Of a stretch of 64,000 nt of DNA, positions 1-64,000 are shown piece by piece. The position numbers were made by a program, and so were the translations under genes. Every line of letters begins with the position of its first letter. Position 1 is the stretch's first letter. The stretch is from Luteolibacter sp. SL250 (GTDB lineage Bacteria > Verrucomicrobiota > Verrucomicrobiia > Verrucomicrobiales > Akkermansiaceae), in contig NZ_CP113054.1 of the NCBI RefSeq assembly GCF_026625605.1, positions 1,116,001 to 1,180,000 of the forward strand. The letters run 5' to 3'. Under the pieces are notes generated by a model. That model made no database searches. It was not told where the DNA came from and saw only the letters and a program-made list of their open reading frames with translations.

Positions 1-963
1 GCGATCAACCGCAACGTCTTCAAGGATCCGTATGCGGTGATGACCAACGTAGAGCTGGTCACCCACCACATCAACGGCAAGGTCCTCCGCCGGAAGCATG
101 ACCTGGGCGGGCAGACGCTCAACCTTTTCCCCGCCCGTGTCGGGGGATTCTGGGTGGAGGACGCGCAGGGGGCGGTGTGGCGCTGCTACAACCACATCGA
201 GGACTGCGTCACCTACAACATCGTGGAGAACGAGCGGCAGGCCTACCAGGCGGCCCACGCCTTCGGCGCGTTCCAGGATCTGGTCAGCGACCTGGACGCC
301 TCCGTCATCATCGACACCATCCCGGATTTCCACAACACGCGGAAACGCTACGACCGCCTCGCGGAAATCATCGCCGCGGATCCCTGCGGGCGTCTGGAAA
401 GCGTCCGGGCGGAGGTGGATTTCATCCAGGCGCGTGAAACCCTCGTGGACATCCTGCTCGATCTCGCCGCTGCCGGGCAGATCCCGCTGCGCGTCACCCA
501 CAATGACACGAAGATCAACAACGTCATGATCGACGCGCAGACGGATGAAGCCGTCTGCGTCATCGACCTGGACACCGTCATGCCCGGTCTGGCGCTCTAT
601 GACTTCGGCGATCTCATCCGCACTGCCACCAGCCCAGCGGCGGAGGATGAGCAGGACCTTTCGAAGGTGAAGATGCAGATGCCCATGTTCGAGGCACTGG
701 TCCGCGGCTATCTGGATACGGCGGGCGGTTTCCTCAATGAAACGGAGGTCCGCTACCTGGCATTCTCCGGGAAACTCATCACGCTGGAAGTCGCCATCCG
801 TTTCCTGACCGACTACCTGGAAGGAGACGTGTATTTCAAGATCCACCGCCCCGGCCAGAATCTCGACCGCTGCCGCAACCAGATCCAGCTCGTGCGGGAA
901 ATCGAGGCGCAGGAACCGGCCATGAACGCCTTTGTCGAACTCCAGCGCCGTCAGGCCCGATGA
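1..963 (+). CDS. Phosphotransferase (aminoglycoside phosphotransferase/NahK-like sugar kinase), 5' partial
   Basis: The reading frame is open from base 1, and the first residues (INRNVFKDP) resemble the N-terminal part of NahK/AmgK-type kinases, so the true start lies before the window. A Brenner-type catalytic motif HNDTKINN begins at nucleotide 499, followed by a metal-binding IDLDTVMPGLALYDFGD segment. Proteins of this fold phosphorylate small hydroxylated substrates; the N-acetylhexosamine or MurNAc kinase subgroup is the closest in feel, but the substrate cannot be read from the sequence. The stop overlaps the start of the next gene (ATGA), so it is probably cotranscribed with the glycosyltransferase and may supply or recycle a sugar for it. 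Confidence 0.85.
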   Translation, partial: AINRNVFKDPYAVMTNVELVTHHINGKVLRRKHDLGGQTLNLFPARVGGFWVEDAQGAVWRCYNHIEDCVTYNIVENERQAYQAAHAFGAFQDLVSDLDASVIIDTIPDFHNTRKRYDRLAEIIAADPCGRLESVRAEVDFIQARETLVDILLDLAAAGQIPLRVTHNDTKINNVMIDAQTDEAVCVIDLDTVMPGLALYDFGDLIRTATSPAAEDEQDLSKVKMQMPMFEALVRGYLDTAGGFLNETEVRYLAFSGKLITLEVAIRFLTDYLEGDVYFKIHRPGQNLDRCRNQIQLVREIEAQEPAMNAFVELQRRQAR

Positions 964-2114
964 AAGTCGCCTATGTGACTCCCTATGCCTCCGGGGATGT
1001 CCACGCCTGGTCCGGCTCGGTTTTCCATGTGCGGGAGGCGCTCGCAAATGCCGGGTGTGACATCCTGCCGGTGGATAGCCTGAATCTCAAGGCGGCGAAG
1101 ATCGAGGGCAAACTGATGTCGCTGGCCTTCAAATACCTCACCGGAAAAACGTTCCTCAGCGACCGCACTCCGGGAATCCTGAGAGCTTGTGCGGAGCAGG
1201 TGGAATTCCGCTGCGAACACATCGGCCCGGATGTCATTTTCAGTCCCGGCTCCATCCCGATCGCCAAGGTGAAGTCCGACAAGCCAATCGTGTTCTGGAC
1301 CGATGCCACCTTTGCCGGGATCAAGGACTACTACCGGGATTTCTCAAACCTCGCCAAGCTGTCGGTCTGGCAGGGGAGTCGTGCGGAACAGCAGGCGCTC
1401 ACCAACTGCTCGCTGGCCATCTACACCTCGGAGTGGGCGGCGAAAAGCGCGGTGGACCACTACGACGTCGATCCCGCCAAGGTGAAGGTGGTACCCTTCG
1501 GGGCGAATGTCTCCGCCGCCCGGGACGAGGCGGTGGTGCGCGGGCTGGTGGCCGCGCGTGATCTGGAGACCTGCGAGCTGCTCTTTGTCGGTGTCGATTG
1601 GGAGCGCAAGGGCGGTCCCATCGCGCTGCGGACGGCGGAGATCCTGAAGTCCCGCGGTCTGGCGGTCCGCCTGCATGTCGTCGGGTGTGAGCCTCCCGGG
1701 GAACTGCCGGATTTCGTCGTTCGGCATGGATTCATCTCGAAGAAATTCCCGGCCGGCGCGGCCCGGCTGGCGAAGCTGTTTTCGGACGCGCATTTCCTCA
1801 TCGTGCCATCGCGGGCGGAGTGCTTCGGCCTGGTCTTCGCGGAGGCGGGATCGTTCGGCCTGCCATCGCTCGCGGCCATCACCGGAGGGGTGCCCTCCGT
1901 CGTCACCTCCGGGAAAAACGGCATGCTGTTCCCGTTGGAGGATGAGGGGGAGGGATACGCGGATTTCATCCAGGCACAGATGGCGGACCCGGCTGCCTAC
2001 GAAGCGCTCGCGCTTGGATCCTTCGAGGAGTTCAAGGCGCGCCTGAACTGGGACGTCGCGGGTGAAACCGTCGTCTCGCTGATGCGGGGATTGGTGGGGC
2101 AGCGAATCTCATGA
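960..2114 (+). CDS. GT4-family glycosyltransferase
   Basis: This 384-residue protein has the two-lobed layout of GT-B glycosyltransferases. The C-terminal lobe carries the group 1 (GT4) EX7E motif ECFGLVFAE, followed by a GLPSLAAITGGVPSVV segment that binds the nucleotide-sugar donor. It has no signal peptide and should act in the cytoplasm, adding a sugar to a glycan or lipid acceptor that cannot be named. It overlaps the upstream kinase by 4 bp, which argues for translational coupling. A bidirectional terminator lies about 260 bp downstream. Confidence 0.88.
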   Translation: MKVAYVTPYASGDVHAWSGSVFHVREALANAGCDILPVDSLNLKAAKIEGKLMSLAFKYLTGKTFLSDRTPGILRACAEQVEFRCEHIGPDVIFSPGSIPIAKVKSDKPIVFWTDATFAGIKDYYRDFSNLAKLSVWQGSRAEQQALTNCSLAIYTSEWAAKSAVDHYDVDPAKVKVVPFGANVSAARDEAVVRGLVAARDLETCELLFVGVDWERKGGPIALRTAEILKSRGLAVRLHVVGCEPPGELPDFVVRHGFISKKFPAGAARLAKLFSDAHFLIVPSRAECFGLVFAEAGSFGLPSLAAITGGVPSVVTSGKNGMLFPLEDEGEGYADFIQAQMADPAAYEALALGSFEEFKARLNWDVAGETVVSLMRGLVGQRIS

Positions 2115-2372
2115 AAGGTTCTGCGGGGTGGATGCCCCCTCCGCCGAAAGGGAAAATGACAAGCTTTCCCTTTGCCTCTCCGAAGCAGGGTCTGCCGGGG
2201 CAAAGGGACATGAAAGGGAAAGTGGCATTTCAGCCTCCGCCACCTCAGGCATGATGGTGCTCCGACGGTAGTGATTGAAAATGAACGACGTGAGCATTGG
2301 AACTCCCTCACGACGGCACAAAGGGAAAAAGGGACACGAAAGGGAAAAGTGATATTTTCCCGTTTCCGGAAA
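2115..2372. repeat. Purine-rich intergenic repeat region (AAAGGGA units)
   Basis: The gap between two convergent genes holds no plausible gene. It contains repeated AAAGGGA/GAAAGGGAAA units. An inverted pair AAAGGGAAA (2147-2155) and TTTCCCTTT (2165-2173) can form a 9-bp hairpin just after the glycosyltransferase. Two longer imperfect direct copies sit at 2202-2230 and 2329-2358; both begin AAAGGGACAYGAAAGGGAAA and end in a short T-rich stretch. Reading frames through the region are low-complexity shadows. Confidence 0.6.
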
Positions 2373-2421
2373 GGGAAAGGGAAACCGGGGGTCTATAGGA
2401 GACCCCCGGTTTCCTTTTCCT
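2373..2421. terminator. Long bidirectional hairpin terminator
   Basis: A perfect 14-bp stem (2381-2394 with 2400-2413) encloses the 5-nt loop ATAGG and extends outward, with G-U pairs, to about 22 bp. It lies between the 3' ends of two convergent genes, so it can stop transcription from both sides. The flanks are T/C-rich rather than a pure T tract. Confidence 0.75.
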
Positions 2422-2492
2422 GGTGCCTTTGCAATGGAAAGGCTCACGCCGCGCAAGCCATTGGAAACGGCGAGCCATCGAGCGGGATGGAA

Positions 2493-3710
2493 TCAGACCT
2501 TCACCAGTGTCATCACGCACTCCAGATGGCGCGTGTGAGGGAACAGGTCGAACGGCTGCACATCCGCCAGTTGGTAGCCGCCTTCGGAAAGCTGCTTCAG
2601 GTCGCGCACCTGGGTCGCCGGATCGCAGGATACATAAACCACGCGTGACGGGCCGAACTTGATGAGCTGGTCCAGGAACTCCGGCGTGCAGCCTTTGCGT
2701 GGCGGGTCGATCACGACGGCGGAGTCGGCGGCGGGGAAACTGATGACGTCGAAAATCGCCTCCGCCGATGCGGTGAGGAACTCGGCGTTGGTGATGTTGT
2801 TGCCCTTCGCGTTCTTCCGCGCCCATTCGCAGGACGTTTCGGAAACCTCGACACCGGCGACTTTCTCGAAGTGCTTCGCCAGTGTCAGTGCGAACAGGCC
2901 GGAGCCGCAGTAGGCATCCACCAGATACTTCGCCCCGGCGGCGACCGCCTGCTTCGCGACGTAGCCGGTGAACAGCGGCAGGATGAACGGGTTGTTCTGG
3001 AAAAAGTCTCCGGCGAGGAACTGGAAGGTCAGGTCGCCCACTTTCTCGATGGCCGTCGCCTTCGGGTTGGTCTCCACCTTTTCCGCAGTGGCCCGCAGCA
3101 GGATGGTCGCGCCGCGCTTGTAGCGGTGGGTGTTGCCGCGGATGTCCTCGCGGATCGCGGGCAGCGCGGCGTTGATCTCCTTCATCGCGATCGGGCACTG
3201 CGGCACGTCCACCAACTGGGAGCGGCGGCCGTTCATGAGGAAACCGATGGGGCCGATGCGGCCATCCTTCTCCTTCTCGAAATGCGGAGTGATCTTCGAG
3301 CGGTAGTTCCACACCTGCTCGGAGGAAAGGCAGTGGTTCACCGGATACTCGATGCCCGCCATGTGCTTCATCAGCTCGCCCACCTGACGGGTCTTCCAGG
3401 CCAGTTGCTGGTCGTAGGAAAGGTGCTGGTACTGGCAGCCACCGCAGTCGCCGAAGATCGGGCACCCCGGTTCGACACGTTCCGGGGACGGCTTCAGCAC
3501 CTCCACCAGATCCGCATGGGAGCAGTTCTTGTCATTGCGGAAGACGCGGGCGCGTACGGTTTCGCCGGGCAGGGAAAACGGCACGAACACCACCCATCCG
3601 TCCACCCGCGCCACCCCGGATCCCAGGTTGGTGAGGGACTGGATCTCCACATCAATTTCCTGATGGTAGGCGAAAGGATGCGGGACAAACTTTTTGGGCG
3701 GGCGCTGCAT
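2493..3710 (-). CDS. rlmD: 23S rRNA (uracil-C5)-methyltransferase, RlmD/RumA family
   Basis: The 405-residue protein has an N-terminal TRAM-like RNA-binding domain (about residues 10-70), an iron-sulfur cluster motif C-x5-C-x2-C (CPIFGDCGGC) with a later Cys in VPQCPI, and a C-terminal SAM-dependent methyltransferase domain. The SAM loop VDAYCGSGLFAL, the DPPRKG motif and the catalytic SCDP cysteine are all visible. These methylate a specific uridine at C5 in rRNA. The family is clear; whether it is RlmD, RlmC or a dual-specificity enzyme is not decidable here. It converges on the glycosyltransferase gene. Confidence 0.88.
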   Translation of the reverse strand: MQRPPKKFVPHPFAYHQEIDVEIQSLTNLGSGVARVDGWVVFVPFSLPGETVRARVFRNDKNCSHADLVEVLKPSPERVEPGCPIFGDCGGCQYQHLSYDQQLAWKTRQVGELMKHMAGIEYPVNHCLSSEQVWNYRSKITPHFEKEKDGRIGPIGFLMNGRRSQLVDVPQCPIAMKEINAALPAIREDIRGNTHRYKRGATILLRATAEKVETNPKATAIEKVGDLTFQFLAGDFFQNNPFILPLFTGYVAKQAVAAGAKYLVDAYCGSGLFALTLAKHFEKVAGVEVSETSCEWARKNAKGNNITNAEFLTASAEAIFDVISFPAADSAVVIDPPRKGCTPEFLDQLIKFGPSRVVYVSCDPATQVRDLKQLSEGGYQLADVQPFDLFPHTRHLECVMTLVKV

Positions 3711-3845
3711 GGGACAGGGCGGGCGAGCCTGTGCGGGGATCGCGGACGGGGCAAACGAATTTTATGGGAGGCGCCACCAAGGTTCCGCCATCGGGAGAAA
3801 TCCAACCACAGATGAACGGGATGTACGCAGATGAAGAAAGGCATT

Positions 3846-6800
3846 TCACGGGCCAGGCGTAAGAACCACCGTCGCCTCGTTGGAAATCAGCCCCCGCGAG
3901 TCGCTCACAGTATAACGGAACGAGTCTTCCTTCGGGCCGGTGGCATCCGGCGTGTAGGTTAGTTTTCCGGTGGCTCCGGAAATGCGGATGGTGCCGTGGA
4001 CCGGTGTCTCGGTGATGCTCACGCCATGGATGCCCAGCGGGGCGTTGAAGCCGACGTCATTGTCCAGGACGTCGATGGCGGTGGGGCCGGACCTTTTCAC
4101 CTGGATCTCATCATCCTCCGCCACCGGTTCCTGATCGGTGGTGGATGACCGGCGGTAGGCGTTCTCGGGGATGATCCCGCGGGTGATGCCCGGGCCGGAC
4201 CATGCCAGCTTCACCGTCGCCCCGGGGGTTGATTTGTAGAACTCCACCACCAGATCCGCCGGCCTGCCCGCGGTGAGCTGGATGGGACCGGAGCGTTCCG
4301 TGGCGGGTTGGTCCGCCCAGGAGTCGATCACCTTCACCCCGTTGACGATCACCCGGATGCCGTCGTCGTTGGTGGCGATGAAATTGTAGGTTCCGGATGC
4401 CGGGGGGATGACCTCCCCATGCCAGCGCACGGAGAAGTTGCCGACGCCCACCTCCTCGGCGGGGTAGCCGTTGCCCCAGTCGAAGTCCACGGCGGGATCG
4501 GTCCGGCTCAGGACGAGCTCGTCGAAACGACTGCCCTTGTAGTAGTCTGCCTGCAGGCCGGGCTGGGTATTGGGTGGAAAGCGGTCGTCATCCAGGCTGC
4601 GGATCCAGTCCTCCACCAGCGCCACCGCCTTCCGGTCCACCACGTTCTTGCCCAGCGGCGGCATCTGCTTGTCCCCGGTCACGCCCATGCGTGCGGCCAG
4701 CACGGAGTGCGGGAGATCCCCGGCGGCCACCACGCGGTCCTGCGCCCCGGTGAAAGGCCGGTTGACCATCCCGCGGACCAGCTTCTGGGCGGACAGCGGG
4801 CGGGTGTAGGTGGCGTCGAAATTCGCGGCCACACCGCCGGGGTGGTGGCAGTGCGCACAGTTCGCATCGAGATAGGATTTCACCCGGTCATCGAGCGAGG
4901 CATGCGGATCGTGCGGGTCCACGGCCCTGACCAGCGTGTGGGGATCGCGTTTTCCGAAGGACTCCCCGAAGTGCCCCAGGCGGTTCCAGGATTCCAGTTG
5001 TTCGGGAGAAAACTGGTGGGAACGCAGGCCCAGCACGCTGCCCGCCTCCGGGGTGTGGCAGGTGAAGCAATCCGAACGGCTGGGGAAGGTCCATGTCTGT
5101 GACCGCTTTTTGCCATCCTTTCCGGTGATCTGGAACCTGCGGTTCTCGCGTTTGGAGATCAGCTCCGCATCCGTGCCCGCCTCGTTCCACCGGTAGGTCA
5201 CGCCGTAGTAGTGGCCGCCTTCGCCATGGACGAAGAACCGTGTTTCCACCGGTTTCACTTTCGTGGGGTCGCGGTCATCCACGGGCAGGGCGAAGTGCTT
5301 CACCAGCACCGTGCCCACCGGGAAATCCCACTCACCCTGCTCCCGGTAGCGGACCTTTTCCGCGCCGGAGGGGAGGGAGATCCAGCGTTGCTTCGCCGCG
5401 CCGTCCGTCCACAGTGGGGAGTTCACCGCGTAGGGCAGGAGGGCGGGGGAGGGGACGAGTGCGGCGGTGTCTGTGAATGCACCTGTCTGGGAAAGCAGGC
5501 GCGGTGGTTCGGGCACCGGCGTCCCGGAGCGGATCAGCCGGTGGATCTTCCCCGTGTCCGTGCCGGGATCACCCAGCTCGATGAAATACGGCTCCCCGTC
5601 CGGTCCCTCGCTGATGCCGGAAAGCAGGCGCTTGTCCCCGGGGGAGCGCGGTATGCCGGTGAGGAACTCCGCCTCCACGTGCTTCGCATCGGACTGGTCG
5701 AGCGCATGGATGCTGCGCGACGCGTGGTCTCCGAAGATATACCTGCCCGTCAGCGTCCCGGCATGGGCGGAGCCTCGGTACACCATCCCGCCGATCACGC
5801 AGCCGCCCATCGTGCGCGCGTAGTCGAACACCGGCGGCACTTCCTTTCCGATCAGTTTCGCGGGCTTCTTCATCGGCCCGTCGATGCTGCCTTCCTTGTA
5901 GGGCCACTGGTGGTTCCCACCCTTGCGGGCGATGGTGATTTCCTCCCGCGAGTCCTGCCCCACATCCGCGACGAAGATTTCCCCGGTCTCCTCATCCAGG
6001 CACATGGAGTGCGGGTTCCGCGTGCCGATGCTCCAGAACTCCTCCAGCACCCCGCCTTTCTGGTCCAGCCACGGGTTGTCATTGGGGATCGAGTAGCCCT
6101 GCGTGAAGGTCTCCGGCCAGCCTGCGGGAACGGGGATGGCCTGCGGCCTCCGCCTCACGGGGTGCGAGCGTGCCGGGTCCTGATCGACATCGATCCGGAG
6201 AATCCCGCCGAACAGCCGGTCGTTGATCTTCTGCCCGGACTTGTAGAAATCCTTGCTCCCTCCCTCATCGCCGATCGCCAGGTAAAGGAAGCGGTCCTGC
6301 CCGAAGAACATCCCGCCGCCCGTGTGCCACGCATGGCGGTCAAACTGCTGGATCATCACGAACTCGGAGGCCGGGTCGATGGTGGCCGCGCCATCTGCGA
6401 TGGTGAATCTCGACAGCCTCAGGTAGTTCGGCGTCGCGGGGTCGAAGTCACCCGGCTGTTCCGGCACCCACTGGTAATAGACATAAACGTGTCCGCGGTT
6501 CGGGCTGTCCGGGATGTTGAAGTCCGGGTGGAACACCATCGACATCATGCCGGAGTCGCCGAAGCCCAGCGTGTTCGCGCTCAGGTCCAGCGCCAGCACT
6601 TTGTCCTCCGGCTTCGCATCCGGGGTTAAGGGGATGTGCCAGATCTGGCCGTTGCGGCAGATCACGAACCCCTTGGAGGGGTCACGTGGATCCGCCGCCA
6701 GCCGCACCGGATCGACGAAGGTCAGGTTCGGAAAAGCGTCTGCCAGCGCCCAGTTGCCGCTCGGTCCCGGCGCGGACTTCGGGAAGACCCCATTGAGGAA

Positions 6801-6878
6801 CGGTCCTGTCTCCGCGTGTCCGGGCAGACAGGCGGCGAGCGCCGCGATGGTGAGGAAGCTGGTGAAAAATCGACGCAT
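3846..6878 (-). CDS. Secreted diheme sorbosone-dehydrogenase-like protein with PA14 and cadherin-like domains (copy 2)
   Basis: A 1010-residue exported protein. The start is placed at MRRFFTSFLTIAALAACLPG, a good signal peptide; the frame is open further upstream but without coding character. Residues about 30-440 form a glucose/sorbosone-dehydrogenase (PQQ-type) beta-propeller. Residues about 460-760 resemble the SO2930-type diheme cytochrome region, with two heme-c sites: CFTCH (C604) and CAHCH (C674). A PA14 domain (about 774-905) and a cadherin-like Ig domain (about 920-1008) follow, suggesting glycan or surface attachment. It probably oxidises a sugar or alcohol outside the cytoplasm and passes electrons to its hemes; the substrate is unknown. 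It is the shorter paralogue of the gene at 7611-12005. Confidence 0.85.
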   Translation of the reverse strand: MRRFFTSFLTIAALAACLPGHAETGPFLNGVFPKSAPGPSGNWALADAFPNLTFVDPVRLAADPRDPSKGFVICRNGQIWHIPLTPDAKPEDKVLALDLSANTLGFGDSGMMSMVFHPDFNIPDSPNRGHVYVYYQWVPEQPGDFDPATPNYLRLSRFTIADGAATIDPASEFVMIQQFDRHAWHTGGGMFFGQDRFLYLAIGDEGGSKDFYKSGQKINDRLFGGILRIDVDQDPARSHPVRRRPQAIPVPAGWPETFTQGYSIPNDNPWLDQKGGVLEEFWSIGTRNPHSMCLDEETGEIFVADVGQDSREEITIARKGGNHQWPYKEGSIDGPMKKPAKLIGKEVPPVFDYARTMGGCVIGGMVYRGSAHAGTLTGRYIFGDHASRSIHALDQSDAKHVEAEFLTGIPRSPGDKRLLSGISEGPDGEPYFIELGDPGTDTGKIHRLIRSGTPVPEPPRLLSQTGAFTDTAALVPSPALLPYAVNSPLWTDGAAKQRWISLPSGAEKVRYREQGEWDFPVGTVLVKHFALPVDDRDPTKVKPVETRFFVHGEGGHYYGVTYRWNEAGTDAELISKRENRRFQITGKDGKKRSQTWTFPSRSDCFTCHTPEAGSVLGLRSHQFSPEQLESWNRLGHFGESFGKRDPHTLVRAVDPHDPHASLDDRVKSYLDANCAHCHHPGGVAANFDATYTRPLSAQKLVRGMVNRPFTGAQDRVVAAGDLPHSVLAARMGVTGDKQMPPLGKNVVDRKAVALVEDWIRSLDDDRFPPNTQPGLQADYYKGSRFDELVLSRTDPAVDFDWGNGYPAEEVGVGNFSVRWHGEVIPPASGTYNFIATNDDGIRVIVNGVKVIDSWADQPATERSGPIQLTAGRPADLVVEFYKSTPGATVKLAWSGPGITRGIIPENAYRRSSTTDQEPVAEDDEIQVKRSGPTAIDVLDNDVGFNAPLGIHGVSITETPVHGTIRISGATGKLTYTPDATGPKEDSFRYTVSDSRGLISNEATVVLTPGP

Positions 6879-6943
6879 GGACCCGGAACCGGATGCGCAA
6901 AGCATTCTCCGGGCCGCCTGTCCGCGCAACCGCAGATGTCCTC

Positions 6944-7597
6944 TCAGCGCTTTCTCCGCAGCGCGAGTCCCAGCAATGCCAGCCCTGGCAACGCCATCAC
7001 CGAAGGCTCCGGAACCGCCGTGACAGAGGCGAGCTGCATGTGGTAGGACACGCCGTTGTAGCTTCCGTTCACGGAGCCGAGGATCATCTCGGAAGGCTTC
7101 GCCGCATCGGATACGGAGAAAGTCGGCGGCTGCAGGGAATCCACGGACGGCCACTTCCATTCGTCCGCCGCCAGCATGATCCACTCCGCCACCCCGCTGT
7201 TCAGGTCCTTGGTCGTGTAACCCCAGATGTAGGCCTGCGTGTTTTCGGCGAAAGGCGCGGCGTTGCTGCCCAGGGTGGCCGTCTCGATCACCTGCTGTTC
7301 CGTCTTGTCATACATCGCGGTCTGCAGCACCACCCAGTTCGCGGCCCACTCCGCCGGTGATGCACCGCGCGGGTCGAACCCCGCGGTGAACGTCCCCAGC
7401 TCGAACTGGATGTTGAGCGGCGTTCCGCCGAAGGTGGTGGTGCCGTCCGCCATCAGGCTGGTGGTGAACGCATCGCTCGCCCAGACGATCTGGATGGTCT
7501 TTTCACTCGTCAGGCTTTCGTAGCTCTGAGCGCATGCGGGCTGGATCGCGGCGAGCATGAGCAGGCCGGCGACCGCGGAAATGGGGGGGATTTCCAT
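6944..7597 (-). CDS. PEP-CTERM sorting domain protein (cassette small partner, copy 2)
   Basis: This 217-residue protein has an N-terminal signal peptide (GLLMLAAIQPACAQ) and a C-terminal PEP-CTERM tail: VPEPS, a hydrophobic stretch, then RRKR. It is therefore likely exported and processed by an exosortase encoded elsewhere. The middle holds the pattern GTFTAGFDP, W..NWVVLQTAMYD, EWIML and WKWP. The same pattern recurs in the N-terminal half of the protein at 12002-12961, so the two are paralogues. It lies 13 bp after the upstream large dehydrogenase and 65 bp before the second one, so it is probably in their operon. Function unknown. Confidence 0.85.
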   Translation of the reverse strand: MEIPPISAVAGLLMLAAIQPACAQSYESLTSEKTIQIVWASDAFTTSLMADGTTTFGGTPLNIQFELGTFTAGFDPRGASPAEWAANWVVLQTAMYDKTEQQVIETATLGSNAAPFAENTQAYIWGYTTKDLNSGVAEWIMLAADEWKWPSVDSLQPPTFSVSDAAKPSEMILGSVNGSYNGVSYHMQLASVTAVPEPSVMALPGLALLGLALRRKR

Positions 7598-7610
7598 GGT
7601 TCGGGGGGTG

Positions 7611-10600
7611 TCAGGGATTCCAGGGTAGCGGGACGAGATGGAGATTGGAAGCCTGGTTACGCTTCATAAATGCGGCTTCCGCGGGCGCGAAGATGGGGAG
7701 ATCGCTGTTGTCCGGGCTGCCCGGCACGGTTTCCCGCCACGGGTCCGCGAGGGTCGGGTGGTCGAGCAGGTAGAAGATCCTGAACGCACTGTTCCGCATG
7801 AGCTGGAACTGGTCGGCATTGCCCACATTGGTGGACGGGGTGAATCCCGCCAATGGATCGCACATGCCGCGTTGCCGGGGAGTCATCGGCAGCGGAAAGG
7901 GGGATGCGGTGAGGTTCACACCCTGCCGGAGCGTCTGGCGGAATGCATTCCCCCGCACCTGGCCGCGCAGGACGATCCGGGTGGTGGGCACGCCCGCCTG
8001 ACGTTTCACGAAAACGCCCTCTCCTGCGGAAATGATCCTGCCGCCACGGTCGCCGCCGCCGGGGACGAAGGCGCGCCACTGGTGCGTCGCGTTTCCGGGA
8101 CGTGCGTCCAGCAGGTAGAAAAGCTCGAACCTCGGCTGGGAACTGCCGTCATTCACGTAGAACTGCACCTGGTCCGCCTCGCCCGGGTTGGTGGAGCCTC
8201 TGAACAACTCCTTCGGGAATGTCCCGCCCAGCGTGTGGTGTTCGCACAGGACCAGCCCCGCGCCCGCCAGATCCGGCGGCGTGCCTGACAACTGGATCTC
8301 GCTTCCGGAGATGGAGGTGACGTCGAACCGTCTGCCCTCATGGCTGCCGGTGGTGATCTCGACATAGCCGGTGGCTGCGGGCGGCTCTCCCATCACCTTC
8401 AGCTTGTTGCCGGTGACTGACGTCACCTTGGACGAGAACACGACGTTCCTGAACGGATTTCCCAGCGTGCGCGTGCCTGCGCCGATTTCCGCCGCCAGCC
8501 AGCCCAACGGCAGGGTCACCGCGCTGCCGCCGGCCGGTTCCAGTGTCACCTTCAGCCGCGCGAACCCACTGTCCGCACTGGTGCCGGGGCGTCTTTCCAG
8601 GCCCTGGAAAGCCAGCTTCTCATACCCGCTGCCATCCGGCGAAATGACCGGCGTCCCCGCCAGCGTCCATGTCACCAGATCCGGGCTGGTGAAGACCTCG
8701 TAGCGAACTCCGCTCAGGTCCACCGGACGGCGGACCGTGAACGATACCGCCCCGCCTTCCTCCACCAATGCCAGCGGCTCCCCTCCGGCGAATGCACCAC
8801 TCTGTGGAGAGCCGCCCAGAGCGAATTCCAGCAGGTCGGGATAGAGGTCGCCGTCGCCGTTGGCGGTCGCACTGCCCGCGCCTGGCGTGGATGCCGCCCA
8901 TGCCGCGAAGTCGAACGGGATGGAGAGCGTCACCGTCGCGGTGCCGGATGTCGTCCCCTCCGGGTCCGTCACCGTGTAGGTGAAGGAATCACTGCGGGAG
9001 GAGAGGCCGTCGTGGGTGTAGACCAGGCGTTTACCCGCCCCGTCGATCCTCACGGTGCCGTGGGCCGGTGGGGTCTTGATCGCCACACCATGGATGCCCA
9101 GCGGCGCGTCGCCGTCGTCGTCATTCGCCAGCACGTTCAGCGTGGAGGATGCGCCGTGCGTCACGGTGAAGGCGTCATTCCGTGCGACGGGGGCGGCGTT
9201 GAAGGGTTGCGAGAGGCGGTAGGCGGACGCCGGGATCGCCTGCTTGGAGATACCCGGTCCGGTCCATGCGAGGGAGGCCACGGAGCCGCCGGTGGCTTCG
9301 TAGTATTCCACCACCAGATCGACCGCCTGGTTTGCGGTCAGGGTCACCGTGCCACTGTGTTCCGTCGGTGGCTGGTCGATCCACGCGTTGATCACGTAGC
9401 TGCCGTTGATCTTCACGCGGATGCCGTCGTCACCGGTGGCATGCAGCGTGTAGGTGCCCGTCGCCGGTGGGATGAGTTTCCCCTGCCAGCGCACGGAGAA
9501 GTCGTCCTCGCCGGTTCCGATGCCCGGGGATGCGTTCTCCCAGTTGAAGTTCACCGCCGTGTCCACCCGCGAGAAGGCGAGCGTGTTGAAATTACGCCCC
9601 GTATAGTAGTCACCCCGGATGCCGAAGGAGGCGTCGGCGAAACCCTCGCTGTCCAGGCTGCGGATCCAGTCCTCCACCAGCGCGACCGCCTTTTCATCCA
9701 CCAGGTTCTTGCCCAGCGGGGGCATCTGGTTGGCACCTGTCACGGAGAACCGGCCGTGCAGCAGGGAACGGGCGACGTTGCCCGGGTCCACCACCTTGTC
9801 CGTCTGCCCGTTGATCGGCCGGTTGATGAGGCCGCCGACGATGCCCTGTGCGAAAAGCGGGGTGCTGAAGGTCGCATCGAAGTTCGCGGAGACGCCGCTC
9901 GGGTGGTGGCAGTGGGAGCAGTTCGCATCCAGGTAGGACTTCACCCTCTGGTCCAGCGATGCATGTGGATCGTGCGGATCGACCGCGCGCGGAAGCGTGG
10001 CCGGATTCCTGGAGCCGAACGACGTGCCGAAGATCCCCAGCGCGTTCCACGTCTCCAGTTGGTCGGACGTCCTGCCGGTCAGGGAGTAGTAGTGATCCCC
10101 CGCGAGCTGGTGGGAGCGCAGGCCCAGCACGTTGTCCGATGCGGTGGTGTGGCAGGTCCGGCAGTCCGACCTGCTGGGAAAATCCCAACGCTGCGTCCGC
10201 GTCGTCCCGTCGGTCTTGGTCACGGTCATCTCGCGTGATCCGCCTCCGGTCATGAGCTGGGCATCCGTGCCCGCCTCGTTCCAGCGGTAGGTCACGCCGT
10301 AGTACGTCCCGTTCGACCCATGGACGAAGAACCGTGTCTCGACGGGCTTCACGATGGAAGGGTTCCGCTCGTCCACCGGCAGGGCGAAGTGCTTCACCAG
10401 CACCGTCCCCACGGGGAATTTCCACGCGCCGGTCTCACTGTAGGTCACCCGCTCCGCCGCCGTGTTGTGGGTGCCGTTGTTGGGAATGGCGATCCAGCGC
10501 TTCTTCGCCGCACCGTCCGTCCACAGCGGGGAGTTCACATCGTAGGGGATGAGCCCCTGGGCCGGGGTCAGGGTGGCCAGGTTGCTGAAAGCTCCGGTCT

Positions 10601-12005
10601 GTGACAGCAACTGCGGCGGATCCGCGACCGCGCCGCCGGTCCGCACCAGCTTGTAGATCTTTCCGGTGTCCGCGCCGGTGTTCCCCAGCTCCATGAAATA
10701 CACCTCACCGTCCGGCCCCTCGCAGATGCCGGACAGTCCGGCCTTCGTTCCGCCGGAGCGTTTCACTTCGGTCAGATACTCGGCGGATGCGGCGGCTCCC
10801 TGCGGGCGGTTCAGCGCATAGATCGCCTTCGTGTTGTGGTCGCCGAAAATGTACTTCCCGGTCAGGGAGCCGGAGTGGAGCGAACCCCGGTAGACGATCC
10901 CGCCGATGATGCAGCCACCCATCGAGCGCCCGTAGTCATAGACCGGCGGGTTGTCCTCGCCGATGAGATTGGCGGGCTTGGCCTTCGGTCCGTTGGCCAG
11001 GCCTTCCTTGTAGGGCCACTGGTGGTTGCCGCCCTTTTTGGCGATGGTGATTTCCTCCCGCGTCCCTTGCCCGACTTCCGCGATCCAGATGTCACCCGTC
11101 GCCTTGTCGAAGTGCATCGAGTAAGGACTGCGCGTGCCGATCGACCAGAACTCCTCCAGGATGCCGCCGGCGGGGTCCTGCCATGGATTGTCATTGGGGA
11201 TGTAGTAGCCCTGCGTGTAGCTCTGGGGCCAGCCGCTCGGCATGCTGAGCTGGACCGGCTGCCTGCGGATGGGGTGGGACTTTTCCGGATTCCGGTCCAC
11301 GTCGATCCTGAGGATGCCGCTGAAAAGCCGGGAGTTGATCTTCTGCCCGACGCCGTGGGAATCGTTCGCGTCCCCTTCATCGCCGATCACGATGTGGAGG
11401 AAGCCGTCCGGCGCGAAGAACATGCCCCCGCCGCCATGCCAGTTGTGGCGGTCGTATTGCTGGATCAGCACATACTCGGAAGCCGGGTCAGCCACCGTCG
11501 ATCCATCCGGTACCGTGAAGCGGGGCACCCGCATGTAGGAGGATGAATTGACGTCATTCGAGATGGCGGTGGGGATGTATTGGTAAAAGACGTAGACGTA
11601 GCCGCGGTTGGGGCTGCCCGCCACGCCGAACTCCGGGTGGAATGCCATGGAGAGCATCCCGGTGTCCCAGTAGCCCCAGGTGTTCGCCTTGCGGTCGAGG
11701 AACCTGACTTTCTGCGCCGATGTCGCGGTCGAGGAGAACGGGATCCTCCAGATCTCCCCGTTCCGGCAGATGATGTAGACATGGGCCGCGCTCGTCGGGT
11801 CCTTGATCATCCGGACCGGATCGACGAACGTGAGGTTCGGGAATGCGTCCTCGACCCCCCAGGTTCCGGTGGGACCGGGGGTGGTCTGCGGGAAGACGCC
11901 GTTGAGATAGGCGCCGACCGGCTGCGGGGCGTCCAGGCCGGGGGCGGCTCCGCAGATCGCGGGGAGGGAAAGCATCACTGCCAGCGTGAGGAGGAACTTT
12001 TTCAT
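7611..12005 (-). CDS. Very large secreted diheme sorbosone-dehydrogenase-like protein with PA14, Ig-like and long C-terminal extension (copy 1)
   Basis: A 1464-residue paralogue of the 3846-6878 protein with the same order: signal peptide, PQQ-type beta-propeller (about 35-440), SO2930-like diheme region with CRTCH (C615) and CSHCH (C696), PA14 (about 795-925), and a cadherin-like domain (about 935-1030). It then has about 430 extra residues. The last 300 or so contain two similar blocks (NPGEADQVQFYVN...FELFYLLDARPG and NVGNADQFQLMR...FRIFYLLDHP), resembling a secreted Verrucomicrobia family usually seen as a stand-alone protein. The start overlaps the upstream small-protein gene by 4 bp. 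It is likely an extracellular oxidase/dehydrogenase; substrate and electron acceptor are unknown. Confidence 0.85.
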   Translation of the reverse strand: MKKFLLTLAVMLSLPAICGAAPGLDAPQPVGAYLNGVFPQTTPGPTGTWGVEDAFPNLTFVDPVRMIKDPTSAAHVYIICRNGEIWRIPFSSTATSAQKVRFLDRKANTWGYWDTGMLSMAFHPEFGVAGSPNRGYVYVFYQYIPTAISNDVNSSSYMRVPRFTVPDGSTVADPASEYVLIQQYDRHNWHGGGGMFFAPDGFLHIVIGDEGDANDSHGVGQKINSRLFSGILRIDVDRNPEKSHPIRRQPVQLSMPSGWPQSYTQGYYIPNDNPWQDPAGGILEEFWSIGTRSPYSMHFDKATGDIWIAEVGQGTREEITIAKKGGNHQWPYKEGLANGPKAKPANLIGEDNPPVYDYGRSMGGCIIGGIVYRGSLHSGSLTGKYIFGDHNTKAIYALNRPQGAAASAEYLTEVKRSGGTKAGLSGICEGPDGEVYFMELGNTGADTGKIYKLVRTGGAVADPPQLLSQTGAFSNLATLTPAQGLIPYDVNSPLWTDGAAKKRWIAIPNNGTHNTAAERVTYSETGAWKFPVGTVLVKHFALPVDERNPSIVKPVETRFFVHGSNGTYYGVTYRWNEAGTDAQLMTGGGSREMTVTKTDGTTRTQRWDFPSRSDCRTCHTTASDNVLGLRSHQLAGDHYYSLTGRTSDQLETWNALGIFGTSFGSRNPATLPRAVDPHDPHASLDQRVKSYLDANCSHCHHPSGVSANFDATFSTPLFAQGIVGGLINRPINGQTDKVVDPGNVARSLLHGRFSVTGANQMPPLGKNLVDEKAVALVEDWIRSLDSEGFADASFGIRGDYYTGRNFNTLAFSRVDTAVNFNWENASPGIGTGEDDFSVRWQGKLIPPATGTYTLHATGDDGIRVKINGSYVINAWIDQPPTEHSGTVTLTANQAVDLVVEYYEATGGSVASLAWTGPGISKQAIPASAYRLSQPFNAAPVARNDAFTVTHGASSTLNVLANDDDGDAPLGIHGVAIKTPPAHGTVRIDGAGKRLVYTHDGLSSRSDSFTYTVTDPEGTTSGTATVTLSIPFDFAAWAASTPGAGSATANGDGDLYPDLLEFALGGSPQSGAFAGGEPLALVEEGGAVSFTVRRPVDLSGVRYEVFTSPDLVTWTLAGTPVISPDGSGYEKLAFQGLERRPGTSADSGFARLKVTLEPAGGSAVTLPLGWLAAEIGAGTRTLGNPFRNVVFSSKVTSVTGNKLKVMGEPPAATGYVEITTGSHEGRRFDVTSISGSEIQLSGTPPDLAGAGLVLCEHHTLGGTFPKELFRGSTNPGEADQVQFYVNDGSSQPRFELFYLLDARPGNATHQWRAFVPGGGDRGGRIISAGEGVFVKRQAGVPTTRIVLRGQVRGNAFRQTLRQGVNLTASPFPLPMTPRQRGMCDPLAGFTPSTNVGNADQFQLMRNSAFRIFYLLDHPTLADPWRETVPGSPDNSDLPIFAPAEAAFMKRNQASNLHLVPLPWNP

Positions 12006-12961
12006 TTCACGGCTGGCTTGAGGGTGAAGCGGAAGAAGAGCGTCGGCTTCGCCGGGTCCTTCGTGACGGAGGTTTCCACCAGGTCCGGGCGGTCCGTGAG
12101 CAGGTCGTGATCCACCGGGTGCCAGGTCGTAAGGTCCTCGCTGGCCTCCAGGATGTAGCCGCTTTCCGCGTAGGGATTGCGCGCGAGCTTCAGCTTCACC
12201 TCATCTCCCGTCGCCTCCAGCACGGGAGATCCGGAGGCGGAGGCATCCGTCGGATCGGTGCCCAGGAAATACTCCAGTGCGTTCGGCAGGCCATCACCGT
12301 CCGGGTCCAGGTCCGCCGCCATGGCGTCCGTATCCTTGCCGAAATGTTCCGCCAGCCAGGTGGACTCCGGCACGGGGACAGGCCGCAGCGCCCGGCTGAT
12401 GAGGTGCTTTCCATTCCTGCCCGCATCACCGACGACGAGGGAAATCGAATGCTCGTCCGTCGTCCACACGATGGCGGGTGCCACTGTGGAGGTTGCGGCG
12501 GGCCACTTCCACGGGGCGCTGGTCATCAGCACCCACTCCGGGCCTTTCGTCAGGTCATCGCCGTTCTTCGCCCAGAAATGGATCTTCGCTCCGGCGGGGA
12601 CATCGCCATGGGCATCGGTCTCCACCGTTCCGGCAAAGCGCCGCTCCTCGGCATCATAGACTGCCGTTCCGAGTTCGCGCCACTCCGTGGTCCAGCGTTC
12701 ACGGTTTTCGAAAGTGGGTGTGAAACCCTCACGGAACATGCCGATGGTCATGGAATATCCACTATCCCAGGTGCGACCCTTGCTGTCGGCGTTCTCGACA
12801 TATCCCTTGCTCCCCCAGTGGATGGTTCCGGCGTCGCCTTCAAACGGAAGGATCGCGATGGCCAGCAGCAGAAAGGGGAGGGATGGGGAGAAAAATATAC
12901 GCTTCCGACGGGTGTCGGCATGGATATCCTTCTCCGCCGGGGGGGCGTGGAGATAGGTCAT
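12002..12961 (-). CDS. Secreted cassette small partner (copy 1) with calcium-binding type-3 repeat
   Basis: A 319-residue protein with a basic N-terminus and a hydrophobic export segment (LPFLLLAIAILPF, about residues 29-41). The first half shares with the 6944-7597 protein the pattern GMFREGFTP, W..EWRELGTAVYD, EWVLM and WKWP. The second half has a thrombospondin type-3-like calcium loop (DLDPDGDGLPN, about residue 216) and a domain of the SGYILEASEDLTTWHP type that is common at the ends of Verrucomicrobia secreted proteins. There is no PEP-CTERM tail. The stop overlaps the next gene, so the two are translationally coupled. This is the first gene of the four-gene cassette block. Function unknown. 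Confidence 0.8.
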   Translation of the reverse strand: MTYLHAPPAEKDIHADTRRKRIFFSPSLPFLLLAIAILPFEGDAGTIHWGSKGYVENADSKGRTWDSGYSMTIGMFREGFTPTFENRERWTTEWRELGTAVYDAEERRFAGTVETDAHGDVPAGAKIHFWAKNGDDLTKGPEWVLMTSAPWKWPAATSTVAPAIVWTTDEHSISLVVGDAGRNGKHLISRALRPVPVPESTWLAEHFGKDTDAMAADLDPDGDGLPNALEYFLGTDPTDASASGSPVLEATGDEVKLKLARNPYAESGYILEASEDLTTWHPVDHDLLTDRPDLVETSVTKDPAKPTLFFRFTLKPAVK

Positions 12962-13072
12962 GAGGTGGGGGGGATAGCGTCCGGATGTTATGAATCCGCA
13001 CCTGCCCTAACAATACCCGCAATCGCGTAAGCCCCGGAAAATTGGCGTAAATCCGCCTTTTTCCGGATTTTA

Positions 13073-13957
13073 TTACATATCTTCGTCAACATGCTGCCCG
13101 CTCACCGGCGTGCCGGAGCAGACGATGCACCGCTCCAACCGTGCGCCCGGCAAGACTTGGCTTCCGGCCCAGATCACGGAGTCGATCACCTCCGCACCGG
13201 CTCCGATGACCGCGCCTTCACCCACAACGGATCGTTCGATCTTCGCTCCGTCCACCTTCGCGGACGGGTGGATGGCATCCGCCAGTGCCAGCTTGCCGTG
13301 GGCTTCCAGGTAGGATTCCCGCTCGCCGAGGTCCAGCCACTCCCCCTCGTCCAGCACCACCGCGCCCAGCTTTCCTTCCCGGGCGAGTTCCAGAAATGCG
13401 GGGATCACCGAAATTTTTTCGTCCTTTGGCAGCATTTCGAGGAACACCGGATTGATACAATAAATACCGGTGAACACATGTGTTCCCTCCGCCTTGCCCA
13501 ACATCCCACGGATGTCCGTCACCCGGTCCTCGATATGGTTGAGGGCGATGTGCCGGGCCTCGCCGAAGGATCTCACCGCCAGCGTGACCGGCAGGCCGGA
13601 GGCTTTGTGCGCCGTCACCAGTTCATGCAACGGCAGGGTGGAGTAGATGTCACCATTGTGGACCAGCAGCGGCTCGTCCCGGATCCAGCCTTCGATGTTT
13701 TTCAGGCCTCCGCCCGTTTCAAGCAGGACAGGCTCGTGGAAAAACGTGATGTCCTTTCCGCCGCCGAATCCCTCCCACGCTTCCGGGAGGTGGTGGGTGT
13801 TGATGGCGAAGCGGCTGACGCCGGCACGCTCGCAGGCGTCCACCGTCCACGCCGCCAGCGGGCGCTGGTGCAGTGGTACCAACGGCTTGGGGAGATGGTC
13901 GGTCAGCGGCCTGAGTCTTGTCCCGAGTCCCGCTCCCAGTATGAATGCCTGCGTCAT
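13073..13957 (-). CDS. Sugar-1-phosphate nucleotidyltransferase (NDP-sugar pyrophosphorylase)
   Basis: The 294-residue protein begins with the signature LGAGLGTRLRPLTDHLPKPL, which binds the nucleotide triphosphate in mannose-1-P guanylyltransferase, GlmU and MurU-type enzymes. Later motifs include LLVHNGDIYS and LDEGEWLDLG. The C-terminal 60 residues (HPSAKVDGAKIERSVVGEGA...) form a short left-handed beta-helix of hexapeptide repeats. I placed the start at the Met directly before TQAFILGAG; the open frame extends 23 codons upstream without homology-like sequence. It makes an activated sugar in the cytoplasm; the sugar and nucleotide are not certain. It is divergent from the PVC-type heme protein gene. 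Confidence 0.85.
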   Translation of the reverse strand: MTQAFILGAGLGTRLRPLTDHLPKPLVPLHQRPLAAWTVDACERAGVSRFAINTHHLPEAWEGFGGGKDITFFHEPVLLETGGGLKNIEGWIRDEPLLVHNGDIYSTLPLHELVTAHKASGLPVTLAVRSFGEARHIALNHIEDRVTDIRGMLGKAEGTHVFTGIYCINPVFLEMLPKDEKISVIPAFLELAREGKLGAVVLDEGEWLDLGERESYLEAHGKLALADAIHPSAKVDGAKIERSVVGEGAVIGAGAEVIDSVIWAGSQVLPGARLERCIVCSGTPVSGQHVDEDM

Positions 13958-14050
13958 GTGGCTTGATTTGTCCACGCTCTCCATCAATTTCAAGTCACCT
14001 GTGCTATTTCCCTGAGGAAAACACAATTACTCTCCGTATAACCCCGACCC

Positions 14051-17000
14051 ATGCGACCAAGCAGACTGATCCCAACCGTCATCCTCGCCGCACCCGCGCT
14101 GTCCAGCGCACTGCCCGAAGGATTCGTGATCCGCGAGTTCGGCGGCCCGCCGCAGCTCGAGTATTCCACCGCCGTCAGCGCCGCCGCCAACGGCGACGTC
14201 TATGTCTCTTCCGACAAGAACGGCTCGCTGGGCCATGAGAAGAATTTCGGCAAAATCGTCCGTGCACGCGACACCAACAACGACGGCAAGGCGGACGAGT
14301 TCGTGGACTTCGTGCCGGATGTGGACAGCCCCCGCGGCGGCCACTACACGGGCGGCACCTTCTACCTCATCCACCCGCCGTACCTCAGCGCCTTCCGGGA
14401 CACCAACGGCGATGGCGTTGCGGATGAGAAAAAGCAACTGGTGAAAGGGTTCGGCTGGGGCATCGAGCACCCCCGCGGTGCGGACCACACCACCAACGGC
14501 GTGCGCATGGGCATCGACGGCTGGTTGTATGTCGCCGTCGGTGACTTCGGCATGCCGGACGCCGTCGGCGCGGACGGGAAGCGCGTGACCCTCCAGGGCG
14601 GCGGTGTCGCCCGGGTCCGTCCGGATGGCTCCGACCTGGAACTCTACACGGTGATGACCCGCAACATCTGCGACGTCGCCATTTCCCCGTATCTCGATCT
14701 TTTCTCCCGGGACAACACCAACGACGGCAAGGGCTGGAACACCCGCTTCCACCACTTCACCCATCTGGCGGACGCCGGCTATCCCCGTCTTTACCAGAAC
14801 TTCGCGGATGAAACGGCGCTGCCGCTCGCGGACTACGGTGGTGGTTCCGGCACCGGCGGCCTCTACCTCCATGAGCCGGGTTTCCCGAAGAACTACGGTG
14901 ACATGACCTACACGACGGACTGGACCACCGGTAACGTCTATTCCCACCCGATGAAGCCCTTCGAGGCCACCTTCGTCACCGGGCAGGAAGTCTTCGAGAA
15001 ACTTCCCCGCGCCGTTGACATCGACGTGGACGGCTTCTCCCGCCTCTATCTTGCGGACTGGCGCAACGGTGCGTTCAACTACGACAAGAACAAGCAGATC
15101 GGCTTCGTCCAGCAGGTCATCGTCCCCGGTGAAAAACCCGCCGCTTACGTCGATGTGACGAAGGCGACGGACGAGCAGCTCATCCCGCTGCTCGCATCCC
15201 GCAGCGGCGTGCAGCGCCTGGAAGCCCAGCGCGAGATCATCGCCCGTGGCAAGAAGCCTCCGTTCGCCCAGGGCATCCTGGCCATCGCGAAGGACTCCAA
15301 GCAGGAGGCCTACTCCCGTGTCGCCGCCATCTTCACGCTCAAGCAACTCTTCGGCAAAGAGGCGAACAAGCCGCTGCTTGAGCTCGTTTCGGATGATGTC
15401 GTCCGTGAGTTCGTCCTGCGTGCCGCCACCGACCGTCTGGGTGAACTGGATGGCATCCCCGCCAAGCCATACCTGGATGCGCTGAAGGACAAGAACCCGC
15501 GGGTCGTCCAGCAGGCGCTCGTCGGTCTTTCCCGCCTGAAGGAAAAGGCCCCCGGTTCCACGACGGCCATTCTTGAAGCTTCGGCCGGATGGTCCCGTGA
15601 CGCATCGAAGCTCGGCAAGGGCGAGCACTACCGCCTGCCCCACACCGCCGTCAAAGCGCTCGCCGCCATCAAGGATGTGAAGCCCTTGCTCGCCGGCGTG
15701 ACGAAGGACGCGGGCCAGCGTGACTATGCCCTGCGCGCGCTCCAGGAGATCCACGGCATGGAAGTGGTGGACGGCGTCATCGCCATCTCCGCCGGCACCC
15801 AGGACAAAGCCGTCCTCGAAGGTGTCGTCGGCACACTCGCACGTCTCTACAACATCGAGAAGCAGTGGGACCTGAAGGATTGGTGGAGCACCCGTCCGGA
15901 TGACCGCGGACCCTACTACAACCCGGTCACCTGGGAAGGCACCCCGAAGGTCAAGGCGGCCATCGAAAGCACCTTCGCCAAACTGCCGGAGGCCTCGCAG
16001 ATGCCGTTGGTGCAGGTCATCGCGAAGAACCGCATCCCGCTCGGTGACCTCAAGCTCGGCAACCTCGATCCGGTGATCATCGCGCTGGATTCCGACAAGC
16101 TCTTCGGCGGCCAGCACACCGTTCTGGAGGACGCCGCGAAGGATCCGAAGCGCGCGTGGGAACAGCGCATCGCCTGCTACGCCGCCCTCAAGAAGGCCGG
16201 TGGCGAAGGCGCGCTGAACTCCGCGGTGAACATCCTCGCCCAGTGGTCTGGTGAGGCGAACATCCCGGACGCCGCATCGCAGAGCGTCAGGGACTTCATC
16301 AACGACCCGTCACGCGGCAAGGAAGTGGACGCCCTGCTGAAGCTCGGCTCCAGCGCCGGTGATGCCGGAAGCCGCATCGTCTGGACCTCCCTCCTCACCG
16401 TCTACAAGAGCCCGCTGGCCAAGGATGACGTGAAGGGCAAGATCAAGAAGGGCATCGACAAGAACCCGCGCGAGATCGGCTTCTTCCAGGCCATCACGGA
16501 CCTGAAACTCTCCGGTTTCGACAAGCAGATCGAAGTCGGGATGAACAGTGACAACCGCATCCTCATCGATGCCGCGAAGGCCGCGAAGGAGGCGGGTGCA
16601 TCCGGCGGCGCCGGCAAGAAAGTCGCCGAGCTTCCCGTCGCGGACGTGTTCAAGCACGCGATGGAGAACAAGGGTGACGTGAAGGTTGGCGGACGCCTCT
16701 ACACCGCCCAGGGCTGCATCGCCTGCCACGCCATCGACCCGAAAGCGGAGCAGAAGGGACCTTACCTTGGTGCCGCAGGTGCCAAGTTCACCCGCGACTA
16801 CCTCATCGATTCCGTTCTGGATCCGAACAAGGTCGTCGCCCAGGGCTTCCGCACCGCGACCTTTGCGATGAAGGATGGCAAGACCATGCACATGGGCTTT
16901 GTCACCGGTGAGGCGGATGGTGTCATCTCGCTGCGCGACATCGCCGGTCAGGCCAGCAAGATCAACCGCGCCGATGTGAAGGAAGAGAAGGAACTGCCGA

Positions 17001-17098
17001 CTTCCATGATGCCTCCGGGCCTCGGCGGCACGCTGACCCTTGAAGAGTTCACCTCGCTCGTAGAGTACCTCGTCTCTCTCAAAGCCGTCGGCGGCTGA
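14051..17098 (+). CDS. PVC-type secreted heme-binding (membrane-bound dehydrogenase) protein
   Basis: A 1015-residue protein with a short signal peptide (residues 1-20). The N-terminal 370 residues form a beta-propeller of the PVC membrane-bound dehydrogenase type, with acidic DTNNDGKADE and DTNGDGVADE calcium-like loops. Residues about 380-800 are helical repeats of HEAT type. The C-terminal 130 residues hold one heme-c site, CIACH (C889), and the PVC-type heme-domain sequence around DYLIDSVLDPNKVVAQGF. Such proteins are abundant in Planctomycetes and Verrucomicrobia and are thought to oxidise sugars or polyols outside the cytoplasm; the substrate is unknown. A strong terminator follows at 17180. 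Confidence 0.88.
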   Translation: MRPSRLIPTVILAAPALSSALPEGFVIREFGGPPQLEYSTAVSAAANGDVYVSSDKNGSLGHEKNFGKIVRARDTNNDGKADEFVDFVPDVDSPRGGHYTGGTFYLIHPPYLSAFRDTNGDGVADEKKQLVKGFGWGIEHPRGADHTTNGVRMGIDGWLYVAVGDFGMPDAVGADGKRVTLQGGGVARVRPDGSDLELYTVMTRNICDVAISPYLDLFSRDNTNDGKGWNTRFHHFTHLADAGYPRLYQNFADETALPLADYGGGSGTGGLYLHEPGFPKNYGDMTYTTDWTTGNVYSHPMKPFEATFVTGQEVFEKLPRAVDIDVDGFSRLYLADWRNGAFNYDKNKQIGFVQQVIVPGEKPAAYVDVTKATDEQLIPLLASRSGVQRLEAQREIIARGKKPPFAQGILAIAKDSKQEAYSRVAAIFTLKQLFGKEANKPLLELVSDDVVREFVLRAATDRLGELDGIPAKPYLDALKDKNPRVVQQALVGLSRLKEKAPGSTTAILEASAGWSRDASKLGKGEHYRLPHTAVKALAAIKDVKPLLAGVTKDAGQRDYALRALQEIHGMEVVDGVIAISAGTQDKAVLEGVVGTLARLYNIEKQWDLKDWWSTRPDDRGPYYNPVTWEGTPKVKAAIESTFAKLPEASQMPLVQVIAKNRIPLGDLKLGNLDPVIIALDSDKLFGGQHTVLEDAAKDPKRAWEQRIACYAALKKAGGEGALNSAVNILAQWSGEANIPDAASQSVRDFINDPSRGKEVDALLKLGSSAGDAGSRIVWTSLLTVYKSPLAKDDVKGKIKKGIDKNPREIGFFQAITDLKLSGFDKQIEVGMNSDNRILIDAAKAAKEAGASGGAGKKVAELPVADVFKHAMENKGDVKVGGRLYTAQGCIACHAIDPKAEQKGPYLGAAGAKFTRDYLIDSVLDPNKVVAQGFRTATFAMKDGKTMHMGFVTGEADGVISLRDIAGQASKINRADVKEEKELPTSMMPPGLGGTLTLEEFTSLVEYLVSLKAVGG

Positions 17099-17105
17099 GG
17101 AGGGA

Positions 17106-17132
17106 GGACATTGCGGCAGAGCCGCTATGTCC
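17106..17132. repeat. Hairpin repeat after the heme-protein gene
   Basis: GGACAT-T-GCGGC, loop AGA, GCCGC-T-ATGTCC forms an 11-bp stem with a single T-T mismatch. The following sequence up to about 17163 is echoed, with changes, at about 17255-17308, so this is the first unit of a local cluster of degenerate hairpin repeats. Confidence 0.6.
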
Positions 17133-17179
17133 GCTTCTCTCCCATTCTTGTCCTCCGGTTGCAACAGGAACCCATTATC

Positions 17180-17211
17180 AAAGGGAGCGGAGAAATCCGC
17201 TCCCTTTTTTT
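17180..17211 (+). terminator. Rho-independent terminator
   Basis: A perfect 12-bp stem, AAAGGGAGCGGA with TCCGCTCCCTTT, closes on the tetraloop GAAA and runs into seven T residues. It ends the transcript of the PVC-type heme protein gene. Confidence 0.92.
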
Positions 17212-17215
17212 ATCC

Positions 17216-17312
17216 GCCAATGCCGCCGGTGGAAAGGGCCACCAAGGATCGACATATAGGTAGAGCCGCCATCCCCGCTGGGTTCTCATTCCTGTCCTCC
17301 GACGGCATTGAC
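17216..17312. repeat. Degenerate REPIN-like doublet
   Basis: The left end CCAATGCCGCCGGTGG (with a GGTGG/CCACC hairpin) and the right end, read on the other strand as TCAATGCCGTCGGAGGACAGGA, are diverged copies of the repeat found at 17358 and 54602-54770. They face each other across about 50 bp. No gene is present. Confidence 0.6.
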
Positions 17313-17357
17313 GAAGGGAATGACAGTAGATCTATCCCGGCGATGCCTTTGCTATGA

Positions 17358-17403
17358 GTTCCCAATGCCGCCGGTGGACAAGAGTGTCCACCCTCCTTAC
17401 TCC
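17358..17403. repeat. REP-like singlet, identical to a distant copy
   Basis: This unit contains CCAATGCCGCCGG followed by the perfect hairpin GGTGGACA-AGAG-TGTCCACC and the end CCTCCTTACTC. By eye it is identical over about 45 nt to the reverse complement of the left arm of the element at 54602, some 37 kb away. Confidence 0.8.
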
Positions 17404-17407
17404 CTCC

Positions 17408-17590
17408 TCACACCACCACCGCCAGCAATTGCCTGGCACGGCTCACGGCCATGAACCAGGAGTAGGAGTCATAGTCGCTCTCCAGGTCCGCATCGGCGAC
17501 CAGGCCGATGACGATGACCGCCTTCGAGTCGAGGCCCTTGATCTTGTGGATGGACGGGTGGGGAGGACGGTGGAGGATCCAGTCGATCAT
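17408..17590 (-). pseudogene. Remnant of the C-terminus of a UvrD/ATP-dependent helicase
   Basis: A 60-codon frame ends at a stop and encodes SIHKIKGLDSKAVIVIGL and YSWFMAVSRARQLLAVVV. These match the two last conserved motifs of UvrD/Rep-type or NERD-containing helicases: the Q/HK-x-KGLE-like motif and the VAxSRARxxL motif. Nothing upstream continues the protein in any frame. It is therefore a broken 3' end, stranded inside a repeat cluster next to a REP-like copy, probably a scar of an insertion or deletion. Confidence 0.6.
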
Positions 17591-17663
17591 GCGCGTGCTT
17601 CCGCACGGGTATCATGTCCGGTGGCCGCGCCACAAACATGCACGAGGGGATTTGTGAAGCAGG

Positions 17664-20336
17664 TCAAGGTTCCCTCACCGCCTTGAGCCGGATGAATTCC
17701 TTGCCGCCACCGATGGGGACCAGCGAACGCGCTTTCATTTTCCGGATCAGACCCGTGTCGCTCAACTCCGTTTCCTCGACGAATCCCGCGCCGTCGCGCC
17801 AAGTGCTCAGATCAACAGACGTCTGGACCAGGTCGGTCAGTCCGTTGCCTGTGACACAGTCATAGGTGAGGGTGAGATAGGTTTGTCCCGAAATTGATTC
17901 GGTTCCCTGGATGGCCGCTCCACCATGGTCCGCGGACTTCGGTCCGTGGTTGGTCAGAAATTCCAGAAGATTGGCGATGCCGTCATGGTCGGGATCCGCG
18001 TTGTCTCCGGAAACCAGCGGATCCAGCAGATCGGCGGCGGTGAACCGGCTTTTCCTCCAATGGTCGAAAGGCAGGTCCTCGATCAACAGTGAGGCTTTGT
18101 TCGGAGATGCGAGGGTGTATCCCGCACCCGCCGAGATGCCGATGGTGAATGTTTCTTCCCCCTCCGCGAGGGAATCGGGGAGCGGGATGAAATCGAGGGA
18201 GGCGGAATCCGCGCCCGCAGGGATCACGACCGAGATGGGGAGACTGCCGTGGTCCGTTCCGTTGGTGGCGGTTCCCCCCAGGGTTAGGGACACGGTGAGA
18301 TCGGACGTGGTGGGCCCTCCGCGGGTGAGCGTGATCTTCGATGAGCGTGGTGCTCCGCTGGCAGCCAACGGTTCCGCCGTCCGTTGGTTGTCCGCCCGCA
18401 ACATGACGGTTCCGGACGTGAGCTGGTTGGTGGCTCCCAGTTCCCGCAGGATGACCGGAGTGACGAAAAGCTGGTAGCCGTTGCTGCCGGGGTGCAGCCC
18501 GTCGCCGACATAGTCATCGTAAACGGATGCACCCTGATCCAGAAGCGCCTGCCAGGCGGGCATGTGGTCGATCACCATCAGACCGCGTTCCTTCCCGGCA
18601 TCCCGGTAGTTCTGTTGGCAGAGCGCGAGGTTCGGCCGGTGGGTTGCCCCTTCGGGATTTGATGGCACATTGATCACCGGGTTCATCACCTGAAGGATCA
18701 CTTCCGCGTAAGGTCGTTCCGTTCGGATCCGGTCGAGCATGTGATCGAGGTTGGCCCGCGCCTGCGCCGGAGTGATGACGCTGTGGTAGCTCGTCCGGAT
18801 CACCGCGTCATTGACGGCGAACTCGATCATCACCGTGCCGGGGAGGTCCGGATCGAGTTGGTTGATGACTTTGGTGGTCAGGTTGTTCTTCCCCCAGAGG
18901 GAATTCTGGCCTCTGCCCCCGCTGTTGATGAGGGTGAGCATGCCCGGGTAGGCCGCGTCCAGCCCGGCCTTCACCTGGCTGGTCCACGCGCCTGCTTCCG
19001 TCAGACTGGTTCCATAGACCACCAGCTTCTGCGGGATGCCTGCGGATAGATTCTCGATGAGCTGGCTGCGGGTGCCGGGTGGTCCATCCTGGATGGTCAC
19101 GGTGCCAGTGGTGCCGGACCCAAGAATATGGCCTGATCCGGGTTGCAAGGTGAGGATAACCGTTTCGTCCGGCTCCACTTCACGATCCGCCGCTGGTTTC
19201 ACCTCGATGATGATCGTGTTGATGTTCGCCGGCATCAATACGGACGTAGGGATGTGGAAGTCCCGGCCGTTCTTCGCGGTTCCGGAGACCGCCAGCGGAA
19301 TGGTGACTTGGTGGATGGAAGTGTCCTGACGGCTGATCTGGAACCGCCCGGTGAGGGGGGCCGGCGCGGTGGGTTCGGTGGCGACCGCATCGACCACGGT
19401 GAGGGAGACCAGCACCGGGTCCGGCTCCGGAGGCGGAGGACCGGTGGGGGTCACCTCCGCCAGTGTGGAAGCGCAGCGCATCTCGTCGAACGAAACGTCC
19501 TGCCCGGGTGAGCCGGCATTGCCGATGCCGAACTGGATGCCGCCGCCATTGTTCAGGTTGTAAATGGTCGCTCCGCTGTAGGTCTGGGTGGCCCTTCCGA
19601 CCAGTTGGTCCGCCCCTGTGCCGAAGGTGGTGACGGCGTCCCACTCCGCCTCTCCGAAGCCTCCGTCGGCATAGTTGGTGAATTGGGCCTCATTCAGGAT
19701 GTAGGTGGTCGCGGTGCGGGTCCCGGAGACGCCGGCGTTGGTGAATTTTCCGATGACCAGATAGGTGGGACCCAGCTCGAGGGCCCCGGTTCCGGTGGTG
19801 GTCGGCGTCACGCTTGATTTCCCATACTGGGTGGCCACAAGCGAGTTGGTGCTTCCCGTGTCGGCATACGTCACGAAGAAGGAATCGCCGGCTCCGCTCG
19901 TATTGGAAGCGTTCATCCGCAGGCTGATCACCGAGTTCACCGTCTTCTCCATCTCCAGCCTCACCAGATGGCTGGTGTAGAAGGTGGACCCGGCGGGCAG
20001 GGTGGGGCCGAGGTACTGATAGCCCATGAACGAGGCCGCGCCCGCCGTGTTTTTGTAGCGACCCCGTCCGCCCCTCACCTGGAGGGATCCGAGTGTCAAA
20101 CCGGAGGACTGGTAGATGTTGGACGTCCCACCTTGGCCGGCGGCACTGGCGCCGGTGATGGTGGAGCCGATCCCCGAGCTGCCCGCGCTTTGGAGTGCCG
20201 GGTTCACCCCGACCAGCGTCTGGCCTTCCGCCACCGACTGGTAGTCAAAGCCATCATACGCGAAGAGAGTGGCGCTGGCGTGCTGGTGACCGCAGAGGGT
20301 ACAGACAGCCGCCGCAAGGATGCTGCGAGGGTTCAT
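17664..20336 (-). CDS. Secreted SGNH/GDSL-type hydrolase with LamG-like and Calx-beta domains
   Basis: An 890-residue exported protein starting at MNPRSILAAAVCTLCG. Residues about 25-295 resemble a concanavalin-like (LamG-type) region. Two Calx-beta domains lie at about 300-415 and 640-755, each with the NGxDF or NGTDH turn and a late acidic EVEPDETV or LAEGEETF strand. Between them, at about 430-630, is an SGNH hydrolase: nucleophile block VYGTSLTEAG, block III FAVNDA and block V DGLHPGSNG. The enzyme likely removes acyl groups from a polysaccharide at the cell surface. The last 130 residues end in an LSTWRDGAGFVEE-type domain. It is divergent from rodA. Confidence 0.82.
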   Translation of the reverse strand: MNPRSILAAAVCTLCGHQHASATLFAYDGFDYQSVAEGQTLVGVNPALQSAGSSGIGSTITGASAAGQGGTSNIYQSSGLTLGSLQVRGGRGRYKNTAGAASFMGYQYLGPTLPAGSTFYTSHLVRLEMEKTVNSVISLRMNASNTSGAGDSFFVTYADTGSTNSLVATQYGKSSVTPTTTGTGALELGPTYLVIGKFTNAGVSGTRTATTYILNEAQFTNYADGGFGEAEWDAVTTFGTGADQLVGRATQTYSGATIYNLNNGGGIQFGIGNAGSPGQDVSFDEMRCASTLAEVTPTGPPPPEPDPVLVSLTVVDAVATEPTAPAPLTGRFQISRQDTSIHQVTIPLAVSGTAKNGRDFHIPTSVLMPANINTIIIEVKPAADREVEPDETVILTLQPGSGHILGSGTTGTVTIQDGPPGTRSQLIENLSAGIPQKLVVYGTSLTEAGAWTSQVKAGLDAAYPGMLTLINSGGRGQNSLWGKNNLTTKVINQLDPDLPGTVMIEFAVNDAVIRTSYHSVITPAQARANLDHMLDRIRTERPYAEVILQVMNPVINVPSNPEGATHRPNLALCQQNYRDAGKERGLMVIDHMPAWQALLDQGASVYDDYVGDGLHPGSNGYQLFVTPVILRELGATNQLTSGTVMLRADNQRTAEPLAASGAPRSSKITLTRGGPTTSDLTVSLTLGGTATNGTDHGSLPISVVIPAGADSASLDFIPLPDSLAEGEETFTIGISAGAGYTLASPNKASLLIEDLPFDHWRKSRFTAADLLDPLVSGDNADPDHDGIANLLEFLTNHGPKSADHGGAAIQGTESISGQTYLTLTYDCVTGNGLTDLVQTSVDLSTWRDGAGFVEETELSDTGLIRKMKARSLVPIGGGKEFIRLKAVREP

Positions 20337-20525
20337 GGGGATTGGGTTTGCCGGATGGAGATGGCATGCATCTCCCGGATGCGGGGAATCGCGTTTTATC
20401 CGTTTTGCTTCCGGGAGGCAAGGTTCCGGACAGGCTACTACCCGTTTGTGGAGTGAATCGTCAGGGAACCCACAGGCGTTTCTTGCCATGGGTTGCTGGC
20501 GGGCTATGGTCGCGCTCGCGCCTTC

Positions 20526-21707
20526 ATGACTCCGTTTTTGAGGAAACTGCTGGGGATGAACTGGGTGCTCGTGCTGGTGATGTACGGGCTCCTGATTTTC
20601 GGCGTGTTCATGATCGAAAGCGCGGCCCGCCACCTTTCCGTCAGCCATGACATCCTGACGAAATACGGTTCCCCGGGCGGTTACTACGCCAGCATGCAGA
20701 AATGGTGGATCCTTGCCGGGAGTGTTGTCTATTTCGGTGCGGCGCTCATTGACTACAAGTGGATCCGCTGGCTGGGGATTCCCTTCTACCTCGTAAGCAT
20801 CACCTTGATGCTCATGGCGATGCAGCAGGATGACAACGTCCACCGGTTGGTCATCGGCGGCTTCAGTTTCCAGCCCGCCCAGCTCGGGATTTCCTCCGGC
20901 ATCGTGCTCATCGCCTGGCTGGTCCAGGATCTGCCGAAGCTGCACCGGTGGTTCGCGGCCCCATTTGTCCGCATCGGCCTCATCGGCGTGCTGGCGGCGG
21001 TTCCTTTCTTCATCGTGATGAAAATGGGCGACATGGGATCAGCCCTGGTCTGGATTCCGGTCTCGATCGTCGCGCTTCTCATCGGTGGCGCGCCATTCCG
21101 CTATATGTCGTTCATGGCGTTGATCGGCGTCGGCCTGCTGCCTCTGCTCTACTTTGTCGCGCTGCCTCTGGTGTCCGAACGGGGTCCCGAACGGATCGAC
21201 GTCTGGCTGCGGATGTTGAACGAAGAGGAGGTGGACTTGCTCGGCCCGGCCTACGCTCCGCACAACGTCTCCATGGCCGTTGGCAAGGCGGGGTGGAAAG
21301 GTGTTGGCTGGAACTCCACGGCCCCGACCTCCCTCCATGAGAAAGGTTTCATCCCGCGGGACACCGCCCACAACGACTATATTTTCGCCGTGATCGCGGA
21401 GGAACTCGGGTTCCGCGGCAGCCTTCTGCTCATCACCGCGTTCGCGCTGCTGCTCATCCAGGGGCTTTTCATCGCCTTTTACAGCCGGGATGTGGCCGGA
21501 CGTTTGCTGGCGTCGCTGGTGGTCGCGCTCTTTTTCGCCCACGTGTTCGAAAGCATCGGCATGTGCGTGCTGCTCATGCCCATCACCGGTATCCCCCTCC
21601 CGCTGGTCAGCTATTCCGGCACGTTCGCGGTCATCTGCATGTTCCTCCTGGGGCTGGTCCAGAGCGTCTGGATCCACCGCCATGAGCGCGTCGCGACTGC
21701 CGAATGA
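20526..21707 (+). CDS. rodA: Rod-shape/cell-division SEDS protein, RodA/FtsW family
   Basis: A 393-residue polytopic membrane protein with about ten hydrophobic segments. It carries the SEDS hallmarks: HNDYIFAVIAEELGFRGSLL in the large periplasmic loop and following helix, and the terminal GIPLPLVSYSG motif. SEDS proteins polymerise lipid II glycan strands during elongation (RodA) or division (FtsW); the N-terminus (TPFLRKLLGMNWVLVL) is more RodA-like. The start is set at the ATG before TPFL; a second Met ten codons later is possible. No mre or pbp genes are adjacent. Confidence 0.85.
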   Translation: MTPFLRKLLGMNWVLVLVMYGLLIFGVFMIESAARHLSVSHDILTKYGSPGGYYASMQKWWILAGSVVYFGAALIDYKWIRWLGIPFYLVSITLMLMAMQQDDNVHRLVIGGFSFQPAQLGISSGIVLIAWLVQDLPKLHRWFAAPFVRIGLIGVLAAVPFFIVMKMGDMGSALVWIPVSIVALLIGGAPFRYMSFMALIGVGLLPLLYFVALPLVSERGPERIDVWLRMLNEEEVDLLGPAYAPHNVSMAVGKAGWKGVGWNSTAPTSLHEKGFIPRDTAHNDYIFAVIAEELGFRGSLLLITAFALLLIQGLFIAFYSRDVAGRLLASLVVALFFAHVFESIGMCVLLMPITGIPLPLVSYSGTFAVICMFLLGLVQSVWIHRHERVATAE

Positions 21708-21723
21708 GACGGGATTTCCGTAA

Positions 21724-21766
21724 AAATTAGACGTCTGTTTGACAATATTGATCGGTCGTTTAATTT
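21724..21766. promoter_or_regulatory. Candidate operator/promoter of the cecR-ybhGFSR operon
   Basis: AAATTAGACG (21724-21733) and CGTTTAATTT (21757-21766) are inverted arms matching at 9 of 10 positions around a common centre. A TTGACA -35 hexamer lies inside at 21739-21744, with TAATTT 16 bp further as a weak -10. The arms end 6 bp before the GTG start, so a TetR-type repressor bound here would block RNA polymerase. The spacing also leaves room for a leaderless transcript. This is read from symmetry only. Confidence 0.55.
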
Positions 21767-21772
21767 GGTGTC

Positions 21773-22471
21773 GTGAACGCTGAATTATTCGCAACCAATC
21801 CGACCAAGGGAGAGCAAGCAAAGCGGCGGCTGCTGCTGGCCGCCCTGGAGAAGATCGGGGAAAAGGGATACGAGAACGCCTCCGTGCGGGAAATCGCCGA
21901 TGCCGCCGGCCAGAATGTGGCGGCGATCGCCTACTACTTCGGCAACAAGGAGAACCTTTACGGCGAGGTGATCGAGGGCATCATCCGCTACCTCAGCGGT
22001 GCCTTCGGCGGGCTGGCTGCCGAAGCGAAGCAACTGCTCGAAAGCGGCCAGATGACCGGTGAGCGCGGGGCGGACCTGTTGAAGAGGATGCTCCGCACGC
22101 TGCTGGTGGAGCACCTCGAACGGAACGAGATCGGCAAGCTGCGCAACGTGATGATCCGCGAGCAGGCATCGCCGACGGCGGCATTCGAGAAGCTCTACAC
22201 GCGGGGGATGAAACCTTTGCACGAATTTTTCACCCGGACGCTGGCAGCGGCTTCAGGGGAGGATCCGGAATCCCACCAAGCGATCATCCGCTCGCACGCG
22301 CTTTTCGGCCAGGTGCTGGGATTCACGGTGGCGCGCAGTACGATCCTGCGGCGGCTGGGGGTGGAGAAGCTGGAGAAGGAACACGCGGAACTCATCGCAG
22401 GGGTGATCGACGAGCATGTTGATTTCATCTGCGGCGCGCTGATCACGAGGAAAGGAAAGGCATCGGAATGA
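21773..22471 (+). CDS. cecR: TetR-family repressor, CecR (YbiH) type
   Basis: A 232-residue regulator with a GTG start. Residues about 10-60 form the TetR helix-turn-helix (KGYENASVREIADAAGQNVAAIAYYF), and the remainder matches the CecR/DUF1956 ligand-binding domain in length and in the segment ARSTILRRLG. In E. coli CecR controls the ybhG-ybhF-ybhS-ybhR exporter. The same set follows here with 4-bp overlaps, so autoregulation through the upstream inverted repeat is a reasonable inference. The inducer is unknown. Confidence 0.88.
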   Translation: MNAELFATNPTKGEQAKRRLLLAALEKIGEKGYENASVREIADAAGQNVAAIAYYFGNKENLYGEVIEGIIRYLSGAFGGLAAEAKQLLESGQMTGERGADLLKRMLRTLLVEHLERNEIGKLRNVMIREQASPTAAFEKLYTRGMKPLHEFFTRTLAAASGEDPESHQAIIRSHALFGQVLGFTVARSTILRRLGVEKLEKEHAELIAGVIDEHVDFICGALITRKGKASE

Positions 22472-23442
22472 AGAAAGGACTCATCGTGCTGGTTGCGCTG
22501 GCCGCTCTCGCCGCGGGTGGGTGGTATTTTTACGGGAAATACCGTCATGACCATGAGCCGCTGACGCTTTACGGAAATGTGGACATCCGCGGGGTGGATC
22601 TGGGTTTCCGGGTGGGCGGGAAGCTGGTGGAGGTACTGAAGGATGAAGGGGACGTCGTGAAAGCGGGCGAGCTGCTCGCGCGGATCGACGGGGTGCCCTA
22701 CCAACGGGAGATCGAGCAGGCGAAGGCCGCGCTCGCCACGGCGGAGGCGGACCTGCGGTTGAAGAAAGCGGGCTACCGTGCGGAGGAGATCGAGCAGGCG
22801 CGGGCGACCGTCGCGCAGAACACCGCGTCGCGGGACAACGCCCGGCGTATCTTCGACCGCCAGACGGAACTGGTGCGTGGCGGCAGCATCGCGAGGCAGG
22901 ATCTGGAAACCGCGCAGACGGGCCTGGAGGAAGCGACACAGAGGGTGAAGGTGTCGGAGGCGAACCTGAAGCAACTGGAGGCCGGTTTCCGCGTGGAGGA
23001 GATCCAGGCGGCGGAGGCACAGGTGGCGCAGGCAAAGGCCGCGTTGGAGACGGCGGAGATCCGGCTGGCGGATGCGGAGCTGAAAGCACCTGCCGATGGC
23101 GTTCTGATGACGCGTGCGCTGGAGCCGGGCACCATCATCCAGGCGGGGGCGACGGTGCTTTCCATCTCTCTGGAGAATCCGGTGTGGGTGCGCGCCTACG
23201 TTCATGAGACGGAACTCGGCCAGGTGCCACCTGGCACCGAAGTGCTGCTTTCCACCGATGGTCGGCCGAACAAGCCGTTCCATGGCAAGGTCGGCTTTGT
23301 TTCGCCACGGGCGGAGTTCACGCCGAAGTCGGTGGAGACACCCCATCTGAGGACATCGTTGGTCTATCGCCTGCGGATCATCGTGGATGATACGGATGGC
23401 ACACTGCGGCAGGGCATGCCGGTCACCGTGACGCTGAAGTGA
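22468..23442 (+). CDS. ybhG: Periplasmic membrane-fusion (HlyD-type) protein, YbhG-like
   Basis: A 324-residue adaptor with an N-terminal membrane anchor (residues about 4-22), a lipoyl-like half motif (GGKLVEVLKDEGDVVKAGELLARID) and a long alpha-helical hairpin (about 75-200) rich in A, E, Q and R. A second lipoyl half (APADGVLMTRALEPGTIIQAG) and a beta-barrel domain follow. It bridges the inner-membrane ABC transporter to an outer-membrane channel, which is not encoded here. It overlaps the regulator by 4 bp and the ATPase gene by about 1 bp. Confidence 0.88.
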   Translation: MKKGLIVLVALAALAAGGWYFYGKYRHDHEPLTLYGNVDIRGVDLGFRVGGKLVEVLKDEGDVVKAGELLARIDGVPYQREIEQAKAALATAEADLRLKKAGYRAEEIEQARATVAQNTASRDNARRIFDRQTELVRGGSIARQDLETAQTGLEEATQRVKVSEANLKQLEAGFRVEEIQAAEAQVAQAKAALETAEIRLADAELKAPADGVLMTRALEPGTIIQAGATVLSISLENPVWVRAYVHETELGQVPPGTEVLLSTDGRPNKPFHGKVGFVSPRAEFTPKSVETPHLRTSLVYRLRIIVDDTDGTLRQGMPVTVTLK

Positions 23443-25163
23443 TGCCGGAAGTCGTGGTCAGTTTCCGCGGGGTGACGAAGACCTTCAAAGGGATGGAGGG
23501 TTCCGCGCTGGATGATGTCTCCGGAGAGATCCGCACGGGCGTCATCACCGGGCTCGCCGGGCCGGATGGCGCGGGGAAGACCACCCTGCTGCGGCTGATC
23601 GCAGGGCTGCTGGAAGCGGACAAGGGCGGGATCTCCACCCTGGGGCACGACCCGGTGGAGGAGGCTGCGGCGATCCGGACGGCGGTGGGTTACATGCCGC
23701 AGAAGTTCGGCCTTTATGAAGATCTGACCGTGATCGAGAACCTCACGCTGCACGCGGACCTGCGCGACGTCATCGGAGAGGAGAGGAAGGAAACATTCGA
23801 TCGCCTGCTGGAGTTCACGGACCTGAAGCGGTTCACGGATCGCTTTGCGGGCAAACTCTCGGGAGGGATGAAGCAGAAGCTCGGGCTGGCCTGCGCGCTG
23901 CTGGGGAAGCCGAAGCTGCTGCTGCTGGATGAACCGGGCGTGGGAGTGGACCCCATCTCGCGGAAAGAGCTGTGGGGCATGGTGGAGGATCTGGTGGAGC
24001 AGGGGATCGCGGTGGTGTGGAGCACCGCCTATCTGGATGAGGCGGAGCTTTGCGGCACGACCATCGTCCTCAACGAGGGGAAGGTGCTTTTCACCGGCAC
24101 ACCAGCGGAGATGACCGCCCCGCTGGAGAAGCGCGTCTTTCATCTGAAGAACCTCGCGGAGGGGAAACGGCGGCTGCTCACCCGCGCGCTGGCCCGGCCG
24201 GAGGTGACGGACGGATCGATCCAGGGACACAACCTGCGGCTCACCCTGAAGAAAGGCGCGCGGGCGTTTCCGCCGGATGAGATCACGGCCGGGGGTGGTG
24301 CGGAATGGGCGGAGGTGGCGCCGCGGTTCGAGGACGCGTTCATCGATATGCTCGGAGGCGGGCCGGAAGGGGAGTCCGTGCTGGCAAAACACATGCCGGA
24401 GATCCCGGATGATGGCGCGGTGGTGATCGAGGCGGATAGTCTGACGAAGAAGTTCGGCGACTTCGCGGCGACGGATCAGGTGAGTTTCAAGGTGAAGCGC
24501 GGGGAGATCTACGGCCTGCTGGGGCCCAACGGCGCTGGGAAATCCACCACCTTCAAGATGATGTGCGGCCTGCTGGTGCCGACGGCTGGCCGCGCGTCCG
24601 TGGTGGGGCTGGACCTGCGGCACAGTGCGGGCGAAGCCCGGCAGAAGCTGGGCTACATGGCGCAGAAGTTCTCCCTCTATGGCGGCCTGACCGTAGCGCA
24701 GAATCTGGAGTTTTTCTCCGGGATCTACGGACTGAATGGCAGGCGGCGGAAGGATAAGTGCCGTGACATGGCGGACATCTTCCACCTGGGACCGTTCCTG
24801 AAGTCGAAGACGGATTCGCTGTCGCTGGGTTACAAGCAGCGGCTGGCGCTGGCCTGTTCCGTGATGCATGAGCCGGACATCCTGTTCCTGGACGAGCCGA
24901 CATCCGGCGTGGACCCGGTGACGCGGCGGGAGTTCTGGACCCACATCAACGGGTTGGTGGAGCGCGGTGTGACGGTGATGGTGACCACGCACTTCATGGA
25001 TGAAGCGGAGTACTGCGACCGCATCGGCCTCGTGTTCCGCGGTCAGCTCATCGCCAATGGCACGCCGGATGAACTGAAGGAAATGGTGGCGACGCAGGAC
25101 AACCCGGATCCGACGATGGAGGATGCGTTCATCGGTCTGGTGACAGGAAAGGAGGAGGCATGA
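23442..25163 (+). CDS. ybhF: ABC transporter ATPase with two nucleotide-binding domains, YbhF-like
   Basis: A 573-residue cytoplasmic ATPase made of two fused ABC domains. Domain 1 has Walker A GPDGAGKTT, signature LSGGMKQK and Walker B LLLLDEPGVGVDP. Domain 2 has Walker A GPNGAGKST, a degenerate signature LSLGYKQR and Walker B ILFLDEPTSGVDP. This double-domain form is typical of YbhF. The start is taken at the ATG overlapping the upstream stop (TGATG); a GTG one codon earlier is equally possible. It powers the two following permeases. Confidence 0.9.
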   Translation: MPEVVVSFRGVTKTFKGMEGSALDDVSGEIRTGVITGLAGPDGAGKTTLLRLIAGLLEADKGGISTLGHDPVEEAAAIRTAVGYMPQKFGLYEDLTVIENLTLHADLRDVIGEERKETFDRLLEFTDLKRFTDRFAGKLSGGMKQKLGLACALLGKPKLLLLDEPGVGVDPISRKELWGMVEDLVEQGIAVVWSTAYLDEAELCGTTIVLNEGKVLFTGTPAEMTAPLEKRVFHLKNLAEGKRRLLTRALARPEVTDGSIQGHNLRLTLKKGARAFPPDEITAGGGAEWAEVAPRFEDAFIDMLGGGPEGESVLAKHMPEIPDDGAVVIEADSLTKKFGDFAATDQVSFKVKRGEIYGLLGPNGAGKSTTFKMMCGLLVPTAGRASVVGLDLRHSAGEARQKLGYMAQKFSLYGGLTVAQNLEFFSGIYGLNGRRRKDKCRDMADIFHLGPFLKSKTDSLSLGYKQRLALACSVMHEPDILFLDEPTSGVDPVTRREFWTHINGLVERGVTVMVTTHFMDEAEYCDRIGLVFRGQLIANGTPDELKEMVATQDNPDPTMEDAFIGLVTGKEEA

Positions 25164-26281
25164 TCTCCTGGCGGCGGCTGCGGGCGCTGTGCTGGAAGGA
25201 GACGCTGCAGATCTTCCGGGATCCGAGCAGCAACCTGATCGCGTTCATCCTGCCGGTGCTGATGCTTCTCATCTTCGGCTTCGGCATCAACCTGGATTCC
25301 TCGAGATTGCGGGTGGGCCTGTGGGTGGAGGATGAAGGGCAGGAGGCGGATGCGTTCGTCTCTGCGCTGACGGGTTCGTCCTACCTGGAGATCCATTCGT
25401 TCGGCTCCCGGGAAAAGATGGAACGGGCGATGATTGATTCGCAGATCCGCGGCTTTGTGGTCATCCCGGAAGATTTCTCACGGCGGATGAAACATCCGGA
25501 TGACACCGCACCGGTGCAAGTGGTCGCGGATGGATCGGAACCGAACATCGCGCAGTTCGTCAGTGCGACGGTGAACGGCGTGTGGCAGACGTGGCAGGCG
25601 CAGCGGGCGGAGGACAAGGGGTTGGAAATGAAGCGGGAGATTTCCATGGAGCCGCGGTACTGGTTCAACCCGTCCGCGGAGAGCCGGAACTTCCTCATTC
25701 CCGGCTCCATCACGGTGATCATGACCGTCATCGGCGCGCTGCTCACCTCTCTGGTCGTGGCGCGTGAGTGGGAGCGGGGGACGATGGAGGCGCTGCTGGC
25801 CTCCCCGGTCACCCGCACGGAACTGCTGTTGAGCAAGATCATCCCCTACTACGTGCTGGGCATGGTCTCGCTGCTGCTGTGTGTGGCGATGGCGAAGTGG
25901 GTGATGGGCGTGCCGTTCCGTGGATCCATCCTCGCGCTGTGGGTGATCGGTTCGTTTTTCCTGCTGAGCGTTCTGGGGATCGGGCTGGCGATCTCAACGG
26001 CGACGCGGAACCAATTCAATGCGGCGCAGGCTGCGCTCAATGCCGCCTTCCTCCCCGCGATGATGCTGTCCGGCTTCATCTATGAAATCTCCAGCATGCC
26101 GCTGGTGCTGCGGGTGATCACCCACGTGATTCCGGCGCGATACTTCGTGGATGCGATGCAGACGATCTTCCAGGCGGGCGCGGAGTGGAAGCTGCTGTGG
26201 CCGGAGGTCCTGATGCTGATGGCGTCCTCCGCGTTCTTCATCGGCCTGACGGCGAAACTGACGGGAAGGAGGATGGAATGA
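25160..26281 (+). CDS. ybhS: ABC-2 type exporter permease, YbhS-like
   Basis: A 373-residue membrane protein with an N-terminal membrane helix, a large extracytoplasmic domain (about 45-170) and five C-terminal helices, the ABC2_membrane_3 layout. The segment VAREWERGTMEALLASPVT is the conserved coupling region of this family. It overlaps both neighbours by 4 bp, consistent with one transcript and a heterodimeric transporter with the next gene product. Confidence 0.88.
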   Translation: MISWRRLRALCWKETLQIFRDPSSNLIAFILPVLMLLIFGFGINLDSSRLRVGLWVEDEGQEADAFVSALTGSSYLEIHSFGSREKMERAMIDSQIRGFVVIPEDFSRRMKHPDDTAPVQVVADGSEPNIAQFVSATVNGVWQTWQAQRAEDKGLEMKREISMEPRYWFNPSAESRNFLIPGSITVIMTVIGALLTSLVVAREWERGTMEALLASPVTRTELLLSKIIPYYVLGMVSLLLCVAMAKWVMGVPFRGSILALWVIGSFFLLSVLGIGLAISTATRNQFNAAQAALNAAFLPAMMLSGFIYEISSMPLVLRVITHVIPARYFVDAMQTIFQAGAEWKLLWPEVLMLMASSAFFIGLTAKLTGRRME

Positions 26282-27390
26282 ACTTTTTCAACCGCATCCG
26301 TTCGCTGGTCGTGAAAGAGCTGCGCTCGCTGTTCAACGACAAGTCGGGCCGCGTGCTGCTGTTCGTGCCGGTGGTGATGCAGTCGATCCTGTTTCCCGCG
26401 GCGGCGACGCTCGAGGTCAAGAACGCGTCCATCGCCGTATACAACCAGGACAGCGGGCAGGCATCCGTGGAGCTGATGCAGCGCTTCGCGGCATCCCGGG
26501 CGTTCACGGAGTTCATCCGCGTGGGAAGTCAGAAGGAAGTGGAGGACGTGATCGGCACGCGCGAGGCGATTGTGGCGGTGCGGATCCCGGAGGATTTCTC
26601 CCGCAGGATCACGGCGGGGGAAACGGCTCCGGTGCAGGTGTTGCTGGACGGCAGGCGCTCGAACAGCGCGCAGATTGTGTTCGGCTACATGCAGTCGATC
26701 CTGGAGGATTACCTGAAGGATCGCGCGGAGGCGAAGGGGCGCACGATGCCGACGGAGATCGTCACGCGGAATTGGTTCAACCCGGTGCTGGACTACCCGA
26801 ACTACATCCTGCCGAACCTGATCGCGGTGATCACGACCATCGGCTCGCTGATCGTGACGGCGCTGTCGGTGGCGCGGGAACGGGAACAGGGCACCTTCGA
26901 CCAGTTGCTGGTCTCCCCTCTGACACCGGAGATGATCATGATCGGCAAGGCGGTGCCGGCGATGCTGGTGGCCTTCTTCCAGGCGACGCTGATCCTGGGG
27001 GTGGCGGTGTTCGTTTATCAGGTGCCGTTCCGCGGCAGCCTGCCGCTGCTCTATGGCGGGATGTTTTTCTACTCGCTCTCACTGGTGGGCGTGGGGCTGA
27101 TGATTTCCTCCATCAGCAAGACGCAGCAGCAGGCCTTCCTCGGTGCCTTCGTGTTCATGATGCCGGCGGTGCTGCTGTCCGGCTTCAGCTCACCGGTGGA
27201 GAACATGCCGCCCTGGCTGCAGACGGTGACGTGGGCGAACCCGGTGCGGCACTTCGTGGAAGTGGTGAAGGGCGTTTTCCTCAAGGATGCCTCGTTCGAA
27301 AGGATCCTGACACTCATCGGCCCGCTGGCGGTGATCAGCGTGTTCACGTTGACGGTGGCGGCGGTGATGTTCCGGCGGAAAACGGGGTGA
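26278..27390 (+). CDS. ybhR: ABC-2 type exporter permease, YbhR-like
   Basis: A 370-residue paralogue of the preceding permease with the same layout; the conserved VAREREQGTFDQLLVSPLT region lies before the last helices. The start is the ATG that overlaps the preceding stop; the frame is open upstream but that part is a shadow of ybhS. It is the last gene of the operon and converges on the next gene with a 14-bp gap. Confidence 0.88.
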   Translation: MNFFNRIRSLVVKELRSLFNDKSGRVLLFVPVVMQSILFPAAATLEVKNASIAVYNQDSGQASVELMQRFAASRAFTEFIRVGSQKEVEDVIGTREAIVAVRIPEDFSRRITAGETAPVQVLLDGRRSNSAQIVFGYMQSILEDYLKDRAEAKGRTMPTEIVTRNWFNPVLDYPNYILPNLIAVITTIGSLIVTALSVAREREQGTFDQLLVSPLTPEMIMIGKAVPAMLVAFFQATLILGVAVFVYQVPFRGSLPLLYGGMFFYSLSLVGVGLMISSISKTQQQAFLGAFVFMMPAVLLSGFSSPVENMPPWLQTVTWANPVRHFVEVVKGVFLKDASFERILTLIGPLAVISVFTLTVAAVMFRRKTG

Positions 27391-27404
27391 GGGACGGTGT
27401 CCGC

Positions 27405-28079
27405 TCAATAGACCCCGGCGTCACGCAGGCCGCGGACGAGGAGTGCCTTGCCATCCGTCTCGATGACATTCCCATGGCCCACGATGATGCGGTCGAAGTC
27501 CTTTTCCAGCAGTTCGTCGATGGATTCGAGGAAGGCGGTCTTGTCCTTGATGAACAGCCGGAAAACGCGGCTCATGCCGGGGTAGCGTCTGAACCCGGCG
27601 ATGTGGCGGTGGAAGAAACGGTCCCAGCCTTTTTCGTCCGCCGGAAAATTGAAGATGAGGTCCGCCAGAATGAGTGTGCGCGACGGGAGGTGGATCATCG
27701 CTTGTTCCTCCAGCTTCGGCGCGCCGCGGATGGGGACGATCTCGATCTCCCCCTGCCACTCCATGGGGCCGGGATGGAGAGGCTCGACGGGAAATCCCAC
27801 GATCTTGCTGAAACCGGGAGGCCCCAGGAAGGGGATGCCGGGGAAAAGGCGGCGGCCCTCGCCCGCGTAGGTGTCATGCAGCAGCATGGACTCCACCAGC
27901 CAGCCGGGTTCCCCGAGGGCGCGGATGCCCTCCACATCCGGGGTGGGGAAAGGGGCCATCGAGTGGATGACGAGCTTTCCGCTGGAAAGGCGGATGACGG
28001 TGACGTTCCTCCCATGGTGGGTGCCCAGTACGGACAGCGGATAGCCTTTGATCCAGATATCGTCGGCGAGGCGTTTCAT
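27405..28079 (-). CDS. DUF4336-like protein (degenerate metallo-beta-lactamase fold)
   Basis: A 224-residue soluble protein. The pattern of strands, MIHLPSRTLILADLIFNF and IIVGHGNVIE fits the DUF4336 family, which is related to metallo-beta-lactamases. The normal HxHxDH metal motif is not present, so metal-dependent hydrolysis is doubtful. No signal peptide. Its neighbours give no functional hint. Confidence 0.7.
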   Translation of the reverse strand: MKRLADDIWIKGYPLSVLGTHHGRNVTVIRLSSGKLVIHSMAPFPTPDVEGIRALGEPGWLVESMLLHDTYAGEGRRLFPGIPFLGPPGFSKIVGFPVEPLHPGPMEWQGEIEIVPIRGAPKLEEQAMIHLPSRTLILADLIFNFPADEKGWDRFFHRHIAGFRRYPGMSRVFRLFIKDKTAFLESIDELLEKDFDRIIVGHGNVIETDGKALLVRGLRDAGVY

Positions 28080-28160
28080 CAGCCGTACCTATCACGGGGA
28101 GGAACGGGCCGCGATGATTGGTTGTTTTCATTTTCACGATATCCGCGATGTTGGGCTGGT

Positions 28161-28619
28161 TTGAATCTCCCCCATGCACTGGCGCTGACCTTGGTGGACG
28201 GACTGGCTCCGTCGGTCACCCGCTGGGCGGAGGACCAGCAGCGGAGGATACTGCGTGAGGGAGCGCCGCTCGGTCCGCGGGAGTTGGAGTTCGCCGGTTC
28301 CCTGGGGATCGTTCATGCGGACGAGGTTCGGGTATTGAGGGTGGAGCGGATCCCGTTGCCAGTACCCGCCTTTTTCGCGGATCTGGCGGCGAAGTGTGGC
28401 CTGCCGGTGTTCGCTCCGGGAGGCATGGCATTGGGCAGGGGGATCTATCTCCTCCACGGACAGGAGTGGTCCCTGCCGCATGAGCTGGTCCATGTGGAGC
28501 AGTATGGGAGGATGGGTGGCATCGGCGCGTTCATGCGTACCTACCTGCTGCAGTGCCTCACGGATGGCTATGCCAACGCGGAATTGGAGAGGGAGGCGAG
28601 GCTGAGATCAGATGGGTGA
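28161..28619 (+). CDS. Small putative HExxH zinc metalloprotein
   Basis: About 152 residues ending ...RLRSDG. A clear zinc-peptidase motif HELVHVEQYGRMGG lies near residue 110, followed by a conserved-looking FMRTYLLQCLTDGYANAELEREA. No ATG is available in frame near the start, so I suggest TTG at 28161, with TTG 28191 or GTG 28194 as alternatives. The protein has no obvious export signal. The exact family is not recognised; activity is inferred only from the motif. Confidence 0.6.
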   Translation: MNLPHALALTLVDGLAPSVTRWAEDQQRRILREGAPLGPRELEFAGSLGIVHADEVRVLRVERIPLPVPAFFADLAAKCGLPVFAPGGMALGRGIYLLHGQEWSLPHELVHVEQYGRMGGIGAFMRTYLLQCLTDGYANAELEREARLRSDG

Positions 28620-28685
28620 AATTTGGCTTTGCATCACAAAGTTAGTAGGGTAACTAGGAGCCGAGCGATTAAACCGGACGAACCC

Positions 28686-29060
28686 ATGAAAGCGATTTCC
28701 CTCGTGTCGTGCCTTCTGCTTCTGCAGCAGCTCCCATCCATCGCGGGCGCCCCGCCAGCAGACCAGCTCAGGCTGGTGAAGCTGGAACTGGAGCTGGGCC
28801 TGAGAAGGGCGGAGGGATTCGGCGACAGGCATCCCACCATCCGGCGGATCGAAACCGGCATCCAGATGATCGAGAAGCGGACGCCGCAGATCAGGGACGA
28901 GGAGTACCGGAAGCTCTTGGAACGGAACCGCACGAAACTGGAGGATGAGCGGATCCGCCTGATCGACGGCGGTTATGGTGACAACCATCCGGGGCGGCTG
29001 GAGATCGACAGGCAGCTTGCCGAAGCGAACCGGCGGCTGGAGAAAATGAGCGGGAAATAG
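28686..29060 (+). CDS. Small secreted protein with two GDxHP repeats
   Basis: A 124-residue protein with a signal peptide (LVSCLLLLQQLPSIAGA). The mature part is charged and helical, and contains a duplicated unit: GFGDRHPTIRRIETGI near residue 44 and GYGDNHPGRLEIDRQL near residue 97. The GDxHP pattern is reminiscent of the coiled-coil stretch before the G-N-V-R region of polysaccharide chain-length proteins, but there is no membrane anchor here. Function unknown. Confidence 0.65.
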   Translation: MKAISLVSCLLLLQQLPSIAGAPPADQLRLVKLELELGLRRAEGFGDRHPTIRRIETGIQMIEKRTPQIRDEEYRKLLERNRTKLEDERIRLIDGGYGDNHPGRLEIDRQLAEANRRLEKMSGK

Positions 29061-29077
29061 ACGGCCGCTCGTGCCGC

Positions 29078-29521
29078 CTATGCTCCCTGCCAGACCAGCT
29101 TCTTGCCAGTCTCGGTGGATTCCCCGATCCGGAAACCGTGCCGGAGGTAGAACGCGAGAGCGCGGTCATTGATGTGGAACACGCTCAGGCGGAGTGACGT
29201 TCCAAGGTTGCGTGCCTCTTCCTTCAGCAGGCGGATGATTTCGCCTCCGGTTCCGCATCCTTGGGAGGCGGGCAGCAGGGCGAGGTTCAGGACGTAGATG
29301 TGGTCCGGATGCCGTTCCGTCTGGAGATAGCCGGCGAGGCCCGTGCCATCATGGATGGCGAGCGTCTCCACACGCTCCCACTCCTCATCGAAGTTGGCGC
29401 GTTGCCATTCATCATCCCAGCCCCATACCTGTGCGATCTGCTCTTTGAACAGCAGTTCGTGGATGGCGAACAGGGCGGCCTTGTCCGTGTCCGCGGGTCT
29501 TTCCAGACGGAACCGGGCCAT
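29078..29521 (-). CDS. GNAT-family N-acetyltransferase
   Basis: A 147-residue single-domain GNAT. The acetyl-CoA pyrophosphate loop QGCGTGGEIIRLL follows the beta-4 strand YVLNLALLP, and the C-terminal NDRALAFYLRHGFRIGE is typical. The start is the Met directly before ARFRLERP; upstream in-frame codons overlap rbfA and are not coding-like. It lies 13 bp downstream of rbfA and is probably cotranscribed. The substrate is unknown. Confidence 0.85.
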   Translation of the reverse strand: MARFRLERPADTDKAALFAIHELLFKEQIAQVWGWDDEWQRANFDEEWERVETLAIHDGTGLAGYLQTERHPDHIYVLNLALLPASQGCGTGGEIIRLLKEEARNLGTSLRLSVFHINDRALAFYLRHGFRIGESTETGKKLVWQGA

Positions 29522-29534
29522 GGCGGGATGCGGT

Positions 29535-29900
29535 TCAGGGAGACGGCGGATCCTCTTCCGGGGCCTTCGGCAGCTTGTCCACCTCCTCGAGGAGGTTGAC
29601 GATCTCCACGCCACGGATGGCGGAGGCGTCATGGCGGAAGGCCAGCACCGGCGTGGTCTTGAGCACCACCCGTTTCATGACCTTCTTCTGGATGTCACCG
29701 TGCTGCTTGTTGAGCTTCTCCATCACCGGCTGTGAGGAGCCGCCGAGCACGCTGATCCAGACCTTCGCCTCCTTCAGATCCTGGGTGACCTCAACCTCAG
29801 CGACGGTCACGAGTTTGCCGTTCCACTCGTAATCCTTCTGCAGGATGGAGCCGATCTCACGGCGGAGCAGTTCATTGACTCGGTCAAGGCGGCGGGACAT
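29535..29900 (-). CDS. rbfA: 30S ribosome-binding factor A
   Basis: The 121-residue protein starts with SRRLDRVNELLRREIGSIL and contains VEVTQDLKEAKVWISVLG, both diagnostic of RbfA, plus the late RHDASAIRGVEI. RbfA matures the 30S subunit and helps cold growth. It belongs to the conserved nusA-infB-rbfA order, but here a lipoprotein gene separates it from infB. Confidence 0.92.
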   Translation of the reverse strand: MSRRLDRVNELLRREIGSILQKDYEWNGKLVTVAEVEVTQDLKEAKVWISVLGGSSQPVMEKLNKQHGDIQKKVMKRVVLKTTPVLAFRHDASAIRGVEIVNLLEEVDKLPKAPEEDPPSP

Positions 29901-29946
29901 GGGAAGATGTTGGGAGTTGAGAGTTGAAAGTCGAGAACTGGAATGC

Positions 29947-30441
29947 TCAGGGTGATGGAGCGGAGTGGCGTTTGTCGGTTTTCTGATATTTGAGAAATTC
30001 CCATGAATCGGGATCGCCCCAGAATTCCCAGAGGCACAACGTCTTGTCTTCTTCTGTGACGCCCAGACGCAGACTATATTGTCCGGCCTCGATGCTCACT
30101 TCATTCTTTATCGTTTTCCCGCCGGAAGTCTTTGCATCGTGTCTCAGCTCCCAGCGGCCTCGCAGGTCGTGATAAGTTGCGACACCGCCGATGTTTGGAA
30201 TGATGGACCGGAAATCGCAGGTTCCGTTTTCGTGAAAAACGATTTCATGGAGATATCCGGTCTCAGGGCGATAGCCGTCCCGCCTGGCGAGGTCCAAGGT
30301 CGTCGGGGCAAGCATCCACCGGCCTTCGATCTCTTCTTCAGTTGCATGGCGTTCCAGATTGATGTCCGGCGCAAAATATCGACCACAGCCGCAAATCGCC
30401 GCGGCAGCGAGAATGAGCGAGCAGACTGCAAGGCGAAACAT
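29947..30441 (-). CDS. Putative small lipoprotein of unknown function
   Basis: A 164-residue protein starting MFRLAVCSLILAAAAICGCG; the signal peptide ends in a plausible lipobox ICGC. The mature part has EIEGRWML, an HENGTCDF-type strand, RGRWELR and a C-terminal WEFLKYQKT, suggesting a lipocalin-like or META-like beta fold. It sits between infB (102 bp away) and rbfA (46 bp away), an unusual place for an exported protein. The family is not recognised. Confidence 0.7.
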   Translation of the reverse strand: MFRLAVCSLILAAAAICGCGRYFAPDINLERHATEEEIEGRWMLAPTTLDLARRDGYRPETGYLHEIVFHENGTCDFRSIIPNIGGVATYHDLRGRWELRHDAKTSGGKTIKNEVSIEAGQYSLRLGVTEEDKTLCLWEFWGDPDSWEFLKYQKTDKRHSAPSP

Positions 30442-30543
30442 CGGAGTGGTCAATAGATGAGACTTGATTTTGGAGAGAGCGGAAGGAATCAGGTTGCCCT
30501 GATTCTTTTCACTCTCAACCCTCAACCAAAGACCATCAACCCC

Positions 30544-32679
30544 TCAGAGCGTTTGCGGGATCTTCTCGAGCTTGTAGCACTCGATGACGTCGCCTTCCTG
30601 GTATTCGTTGAACTCGCCGAGGCGGATACCGCACTCGTAGCCGTTCTTGACCTCCTCGACCTCGTCCTGGAACCGGCGGAGGGTGGACATGCGGCCGTCG
30701 AAGACGGGGACGCCGCCGCGGATGACGCGGGCGTGCGCCTTGCGGTGGATCCGTCCGTCGGTGACGTAGGAACCCGCCGCACGGTTGCGGCCCACCTTGA
30801 AGACCTGGCGGACTTCGGCGTGGCCGATGACGGTTTCCCGGCTGAGCGGCTCAAGCAGGCCGAGCATGGCCTCGCGCACCTGGTCGATGAGTTCGTAGAC
30901 GATCGAGTAGAGCTTGATCTCCACACCGGCGGCTTTCGCCGCTTTCACGGCCTTTGCCTCCACCTTGACGTTGAAGCCCAGGATGACCGCTTCCGCGGAC
31001 TCCGCATAGGCGACGTCGGACTCGGTGATCGGTCCTGCGGCGGCGGTGATGAAGGTGCACTCCACCTTCTTCGACTCGATGGTGAGGATGGCTTTCTTGA
31101 TCGCTTCGACGGAGCCCTGGACGTCGCACTTGAGGATGATCTTGAGCTGGGCCTTGCCGCCGCCGTCCCGGACCATGGAGTAGAGATCCTCCATGCGGTT
31201 GCGGTGCTGGGGCTTCAGTCGGGCGAGGCGTTGCACTTCCTGACGCTCGGTGGCGAGGGATTTCGCCTCCCGCTCGTTCTTCATCTCGGAAATGTGATCG
31301 CCGACGTTCGGCAGTTCCTCGAAGCCGATGACTTCGACCGGGGTGCCCGGAGGCGCGGTCTTGATCGCCTGGCCGCGGTCGTTGATGAGGGAGCGCACCT
31401 TTCCGGAGTAGGGTCCGCAGATGAAAGGGGTGCCGACTTTGAGCGTGCCGGACTCCACGATGACGGTGGCGGTGGTGCCACGGCCGGGAACGACGCGGGC
31501 CTCGATGACGCCGGCGCGGGCCGTCGCCTTCGGGTTCGCCTTGAGCTCCAGAACTTCGGACTGGAGGATCATCAGGTCCAGCAGGTCGTCCATGCCTTTG
31601 CCGGTCAGGGCGGAAACCTCGGCGAATTCGGTGTCACCGCCGTAGTCCGTGGTCTGCAGGCCGTTCTCCGCGAGCTGCGTCTTCACGCGCTCCACGTTGG
31701 CGGAAGGAAGGTCGATCTTGTTGATCGCGACGATGATGGTCTTGTTCGCCTTCTTCGCGTGTTTGATGGCCTCCACCGTCTGCGGCATGATGCCGTCGTT
31801 GGCGGCCACCACGATGATGACGATGTCCGTGATGTCCGCGCCGCGGGCGCGCATGTCGGAGAAAATGGCGTGGCCCGGAGTGTCCAGGAAGGTGAGGAGC
31901 TGGCCGTTGTGCTCCACCTGGTAGGCGCCGATGTGCTGGGTGATGCCACCGGCTTCCCCCGCGACGATGCGGGTCTTCCGCAGGTAGTCGAGCAGGGAGG
32001 TCTTCCCGTGGTCAACGTGGCCCATGATCGTGATGATCGGCGGGCGGGTCTTCAGCAGTTCTTCCGGCTGGGAGACGGGTGCCTCCGGCTCCTTGATGAC
32101 TTCCTCCACCTTGTGGAAGCCCTTGTCCTTGTCCCGCTTCTCGCGCTCGAAGTGGAAGCCGTGGGCTTCACACACCTTTGCGGCGATTTCGGGTTCGAGC
32201 GGCTGGGTCGGTGCGATGAACACACCGAGCTTGATCAGGTCCGCCATGATCTGGAACGGCTTCAGACCCAGGCGGGCAGCCAGTTCCGGCACCATGATCG
32301 GTGGCTTGATGATGATGAGCTTCGGATCGTCGGATGCGGGCTCTGCGGCGGTCGATGCCTCCGCGGCGGGTGCGGCAACAGGCTCCGGGGCAGTCTCTGC
32401 GACCGGCTCCGGTGCGGGGGCGGGTGCTTCGTCTTCCAGCAACTTTGAAATCGTGGGCAGGACGGATTTTCCGGTTTTTGCCGCCTTCTTGACCTTTGGC
32501 TTCTTGTCGTCAGCGAAAAGATCGAGCGCGTTCTTCTTCGCGGCTTCCACCTTGCTTACCTGAGGTGGCGGTGGTTCCGCCTCCTTCCGCTGCCTTTCAC
32601 GGCGCGAAGGTTTCTTGGTGCCGTCGAGGAGATCGAGGACCTTGGGTTTTTCAGGGGTGCTGTCGCTATTTTGGGGCAT
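30544..32679 (-). CDS. infB: Translation initiation factor IF-2
   Basis: The 711-residue GTPase has a charged, Ala/Pro-rich N-terminal 130 residues, then an IF2_N domain (about 135-190). The G domain has [12 protein letters not shown] (G1, about 220), DTPGH (G3) and NKIDL (G4); domains II to IV follow, ending QTL. It brings initiator tRNA to the 30S subunit. It is fairly short compared with E. coli IF-2 because the N-terminal region is reduced. It lies 51 bp downstream of nusA in the same transcript. Confidence 0.95.
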
Positions 32680-32730
32680 CCGGCGGTTCTATACGAGTGG
32701 AGTCGGTAATCTGTTCAGCGGGGAAAATTA

Positions 32731-33990
32731 TCAGCCAACGAGGCCGCGGGCACGGACCAGGATTGCTTCCGCCTCATCATCGGAAATTTCCAGGGTTCCG
32801 GCAATATAATCGGCGGGCATGTCCACGATCATCTCCGGGTTGAAGCCACCGGCGAGGGTGAGCTTCTCGGCCAGTTCATCGGTGATGCCGAGCTGTTCAC
32901 CCAGCGTGTGGGCCGCGCCACCGATTTTTTCTTTGAATTGTTCCTCCTTGGACTCGTCGCGGCGGACCTGGACGTCCCAGCCCATCAGGCGGGAGGAAAG
33001 GCGGGCGTTCTGGCCCTTGCGGCCGATGGCCTTGCTGAGGTCGGCCTCATCGACGGTCACGTGGACGATCTTCGCGTCGGCATCCACCGTGATGGAGCGG
33101 AGTTCGGCGGGCTTCAGCGCTTCGCGGACGAATTCCTTCGGATCCTCGCTCCAGCGGATGATGTCCACCTTCTCGTTGTTCAGCTCGCGGACGATGTTCT
33201 TCACGCGCGCGCCGCGCATGCCGACGCATGCACCGACGGGATCGACCTTCGGGTCGTTGCTCCAGACGGCCACCTTCGTGCGGAAGCCGGCTTCGCGGGC
33301 GATGCCGCGGATCTCCACGGTGCGGTCGGAAATTTCATTCACCTCCGCCTCGAACAGGCGGCGGACGAAGTTCGGGTGGCTGCGGGAAAGGATGATCTCC
33401 GGGCCGCGGCCCTCATTCTCAACGGCCAGCACGTAGGCACGGATGCGGTCGCCGATGTTGTAGTCCTCACCCTGCACGCGCTCGCGGTTCGGCATGATGC
33501 CCTCGAACTTGCCGAGGTCCACCATCACGTCGTTGCGCTCGAAGCGGCGGACGGTGCCGGAGACGATGTCGCCCGCGCGGTCCTTGAACTCCTCATAGAT
33601 CATCTCCTTCTCCGCCTGGCGGAGGCGCTGCATCATCGTCTGCTTCGCGGTCTGCACGGCGATGCGGCCGAAGTCCTTCGGCGTGACGTTGAACTCCATG
33701 ACGTCTCCCGGCTGGGCGCCCACATTGCGCTTCTGCGCCACGGCGAGGGGGACGTCGTTGAATTTGTCGGTGACTTCGCCGTCCGCGACGACATTCAGGG
33801 ATGCGAAAATCTTCGTCTCACCCTTCTTCGTGTCCACATCCGCACGCAGCGTCTCAATGGCTTCCGCACCGGGGACCATCTTCCGGTAGGCGGAAATGAA
33901 AGCGAACTCGAGCGCGGCGACAACCTTGGCGCGGTCGATGCCTTTTTCCTTTTCGTAGTATTCGATGAGGGCGACGATGTCGTTGGTCAT
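32731..33990 (-). CDS. nusA: Transcription termination/antitermination protein NusA
   Basis: A 419-residue protein with the N-terminal RNA polymerase-binding domain (starting MTNDIVALIEYYEKEKGIDR), an S1 domain (about 135-205) and two KH domains (about 210-345, containing DPVGACVGMRGARVKNIVRE and KAIGRKGQNARL). One helix-hairpin-helix-like C-terminal unit follows. The start is set by the N-terminal homology; the open frame continues upstream as a shadow. The usual upstream partner rimP is absent here. Confidence 0.93.
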   Translation of the reverse strand: MTNDIVALIEYYEKEKGIDRAKVVAALEFAFISAYRKMVPGAEAIETLRADVDTKKGETKIFASLNVVADGEVTDKFNDVPLAVAQKRNVGAQPGDVMEFNVTPKDFGRIAVQTAKQTMMQRLRQAEKEMIYEEFKDRAGDIVSGTVRRFERNDVMVDLGKFEGIMPNRERVQGEDYNIGDRIRAYVLAVENEGRGPEIILSRSHPNFVRRLFEAEVNEISDRTVEIRGIAREAGFRTKVAVWSNDPKVDPVGACVGMRGARVKNIVRELNNEKVDIIRWSEDPKEFVREALKPAELRSITVDADAKIVHVTVDEADLSKAIGRKGQNARLSSRLMGWDVQVRRDESKEEQFKEKIGGAAHTLGEQLGITDELAEKLTLAGGFNPEMIVDMPADYIAGTLEISDDEAEAILVRARGLVG

Positions 33991-34038
33991 GGCTTGCTGG
34001 GTCGGGATCGACGCGGATGATGTGTAGAGACGCAAAAG

Positions 34039-34206
34039 AGTGGGTGCGAGACCCACTCCTACTTGCGTCAGAAGTTGTGCGGCCACCCTTCTAATATGGG
34101 CAAAACCCGCTTGCAAGCCGAAAGTCCGGCTGTGCCAATGGCTACGGCTGGGAGCGCCGGTCTCCAGACCGGCATCTTCACCCGTGGCTGCTGCGTCCCG
34201 CAGCAG
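34039..34206. repeat. Cluster of three perfect hairpins upstream of nusA
   Basis: Three stem-loops lie in the divergent gap: GAGTGGGT-GCGAG-ACCCACTC (34039-34059), GCCGGTC-TCCA-GACCGGC (34156-34173) and CTGCTGCG-TCC-CGCAGCAG (34188-34206). The second has the same size and TCCA-type tetraloop as the hairpins near 57250 and 57370. They could be REP-like repeats or affect the nusA leader. No gene is present. Confidence 0.6.
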
Positions 34207-34274
34207 TCTTCCTCTTCTCCTCCCACCGCACACTCCAGCTTGCCGCATCCCCCCATCCCTGACTTCCCTTTTCC

Positions 34275-34955
34275 ATGCCACGGACGGAACTCCTCCTTTT
34301 TGATGCCGCTGGAACACTCATCGAACCCGCGGAGCCGGTCGCCGCCGTCTATCGCCGCCACTTCTCCCGCTACGGCTGGGAGGTGGAGGAGGAGATCCTG
34401 AAGGCCGGGTTCAGGAAGGCCTTCTCCGGCATCGGGGAGCCACGCTTCGGCCACGGCCCGGGCGATGACGCGGAGCGGGACTGGTGGCGGGAGGTCGTGG
34501 CCGTGACCGCGGAGACCGCCGGCATCGACCGCGGCGCGCCCGGCTTCGGCGAATGCTTCGCGGCCCTCTTCGACCACTACGCCGCAGGCAGCGCATGGAC
34601 CGTGTTTCCGGAAGTGGTGGAGGTGCTCGCGGATTTCAGGAAGCAGGGCTTCCGGATGGCGGTCGTGTCCAACTTCGACCGGCGGCTCCACCGGGTGCTG
34701 GAAGAACTCGGCCTCGCGGAATGGTTCGACCTCATCCTCACCTCCGCCGACGTCTCCGCCCGCAAGCCGTCACCCGTCCTCCTGCAAACGGCGATGAACC
34801 ACTTCTCCGTTCCTCCGTCACACGCCGTCCTCGTCGGTGACAGTCGTGACGCGGACGGAGGGGCCGCCGCAGCCGCCGGTGTGCGGGCCTTCATCCTCGA
34901 CCGCCCCACCACCGACCTCCGCAGCTTCGCCTCAATGGTCCGCGAAATTTTTTGA
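34275..34955 (+). CDS. HAD-superfamily hydrolase (HDHD3-like)
   Basis: A 226-residue HAD protein. Motif I is FDAAGTL, so the first (nucleophile) Asp is present but the second Asp, normally the general acid/base, is Ala; this occurs in HDHD3-like subgroups. Motif II is VVSNFD, motif III lies in SARKPSP, and motif IV is LVGDSRDAD. It would be a cytoplasmic phosphatase or phosphatase-like protein; the substrate is unknown. It is divergent from nusA. Confidence 0.82.
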   Translation: MPRTELLLFDAAGTLIEPAEPVAAVYRRHFSRYGWEVEEEILKAGFRKAFSGIGEPRFGHGPGDDAERDWWREVVAVTAETAGIDRGAPGFGECFAALFDHYAAGSAWTVFPEVVEVLADFRKQGFRMAVVSNFDRRLHRVLEELGLAEWFDLILTSADVSARKPSPVLLQTAMNHFSVPPSHAVLVGDSRDADGGAAAAAGVRAFILDRPTTDLRSFASMVREIF

Positions 34956-35024
34956 GAAATGAGCTTGCGCAGCCCCGGGGTGGTCACTATTTCTCCCGCC
35001 CGTCCGCAAGGGCAGACACACAAC

Positions 35025-35100
35025 GCAAGGGTAGCTCAGTCGGTAGAGCAGTTGGCTTTTAACCAATTGGTCCTGGGTTCGAATCCCAGCCCTTGTACCA
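35025..35100 (+). tRNA. tRNA-Lys (anticodon TTT)
   Basis: The 76-nt cloverleaf has the acceptor arm GCAAGGG/CCCTTGT (with G1-U72), a D arm GCTC-AGTCGGTA-GAGC and an anticodon loop CTTTTAA giving TTT. The T arm is CTGGG-TTCGAAT-CCCAG, and a genomically encoded CCA end is present. The identity is lysine. Confidence 0.97.
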
Positions 35101-35104
35101 AATG

Positions 35105-35141
35105 AAGGCCGGTCACGGAAGTGGCCGGCCTTCGCTTTTTG
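35105..35141 (+). terminator. Terminator of tRNA-Lys
   Basis: A 13-bp stem (GAAGGCCGGTCAC with GTGGCCGGCCTTC, one G-U) on the loop GGAA is followed by GC and five Ts. It starts 4 nt after the tRNA. Confidence 0.9.
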
Positions 35142-35161
35142 ATGCGATGATCGGATGGCCG

Positions 35162-36253
35162 TCATTCGGACAGGATCTTCCAAGCGATCGCGGATGCCGC
35201 ATTGCGGTTCTCGACCATGAGGATCTCGAAGATCGCACGGAGGTGGGCTTTGACGGTGAAGCGGCTGATGTTGAGGATGATGCCGACTTCCTCATTGGTT
35301 TTCCCATCGGCCACCCACTGGAGGACCTCCGCCTGCCGCAGGCTGAGACCTAGTGTTGTGAGCTTGATCGCCCGGGCCTCGGCCTTTCCTGCCGTCCTCT
35401 GGAAGCTGATGGTGTGGAGATCGTAGGGCGATCCGGCGGAAAGGCTGACGTCCAGTTGGAATCCGCGCCGTGTCCGGATGTTGAGGATCGGAGGGATGGT
35501 GATGGGGCTTTCCTTCAAAGTGAAGCGGAGCCAGTGCAGGATGTTTTCAGGAAGCTTGTGCGAACGCTTGGCGCCGAATGCGGAGGAAAGCCATCGGAGG
35601 ACGGACTCCGTGGCCTGGATGATGTTTCCCGATGAATCACAGATGATCTTGCAGTGGAAGCCGGCGGAGGCCTCATCGGGTGGGGCCGGGATCGGGGAGG
35701 TTCGCTTGACAAGCATCCGGTTGCGCCAGGCCAGGACGACGTGAGGCATGATGAGGCCCAGCAAGGCGCGTTCCTGCGCGGTGAACCCCCAGCGATCACG
35801 GTTCACGACGATGCTGAAGGAAAGGTCTTCGTTGAGGGGGAGGCTGGATGAAAGCTGGTCCAGGGCTCCAGCCACGCGCAGGACTTCATCATACATGCCG
35901 GTCGCCCGCCATTGGTTGAGGGAAATGTAGTCGGAGACGGCATCAACAGGAGCGGCGGTCCCGTGGCACAGGGCCATGAACTGCGGGTGGGACTCGATAT
36001 GGCGGCCGAAGGCAGGGGCGAGGGCTGCCGCTTGCCCTGCCCATGGACCAAGATAGCTCGTGATCGCCCGTTCGCGGATGTCCGAGCAAGCGAGCCATAC
36101 CGTCGAGTTGGGTATGAGCCTGCCGATGTCTTCGACAAGACGTTCGAAGATTTCCCCGTCCGGCAACGAGAGATCGTTGAGACGCAGGATCGTCCTGCCA
36201 AGGGTGTCGATCGACGCCATGCCGAGCGACTTTGTTTGTCCGGAGGGAAACAT
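35162..36253 (-). CDS. LuxR-family transcriptional regulator
   Basis: A 363-residue protein. The C-terminal 60 residues form a LuxR/GerE helix-turn-helix (LSLRQAEVLQWVADGKTNEEVG, then SRFTVKAHLRAIFEIL). The N-terminal 280 residues are a sensory region of unrecognised family with no receiver Asp pattern and no acyl-homoserine-lactone signature. Two starts are possible (36253 or 36220); I use the first. It is divergent from the FG-GAP protein gene across 179 bp and may control it. Confidence 0.8.
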   Translation of the reverse strand: MFPSGQTKSLGMASIDTLGRTILRLNDLSLPDGEIFERLVEDIGRLIPNSTVWLACSDIRERAITSYLGPWAGQAAALAPAFGRHIESHPQFMALCHGTAAPVDAVSDYISLNQWRATGMYDEVLRVAGALDQLSSSLPLNEDLSFSIVVNRDRWGFTAQERALLGLIMPHVVLAWRNRMLVKRTSPIPAPPDEASAGFHCKIICDSSGNIIQATESVLRWLSSAFGAKRSHKLPENILHWLRFTLKESPITIPPILNIRTRRGFQLDVSLSAGSPYDLHTISFQRTAGKAEARAIKLTTLGLSLRQAEVLQWVADGKTNEEVGIILNISRFTVKAHLRAIFEILMVENRNAASAIAWKILSE

Positions 36254-36432
36254 TTGGATGCGGTTCTCCCACTTTTAGGGATGCGGGCGGCGCAAGGCGA
36301 CCAAATTTTGCGGAGAATCGATGACAATGAGTCATGGCAGCAGATCGCATGAGAGCATCTCCGTAGTTCTTTCGGACGATGGACGGGATAGCGGGATTGG
36401 GGGGAGTATCGGGTAACTTACCCCATCATCTG

Positions 36433-38979
36433 ATGAAAAATACCTTGTTCGCATTGGCTGCGCTGATCCTTCCGCTTCACGGGCAGTTCCAGGTTGCATG
36501 GCAGGGGGACGCGCGGGGGACCACGGGGCTGGATGTCGCACTGGGGGATATCGATGGAGACGGAGATGTGGACGCCGTCCTGGCTCAGTTGCTCGATCCG
36601 TCGTTGGTCCTGGTGAATGACGGGACGGGCAAATTCACCTCCAGTTCCGTCATGGGAACCCTTCCGCTGGCGGCGGCCGGTGAGCTGGCGGATCTTGATG
36701 GGGACGGAGATCTTGATTTGTTTCTCGCGGGCAGCAGTCCTTGCCAGGTGTTCTGGAACGATGGAGCGGGGGTTTTCACCAACAGCGGCCAGAACGTCGG
36801 GGGATTCAATTCGCGCAGGTCGGTGGTAGTCGCGGACGTTGATGGCGATGGTGACCGGGATGCTGTCCTGCCCACGAATGGTGGGGGAGCATCGGAACTT
36901 TGGTTGAACAATGGAGCGGGTATTTTCTCCTTCGGCCAGACGCTCCCAGGTGACGCTGCGGCCACGAATGCAGCGGTCGTGGACGTCAACGGGGATGGGC
37001 GGCAGGATATCGTGCTGGCCTGCAACGGTCCCAACCTCATCTTCACCAACAACGGCGCCGGGAGCTTCGTCCAGAGTGCCCACACCATCGGGAGTGGCGC
37101 GACCTTCTGCATCGCATTCGCGGATTTTGACGGTGATGGTGATCAGGACGCGTTTGTCGCGGATGGCTTCAATCCCCCGTTCGAAGATGACAATGAAGTC
37201 TGGCTCAACGATGGGGCGGGTGTTTTCACCCGTACCGTGCAGGACCTCGGAACCCTCTATTCCTTCGATGTTCTCCCCGAGGACATTGACGGTGACGGCG
37301 ACATGGATGTGATTGTCGGAAACAACATGAGCCAGCCGAACGAGATCTGGCTCAACAACGGGGCGGCATTGTTCACCCGCTCCGGCCATATCCTGGGACA
37401 CATCAGGGCGATGAACCTTGCCATGGCGGACCTGGATGGTGACGGGGATAGCGACTGCTTCATCGCGGGCGGCAGTGATGCCAGCGAGGTGTGGAAGCGG
37501 GTTCCTTCGGCGGAAGGCGGGCCGTTCAAGGATTCCGGCCAGCGCATCGGTGGGACTGCGGTGAACTGCGTGGCGAAGGGGGACTTTGACGGTGACGGGG
37601 ATCCCGACATCGCGCTGGGGACGGATTCGGCGGCGGTCCGCATCATGGAAAACACAGGCGGCAGCTTTTCGGAGCGCGGCATCCTTCCCCTCGGGTTTGA
37701 CAACAACGCAAGAGGCATCGCGTGCGGTGATTTCAATGCCGACGGCCATCAGGATCTTTTCGCGGTGGGGACCGGGGATGGCGTGTCCAACAAGCTGTGG
37801 TTCGGTGATGGGAGCGGCCAGTTCACCGCATCATCCCAAACTCTTGGCGGGGAACCCGCCTATGCGGTGGCGGCGGCGGATATCGATGGTGATGGGGATC
37901 TGGATGCGGTGGTCGGGACCAGCCGCTTCGGGAATCCCAACATCCCGAACAAAATCCACCGCAACAACGGGGACGGGACATTCGTGGTCACCGACGGATT
38001 GGGCTCCGGAAAAACCCGCACGGTCGCTTTCGGATTCTTCAACAATGACGCCTTTCCGGATTTGGTCGTGGGGGACACCAACCAGCCTGCCACGGTGTGG
38101 TTCAACAACGGTTCCGGGACTTTTGCCAACAGCGGCCAGTCGCTGGCGAGCGGAGCGATCCGCAAGGCCGTCGTCGCGGATTTCAACGGCGACGGAAAGG
38201 ATGACATCCTGTTCGCCATCGATGGCGGTGGAAGCAAGATCTGGTCCAACAACGGCTCCGGGACGTTCGTGGCCCATGGCCAGGATTTCAATGACTCCTC
38301 CGCCTCCACCGCGGCGGTCCTCGACTATGACGGTGACGGAGACCTGGATTTCTGGTTGGGCCGGGGTGGTGCCTTTGCTGCCGGAGACAGCCTTTTCCTG
38401 AACGACGGGACCGGGCTTTTCTCGCGGGTGAACCCCACTTTCACCGATCAGGCGACCACCGATGTGGTTGCAGGGGACTTCAACGGCGACGGAGCCGTGG
38501 ATTTATTCGCTTCGAGTTACCGTGGGGATCACATCCTCTGGTCACAGGAGGTGAATGAGGTGCAGGCCTATGCAGCTTCATTCGGTCTCAGCGGGGATGA
38601 CACTCTCCCTCTGGAGGATCCTGATGGTGACGGGGTCCTCAACTTCGAGGAGATGGCGTTCAACATGAACCCGAATCTGGCGGACAACCAGCGGATCGGC
38701 GATCTGGCCACCTCGACGAGAGGAACACCACGGTGCAGGATCGTGAAGCATGGCGCGACCTTCAAATTCATCGCGGAAACGATCTTCCGTTTCGACAGCG
38801 AGGAACTGGACTACCGCCTGCAGGTCAGCTCCGGGCTTGTGTTCGGTCCAGTTCCGTCCGGTGTGACGATGACCACCGCACCCCTGGACGCCAAATACCA
38901 CAGAGCCACCTTTGAATACATTGTTCCCGGAAATCCCCCGAAGCAGTTCGGTCGCTTCCGGGTGATCTATTCGCCATGA
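36433..38979 (+). CDS. Secreted FG-GAP/VCBS-repeat protein
   Basis: An 848-residue exported protein (signal peptide NTLFALAALILPLHG). Residues about 25-700 contain about 14 FG-GAP-type units, each with a calcium-binding DxDGDGDxD loop and a following hydrophobic strand, which build a beta-propeller as in integrin alpha-like proteins. After a DPDGDGVLNFEEM calcium loop near residue 735, a C-terminal domain of about 90 residues ends the protein. No catalytic domain is visible. It may bind surfaces or ligands. Confidence 0.85.
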   Translation: MKNTLFALAALILPLHGQFQVAWQGDARGTTGLDVALGDIDGDGDVDAVLAQLLDPSLVLVNDGTGKFTSSSVMGTLPLAAAGELADLDGDGDLDLFLAGSSPCQVFWNDGAGVFTNSGQNVGGFNSRRSVVVADVDGDGDRDAVLPTNGGGASELWLNNGAGIFSFGQTLPGDAAATNAAVVDVNGDGRQDIVLACNGPNLIFTNNGAGSFVQSAHTIGSGATFCIAFADFDGDGDQDAFVADGFNPPFEDDNEVWLNDGAGVFTRTVQDLGTLYSFDVLPEDIDGDGDMDVIVGNNMSQPNEIWLNNGAALFTRSGHILGHIRAMNLAMADLDGDGDSDCFIAGGSDASEVWKRVPSAEGGPFKDSGQRIGGTAVNCVAKGDFDGDGDPDIALGTDSAAVRIMENTGGSFSERGILPLGFDNNARGIACGDFNADGHQDLFAVGTGDGVSNKLWFGDGSGQFTASSQTLGGEPAYAVAAADIDGDGDLDAVVGTSRFGNPNIPNKIHRNNGDGTFVVTDGLGSGKTRTVAFGFFNNDAFPDLVVGDTNQPATVWFNNGSGTFANSGQSLASGAIRKAVVADFNGDGKDDILFAIDGGGSKIWSNNGSGTFVAHGQDFNDSSASTAAVLDYDGDGDLDFWLGRGGAFAAGDSLFLNDGTGLFSRVNPTFTDQATTDVVAGDFNGDGAVDLFASSYRGDHILWSQEVNEVQAYAASFGLSGDDTLPLEDPDGDGVLNFEEMAFNMNPNLADNQRIGDLATSTRGTPRCRIVKHGATFKFIAETIFRFDSEELDYRLQVSSGLVFGPVPSGVTMTTAPLDAKYHRATFEYIVPGNPPKQFGRFRVIYSP

Positions 38980-39025
38980 AATCCATTCCTGGAGAGCAGG
39001 AAGCTTGGATGGATCGGGAGCCTCC

Positions 39026-39043
39026 TCCCACGATCGCGTGGGA
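39026..39043 (+). terminator. Weak hairpin after the FG-GAP gene
   Basis: TCCCACG-ATCG-CGTGGGA forms a perfect 7-bp stem 47 bp after the stop codon. It is followed only by AATTTG, so the T tract is poor. Confidence 0.35.
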
Positions 39044-39090
39044 AATTTGACCGTGCGGAGTCATGATGGATCCGGGATGATCGCGCGGAC

Positions 39091-40314
39091 ATGCCATCGA
39101 AGCGGATCATGAACCGGACACGAACCATCATCGGAATCGTCGTGGGCATTTTCCTGTCCCTGACGGGCGGGGTGTTTGCGAAGACATGGACGGACCGGTT
39201 CGGGCGGGCGTTCGAGGCGGAGTATGTGGAGATGGAGGGGGAGAAGGTGGTGCTGTCGTTGCCGGATGGGCGGACCTTCACGATGGCGGTGGCGGATCTT
39301 TCTGCGGCGGACCGGGCGGATCTGGTGAGGCAGCTCGCCACGTCGATGCCGATCCGCAGGCCGGGGGCGGGATCGGGGAGTGGCGGGCAGCCGGTGCCGC
39401 GGAACTTCGGTGCGCCGTGGCCGCGGGAGGTGCGGATGGATGGCGCCTCCTCGTGCAAGGTGGTGTTGGAGGACGCGAAGACCGGGCGCTATGTCTATGA
39501 AAGCCCGGGCTACCGGTTCACGGCGGATGCGCGGATCACGGATGACGCGCTGCGGAATTTCTCCGTGATGTTCGAGACCACGCGCCTGTATGCGCGGGCG
39601 CTGCCACTTTCCATGTCCGCCGGCGGGAGGGAGCGGAAACTGGACATCCTGCTGTTCGGGGAAATGCCAGCCTACATCCGGGCGGGTGGTCCTCCGGGAT
39701 CCGCGGGATGCTATGTGCCGGCCAGGAACATCGTGATGGTGCCGATGGAAAGCCTTGGGCTGAAGAAAGGTGGGACGGGCTACAGCCTGGATGCGAGGGT
39801 TTCCAATCTGGTGCTGATCCATGAGCTGGCGCACCAGCTCACGCCGTTCGCTTATTATAGTCCCGGTGCCCGGGGGTGGTTCAGCGAGGGACTGGCGGAG
39901 TACATGGCGGCGACGCCGTATAGCTGGGGTTACTTCGCCCCGGACATCCACGGGAACTCGGTGAAGTCGTATGTCACTTCCACGGGGAATGGCGGACTGG
40001 GTGGGCGGAACCTGGGAACGCGGATCTCCGCGCCGCGGCTGCGCCATCTATTCCTGATGGACTACAGCGAGTTTTCCGGCGCGAACGCGGGGACCAACTA
40101 CGCCCTGGGACTGCTGGTGACCCACTATTTTTTCCACATGGAGGGTGGGGGGAAGGGATTGAGGATGAGGGCATTCCTCGAGGGCCTGCAAAGCGGGGCG
40201 GCGGGGGAGGCGGCGGTGCAGTCGTTGCTCGGCGGAGGCACGTATGAAAAGCTGGAGAAGGAGATCTCCGCCGAGTGGGCGAAAAAAGGCGTGATCATCC
40301 AGTTCGGCGGATGA
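39091..40314 (+). CDS. Secreted SHD1-domain metalloprotease-like protein
   Basis: A 407-residue exported protein. An SHD1-like domain (TWTDRFGRAFEAEYVEMEG..., about 30-80) follows the signal peptide; this small domain is common in Planctomycetes and Verrucomicrobia. The C-terminal part has the gluzincin motif HELAH (244-248) with a candidate third ligand at E266 in GWFSEGLAEYM, as in DUF1570/MA-type peptidases. It probably acts as a zinc peptidase outside the cytoplasm. The start may also be the Met at 39109. Confidence 0.78.
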   Translation: MPSKRIMNRTRTIIGIVVGIFLSLTGGVFAKTWTDRFGRAFEAEYVEMEGEKVVLSLPDGRTFTMAVADLSAADRADLVRQLATSMPIRRPGAGSGSGGQPVPRNFGAPWPREVRMDGASSCKVVLEDAKTGRYVYESPGYRFTADARITDDALRNFSVMFETTRLYARALPLSMSAGGRERKLDILLFGEMPAYIRAGGPPGSAGCYVPARNIVMVPMESLGLKKGGTGYSLDARVSNLVLIHELAHQLTPFAYYSPGARGWFSEGLAEYMAATPYSWGYFAPDIHGNSVKSYVTSTGNGGLGGRNLGTRISAPRLRHLFLMDYSEFSGANAGTNYALGLLVTHYFFHMEGGGKGLRMRAFLEGLQSGAAGEAAVQSLLGGGTYEKLEKEISAEWAKKGVIIQFGG

Positions 40315-40471
40315 ACGGCGGGGGTCTCCGGCTGATGGGAGGCGGGGCAATTGGCGGAATGCGGCGACTTTGGATGTTTTTCCGTGGTCCGCAGCCAATC
40401 GGGTTGTCTTCATCCGGGAGAGATGAACAATCCCCGGGATTCTCCGTAGAGAGAGCCAATCCGCACCCGAT

Positions 40472-41797
40472 ATGAATTCGAGCACATCCACCACCTTCCG
40501 GTTGTCCCTCATGATGTTCCTGCAGTTTTTCCTGTGGGGATCCTGGTTCGTCACCCTGGGGGCCTGTCTTGATGCGAATGGCATGGCGGGGGCGATCGCG
40601 GCGGCCTATGGCAGCGCGCCGATCGCGGCGATCATCGCGCCGTTGTTCCTCGGGCTGGTGGCGGACCGCTTCTTTTCGTCGGAAAGGGTGATGGGGGTAC
40701 TCCTGCTGGTCGGTGGTGTCGCGATGTTCATGGTGCCCGGCCACCTGAAGGGTGGGGATGTGGAGGCCGTGAAGACGCTCTTTCTGGTCCACATGCTTTG
40801 TTACATGCCGACGTTGGCATTGGGGAACTCGATCGCTTTCGCCAGCATCAGTGATCAGAGCAAATTCCCCGCGCTGCGGGTCTGGGGGACCATCGGATGG
40901 ATCGCCGCCGGGTTGATCACCGGGTTCCTCGGGTGGTCGAAGAGCCCCAACATGTTCCTCCTTGCGGGTGCATCCTCGGTGGCGCTGGGTGTGTTTTCGT
41001 TTTTCCTGCCGAACACGCCACCTCCGGCGAAGGGCCAGCCGCTCAACCTCGGCTCGCTCCTCATGGTGGATGCCTTCAAGCTTCTGGCGAAGCCCGCCTT
41101 CCTCGTTTTCATCATTTGTTCGACGCTGATCTGCATCCCGCTGGCCTACTACTATGGAACGACTTCCGTGTTCCTTTCGGACATGGGGTTCCGCCAGCCC
41201 GCGTCCTCGATGAGCATCGGGCAGATGTCCGAGATCATCTTCATGCTGCTGATTCCCTTTTTCTTCCGGAAGCTGGGGGTGAAGTGGATGATCCTCGTGG
41301 GAATGTTGGCGTGGGTCCTCCGGTATGTGCTGTTCGCGTTCGGGGCGCCGGATCAGGTGGTGTGGATGTTGTTCCTCGCGATCGCCCTTCATGGCATCTG
41401 CTATGATTTCTTCTTCGTGACGGGCTTCATCTATGCCGACAAGAAGGCTCCGGTCACAGTGCGCAGCCAGGTCCAGTCGATGCTGGTGTTCTTCACGCAG
41501 GGCGTCGGTATGTATTTCGGCTACAAGATCGCCGGGGCGAAGATGGCTTCGGATCTTTCCGCACACGGACCGCTCGCGGAAGCGATCACCACGGCCTCTC
41601 CGGTGGTGGAACTTTCCTTCGGCCAGCAGTTGGCGCGGATGTTCTCCGTGGGGCTGCCGCAGGTGGATGCGCGGCTTCTCAGCGAAGCATCCGGCCAGTG
41701 GAAGGCCTTCTGGCTTTTCCCGGCAGGGATGGCCGCCGTGGTCGCCGTGATCTTCTTCCTCGCGTTCTGGGACCGGAGTGCGGACGGAAACCAGTAG
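40472..41797 (+). CDS. MFS transporter, nucleoside:H+ symporter (NupG/YegT) type
   Basis: A 441-residue protein with about 12 hydrophobic helices. The opening RLSLMMFLQFFLWGSWFVTLG and the helix-4/5 region LALGNSIAFASISD...FPALRVWGTIGWIAAG are diagnostic of the nucleoside:proton symporter family. It imports nucleosides or a related compound; in this phylum such carriers are often linked to sugar catabolism, so the substrate is uncertain. It is followed by the FGE-fold and ApbE genes on the same strand. Confidence 0.83.
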   Translation: MNSSTSTTFRLSLMMFLQFFLWGSWFVTLGACLDANGMAGAIAAAYGSAPIAAIIAPLFLGLVADRFFSSERVMGVLLLVGGVAMFMVPGHLKGGDVEAVKTLFLVHMLCYMPTLALGNSIAFASISDQSKFPALRVWGTIGWIAAGLITGFLGWSKSPNMFLLAGASSVALGVFSFFLPNTPPPAKGQPLNLGSLLMVDAFKLLAKPAFLVFIICSTLICIPLAYYYGTTSVFLSDMGFRQPASSMSIGQMSEIIFMLLIPFFFRKLGVKWMILVGMLAWVLRYVLFAFGAPDQVVWMLFLAIALHGICYDFFFVTGFIYADKKAPVTVRSQVQSMLVFFTQGVGMYFGYKIAGAKMASDLSAHGPLAEAITTASPVVELSFGQQLARMFSVGLPQVDARLLSEASGQWKAFWLFPAGMAAVVAVIFFLAFWDRSADGNQ

Positions 41798-41897
41798 CTC
41801 CGGCATCCCGCGAGCCGCCGCTTCTGATAAATTCCGCGTTATTTTCCGTATCCTGCCCCACGATTTCCGTTTCCGAGACATCCTTTTTCCCAGATCC

Positions 41898-43004
41898 ATG
41901 ATCCGCACGTTTCCATTCATCGCCCTGTCCATTCTTCCCGCCGTCGCCGCGGAGCTTCCGCATCCGGACCTGTTGCCAACGACCAAAGCGATCCACGAAA
42001 AGATCGCGAAAAAGGCGGATGGGGATGCCGCCTCGATGAAGGCGTACACGGAGACGGCCACCCTGGCGGGAAATGCGACCTACGACCTGGTGCCGATCCC
42101 GGGCGGTGAGTTCACCATCGGTTCCCCGGCGTCCGAGGCGGGCCGCAAGGACGACGAAGGCCCGCAGCGGAAGCTGAAAGTGGAGCCGTTCTGGATGGGC
42201 AAGCTGGAGATCACCTGGGACATCTACCGTCCCTTCATGGAGAACGGAAAGAGCCGCAACAAGAACGGCTCGCTCAACCGGGACTCCAACATCATGACTC
42301 CGGAGGCTCCGACGGTGGGGGATGGCGAGACGCTGAACGACTCCATCACCCAGCCGACCCCGCCCTACATGCCCATGCACTTCGAGATGGGTGAAGGTTA
42401 CTCGAAAGCCTACCCGGCCGTGGGCATGACCCACCACGCGGCGAACAAGTTCTGCGAATGGCTCAGCGAGCAGACCGGCCACTTCTACCGCCTGCCGACG
42501 GAGGCGGAGTGGGAGTATGCCTGCCGCGCCGGGACCACCACCGCCTACAGCTTCGGCGATGACGCGTCGAAACTCGGCGAGTACGCCTGGTTTGCGGAGA
42601 ATTCGGAATACAGCTACCAGAAAGTCGGGACGAAGAAACCGAATGCCTGGGGCCTCCATGACATGCACGGCAACGTGTCCGAGCACGTGCTCGACCAATA
42701 CCTGCCGGACGCCTACTCGAAGCTGAAGGACGGGGATGCCGCTTCCTTCGTCCCCGCGCCGAACCGCTATCCGACCGCCGTCCGCGGTGGCAACTGGGAG
42801 TCCGACAAGGTGGAACTCCTGCGCAGCGCCGCCCGCGTGGGGAGTGATCCGATGTGGAAGGTCATCGACCCCCAGATCCCCAAGTCCCTCTGGTATTTCA
42901 CCAACGCTCCATTCCTCGGCTTCCGCATCGTGCGGCCGCTGAAGACGCCCACGGCGGAGGAAATGCACGCCTACTGGAACCAGGGTCCGGGGCCGACGGA
43001 GTGA
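41898..43004 (+). CDS. Secreted FGE-sulfatase/SUMF1-fold protein lacking the catalytic cysteine pair
   Basis: A 368-residue exported protein (start at MIRTFPFIALSILPAVAA). Residues from about 70 match the formylglycine-generating-enzyme fold: IPGGEFTIGSP, YRLPTEAEWEYACRAG, GLHDMHGNVSEHV, then AVRGGNW...LRSAAR and GFRIVRP. In true FGE two Cys lie in the GGSF...C....C region near the end. Here the segment GGNWESDKVELLRSAAR has none. It is therefore more likely a binding or non-sulfatase-activating SUMF1-fold protein. It lies 4 bp before apbE. Confidence 0.83.
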   Translation: MIRTFPFIALSILPAVAAELPHPDLLPTTKAIHEKIAKKADGDAASMKAYTETATLAGNATYDLVPIPGGEFTIGSPASEAGRKDDEGPQRKLKVEPFWMGKLEITWDIYRPFMENGKSRNKNGSLNRDSNIMTPEAPTVGDGETLNDSITQPTPPYMPMHFEMGEGYSKAYPAVGMTHHAANKFCEWLSEQTGHFYRLPTEAEWEYACRAGTTTAYSFGDDASKLGEYAWFAENSEYSYQKVGTKKPNAWGLHDMHGNVSEHVLDQYLPDAYSKLKDGDAASFVPAPNRYPTAVRGGNWESDKVELLRSAARVGSDPMWKVIDPQIPKSLWYFTNAPFLGFRIVRPLKTPTAEEMHAYWNQGPGPTE

Positions 43005-43008
43005 CGCC

Positions 43009-43956
43009 ATGCCGACGCGCCGGAGAACCCTGCTCCTGATTGCCGCCGCGCTCGGGTTGCCCCGGGCGGGAGCCGCTCCGGAGGGCGGTTACCGGTTCCA
43101 GCGCGGCCTGATGGGCACGCGTTTCATGGTTACCTGTTACCATGAGGAAGGGGAGCTTGTGGGAAAGGCCGTGGCCGCCGCGTTCGCGGAGGCGGACAGG
43201 ATCAACGAGGCCGCGTCCGACTACATCGCGGACAGCGAGTTGCTTTCCATCGGAAAGGTGCCGCCCGGCACGCCGGTGAGGGTATCCCCGCTGCTGTTCG
43301 GCCTGCTGGAGGAAGCGTGGGCGCAGGCGGAGAAGACCGGTGGCCTGTTCGACCCCACCGTCGGCCCACTGACCCGGTTGTGGAGGGAATCCCGCCGGAG
43401 GAAGGCGCTGCCGGATGCCGCAACCCTGGCGAAGGCAAAGGCTGCCATCGGTTGGAAGAAGCTGGTGCTGGATCCCGCGGAATCGACCGCCACCTTCACC
43501 GTGCCGGACATGCGGCTGGATCTGGGAGGAATCGCGAAGGGGCAGGCGGCGGATCGGATGCTGGCGATTTTAGGGAAACATGGAGTGCCGTGCAGTTCCG
43601 TCACCGCCGGCGGGGATGTCCGGATGGGGGATCCACCTCCCGGGAAGGAGGGATGGAACATCGGCGTCCGCAACCGGGACGTGGACCGGAATGCGGCGGA
43701 ACTGGTCCTGCGGAACAAGGCGGTGTCCACCTCAGGGGATCTCCGCCAGTTCATCGAGATCGGGGGCGTGCGCTACTCCCATATCGTGGACCCGGCCACC
43801 GGACTCGGCCTGACGAGACCGGTGTCAGCGACGATCATCGCCGTGAACGCCGCCACCAGCGACGCGCTGGCCACGGCCTGTTGCATCGCGGACCGGGAGA
43901 CGGGGAGGAAGCTCGCGGCCGCGCAGGGGGCGGAGGTTTTCCTCGCAGAAGGTTAG
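43009..43956 (+). CDS. apbE: FAD:protein FMN transferase (ApbE)
   Basis: A 315-residue exported protein with a signal peptide (about 1-23). ApbE motifs are in order: GLMGTRFMVT, GGLFDPTVGPL, LDLGGIAKGQAAD, VTAGGDVRMG, AVSTSGD and IVDPATG, then the Mg-site segment TSDALATACCI. ApbE attaches FMN covalently to Thr of periplasmic or membrane proteins such as Nqr or Rnf subunits. No such target is next to it. It follows the FGE-fold gene by 4 bp, so it is translationally linked to it. Confidence 0.9.
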   Translation: MPTRRRTLLLIAAALGLPRAGAAPEGGYRFQRGLMGTRFMVTCYHEEGELVGKAVAAAFAEADRINEAASDYIADSELLSIGKVPPGTPVRVSPLLFGLLEEAWAQAEKTGGLFDPTVGPLTRLWRESRRRKALPDAATLAKAKAAIGWKKLVLDPAESTATFTVPDMRLDLGGIAKGQAADRMLAILGKHGVPCSSVTAGGDVRMGDPPPGKEGWNIGVRNRDVDRNAAELVLRNKAVSTSGDLRQFIEIGGVRYSHIVDPATGLGLTRPVSATIIAVNAATSDALATACCIADRETGRKLAAAQGAEVFLAEG

Positions 43957-44185
43957 AGCTGGAGGGGGATCCGGGAGATATTCCGGAAGTCTGGGAGTTA
44001 TCTGAAACCTGTGGGCATGGCTGGATTTTACCATGTCATGACACATAAAAAGAAGCGATCCGTCTGACTTGCTCCGAGGAAAAACCCTTAACCTGGAGCC
44101 GTCAGGCGGACCGCCTTCTTTGTCTTGCGACAGGCGATATTACGCCGGTCGGGAGATGTTATTTCATCTCTTTCTTATTTTTTAT

Positions 44186-45043
44186 TTATTTTTTCACCGC
44201 TTCGTAACCGGGGAGCGGCTTGCCGTTTTCATCGAGCTTTCCGGTGACCCACAGCAGTCCGCGGGTGATCAGGTCGAGATAGCGGGCGTCCTGGATGGTG
44301 GTGTTGTTATGGCCGATGGTGGTGCCGAACACTTTCGTCTTCTTCGGCCCGTAGATGTTGGTCCAGGCGACCACGGCGTGGTTCTTTCCGGGTTGGTCAC
44401 CGGCGTCCTGCTTGCCCTCGATGAGCGGGTGGGCGTCCGGCCAGTTCTTGAAGTTGCCCTCGATGCCGTGGACGTTGTTGTAGAGTTCCTCCTTTTCGGT
44501 GGTCCAGTCCTCCATCCCGACGGTGATCGGATGCTTTTTGTCCACGAAGCTGAGGGCGATGGGTTTCTGCGGGCCGTGGCCGGAGGACTGGAGGCCCAGG
44601 ATGTTGAACCAACCCGCTTGCGGGGCGTCCGGTTTCATCGGGCTCTGGAACGGGCCGCTGCGGTAGGAGTGCATCGCACAGTGGAGTGCCACCATCGGGA
44701 GACCTTCCTTGTGGGCGTTGAAGATGTTGTCGAGATAGGGCTGGTCCTTCACATCGGCGCAGCATTCGTCATGGATGACCACGTCGAACGGCTTGCCCCA
44801 GTCGGCTTTCTCATAGATCGGAAATTTGCCTTTGGTGCCCTTGTCGGGGGAATACTCGATCTGCACATCGACATTGGCGCGGGCGGAGATGCCGTCCGAG
44901 AGAAGGTACTGTTGCTTCGCATAGTCATGGCAGCAGCCGCCGAGGACGAGCAGGACTTTCAGCGGCTTGGCGGGTTCGGCAGCCTGGAGCCCGGAAAGGG
45001 ATGCCAGGGTGGCGAACGCGATCATCTTGAGTTTCTTGGTCAT
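44186..45043 (-). CDS. Secreted ThuA-domain protein
   Basis: A 285-residue exported protein (MTKKLKMIAFATLASLSGLQAA). The ThuA fold is shown by KVLLVLGGCCHDY, the DVVIHDECCAD segment, LPMVALHCAMHSYR and the late VFGTTIGHNNTTI. ThuA domains are class I glutamine-amidotransferase-like and are linked to trehalose and other disaccharide catabolism, often beside PVC heme proteins. The exact reaction is unknown. It is divergent from a HAD phosphatase gene. Confidence 0.85.
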   Translation of the reverse strand: MTKKLKMIAFATLASLSGLQAAEPAKPLKVLLVLGGCCHDYAKQQYLLSDGISARANVDVQIEYSPDKGTKGKFPIYEKADWGKPFDVVIHDECCADVKDQPYLDNIFNAHKEGLPMVALHCAMHSYRSGPFQSPMKPDAPQAGWFNILGLQSSGHGPQKPIALSFVDKKHPITVGMEDWTTEKEELYNNVHGIEGNFKNWPDAHPLIEGKQDAGDQPGKNHAVVAWTNIYGPKKTKVFGTTIGHNNTTIQDARYLDLITRGLLWVTGKLDENGKPLPGYEAVKK

Positions 45044-45137
45044 GGGGATGTGATGGAGAGGCTGCGCTACGGGGCACCCGCGGGCGATCTTTCTCCGGGG
45101 GATAATGTGCTTCCGGAGCCGGGTGTTACCCCGCACC

Positions 45138-45797
45138 ATGGATTGCATGAAACAAGGTCTCCTTTTCGATCTGGATGGCACCCTGGTGGACTCCCTGCCG
45201 GGCATCACCGCGTCGCTGAACCATGCCCTGGCCGGAATGGGATTCGCCACCCACGGCAGCCTGGAAGTCCGGCGGTTCATCGGCAACGGATCATGGGTGC
45301 TGGCGAAGCGGGCGGCACCGCAGGACTCCCCGGACGAAGCCATCGCGGCCATCGAGCTGGCGTTCAAGGCGCACTACGACCTGCACTGGCAGGACGGGAC
45401 GGAGCCATTTCCGGGAGTGCCGGAGGTGCTGGCGGAACTCCGGGCGAAGGGCCACCCGATGGCGGTGCTGTCGAACAAGCCGCACCCGTTCACCACCGTC
45501 ATCGTGGAGCGGTTGTTTCCCGGCATCCGCTTTGACGCGGTGGTCGGGCAGAAGGAGGGCATCCCGCACAAGCCGGATCCGGCGGGGGCGCTGGAGATCG
45601 TCCGGACTTTCGGGCTGCCACCGGAGGACTGCATATTGGTCGGGGACTCGACCATCGACCTGGAGACGGCCCGGAATGCGGGCATCCAGTCCATTGCCGT
45701 AACGTGGGGCTATCATGACCGCGCGCCATTGCTGGAGGGCGTGCCGGGTGCGGTGGTGGATGAGGTTTCCGGGTTGCCGGATGCGATCCATGGCTGA
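45138..45797 (+). CDS. HAD phosphatase, phosphoglycolate phosphatase-like
   Basis: A 219-residue HAD (subfamily IA) protein with all motifs intact: LLFDLDGTLVDS, VLSNKP, KPDPAGAL and LVGDSTIDLETARNAG. The helical cap lies between residues 15 and 90. It probably removes phosphate from a small metabolite such as phosphoglycolate. The start may also be the Met at 45147, three codons later. Confidence 0.85.
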   Translation: MDCMKQGLLFDLDGTLVDSLPGITASLNHALAGMGFATHGSLEVRRFIGNGSWVLAKRAAPQDSPDEAIAAIELAFKAHYDLHWQDGTEPFPGVPEVLAELRAKGHPMAVLSNKPHPFTTVIVERLFPGIRFDAVVGQKEGIPHKPDPAGALEIVRTFGLPPEDCILVGDSTIDLETARNAGIQSIAVTWGYHDRAPLLEGVPGAVVDEVSGLPDAIHG

Positions 45798-45808
45798 CGT
45801 TCGGTACC

Positions 45809-46453
45809 ATGCGCATTTCCCATCCCGGAAAAATCCTGTCAGCCGTTGTTGCGGTGTTCCTGGCCATGGCCGGGCATGCGCTTTCCGCTCCGCCGCCGCC
45901 CAGCCCGCTGCCGCGCTACGTCCATGACGATGCCGGGTGGCTGGGGGCGCACAGTTACTCCGCGCTGGACCTGAGGCTGGACCGGCTGGAGAGGAAGACC
46001 GGCTGGAAGCTGCTGGTGGCCATCCTTCCCGGGCTCCCGGAAGGGGAGGATGCCGCGGATTTCACGCGGCGGATGTTCGACGGATGGCTGCCGGGACCGG
46101 AAAGACAGGAGCGGGCGATGCTGCTGGCAGCCTGTGATGACCGGACCATTCGTATCCTGGCGGGGAGTGCTGCTTCACTCCGTCTGCCGGAGGCTGAGCG
46201 GGCGCGGGTGGTTTCGGAGATGCTCGCCGTAGTGGCGGACGATGGCCGGGAAGCGGCCATCGAGGGAGGTGTGGAGTCGATCATTTCCATCTTGGGTCGT
46301 CCGCCTGTCCCTGCTCCCACAGGCGGAGGAACGACGGGCGGGGCCACCTCTGCGGGAATGTCCCGCAACGGCTGGACCATCGTTGCCATTTCCTCCCTGA
46401 TGGTGGTCTGGATCATCGTGCGGACCCTCGTCTCCCGGCGGGCGCGCCGGTAG
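45809..46453 (+). CDS. TPM-domain protein (YgcG-like)
   Basis: A 214-residue exported protein with signal peptide (about 1-26), a TPM domain (about 38-155: YVHDDAGWLGAHSYSALDLRL..., LLVAILPGLPEG, LLAACDDRTIRILAGSA) and a C-terminal membrane helix (about 188-205) followed by RRARR. TPM proteins are implicated in membrane repair or photosystem maintenance in other organisms; the role here is unknown. Confidence 0.82.
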   Translation: MRISHPGKILSAVVAVFLAMAGHALSAPPPPSPLPRYVHDDAGWLGAHSYSALDLRLDRLERKTGWKLLVAILPGLPEGEDAADFTRRMFDGWLPGPERQERAMLLAACDDRTIRILAGSAASLRLPEAERARVVSEMLAVVADDGREAAIEGGVESIISILGRPPVPAPTGGGTTGGATSAGMSRNGWTIVAISSLMVVWIIVRTLVSRRARR

Positions 46454-46458
46454 TTTGA

Positions 46459-46857
46459 TCAGGCCGCCCGGTTGCGCTCGTCCACCTGGCTGTTCAGCGT
46501 GCAGAAGTCATAGAGCCAGCCGATGCCGAAAAGGCCGAGCGTGAGCAGCCAGATGACGCCGCTGACGATCTTTCCCAGGTAGAACCGGTGGATGCCGAAG
46601 GTTCCCAGGAAGGTCTGGAGGATCCAAGCGACCGAGTAGTCATAGCGCCCTGCGGTGAAACGGCGGTCCGCCTGCCGGTCCATGGAGGGGATGAGGAACA
46701 GGTCGATGATCCAGCCGATGCCCAGCAAGCCGAAGGTGAAGAACCAGATCACTCCGGTCACGGGCTTTCCGTAGTAGAAACGGTGCGCACCTGTGAAACC
46801 GAAAAGCCAGGTCAGGTAGCCGATCGTTTTGCTGTGGGTGTCCCCGCGTGTCGTCAT
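46459..46857 (-). CDS. TM2-domain protein with two tandem TM2 units
   Basis: A 132-residue membrane protein built from an internal duplication. Unit 1 has GFTGAHRFYYGKPVTGVIWF...GIGWIIDLF, and unit 2 has GTFGIHRFYLGKIVSGVIWL...GIGWLYDF. Each is a TM2 domain with two helices joined by a short turn. The function of TM2 proteins in bacteria is unknown. It converges on the TPM-domain gene with a 5-bp gap. Confidence 0.85.
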   Translation of the reverse strand: MTTRGDTHSKTIGYLTWLFGFTGAHRFYYGKPVTGVIWFFTFGLLGIGWIIDLFLIPSMDRQADRRFTAGRYDYSVAWILQTFLGTFGIHRFYLGKIVSGVIWLLTLGLFGIGWLYDFCTLNSQVDERNRAA

Positions 46858-46920
46858 GCGGGGATAGATGCCGTGGAATCCGCTGCTCCGCCATTTGAAA
46901 CTGAGGTCAAGTTTGTAGGC

Positions 46921-48363
46921 TCAAAGCTGGTCCGCGATGGCCTCCGCGATGGGCGCGATGGGGGACTGCGTCTGGCTGAGTTTGCGGCGCGGGGAGATGC
47001 GGAAGTCGGGCAGGAAGACCTTGTCGATGAGTTCCTGCACCTCTCCCGGGTCGCGGAAGGCGATGTTCAGCTCGCGGTTGATGCGCATGCTGAGCGTGTC
47101 CAGGTTCGCGGATCCGACGCAGGCCCAGTCGTCGCAGATCATCACCTTCATGTGGGTCATGAGAGGGTAGTTGTAGACCTTCCCCCCGGCTTCGATGAGG
47201 CGCCGGGCGACGTCGATGTTGGCGACGTCCATGATGGTGGAGTCGCCGCGCGCCGGCAGGATCATGCGGACATCGACACCGCGGCGGGCGGCTTCCTCAA
47301 TGGCCATGGTGATGTCGTCATGGGCGACGTAGGGGTTCTGGATCCAGATCCGCTTCTGCGCCGCGCGGATGCCCATGAGGGTGGCCTTGAGAATCTCGTA
47401 GCGGCCCTCCGCCGGATCCGTGCGCAGGATGCGGATGGGGGCTCCATCACCCACCGGTGGAACGCGTTGGGTGAATCTGGGCGGGCGCAGCAGGCCGAAG
47501 TCGCCGAACGGGCCGGCCTTCCGCCAGGTGCGGTTGTAGTCGCGCTGGAAGTCCGCGACGATGGGTCCTTCGATGCGGATCATCAGGTCATGCCACTCGT
47601 TGTAGTATTCGCGGCCGATGTTCATGCCGCCGATGTAGGCGACGCGGTTGTCCACCAGGATGAGCTTCGAGTGGTCCGCCACCAGCCAGGGGTTGAGGGT
47701 GCGGCGCACCTCCAGTTCCGATCCTGACCGGAGGTAGAGTGGCATGTTGGCTGGAGGGGTGAATCCCTTCGGCGCGGGAGTCTCCGGCGGGGAGGTCTGG
47801 GCGAAGGAGCTGCCCATGTCGTCGAACATCACGCGGACCTCCACGTCCTTGGAACGTTCCTTGAGCTTGTCCGCGTAGCGGACGGCGATGTCGTCGTTGT
47901 CGAAGATATAGACCTGCAGGTCCACCGAGTTCCTCGCGGCGGCGATCTCGCGGTCGAGGTCGGGGAAGAACCGTTTGCCATCGACCAGCCATGTCAGCTT
48001 TCCGGACTTCGCCTTCGGGATGTTCGATTCGTCGAGGAGTTTCTCGAACGCCATGGTGCCCGGCTTTTCCTCAGGCGGTGGGGTGAGGGCCAGCTTCAGC
48101 GGCACGCTCACATTCGCGGAGACGATCTCACGCGGACGGTGCCAGAGGACGGAGACGCCCAGCGTCGCGGTGGTGACCGGCTGCCGGATGGCGCTGACGG
48201 CGGTTCCGCGGAAAAGCCCCATGCCCAGGTTCCCCGCGCCGGTGAGGAGGTCGGTGGCCTGGGGGCGTTGTTCGGTGGAATTGCGGGCGTTCCGTGAAAG
48301 ATGGGAGCAGGAGCCGACAAGCAGGCAGCAGGTGGCGGGGAGGAGGAGGCGGGCGAGAGGCAT
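46921..48363 (-). CDS. Phospholipase D/cardiolipin synthase-like lipoprotein
   Basis: A 480-residue protein with two intact HKD motifs: HSKLILVD followed by NRVAYIGGMN near residue 230, and HMKVMICD followed by DWACVGSANLD near residue 402. The N-terminus LLLPATCCLLVGSC looks like a lipoprotein signal with a GSC lipobox. This group includes ClsC-type cardiolipin synthases and phospholipases. It likely acts on phospholipids at the periplasmic face. It is 45 bp downstream of the ABC1-like gene. Confidence 0.85.
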   Translation of the reverse strand: MPLARLLLPATCCLLVGSCSHLSRNARNSTEQRPQATDLLTGAGNLGMGLFRGTAVSAIRQPVTTATLGVSVLWHRPREIVSANVSVPLKLALTPPPEEKPGTMAFEKLLDESNIPKAKSGKLTWLVDGKRFFPDLDREIAAARNSVDLQVYIFDNDDIAVRYADKLKERSKDVEVRVMFDDMGSSFAQTSPPETPAPKGFTPPANMPLYLRSGSELEVRRTLNPWLVADHSKLILVDNRVAYIGGMNIGREYYNEWHDLMIRIEGPIVADFQRDYNRTWRKAGPFGDFGLLRPPRFTQRVPPVGDGAPIRILRTDPAEGRYEILKATLMGIRAAQKRIWIQNPYVAHDDITMAIEEAARRGVDVRMILPARGDSTIMDVANIDVARRLIEAGGKVYNYPLMTHMKVMICDDWACVGSANLDTLSMRINRELNIAFRDPGEVQELIDKVFLPDFRISPRRKLSQTQSPIAPIAEAIADQL

Positions 48364-48407
48364 GCAGGGTGATGGAAAGAATAGGGGATCCGCCGGGTGC
48401 CGTCAAA

Positions 48408-49688
48408 TCAGGCGGCGGATGTGGAATGGAACGGGACGGTGTTCTCCCGGATCTGCTCCATCTGCTCCGCGATGTGCGCGGCGATGAACCGTTCCGTGTC
48501 AAAGTGTGGGTGGATGGCCTCCGCGCTCATGCGGAGATTCCCGAACAGGTCGGCAATGCGGCAGATGGCCATGGGGAATGGCCTGCCTGCGGTGGCGGAT
48601 GCCTTTGCCACGGCCCGGAGACGTTCCTTGAGGTTTTCTTCCGCCAGGGCTTCCGTGATGGCTGCGGAGAATGCGGCGGCATCCGGGACGGTATCATCAC
48701 CGTGGGGACGGCCAAGGCGCAGCGAAGCTTCCCGTACGGCCTGTGGGTCCCGCGAGCAAAGCGCGTGGAGCAGAAAGCAGAACACCGGGCGTGTGGCGGA
48801 CCCGAGTTTCAGGGTTCCCCCTGCTTCCGTGATGACGAGTTCACCATCCCCGGTGAGCAGCAGATTTTCAAGATGCGGCTGGGGGTGGACCAGTCCATGG
48901 ACGACGATCTGGTCGAGGTAGCCTCCGAGAAGCTGTTCCGCCAGGTCCCTGGAGTGCCCGGTGGATCTCGGCGGGGTCTCCCACACCTCCGTCCCGTCGA
49001 TGGACTCGGTGGTGAGCACCCGTCCGGAACAGAACTCCGGCACGGGCAGGGGGACGCGGAGGCGGGAGTAGCCGTTGAGTTTTTCCCGGAGTTCCTGGAG
49101 GGACGTTTCCTCATGGCGGTAGTCCAGTTCCCGGAGGGTGGTGATGCGCAGGCGGTCCACAAAGCGTGAGAACCGGTGGAGGCCGCCACGGCCGGAAGGG
49201 TCATCGATGAAGGCGGCGATCTCCGCCAGAGTGTCCAGATCCCGGACGATGCGCTGGCGGGCCTTCGGGCGCTGCACCCTCACGGACACCCGGCGGCCGT
49301 CGTGCAGGGTTGCGAGGTGGACCTGCCCCGCGCCGGAGAAGCGGTGGGGCACGGGGTGGAAGGAGGCGAAGGCACGGAGCGCCTTTTTCCCGATCTCATC
49401 CTCCAGCACCTTGTCGATGACCTCCATGGACTCCGCCTCGCCGTCCTCATCCCGGCAGCGGGACTCGTCCAGCTTGGCGAAGGCGCCCAGGATCTCCGGC
49501 GGCAGCAGGTCGCCGCGGAGCGCCAGCAGGCGGCAGGCCCGGGCAAAGGGAGCGCCCAGGTTTTCAAGGTCATCCGCGAGGGCCTTTGCCGCCCGCTCAT
49601 CCGGAGGGGCGTTGCGCAGGGGTGCGTGTTTGAGGAAGAGGAGGGTGATACGCTTATGGCGATCGAAGGGAGTTGCGGTCGAGTTCAC
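48408..49688 (-). CDS. ABC1/AarF/UbiB-family atypical kinase, catalytic residues degenerate
   Basis: About 426 residues matching the ABC1 family in length and layout. The usual A-rich loop plus QVH is HRFSGAGQVHLA. The strand that normally ends in VxKVQRP reads VSVRVQRP, so the ATP-binding Lys is Arg. The catalytic HADPHPGN motif reads HPQPHLEN (near residue 265), and the metal-binding DFG reads EAG. It is therefore probably a pseudokinase. The start is uncertain: GTG at 49688 gives a family-like N-terminus, and ATG at 49769 or 49829 is possible. Confidence 0.75.
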   Translation of the reverse strand: MNSTATPFDRHKRITLLFLKHAPLRNAPPDERAAKALADDLENLGAPFARACRLLALRGDLLPPEILGAFAKLDESRCRDEDGEAESMEVIDKVLEDEIGKKALRAFASFHPVPHRFSGAGQVHLATLHDGRRVSVRVQRPKARQRIVRDLDTLAEIAAFIDDPSGRGGLHRFSRFVDRLRITTLRELDYRHEETSLQELREKLNGYSRLRVPLPVPEFCSGRVLTTESIDGTEVWETPPRSTGHSRDLAEQLLGGYLDQIVVHGLVHPQPHLENLLLTGDGELVITEAGGTLKLGSATRPVFCFLLHALCSRDPQAVREASLRLGRPHGDDTVPDAAAFSAAITEALAEENLKERLRAVAKASATAGRPFPMAICRIADLFGNLRMSAEAIHPHFDTERFIAAHIAEQMEQIRENTVPFHSTSAA

Positions 49689-49956
49689 GGCTGGCTGGCT
49701 GTTGGAACCTGGTTCGGGACATGGGACGGGGCCGTTTATCCTCGCTCGCCGCGTGCCATTCCGGGACATTCCAGATTCCATTGGGGGAGAATGCCTTTGC
49801 CCGGAGACAGATGACCGGGCGGTTGGCAAAACGCACTCCTGCGGGGGCGAAGCGCGTCTTTTGCATGCCTCAATCGCATCGGATGCCGTTGAATCCGTAT
49901 GGAATGCGGACTGCGGAATGGTTGGGTGGCGGAATCAACCCACCGCCCCTGAACCC

Positions 49957-50097
49957 ATGAAAATGACGACCTCACCCACCCGGGGAACCCGGGGCTGGAA
50001 AATGGAATCCGGCAAGATCGGATGGATCCTCCTGTGGCTCATCGGCGTGCCGATCCCGGTGCTGCTGGTGCTCTTCCTCCTGCGGGGCTGCACGTGA
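49957..50097 (+). CDS. 46-residue small membrane protein
   Basis: A short frame encodes a charged N-terminus (KMTTSPTRGTRGWKMESGK) and one hydrophobic helix IGWILLWLIGVPIPVLLVLF ending LLRGCT. The helix with the central VPIPV and the terminal RGC looks like a conserved small-protein family. It converges on the next gene with a 7-bp gap. Function unknown. Confidence 0.6.
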   Translation: MKMTTSPTRGTRGWKMESGKIGWILLWLIGVPIPVLLVLFLLRGCT

Positions 50098-50104
50098 GGT
50101 ACCG

Positions 50105-51667
50105 TCAGGGCGCGTCGTCGGAGACCAGGTTGACCCTCAGTTCGAAAAGGTCCCGGCGGCGGTCCATCAGTGGCGTGACCGACCCGGCCTCGCGGCTGCG
50201 GTAGAGGTCGGTGATGTCCAGGTCGGTGACCAGCATGGTCTCCACGTTGGGGTCCGCCTCCGCCTGGATGCCGTCGCGCGCGAATTCGAAGTCCGAGGGG
50301 GTGAAAACGGCGGCGCGTCCGTAGTGGATGTCCATGGCCGGGACGTCCGGCAGGTTTCCGACCACTCCGGTGGTGACCACGTAGATCTGGTTCTCGATGG
50401 CGCGTGCGGCGGCGCACTTCGTCACGCGCAGGTAGCCCTGGCGGTTGTCCGTGCAGTAGGGGACGAAGAGGATCTCGACGCCCTGCTCCGCGAGGTAGCG
50501 GGCGGCTTCCGGGAACTCGACGTCGTAGCAGATGAGGATGCCGATCTTCGCCTTCGGTGTCTGGATGACGAGGAGGGAGCGGCCGCCGTTGATGCCCCAC
50601 CAAGTCCGCTCCGAGGGAGTGATGTGGAGCTTCGGCTGGGAGACGAAGGTGCCGTCCGGGCGGAACATCATGGCCTCGTTCTGGAGGGATCCGTCCGGCT
50701 GCAGGACCGGATGGGAACCGGCGATGAGGTGGAGGCCCTGCTGGCGGGCGAGGGTGGACATCAGCTCGCGGAACTGCGGGGTCAGGTCCGCGAGGCGACG
50801 GATGCCCTCGCGGGAGCCGGTGGGGTCCATGGCGGAGAGGAGCTGTACGGAGAAGAACTCCGGGAACAGGACGTAGTCCGCGCCGTAGTCCTCCCCCGCC
50901 GTCTCCACGAAGTAGCGGACCTGCTCCGCGAAGTCGTCGAAGCTGTTGATCTTCCGCATCGAGTACTGGACGCAGGCGACGCGCACCTTGCGGTCCTCTC
51001 CTTCCGGAGGCTGGCGGTAGTGTGGGTTGAGCCACTCGATGAGGGTCGCGTAGTTCCTGCTGCGCGGGTCGCGGATGTAGTTGGGCATCACGTCGCGGAC
51101 GACGAATCCCTCGCTGAGCTGGAAGCCCATGACCGGGTCCCGGACGATGCCGTCCTGGACGGCGTGGACGTATTCCTCCGGGGTGTATTTCGCCGCATAC
51201 TGCTCATAGGCCCACAGCCGTCCCCCGGCGAGGATGCGGCGCAGGTTCAGCCGCTTGCAGAGTTCCCGGCGGAGTCCGTAGAGGATCGCGCCGATGCCCT
51301 GGCGGCGGCATGCGGGGTCCACATAGACCTCCGCGCCGTAGAGGGTGTCACCCTTGGGATCGTGGTTGTAGAAATAGCCATCGTCCGTGATGCCGTAGTA
51401 GGTGTGATGGCGGAGCGGGTCACGGCCCATGGTCACGATCAGGCTGGAGGAGACACCGATGATTTCCCCATCCCGCTCCACGATCACCTGCCCGTCTTCG
51501 AAGACCTTCAGGTGGGACCGGAGCTGGTCCTCCCGCCATGCTTCGTCCGTTCCCATGCTGGGCGGGAAGCAACTGCGGTGGAGCCGGATCATCGCGGGGA
51601 TGTCCGCGACCTTCGGGGTGCGGGCGGTGACGGCTCCTGCAGGGTGGTGGATGGTGCGGGGTTCCAT
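50105..51667 (-). CDS. GNAT acetyltransferase-nitrilase (carbon-nitrogen hydrolase) fusion
   Basis: A 520-residue two-domain protein. The GNAT domain is at about 15-200, with the acetyl-CoA loop RRQGIGAIL. The nitrilase-superfamily domain is at about 225-510, with a complete Glu-Lys-Cys triad: E in FPEFF (about 267), K in QPKLHIT (about 343) and C in ICYDVEFPE (about 377). Such fusions are found in many bacteria and act on amides of unknown identity. It is cytoplasmic. Confidence 0.88.
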   Translation of the reverse strand: MEPRTIHHPAGAVTARTPKVADIPAMIRLHRSCFPPSMGTDEAWREDQLRSHLKVFEDGQVIVERDGEIIGVSSSLIVTMGRDPLRHHTYYGITDDGYFYNHDPKGDTLYGAEVYVDPACRRQGIGAILYGLRRELCKRLNLRRILAGGRLWAYEQYAAKYTPEEYVHAVQDGIVRDPVMGFQLSEGFVVRDVMPNYIRDPRSRNYATLIEWLNPHYRQPPEGEDRKVRVACVQYSMRKINSFDDFAEQVRYFVETAGEDYGADYVLFPEFFSVQLLSAMDPTGSREGIRRLADLTPQFRELMSTLARQQGLHLIAGSHPVLQPDGSLQNEAMMFRPDGTFVSQPKLHITPSERTWWGINGGRSLLVIQTPKAKIGILICYDVEFPEAARYLAEQGVEILFVPYCTDNRQGYLRVTKCAAARAIENQIYVVTTGVVGNLPDVPAMDIHYGRAAVFTPSDFEFARDGIQAEADPNVETMLVTDLDITDLYRSREAGSVTPLMDRRRDLFELRVNLVSDDAP

Positions 51668-51761
51668 GGGCGGCGGTGGGTAGTAAGGATGCGGGATGTT
51701 CCGCGGTCAACCGGTGATGCGACCTTGCGGGCGGGGGAGTGCCTGATAGGTTCCTGCACGG

Positions 51762-52940
51762 ATGGACAACCAGCAGGGAAACGCGGCGGGCTTCGGGGCG
51801 GGACGGTTGCTGGAGGCGCGGCTGGCGGTGAGTTTCCTGTTCTTCATGAACGGCGCCATCTTTGCCTCATGGGTGTCACGGATCCCGTTGATCCAGCAGG
51901 AGCTGGGGCTAAGCCACGCGGTTCTGGGCGCGGCCCTGCTGTGTGTGGCGGCGGGGGCGGTGGTGACCATGCCGCTGGTGGGCATTCTCAACGGCAGGTT
52001 CGGCAGTGAGCGGCTGTGCCTGTTCTGGGTGGTTCCGTTTTCGGCGGCGCTGCCGTTGCTGGCCCTGTGTCCGGATGTGGTCACGCTGGGAGCGGCACTG
52101 TTTTTTTTCGGCTGCGGACATGGTGCGCTGGATGTGGCGATGAATGCCCAGGGGGTGGTGGTGGAGCGCGGCCATGGAAAGCCGGTGATGTCCTCCATGC
52201 ACGCCATGTTCAGCTTCGGCGGGCTGCTCGGCGCAGGCTTCGGCATCGTCATGGCGTGGCTGGGCTGGCCGCCGCTGTGGCACTTCACGCTGGTGAGCGT
52301 GTTGCTGGGCGGGAGCGCGTTGTTCGGGTGCCGCTATCTGCTGCAGGGACAGGACCGCCATGACGCGGCGGAGGGCGGTGGATTCGTGCTGCCACCGAAG
52401 GCGCTGGTTCCGCTCGGCATCGTGGCGGTGGCGGTGTTGCTGGGGGAGGGGGCGATGGCGGACTGGACGGGCGTCTTTCTCCACAAGACGCTGGGGGCGA
52501 CGGAGGCCTTCGCGGCGGCGGGCTTCGCGGCGTTTTCCGTGGCGATGACCGTCGGCAGGTTTTCCGGTGACTGGCTGGTGGCGAAGCTCGGCGCGGTGCC
52601 GCTGGTGCGGATCAGCGGGTTGCTGGCGGCTGCGGGGATGGTTCTCGCCGTGGGCACTTCGTGGCCGTGGGCTTCGTTGGTGGGGTTCGGCCTGGTGGGG
52701 GCGGGTTGTTCGACGGTGGTGCCATGCGTTTTTTCCGCCGCAGGCCGGATGCCCGGGGTGCGGACCGGTGTGGCGCTGGCCTCGGTGACGACGATGGGCT
52801 ACCTGGGCTTCCTGATCGGGCCGCCGTTGATCGGGTTCGTGGCACAGGGCATCGGCCTGCGGGGGGCGCTGGGGCTGCTCATTGGCACGAGCGTGCTGGT
52901 GGCGCTGCTGGCGGGAACGCTGCGGGAGCGGAGGGGGTGA
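51762..52940 (+). CDS. MFS transporter (FucP/YbjJ-like)
   Basis: A 392-residue protein with 12 predicted helices. The segments FFMNGAIFASWVSRIPLIQQELGLSHAVLG and GALDVAMNAQGVVVE are typical of the YbjJ/FucP branch of the MFS. It moves a small solute, perhaps a sugar or drug. It converges on the next gene with a 6-bp gap. Confidence 0.85.
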   Translation: MDNQQGNAAGFGAGRLLEARLAVSFLFFMNGAIFASWVSRIPLIQQELGLSHAVLGAALLCVAAGAVVTMPLVGILNGRFGSERLCLFWVVPFSAALPLLALCPDVVTLGAALFFFGCGHGALDVAMNAQGVVVERGHGKPVMSSMHAMFSFGGLLGAGFGIVMAWLGWPPLWHFTLVSVLLGGSALFGCRYLLQGQDRHDAAEGGGFVLPPKALVPLGIVAVAVLLGEGAMADWTGVFLHKTLGATEAFAAAGFAAFSVAMTVGRFSGDWLVAKLGAVPLVRISGLLAAAGMVLAVGTSWPWASLVGFGLVGAGCSTVVPCVFSAAGRMPGVRTGVALASVTTMGYLGFLIGPPLIGFVAQGIGLRGALGLLIGTSVLVALLAGTLRERRG

Positions 52941-52946
52941 CGGCCC

Positions 52947-53318
52947 TTATTTGATTTCGGAGGATCCCCAGCATGGCTTCAGCACGAGGATCCCGCCAAG
53001 GATGATGGCAATCAACCCGTAGCCTGCGGGGGAGTGCCTGCCGTGATAGCCGTCTCCCAACATCATGGCTCCGATGCCAGCCAGAATGGCGATGGTGCCG
53101 AAGACGCGCGGGAGGGTCTTGCCCGGTCCTCTCGGCATCAGGCTTTTCGCTGCGGCGGCCTCGTTGGCGAGCGCCTCGACTTCCTGGAGATCGAGCAAGC
53201 CTCCGTAGCCTTCCTTTTCAAGGATACGAAGAATGCGTGCGGACCGCATGCCTTTGAAGGCGAGTTCCTTCACGCGGGCGATGGCTTCGGGGCGGGTCTT
53301 CATGGGAGGCGGAGCCAT
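52947..53318 (-). CDS. Small membrane protein of unknown function
   Basis: About 123 residues. The N-terminal half is helical and charged (RPEAIARVKELAFKGMRSARILRILEKEGY), resembling a short helical or DNA-binding-like segment, and the C-terminal half has two hydrophobic helices (about 72-90 and 97-113). The start may also be the Met at 53303. No family is recognised. Confidence 0.6.
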   Translation of the reverse strand: MAPPPMKTRPEAIARVKELAFKGMRSARILRILEKEGYGGLLDLQEVEALANEAAAAKSLMPRGPGKTLPRVFGTIAILAGIGAMMLGDGYHGRHSPAGYGLIAIILGGILVLKPCWGSSEIK

Positions 53319-53416
53319 CCAACCATGGAACTACCTCCGGACGGAACTCAAAGTGAGGGGCTTCCGTGTCTTTTCCATCGCCATCAATGACGGTCTGTGG
53401 AAGATCGGAGACATCC

Positions 53417-54583
53417 ATGATGAACCGCCGTTCCGCCATCGCACTCGCCCTTGGAACCGGAATGGGAGCCATCCAGGGCTGCCGCCGCGACGGCAAGCTT
53501 TCCGCAACCCAGGAAGATCCGAAAATGGCTCCACCCAAAAAAGAAAGAGAAGGACAGAACCTGGTGCCGGTGGAGGTGGACGCCTCGCTGGAGATCCGGA
53601 CCATCGCGGGACTGCGGCCGTTCCGTTCGCCGGGGTTCGTGGTGAAGCGGGAGGAAAGGAACGGGAAGACGCTGGTCCACAACTACGGCCATGGCGGAGG
53701 AGGGATGACGCTTTCCTGGGGGTCGTCGGAACTGGCGGCCCGCCTCGCCGAGGATGTTTCCGGGAAAGAATGCGCGGTGGTGGGGGGAGGAGTCATGGGG
53801 CTGAGCACCGCCCGCCTGCTGCAACTGCGCGGCGCGAAGGTCACCATCTACTCGAAGACCCTGCCGCCCCACACCACCTCCAATGTGGCGGGTGCGCAGT
53901 GGTGGCCGTTTTCCGTTTTCGATGACAACCGGCGGACGCCGGAGTTCGGGGTGCAGTATGTGGAGGCGGCGAACATTTCGTACCGCTACTTCCAGGGACT
54001 GGTGGGGCCGAAGTGGGGGGTGCGCTGGCTGCCGAACTACTACCTGAGTGATGATCCGCCGGTGAACGGATGGATCGCCGGTCCCGGCGGGGTGCTGCAT
54101 GACCTGCAGGTGGGTTTCCATGATTTCGGGCCGGGCGAGCATGTGTTCCCCGCCGCCTACGCACGGCGGTTCCACACGATGATGATCGAGCCGGCCACCT
54201 ATCTGGCGGAGTTGCTGGGAGAGATCCAGGAAGCGGGTGGCCGGATCGTTGTCCGGGACTTCGCCGCAGCGGAGGAAGTGCTGGGGCTGCCGGAGGGCAT
54301 CATCTTCAACTGCACGGGACTGGGTGCGGGGGCGCTGTTCGGGGATGCGGAGCTGGTTCCCATCAAGGGCCAGCTCAGTTTCCTGATCCCCCAGCCGGCG
54401 GTGGACTACAACCTGCTGACGAGCTGGACCTACATGTTCCCCCGTTCGGACGGGATCGTGCTGGGGGGCACGTATGAGAAGGGTAAATGGGATACCGTGC
54501 CGGATGACGGCATGAGGAAGCGGATCATCGAAAGCCAACGGCGGCTTTTCGAGGGCATGAGGAAGATCCAGGCGGAGGGGTGA
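53417..54583 (+). CDS. D-amino-acid-oxidase-like FAD oxidoreductase, apparently circularly permuted, exported
   Basis: A 388-residue protein. The DAAO C-terminal signature (GLRPFRSPG near 64-72 and HNYGHGGGGMTLSWG at 88-102) comes first. The FAD-binding GGGVMG (123-128), which should open the protein, follows. The rest is in normal DAAO order: YSKTLPPHTTSNVAGAQWWP, then NCTGLGA, GGTYEKGKW and a final helix. The N-terminus MMNRRSAIALALGTGMGA with IQGC suggests Tat-type export and a lipobox. A GGAG ribosome-binding site lies 6 bp upstream. It may deaminate a D-amino acid; whether the permuted enzyme is active is unknown. Confidence 0.85.
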   Translation: MMNRRSAIALALGTGMGAIQGCRRDGKLSATQEDPKMAPPKKEREGQNLVPVEVDASLEIRTIAGLRPFRSPGFVVKREERNGKTLVHNYGHGGGGMTLSWGSSELAARLAEDVSGKECAVVGGGVMGLSTARLLQLRGAKVTIYSKTLPPHTTSNVAGAQWWPFSVFDDNRRTPEFGVQYVEAANISYRYFQGLVGPKWGVRWLPNYYLSDDPPVNGWIAGPGGVLHDLQVGFHDFGPGEHVFPAAYARRFHTMMIEPATYLAELLGEIQEAGGRIVVRDFAAAEEVLGLPEGIIFNCTGLGAGALFGDAELVPIKGQLSFLIPQPAVDYNLLTSWTYMFPRSDGIVLGGTYEKGKWDTVPDDGMRKRIIESQRRLFEGMRKIQAEG

Positions 54584-54601
54584 GTAAGACGCAATGTCCT
54601 G

Positions 54602-54770
54602 AGTAAGGAGGGTGGACACTCTTGTCCACCGGCGGCATTGGGAACACAGAGCAATCTGCCTATTTTGATGCCTCATCACTTGCGCTCCTTTGCGACCTTT
54701 GCGGCTTGGCGGTAGATCTTAGGTAGTTTGCCAATGCCGCCGGAGGACAGGAGTGTCCTCCCTCCTTACT
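54602..54770. repeat. REPIN-like element with 40-bp inverted arms
   Basis: The arms AGTAAGGAGG...GGCGGCATTGG (54602-54642) and the near-complement at 54731-54770 match at about 36 of 40 positions. Each arm folds by itself: GGTGGACA-CTCT-TGTCCACC and GGAGGACA-GGAG-TGTCCTCC, differing by a paired, compensatory change. The interior (about 88 bp) holds a TTTGCGACCTTTGCGGCTTGGCGGT-like stretch and no gene. The right arm contains the stop codon of the GH50-like gene. Confidence 0.82.
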
Positions 54771-56799
54771 TCAGCTTTCCGCGCTGCCGGTAGCCGTACA
54801 TGGTCTCGCCCACCTCACGGGTCGCGCGGATGAGTTCCCGGTAGGGCGTGTCCGCGACATCGACGAAGCCGACCTGATAGCCTTCGCCATCCCAGCGGCC
54901 GGTGAGGGGCTGGTCGCGGAACTGGAACCAATGGGTGCCGACGATGTTGGGATGCGTGAGCGCGCCCTGCAGGAAGCGGGTGTAGGCCATGGCGCGTTCG
55001 TCCTGGGTCACGCCGGTGGGGACGGAGCCGGGTGAGAACATGCCGCGGTCCAGCACGCCGAGGTGGAACTCCCCGATGAGCACGGGCATGTCCGGAAAGC
55101 CGTCCGCGCCCAGGTTCGCGGTGCCGTGGGCATAGACGTTCACCGTCAGCACATCGCAGTATTGCCTGCTGGCTTCGAACAGGACACGGCGCACGGCGTC
55201 GGTGGAGATGAAGCGGCTGCCGAGGTAGAGTTTGTCCGGCGCGGAGGTTTTCACCGCGTCCCGGCACAGCCGGAAATACTGGTCCACCGTCTTGCGGAAG
55301 AAGTCGTTCGAGTCCAGGCGGAAGCCCTTCGACTGCGGCACATCCGTCCCGGTGAGCAGGGCATCCCAGTCGCCGTATTTGGTTTCCCACGCTTCGTTCA
55401 GCTTCGCGATGTCGCCGTATTTCTTCTCCAGGTCACCGGCGAATTCCTTTTTCGACGCCTGCGTCGCGGGGCTGCGCATCACATGGTCACCCAGGATCTG
55501 ACGGCCGCGGTTGCCGTAGTTCAGCTCGTTGTCGATGAAGTAGCCGATGCACATGGGATCGGTGGCGGACTTCGCGATGAGCGGGTTGCGGGCGGCGCGG
55601 CGGGTGAAGAGGTTCTTCATCGCCTCCACATAGCGCGGGTCGAAGACGTCGTAGAACTTCAGGTCGCTGCCGGCGATGCGTGGCAACTGCGGGTTGTGGT
55701 CCGCGAGCTGGACGGTGTAGGGCGTCTTGCCCAGGGCCATCAACTCGTAGCCACCCCAGGCGCCGATGGTGTTCATGCCCCAGTGTTCGAGCCGCCGTTC
55801 CAGGGTGGCGTGGAAGTCGGGGAGGTAGTCCGGTTTGCCGTATTTCTTCTCCAGGTTCCAGTGGTTGAAAGGCAGCTCCGTGTCCTTCACCTCGAAGCCG
55901 AACCACTTTTCATGGCCGGTGGATTTCGTGGCGTCCGTCTGGTGGCGCAGCACGTCGATGCCCTGGGAGAAGAACAGGCGGCCCTCCGGGTCCACCAGCC
56001 ACCACTTGCCCTCATGCTTCTCCGTGCGGAAATGTCCGGTCGCCTGGAGTTGCGGACCGTCCGCCCAGCCGCCGAATTTGTTCCACTCCGCAGGCCGCTT
56101 TGATGCGGCCAGCTCCGCCGCCTCCGTGGCGAGGTTCTTTTTCAGATCCCCGTCGGAGTGGATCTTTTCCTTCCACCCGCCATGGATGTTCTGGCCGTAG
56201 ATGTCGATGAATGGGAAATACTTGCCCGGGTCCACATGGGCGGCGCGGTCCGGTTCCCCGGTGAGGCGGAGGTTGGAAATGGTGCAGTCCACCAGTCCGT
56301 CGGCCTTCGCCTCGAAGGGCCACTCCATGTAGAAGTCGATCCAGTTGATCTCCGTGGAGACGACGGTCTTCTGGCCCGGGACGCCGGGAGGCGCGTGATA
56401 GATCTCCGCATGCGGGATGAACAGGTTGAGCGTGCGGGTTTCGCCCGGGTTCACCGCCACGCCGGAACGCACCATCGACTCGTCCTTCGTGTCCCGGGAA
56501 CCGCTGGAGATGTGCATGGTCAGCCGGAGCTGCTTGTCTCTGGAAAGGTTCCTCACGTCGGCGGCCAGCACCTTGCCTTTTGAGAAATCCCAGTGGGTCT
56601 GCCCGGCGGGCGGCATCACCCGCAGGCCGGAGTTCCAGCCGGGATCGTCGATGCGGAGTTTGACAGCGCCGCTGCCGTCCGGCTCCACGGCGATGGTGGC
56701 GGAGCCTTTTTTCCTGAACTGGTCCGGGGCGACGGAAAGGGGTGTATCCGCCCACGCTGCGGTCAGCGTGGCGGCGAGGCAAACGATCGCGAATCTCAT
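54766..56799 (-). CDS. Secreted GH50-like glycoside hydrolase (beta-agarase-like)
   Basis: A 677-residue exported protein (MRFAIVCLAATLTAAWA). Residues about 30-190 form a carbohydrate-binding-like beta domain; residues about 230-670 form a TIM barrel. The likely acid/base Glu is E425 in DNELNYG, and the nucleophile is E577 in IGEFHLG, as expected for clan GH-A/GH50-type enzymes. GH50 proteins include beta-agarases; the real substrate could be another galactan. The TAA stop lies in the neighbouring REPIN arm. Confidence 0.85.
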   Translation of the reverse strand: MRFAIVCLAATLTAAWADTPLSVAPDQFRKKGSATIAVEPDGSGAVKLRIDDPGWNSGLRVMPPAGQTHWDFSKGKVLAADVRNLSRDKQLRLTMHISSGSRDTKDESMVRSGVAVNPGETRTLNLFIPHAEIYHAPPGVPGQKTVVSTEINWIDFYMEWPFEAKADGLVDCTISNLRLTGEPDRAAHVDPGKYFPFIDIYGQNIHGGWKEKIHSDGDLKKNLATEAAELAASKRPAEWNKFGGWADGPQLQATGHFRTEKHEGKWWLVDPEGRLFFSQGIDVLRHQTDATKSTGHEKWFGFEVKDTELPFNHWNLEKKYGKPDYLPDFHATLERRLEHWGMNTIGAWGGYELMALGKTPYTVQLADHNPQLPRIAGSDLKFYDVFDPRYVEAMKNLFTRRAARNPLIAKSATDPMCIGYFIDNELNYGNRGRQILGDHVMRSPATQASKKEFAGDLEKKYGDIAKLNEAWETKYGDWDALLTGTDVPQSKGFRLDSNDFFRKTVDQYFRLCRDAVKTSAPDKLYLGSRFISTDAVRRVLFEASRQYCDVLTVNVYAHGTANLGADGFPDMPVLIGEFHLGVLDRGMFSPGSVPTGVTQDERAMAYTRFLQGALTHPNIVGTHWFQFRDQPLTGRWDGEGYQVGFVDVADTPYRELIRATREVGETMYGYRQRGKLK

Positions 56800-56833
56800 C
56801 GCGGGGAAGGAAGCAGCTATCCGCCCCGCTGTC

Positions 56834-57124
56834 CTACTGATTTTCCGCCTTTGGTTCCGTTTTATCCTGAGCTTCCGCCGGGGTGTCCCCGGACCGGCCG
56901 AGGTGGACCTCGATGCCGTTGGCGTCGTAGTTGTGGACCACCTCCGTCACGGCGTGGAACTGGTTCTCGATGTTGACGACCTCTCCCTTGCGGGGGATGG
57001 CCTGCACCAGATGGGCCTCCGCCTCCAGTTCCTGGTGCCGGTCATCCCGGTCCTCGTCGAAGCGGAGGACCACGGTGTTGGTCGGGGTTTCAGGGGAGGG
57101 GGCGGACTCTGGCTCGGTCGTCAC
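56834..57124 (-). CDS. Small acidic protein of unknown function
   Basis: A 96-residue frame with a GTG start. A central beta-like region (VVLRFDEDRDDRHQELEAEA, then RKGEVVNIENQFHAVTEVVH) is flanked by Glu/Pro/Ser-rich tails. It has no signal peptide. The central segment resembles a small conserved domain, but I do not recognise the family. Confidence 0.55.
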   Translation of the reverse strand: MTTEPESAPSPETPTNTVVLRFDEDRDDRHQELEAEAHLVQAIPRKGEVVNIENQFHAVTEVVHNYDANGIEVHLGRSGDTPAEAQDKTEPKAENQ

Positions 57125-57441
57125 GCGGGCGATGATAGCGTCCCGCGGCGGCTCCGCAATTGGAAATGAAGCGTGCGTTTCACCGGTGAAAGGGATGGCC
57201 GCCGGGTGAGGGGGGCGCGGGGATTGCGCCAGCTTGTGGAGTGCGGCGGCCCTCCGCCGCTTTGGAGGTGGACGTCACCTGCCGGATGATGTGGGGGAAG
57301 CCACCACGTCCCAACTTGCGGATGGCGTCTTCACTGGGGGAAAGCGGTACCCGCGACTGATGGCGGCAGAGGACTGCCGCACTCCATGACGCTGCCGCGC
57401 AAGGGGGAAGGTCCATGGGCCTTCCGGTTTCTGCAGTGCGC
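57125..57441. repeat. REPIN-like doublet with compensating hairpins
   Basis: This 317-bp gap has no plausible gene. It holds two inverted arms, one around GCGGCGG-CCCT-CCGCCGC (57243-57260), the other around GCGGCAG-AGGA-CTGCCGC (57363-57380). Both are preceded, on opposite strands, by TGGAGT. The two stems differ by G-C to A-T changes on both sides, so pairing is preserved. The doublet spans roughly 57226-57396. Confidence 0.7.
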
Positions 57442-57879
57442 TCAGTCCTCCTCTTCCCACACCTCGTCGTCGTCCGCGCAGTCGGCCAGGGCATCGGCGC
57501 GGGTTTGGAGCTGAGGGGCGAGTTCCGGCCAATCGGCGGGAGAGCCGAATTTATAGACCGGGTGTTCCTTTCCGCGGCGCATGTGGTCCGCCACGTTGCT
57601 CCACTGGCCGGAGAAATGGCGGAGCGCGTCGCGCGGGTGTTCGCCATCCTCGGTGGTCATGTAGTCCGTGGGCACGTCCCCGGAGATGACCCACCAGCCG
57701 GTGCGTCCGGCATGGCGGGTGGACTGGACCGCCCACAGGGCGAAGTCCGGATAGACATGCACCGTGGGCCACTCCGCGATGCCGCCGTGGCGGCAGCCCT
57801 CGAGGTCGAGGTATTCCTCCACCTTGCGGCGTTCCTCAGCCAGCCAGTTTTCTTCCTCGATGTCTTCGGGCATGGTCAT
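57442..57879 (-). CDS. DUF4826-like protein
   Basis: A 145-residue acidic protein with the segments [31 protein letters not shown] and ALRHFSGQW, which fit the DUF4826 family. No membrane segment. It lies 16 bp downstream of purH and is probably cotranscribed. Function unknown. Confidence 0.75.
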
Positions 57880-57895
57880 GGCGGCGGATGTTGGA

Positions 57896-59437
57896 TCAAT
57901 GGCGGAAATGGCGGTGGCCGGTGAAGATCATGGCCATGCCCGCGGCGTCGGCGGCGGCGATGACTTCCTCGTCACGGATGGAGCCACCCGGCTGGATGCA
58001 GGCGGTGGCACCGGCGTCGATGGCGGACTGCAGGCCGTCCGCGAAGGGGAACATGGCGTCGGAGGCGACGATGGAGCCTTTCAGGTCCAGACCGGCCTCG
58101 CGCGCCTTCCAGACGGCGATGCGGGAGCTGTCCACGCGGCTCATCTGGCCCGCACCGATGCCGAGCGTGCGGTCGGACTTGGTATAGACGATGGCGTTGG
58201 ACTTCACGTGCTTCACGATGCGCCAGCCGAAGCGCATGGCGCGCATTTCCTCCTCCGTCGGCGGACGCTTGGTGACGACCTTGGACTCCAGGTTGTCCAG
58301 GCCCAGCGCGGTGTGGTCGCGGTCCATGACCATGAGGCCGCCCGGGCAGGAACGGATGACGGAGCCTTTTTTCTCCGCCAGGTAGCCGTCGTTCATCTTC
58401 ATCAGGCGCAGGTTCTTCTTCTTCTGGAGAAGGGCGCGGGCGTCCGCCTCGAACTCCGGGGCGATGATGACGTCGGTGAAGATCTCGGAAATGACGCGGG
58501 CCAGCTCCAGGGTGAGCGGGCGGTTCACCACGATGACGCCGCCGAATGGAGCCTGGCGGTCGGTTTCAAAGGCCTTCTGCCAGGCCACCTTGAGGCTTTC
58601 GTCATCCTGGCCGACACCGCATGGGTTGGTGTGCTTGAGGATGCCGACGGTCGGGCGGACGAAGTCGAGGATGAGGTCGGCGGCGGCCTCGATGTCGAGG
58701 ACGTTGGTGTAGCTGAGTTCCTTGCCCTGCACCTGGGTGAAGAACTGGCGGAAGTTCCCGTAGAGGGAGCACTTCTGGTGCGGGTTGTCGCCGTAGCGGA
58801 GTTCCTGCTCCAGCGGCAGGTTGAGGGAGAAATTCGCGCGGGTGCCCTGACGGGACTGGCCGAGGAAGTTGTTGATGGCCGCGTCGTATTGTGAGGTGCG
58901 GAGGAAGACCTTCACGGCGAGCTGCTCGCGGAAGCCCTTGGTGGTCTCCTTGTTGTTCTCCTTCATCTCCTCGATGACCTTCGCGTAGTCGGACGGATCA
59001 ACGACGACGGTGACGTGGGAGTGGTTTTTCGCCGCGCTGCGCAGCATGGAAGGTCCGCCGATGTCGATGTTCTCGATGGCCTCTTCCAGGGTGACGTCAG
59101 GCTTCGCGACGGTTTCCTCGAACGGATAAAGGTTCACGACCACCAGGTCGATGGGCGGGATGTCGTGTTCCTTCGCCTGGGCGAGGTGGGTCTTGTCATC
59201 GCGGCGGTGGAGCAGGCCGCCGTGGACCTTCGGGTGGAGGGTTTTCACCCGGCCGTCGAAGAGTTCAGGAGCACCGGTGAACTCGGAAACGTCGATGACC
59301 GGCAGGCCGGCGTCACGCAGGGCCTTCGCGGTGCCGCCGGTGGAGAGCAGCTCGACGCCGAGGTCGCGCAGCTCGCGGGCGAAGTCGGCGAGGCCGGTCT
59401 TGTCGGAAACAGAAAGGAGGGCGCGTGTGATTGGCAT
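57896..59437 (-). CDS. purH: Bifunctional AICAR transformylase/IMP cyclohydrolase
   Basis: A 513-residue enzyme for the last two steps of IMP synthesis. The N-terminal IMP cyclohydrolase/MGS-like domain has [22 protein letters not shown] and [15 protein letters not shown]. The C-terminal formyltransferase domain has [24 protein letters not shown], and the late [10 protein letters not shown] and [10 protein letters not shown]. The start is the Met before PITRALL; ten upstream codons are not family-like. Confidence 0.95.
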
Positions 59438-59592
59438 GGGATGAGGCGTTCGCGTTTGGTGGCACACCCCGGCGGGCGGGTGAGCGACCCTGCGTAACGA
59501 AGCCGACCGGGTGGGGCAAGCGGAATAGCGGATGGCGGGAAACAGGCCGAAAGGGCTGGACTGCCTGAAAAATGCACGGTAAATGCTTTGGA

Positions 59593-60327
59593 ATGAAACC
59601 CATCTGTTCAGCCGGAATTTTCATGCTCGCGATGAGCGCCTTGTCGCAGGCCGCCACGTATTCGTTCACGACGTCCGCTGAATATGACGCGAATTTCCGG
59701 GAAGTGGTGAGTGGAGGGTCCATCGGTCACAACGCCGGGGGCTACGTCAGCAACACGGGCGTGAACCAGACGGTGGTGGTGGCCTATGATACGGACGGTG
59801 CCGGGCCGGGGACCACGCTCTATCCCGTGACGCTCGGCACCACGCTGTCGATGTCAGCGGACGTGACGATGAATGAGGCGGGGTCGTTCGGTATCTTTTT
59901 CTCCGGTGTCGGCGGAGGCACCACGTATCTGGCGCTGTTCAACATCACCACGGGCGGCGACCAGTTCAGGTTCTTCAGCGGCGGGTCGTTGGCCACGGGC
60001 GCGGCGGGAACCCAGGACTTTACGGACAACTCGACGAACCCGATGAATCTGGGCGAATCCGGCAACATCAGCGCCTCCTTCGAGGTTCTGGCGGTGGATG
60101 GTGTCCGCATCTCGATGACGGCGAACGGACAGACCTTTTCCAGGGACTACACCGGGATCACCCTGCCTCCCCAAGTGGAGATCGCCTTCCGCACCTACAA
60201 CCCCGCCGGTGCCACCCTTGGCACCCAGATCGACAATCTGGTGGTGACCGACCCCATCCCGGAGCCGTCCGCCATCGGGCTGGCCGCCCTGGGCATGGTG
60301 GGGCTGGCGGCAAGGCGCCGGAGGTGA
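59593..60327 (+). CDS. PEP-CTERM sorting domain protein
   Basis: A 244-residue exported protein with signal peptide (MKPICSAGIFMLAMSALSQA), a beta-rich middle (LSMSADVTMNEAGSFGIFF...) resembling a LamG-type fold, and the C-terminal IPEPSAIGLAALGMVGLAARRRR sorting signal. It should be anchored or processed by exosortase. Function unknown. Confidence 0.85.
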   Translation: MKPICSAGIFMLAMSALSQAATYSFTTSAEYDANFREVVSGGSIGHNAGGYVSNTGVNQTVVVAYDTDGAGPGTTLYPVTLGTTLSMSADVTMNEAGSFGIFFSGVGGGTTYLALFNITTGGDQFRFFSGGSLATGAAGTQDFTDNSTNPMNLGESGNISASFEVLAVDGVRISMTANGQTFSRDYTGITLPPQVEIAFRTYNPAGATLGTQIDNLVVTDPIPEPSAIGLAALGMVGLAARRRR

Positions 60328-60351
60328 AGGCCGGGAAAGGAAAAGAGCAAA

Positions 60352-60726
60352 ATGAGAGCCGCTGCGGCAGGAATCCTCTCCGCGTTTGCCTGGTCGTGGG
60401 GAATATGGGCGGTCGCCCGGGTGATGGATCTGAACATGGATCCGCCGGAGGCTGGAATTTTCAAGAGTGCCGCCCATGCGCTCCTGGTGGCTCTTCCCAT
60501 CGGGATTGCCGCCCATTCGGCTGTCGAATTTTTCCGGATGAAGACATGGTGGATCATTCCCGTGGCGTTCGGCATCGGTGTCATCGCGGCGATGTCACTC
60601 ATGGCCGTTGGTTCTCCCGAGGGGCAGCTCCTCAATGTAGTGGCGCTTTTGGGGACGCCGGTGGCATTTGCCATCCCTTATTGTCTGATGTTGGACCGTA
60701 GGCCCGGTGATGCGGGGACGAAATGA
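60352..60726 (+). CDS. Small polytopic membrane protein
   Basis: A 124-residue protein with four hydrophobic segments (about 3-22, 38-55, 66-88 and 92-112) and a DLNMDPPEAGIF loop. The family is not recognised. It lies 24 bp after the PEP-CTERM gene and may be cotranscribed with it. Confidence 0.6.
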   Translation: MRAAAAGILSAFAWSWGIWAVARVMDLNMDPPEAGIFKSAAHALLVALPIGIAAHSAVEFFRMKTWWIIPVAFGIGVIAAMSLMAVGSPEGQLLNVVALLGTPVAFAIPYCLMLDRRPGDAGTK

Positions 60727-60836
60727 CATGCGGTGGTAGCCTCGTGGCTGCGGAGGGTCTCATGAGCGCCCACGGAATTTGAAAAGTAGCCTTGGAGGGT
60801 TGAGTTATCCGGAAAATGGGGGTAGGGGTGCCCTCT

Positions 60837-61547
60837 ATGAAGCGCCTCATCCTCACCAGCCTGATCTCTTCTTTTCCAATCTTTTCCGCCTCCGCCGCCG
60901 GGGTCTTCTATTCGTTCGACACCGAGATGGATGGGACCGGCGTCTTTGACGGTGATCAGGTGGCGAAGACGGTGGATGCGACGGCCAATGACGGATTTGG
61001 CGCGGTTTCGATGTCATATACCGGAACCGTCCACCCCACGGGCATGGCGGGCGGGGCCGCCAGCTTCACCGCATTTGATGGGACCACATGGGATGGCTCA
61101 GGTGGCACGGGAACGCCGGGACGTTCCCTGGGGTTCAATCCGTCCAGCACCGGAAATTCCTTCAGCATGACATTCTCGACGCTCTCGCTGTCGAACCTGG
61201 CACTGAGGATGAACATCCGGGCGGGAGCGTCCAGCGGGTCGAACATCGGTGGATTTTCCTCCTTCACCTATTCGATCAATGGTGGGGCCCCGGTGAACGT
61301 CGGGGCCGACCTCAGCTTCACCACCGCGACCAGCTTCCAGGTCTGGACGGCGGATCTGTCCGCGCTGACCGGCGGAGCGATCGACGATAACAGCGAGGTG
61401 ACGTTGAACTGGACCATCGGTGACCTCAGCTCCGCGCGGAGCCTGCGTGTGGACAACCTTCAGATCACCGCGGTGCCGGAGCCGTCCGGTGGGCTGCTGG
61501 CCGGGCTGGCCGCATCCACCCTGCTGGTGCGCCGGAGGCGGAAGTAA
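60837..61547 (+). CDS. PEP-CTERM sorting domain protein
   Basis: A 236-residue exported protein with signal peptide (MKRLILTSLISSFPIFSASA), a beta-rich body and the C-terminal signal VPEPSGGLLAGLAASTLLVRRRRK. It lies 110 bp downstream of the small membrane protein gene. The upstream GGGG run may serve as ribosome-binding site. Function unknown. Confidence 0.83.
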   Translation: MKRLILTSLISSFPIFSASAAGVFYSFDTEMDGTGVFDGDQVAKTVDATANDGFGAVSMSYTGTVHPTGMAGGAASFTAFDGTTWDGSGGTGTPGRSLGFNPSSTGNSFSMTFSTLSLSNLALRMNIRAGASSGSNIGGFSSFTYSINGGAPVNVGADLSFTTATSFQVWTADLSALTGGAIDDNSEVTLNWTIGDLSSARSLRVDNLQITAVPEPSGGLLAGLAASTLLVRRRRK

Positions 61548-61607
61548 CGGAGGAAAAGGAGCGGCCCCTCAGCGCAGCCACAGAACACGGGAGATGGCAC
61601 CGGGCCT

Positions 61608-61795
61608 TCCGTGTAGCGGCGTGGCTGCGCCACGACGGTTGGGAGAATCCTTCGTCACCCCCACGGTTTGCTTCTCCAGGACCACTCCACGTTCCTGCCC
61701 ATGGATGAGATCGGACGAAAACCGGGAGCGGAGGGATGGTTGCCATCCACCCAGCCGTCGTGGCGCAGCCACGACGCTACGGCGCGGGTGACGTC
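61608..61795. repeat. REPIN-like inverted pair with CGTGGC hairpins
   Basis: Two inverted arms each contain the hairpin CGTGGC-TGC-GCCACG (61620-61634) or its complement (61759-61773), with the flanking GTAGCG and CGACGG sequence also shared. The inner CGTCACCC is matched by GGGTGACG just outside the right arm. The element fills the 257-bp gap before gatA; no gene is present. Confidence 0.65.
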
Positions 61796-61804
61796 CCAGT
61801 AGGC

Positions 61805-63205
61805 TCACTCCACCGCCTTGGCGATCTGCAGCAGCTTGGCCTCACCGAGGTGCGGGCCGAGGAGCTGGACGCCGACGGGCAGGTTGGTGTCGCCGTCGTA
61901 GTCCACGGTGCCTGCCGGCACGGAGATGGCGGGGATGCCTGCCAGGTTCGCGGCGATGGTGTAGATGTCCGCCAGGTAGTCCTGCAGCGGATCATTTCCG
62001 GCCGCGCCGAGCTTCCGCGCCGGGGCGGGGGCGACGGGTGAAAGGATGGCGTCCACGGTCTGGAAGGCGGTCTCGAAGTCGCGGCGGATCAGCGTGCGGA
62101 CCTTCTGCGCGCGGCTGTAGTAGGCGTCATAGTAGCCGGAGGAAAGGACGTAGGTGCCCAGGATGATGCGGCGCTTCACCTCGTCGCCGAAGCCTTCCTC
62201 GCGGGACTTCTTGTAAAGGTCGATGATGTCTGCGGGGTTCGCGGCGCGGTGGCCGTAGCGGATGCCATCGAACCGGGAAAGGTTCGACGATGCCTCCGCC
62301 GGGGCGATGACGTAGTAGGTGGCGACGGCGTATTCCGTGTGTGGCAGGGAGATTTCCACCAGCTCCGCGCCCTGGTCCTTCAGCTTGTCAGCAGCGGCGT
62401 GGATGAGCTTCAGCACGCCGGGGTCGATGCCCTCGCCGAAGTATTCCTTAGGCAGGCCGATCTTCAGGCCCTTCACGCCCGCGTGCAGGTTCGCGGAGTA
62501 GTCCGGCACCGGCTCATCGAGGCTGGTGGAGTCCGCGGGGTCGTATCCGGCGATGGCCTGCAGCACCAGCGCGGCGTCCTCCACGGAGTGGGTGAACGTG
62601 CCGATCTGGTCGAGCGAGGAGGCGAAGGCGACCAGCCCGTAGCGGGAAACGCGGCCGTAGGACGGCTTCAGGCCGACCACGCCGCAGTGGGACGCTGGCT
62701 GGCGGATGGACCCGCCGGTGTCCGAGCCGAGCGCGGCGATGGCGGTGCGGTCCGCGACGGCGGCGGCGCTGCCACCGGAGGAACCCCCGGGGATGCGGCC
62801 CGGGGCGGCGGGGTTGAGCGTCTTTCCGAGCGCGGAGTTCTCCGTCGCGGAACCCATGGCGAACTCATCCATGTTCGTCCGGCCGAAGGGGATGGCCCCG
62901 GCGGCGCGCAGCTTGGTGATGACGGTGGCGTTGTAGGGCGCGCGGTAGTTTTCCAGGAACTTCGAGGCGCAGGTGCACGGCTGGCCCAGCACGTTCATGT
63001 TGTCCTTGATGGCGATGGGCACGCCGCCCAGCGGCAGGGAAAGGTCCGCGTCCGCAGCCTCCGCCAGCGCGGCCTTGAGGTCATGGGAAAGGTAGGCGCC
63101 GGTCACGCCGTCGCGCGCGGCGATCTCACCGGCGAGTTTTTCCAGGGCGGCGGCGGGTGTGGTTTCGCCGGAAACGAGCTGTTGGCGAAGGGAGGTGATG
63201 GTCAT
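61805..63205 (-). CDS. gatA: Asp-tRNA(Asn)/Glu-tRNA(Gln) amidotransferase subunit A
   Basis: A 466-residue amidase-signature enzyme with the Lys-cisSer-Ser triad: K in IAIKDN, and Ser residues in the PGGSSGGSAAAVA and GSDTGGSIRQPA motifs. The segment GRTNMDEFAMGSATENSA is typical of GatA. It frees ammonia from glutamine for transamidation of mischarged Asp-tRNA or Glu-tRNA. It follows gatC by 24 bp; gatB is outside the window. Confidence 0.94.
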   Translation of the reverse strand: MTITSLRQQLVSGETTPAAALEKLAGEIAARDGVTGAYLSHDLKAALAEAADADLSLPLGGVPIAIKDNMNVLGQPCTCASKFLENYRAPYNATVITKLRAAGAIPFGRTNMDEFAMGSATENSALGKTLNPAAPGRIPGGSSGGSAAAVADRTAIAALGSDTGGSIRQPASHCGVVGLKPSYGRVSRYGLVAFASSLDQIGTFTHSVEDAALVLQAIAGYDPADSTSLDEPVPDYSANLHAGVKGLKIGLPKEYFGEGIDPGVLKLIHAAADKLKDQGAELVEISLPHTEYAVATYYVIAPAEASSNLSRFDGIRYGHRAANPADIIDLYKKSREEGFGDEVKRRIILGTYVLSSGYYDAYYSRAQKVRTLIRRDFETAFQTVDAILSPVAPAPARKLGAAGNDPLQDYLADIYTIAANLAGIPAISVPAGTVDYDGDTNLPVGVQLLGPHLGEAKLLQIAKAVE

Positions 63206-63229
63206 GGGTGGAAGGGAACTGCGGTATTT

Positions 63230-63523
63230 TCAGGCATCCGCCACGACCTTCGGCACGCGGATTTGGCCCTGGGCCTGGTCCGGGGCGTTCTGCAGGACGG
63301 CTTCCGGGGAGAGGCTTTCGTGCGGGACGTCATCCCGCATGTGGCCGAAGATGGGGGCGGAGTAGGACGTCGCCTCCACACCGCTGACGTCCAGCATGGT
63401 GAGCGTCTCCACGTGGCCGAGGATTTTCTCAAGCTGCGGCTGGAACTTCGCGATTTCGTCTGGGGTCAGCTCGAGACGGGCCAGTTCGGCGATCCGTTTG
63501 ACTTCGATGGCGGGCTGCGACAT
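63230..63523 (-). CDS. gatC: Asp/Glu-tRNA amidotransferase subunit C
   Basis: A 97-residue protein starting MSQPAIEVKRIAELARLELT, with the family segment LEKILGHVETLTMLDVSGVEATSYS and the late LRDDVPHES-like sequence RDDVPHESL. GatC stabilises the GatA-GatB complex. The upstream open frame is not part of the gene. It is divergent from the sugar isomerase-like gene. Confidence 0.92.
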   Translation of the reverse strand: MSQPAIEVKRIAELARLELTPDEIAKFQPQLEKILGHVETLTMLDVSGVEATSYSAPIFGHMRDDVPHESLSPEAVLQNAPDQAQGQIRVPKVVADA

Positions 63524-63612
63524 GGGCGGAGCGTCGGGAAACGGCGGGAAACTTCCAAGTTTAAGTTTGCCCTTTCGCGCCGCCGGGAACCGCGCAAGCT
63601 TCCGGACACCGT

Positions 63613-64000
63613 ATGAAAATCCAACTGTTGTCATTGTTCGCGCTGGTCGCCGGTGCGCTGTGCGCCTCCGCGGAGACGTTTTCGGAATCCGTGGGCCTGC
63701 AGCTCTACTCGCTGAGGGACCAGTTCAAGAAGGACGTCCCCGGCACCATGGAGTGGGTGGGCAAGCAGGGCTTCAAGGAAGTCGAGCTGGCCACCACCTA
63801 CGGCCTGGGTGCGGAGGAGTTCCTCGCGCTGCTCAAAAAGAACGGCCTCACCGCCATCGCCGGGCACTATCCGTATGACCGCTACAAGAGCGAGCCGGAG
63901 AAAGTCGCCGCCGAGGCGAAGGCGCTGGGCCTGAAATACGCCGGTGTGGCGTGGATCCCGCACAAGGACGGCTTCGACGAGCAGGACACCCGGGACGCAG
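63613..64000 (+). CDS. Secreted sugar phosphate isomerase/epimerase-like protein, 3' partial
   Basis: The gene runs off the end of the window after 129 codons. It has a signal peptide (MKIQLLSLFALVAGALCASA), then VGLQLYSLRDQFKKDVPGTM, a GFKEVELATTYGL segment and GLTAIAGHYPY, typical of the AP-endonuclease-2/xylose-isomerase-like TIM barrels of secreted Planctomycete and Verrucomicrobia proteins. The metal site lies beyond the window. Confidence 0.8.
   Translation, partial: MKIQLLSLFALVAGALCASAETFSESVGLQLYSLRDQFKKDVPGTMEWVGKQGFKEVELATTYGLGAEEFLALLKKNGLTAIAGHYPYDRYKSEPEKVAAEAKALGLKYAGVAWIPHKDGFDEQDTRDA

Follow-up and report, generated by a model that had tools for sequence, protein, structure and literature searches.

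Evidence for a natural circular permutation of a D-amino-acid oxidase-type flavoprotein in Luteolibacter and distant bacterial relatives

The closest described relatives of the flavoprotein considered here are D-amino-acid oxidase (DAAO) and D-aspartate oxidase (DASPO), which are its best PDB matches by both sequence and fold. In DAAO a carboxylate-binding arginine (R283 in the pig enzyme) and a tyrosine (Y228) are the substrate residues, and an HNYGHGG signature is typical of the DAAO/DASPO family. The canonical chain runs from the dinucleotide-binding GxGxxG motif through GxRPxR to HNYGHGG. Glycine oxidase (ThiO) and the D-amino-acid dehydrogenase DadA belong to the same DAO superfamily and are not known to be permuted. 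Permutation as such has a precedent among flavoproteins: the circularly permuted FMN-bind1 proteins, bacterial and extracytosolic, represent a natural permutation described with AlphaFold models (PMC11334425). These proteins differ in having another fold and covalent FMN, and the accessible part of that paper suggests no kinship with DAAO. A search of the open-access literature with permutation terms, a coverage outside which most subscription journals lie, found no paper on a permuted DAAO. As far as this literature goes, the protein presented below is built from the parts of DAAO in a new topology.

The gene lies in a 64,000-nucleotide stretch of the Luteolibacter sp. SL250 genome (contig NZ_CP113054.1, positions 1,116,001 to 1,180,000), hereafter the window, whose numbering is used throughout. 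Its open reading frame (53417-54583, + strand) encodes 388 residues with zero internal stops, and by eye a Shine-Dalgarno-like GGAG (53407..53410, +) sits 6 nt before an ATG at 53417 and 9 nt before another at 53420. All main segments of DASPO (6rkf) and DAAO (1dao) can be recognized in the protein, together with GxGxxG, GxRPxR with the R283 equivalent, H.YGHGG and the Tyr228 equivalent. It differs from them in the rotated order of these parts, in a leader and linker placed in front and in the lack of an active-site lid, and is 22-28% identical to them in structural alignments. The leader (residues 1-22; 53417..53482) and a linker of low conservation (residues 23-48; 53483..53560, as judged from dN/dS over residues 1-48 against the relative L008) are followed by a moved segment (residues 49-112; 53561..53752), which sequence and profile matches equate with the canonical C-terminal part and which presumably supplies, as in DAAO, the substrate strand, the HNYGHGG loop and a FAD-contacting helix. 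This segment holds GLRPFR (residues 65-70; 53609..53626), whose R67 aligns with pig DAAO R283 once the alignment is re-rotated, and HNYGHGG (residues 88-94; 53678..53698), whose H88 aligns with pig H307. Alignment and motif spacing place the junction of the old termini at residues 113-117 (53753..53767). The remainder (residues 118-388; 53768..54580) matches the canonical N-terminal and middle part, namely the FAD beta-alpha-beta fold and the substrate domain, by sequence, profile and fold; it carries the dinucleotide-binding motif as GGGVMG (residues 123-128; 53783..53800), found by motif search, and Y339 (54431..54433), the residue aligned with pig Y228. A 431-residue antisense open frame (53384-54679, - strand) spans the whole gene; such frames are also open in L056 and, in shorter form, at the other loci of the same clade, and probably just reflect the high GC content of third positions.

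The motifs GxRPxR, HNYGHGG and GxGxxG thus start at residues 65, 88 and 123, an order that departs from the canonical one. With phmmer, human DASPO 6rkf matches the protein in two swapped pieces, query residues 118-371 covering chain residues 14-264 and query residues 57-113 covering chain residues 277-336 (i-Evalue of the second stretch 5.5e-6), and pig DAAO 1dao gives the same two-piece swapped match. The Pfam DAO profile, run on the organism's own genome, tells the same story within one gene, where profile positions 293-353 come first (E 5.5e-7) and positions 2-304 follow (E 7.6e-25). As a control, three other proteins of this genome are collinear with the profile nearly end to end (1-353, 2-350 and 3-351). 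The swapped profile order is far beyond chance. It bears out the original prediction that DAAO segments occur here in rotated order, with the GLRPFR-to-HNYGHGG stretch, first put at residues 64-94, now measured at 65-94. The prediction that the protein ends where the GxRPxRP strand would follow also agrees with the alignments, in which the new C-terminus falls just past the helix preceding that strand in canonical proteins.

How are the old ends joined? Between HNYGHGG and strand beta1, clade a, clade b (both defined below) and L044 have 23 residues, with 24 in L001 and L005 and L006 left out, and clade c has 27. In seven of eight canonical-order bacterial and archaeal proteins 17-24 residues follow HNYGHGG, the eighth having 48. 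The earlier proposal that about 20 residues join the old termini needs correcting: the window protein has 23 residues there, but since canonical proteins mostly carry a tail of 17-24 residues anyway, the added linker amounts to only a few residues, and the old ends are joined almost directly.

Structure models were computed from five alignment rows. A model of the whole protein reached a mean pLDDT of 54.8, and one of residues 48-388, without the leader, was better (pLDDT 63.4, pTM 0.70). In the latter, residues 78-147 have ten-residue mean pLDDT values of 86-95, except for 67 at residues 88-97; residues 48-67 fall below 40 and much of the substrate domain is poorly predicted. The shorter model contains a hairpin (73-81/84-92), a helix (100-111), beta1 (118-122), a second helix (126-137) and beta2 (141-146). 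All 29 PDB matches that Foldseek returned for it at E<=0.001 are DAAO or D-aspartate oxidase, as are 33 of the 36 for the whole-protein model, the rest being MnmC, opine dehydrogenase and one tryptophan synthase chain. Residues 117-385 of the shorter model superpose on DAAO (VIA) residues 1-275 with Z 13.5 and an rmsd of 3.2 over 175 aligned residues, in an alignment by a sequential aligner that leaves the moved segment unmatched; the whole-protein model has its best Z (14.6) with human DASPO (rmsd 4.7, 240 aligned), also from a sequential aligner. These models suggest that the protein folds like DAAO. The possibility that residues 60-105 form an unrelated domain is contradicted by the sequence profiles; the models, with their partly low pLDDT, agree in part only.

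The rotated order was sought in related genomes, and 20 distinct proteins show it; their sources are Verrucomicrobiota, the window's phylum, together with Alphaproteobacteria, a single actinomycete and IMG/VR contigs. Close relatives share 90% (L008), 68% (L009) or about 63-66% (L001, L002, L004, L010) identity with the window protein and also include L049; L001 and L002, both from Verrucomicrobiales and 65% identical, came from one search of wider genome contigs. More distant members are 30-48% identical to it where measured. Five of them (L005, L006, L052, L053, L054) represent further families within the Verrucomicrobiota sample; the others are proteins of Niveispirillum, Kozakia, Rhizobium and Bradyrhizobium (Alphaproteobacteria) and Nonomuraea (Actinomycetota), and those of the IMG/VR contigs L044 and L045. 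Fourteen plasmid records gave a match, five with an intact permuted gene, one with a broken permuted copy (Mesorhizobium) and seven in canonical order (L037-L043); record H12, with the same organism and match as H11, was left out of the order counts. In the Mesorhizobium copy (L036:3735-4798) a frameshift interrupts the GxGxxG region, and the annotation lists two genes. Record L034 (NZ_LT559118.1), 11.85 Mb in length and labelled a plasmid, is probably a chromosome. A mis-assembly or chance joining of two FAD-protein fragments was considered as a source of the rotated order and is refuted by these relatives: the same order, in one open frame, recurs in 20 distinct proteins from many assemblies, complete plasmid records included, and both segments are under purifying selection. 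Nothing in its favour came to light, and we give this explanation practically no weight.

Scans of IMG/VR brought up three contigs with permuted genes, L044, L045 and L046, the last two coding the same protein; four more contigs that were listed, L071-L074, are outside this count. At L044:1-5022 and L046:422-3523 the permuted gene comes directly after a terminase large subunit gene, and a portal gene lies further down in L044, so that both sit inside phage-like or GTA-like structural clusters. A phage origin was considered and rejected: 50,697 phage records yielded zero matches at E<=1e-4.

In a sample of 387 genomes of the phylum, a profile of permuted proteins (E<=1e-20) matched 10 genomes, and a canonical-order profile at 1e-15 retrieved the same 10; up to five candidate places per genome were scored in both scans. 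At these thresholds nine of the ten genomes with a DAAO-type match carry the permuted form, and one (L055) the canonical form. The canonical-order profile returns two separate swapped pieces, each at E<=1e-15, for four of the nine. All four permuted members with annotation in the records opened are labelled simply 'FAD-dependent oxidoreductase'. A class that is generically annotated and whose members are split by profile searches is easily overlooked. Within the window's genus the gene occurs in 4 of 73 genomes, its own included, a patchy distribution.

To place these proteins in a tree, the 20 permuted sequences were rotated to canonical order and joined by eight canonical bacterial and archaeal proteins and, from eukaryotes, by human DASPO and pig DAAO, each as a fragment. 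The canonical-order set, L037-L040, L042, L043 and L055 from bacteria and L041 from a haloarchaeon, has the same motifs and a similar core size, and differs from the permuted proteins in its order and in lying outside their branch. The tree omits L046 (protein identical to L045), the frameshifted L036 and a series of repeats (L003, L007, L013, L020, L047, L048, L050, L051, L066-L070, L075-L079, L081-L093); L080 is canonical L055 again, L011, L012, L014-L019 and L021-L030 are other DAO matches of the own genome, taken no further than the Pfam profile scan that listed them, and L044, whose frame stops before the match ends, was used as is. The 20 permuted proteins form one side of a branch with support 97/92 that appears in 99% of 200 bootstrap trees, and with 99/96 when the two eukaryotic rows are removed. 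L041 is a long branch, and with the eukaryotic rows present the canonical-order bacterial and archaeal set is no longer one side of a branch. Three permuted clades emerge, a (eight proteins, the window's among them), b (six) and c (five), with L044 beside clade a. Because all 20 lie on one side of a supported branch, a single old origin is likely. Taken together, the profile order, the 20 relatives of the same order and their supported branch strongly support a natural circular permutation of a DAAO-type protein.

By which route the rotation arose is a separate matter. The original prediction favoured tandem duplication followed by loss. Alternatively, a canonical gene might have split and its C-terminal piece later been fused on again in front of the rest. 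This would leave the same trace, so that on the sequences duplication is one possible route. A duplicated intermediate, with the C-terminal segment at both ends, is absent from the 28 full sequences (20 permuted and eight canonical-order), which speaks for fission and fusion; against this, profile positions 293-304 are slightly covered at both ends of the window protein, which suits duplication, with match ends too soft to decide. We regard fission and fusion as rather unlikely. Whatever the route, both segments are under purifying selection. In the comparison with L008, dN/dS for the whole protein is 0.12; the moved segment has 0.10, the leader and linker (residues 1-48) have 0.27, and the remainder has 0.11. 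Four relatives at a greater distance give whole-protein values of 0.17-0.35.

What might the permuted protein do? The Pfam DAO family (PF01266) matches it at 118.4 bits against a gathering cut-off of 27.9. The best NCBIfam score among the matches shown is glycine oxidase ThiO (TIGR02352), 50.9 of the 250.8 bits required, and both DadA families are far below their cut-offs (NF001933, 22.4 of 383 bits; NF009074, 20.8 of 494 bits). In the re-rotated alignment all 20 permuted proteins have the equivalents of pig R283, R286 and H307 and of the GHGG core, and all 20 have GxGxxG and H.YGHGG. The Tyr228 equivalent is present in 16 of 20. The window protein has both substrate residues, R67 and Y339, and the full HNYGHGG signature at residues 88-94. 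The four exceptions all belong to clade b and have serine (L006, L031, L052) or glutamate (L035) in this place, hinting at a changed substrate. Could the substrate be something other than a D-amino acid, such as glycine, a secondary amine or the amino-acid end of a peptide, with only the fold being DAAO-like? None of the 20 permuted rows has the active-site lid of the pig enzyme (about residues 218-226), which points only weakly in this direction, since human DASPO and the canonical rows have a short lid too, and a serine hydrolase gene and a prolyl-oligopeptidase-type gene lie upstream of the Kozakia gene. On the other hand the R283 equivalent is kept throughout, the Y228 equivalent is kept in the window, and no NCBIfam equivalog is reached among the matches shown, ThiO included. 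We consider a different kind of substrate improbable, and very probably the window gene encodes a FAD-dependent enzyme of the D-amino-acid oxidase/dehydrogenase type whose fold underwent a single, ancient circular permutation. It would bind FAD and convert the alpha-amino group of a small, probably D-, amino acid to an imino acid and then a 2-oxo acid.

The front end of these proteins bears on where they act. By eye, 15 of the 20 have an Arg-Arg, Tat-like leader and the five of clade c have none. In the eight clade-a proteins the Arg-Arg leader is followed by a lipobox-like cysteine, and Cys-Arg after a hydrophobic stretch recurs in all of them; the six clade-b proteins have Tat-like leaders. 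Inspected in the same way, the window protein has Arg-Arg, a hydrophobic stretch and a lipobox-like IQGC in residues 1-22, likely a Tat-type lipoprotein leader. Judged from the leader, clade a is likely to be exported folded via Tat and then lipid-anchored. The earlier remark that such export is odd for this gene does not hold up, given the Tat-like leaders of 15 of the 20 permuted proteins. The leaders also speak for an alternative in which the enzyme is no oxidase but a dehydrogenase, handing electrons from an amino acid to a carrier in the periplasm or membrane and making little or no H2O2. In Kozakia, an alphaproteobacterial member of clade b, the gene right after the permuted one codes for a cytochrome c (PF13442), so the electron acceptor may not be oxygen. 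This neighbour is known from one locus only, however, and the solved DAAO and DASPO relatives use oxygen; a dehydrogenase is a serious contender that falls somewhat short of an even chance.

Gene neighbourhoods add further hints. Just upstream of the window gene lies an MFS transporter gene (PF07690; 51762-52940, +), and a 90%-identical frame adjoins the permuted gene of the sister species L056. Comparison of clade-a flanks (window, L056-L060, L001 and L002, with L001, L002 and L058 having short flanks) revealed conserved neighbours shared only with L056; beyond it, the sole shared frames overlie the permuted gene itself. Because its own clade shares no neighbour beyond L056, the function of the window protein rests on homology and active-site residues. 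Two further frames flank the locus: a putative exported glycoside hydrolase (54766-56799, -; weak PF02449 match, 24.7 bits) and a 520-residue frame (50105-51667, -) that, judged by eye, resembles an acetyltransferase joined to a nitrilase-type domain.

Clade b in the window's phylum has a divergent Rid-family gene (PF01042) beside the permuted gene in four of four loci (L061-L064), a pairing absent from the window's clade. L061 and L064 have three Rid stretches, and L062 and L063 one that passes. These proteins are 424-448 residues long with leaders by eye, the L064 frame being over-long at its start. L061, L063 and L064 each have a P-x-R-T motif, whose arginine we take to be the catalytic arginine of Rid proteins, in their first repeat and again in their last; L062 has it in its last repeat. 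The alphaproteobacterial Niveispirillum locus of clade b has a glycosyltransferase-like frame before the permuted gene, and no Rid gene was noticed there. In Pseudomonas the dehydrogenase DadA is reported to release an imine that the Rid protein DadY removes (PMC9714295). Clade b resembles this system in combining an amino-acid-oxidizing flavoprotein with an imine deaminase, and differs from it in the length of the Rid proteins, their up to three stretches, their leaders and a pairing by neighbourhood only.

At the clade-c plasmid loci a TPP enzyme gene follows the permuted gene in four of four (L032, L033, L034 and the broken L036, which is off the tree and 52% identical to L033). This enzyme is nearest to indolepyruvate/phenylpyruvate decarboxylase at 194-222 of 554.5 bits, below the cut-off. 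The Rhizobium locus has a berberine-bridge-type oxidase too, and by eye no decarboxylase lies next to the permuted gene at L045/L046 and L054. In rhizobia and Nonomuraea a cytosolic permuted DAAO acting with a TPP enzyme in a biosynthetic cluster is possible. Since oxidation of amino acids yields imines and 2-oxo acids, Rid and decarboxylase neighbours, each known from clades other than the window's, both fit it.

Based on these observations, we propose a model for the permuted enzyme. The C-terminal block, with its arginine strand, HNYGHGG loop and FAD-contacting helix, would have moved before the dinucleotide-binding strand, and the re-formed beta-alpha-beta fold would bind FAD. The chemical steps would be those of DAAO: R67 and Y339 would hold the substrate carboxylate, the alpha-carbon would give up a hydride to the flavin, the imino acid would leave and then hydrolyse, and the flavin would be reoxidized by oxygen or a respiratory carrier. 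In clade a the enzyme carrying out this chemistry is likely to be a lipid-anchored protein that Tat has exported already folded. More broadly, and tentatively, with the balance leaning slightly against us, we suggest a monophyletic, undescribed DAAO-fold class that acquired its permuted topology a single time, came to occupy at least three phyla and then split in two. One branch would be exported and anchored at the surface, acting as an amino-acid oxidase or dehydrogenase and in part paired with its own exported Rid protein for imine deamination; the other would be cytosolic and supply a 2-oxo-acid decarboxylase within a biosynthetic pathway.

What are the implications of a permuted DAAO? DAAO is a textbook flavoenzyme, and its FAD fold evidently tolerates a near-direct joining of the old ends and a reopening before the substrate strand. 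A natural permutation of this kind is a ready scaffold for biosensors and engineering. If the proposed class is real, it would also provide a natural test of whether carrying an export leader or anchor was what the new N-terminus was selected for.
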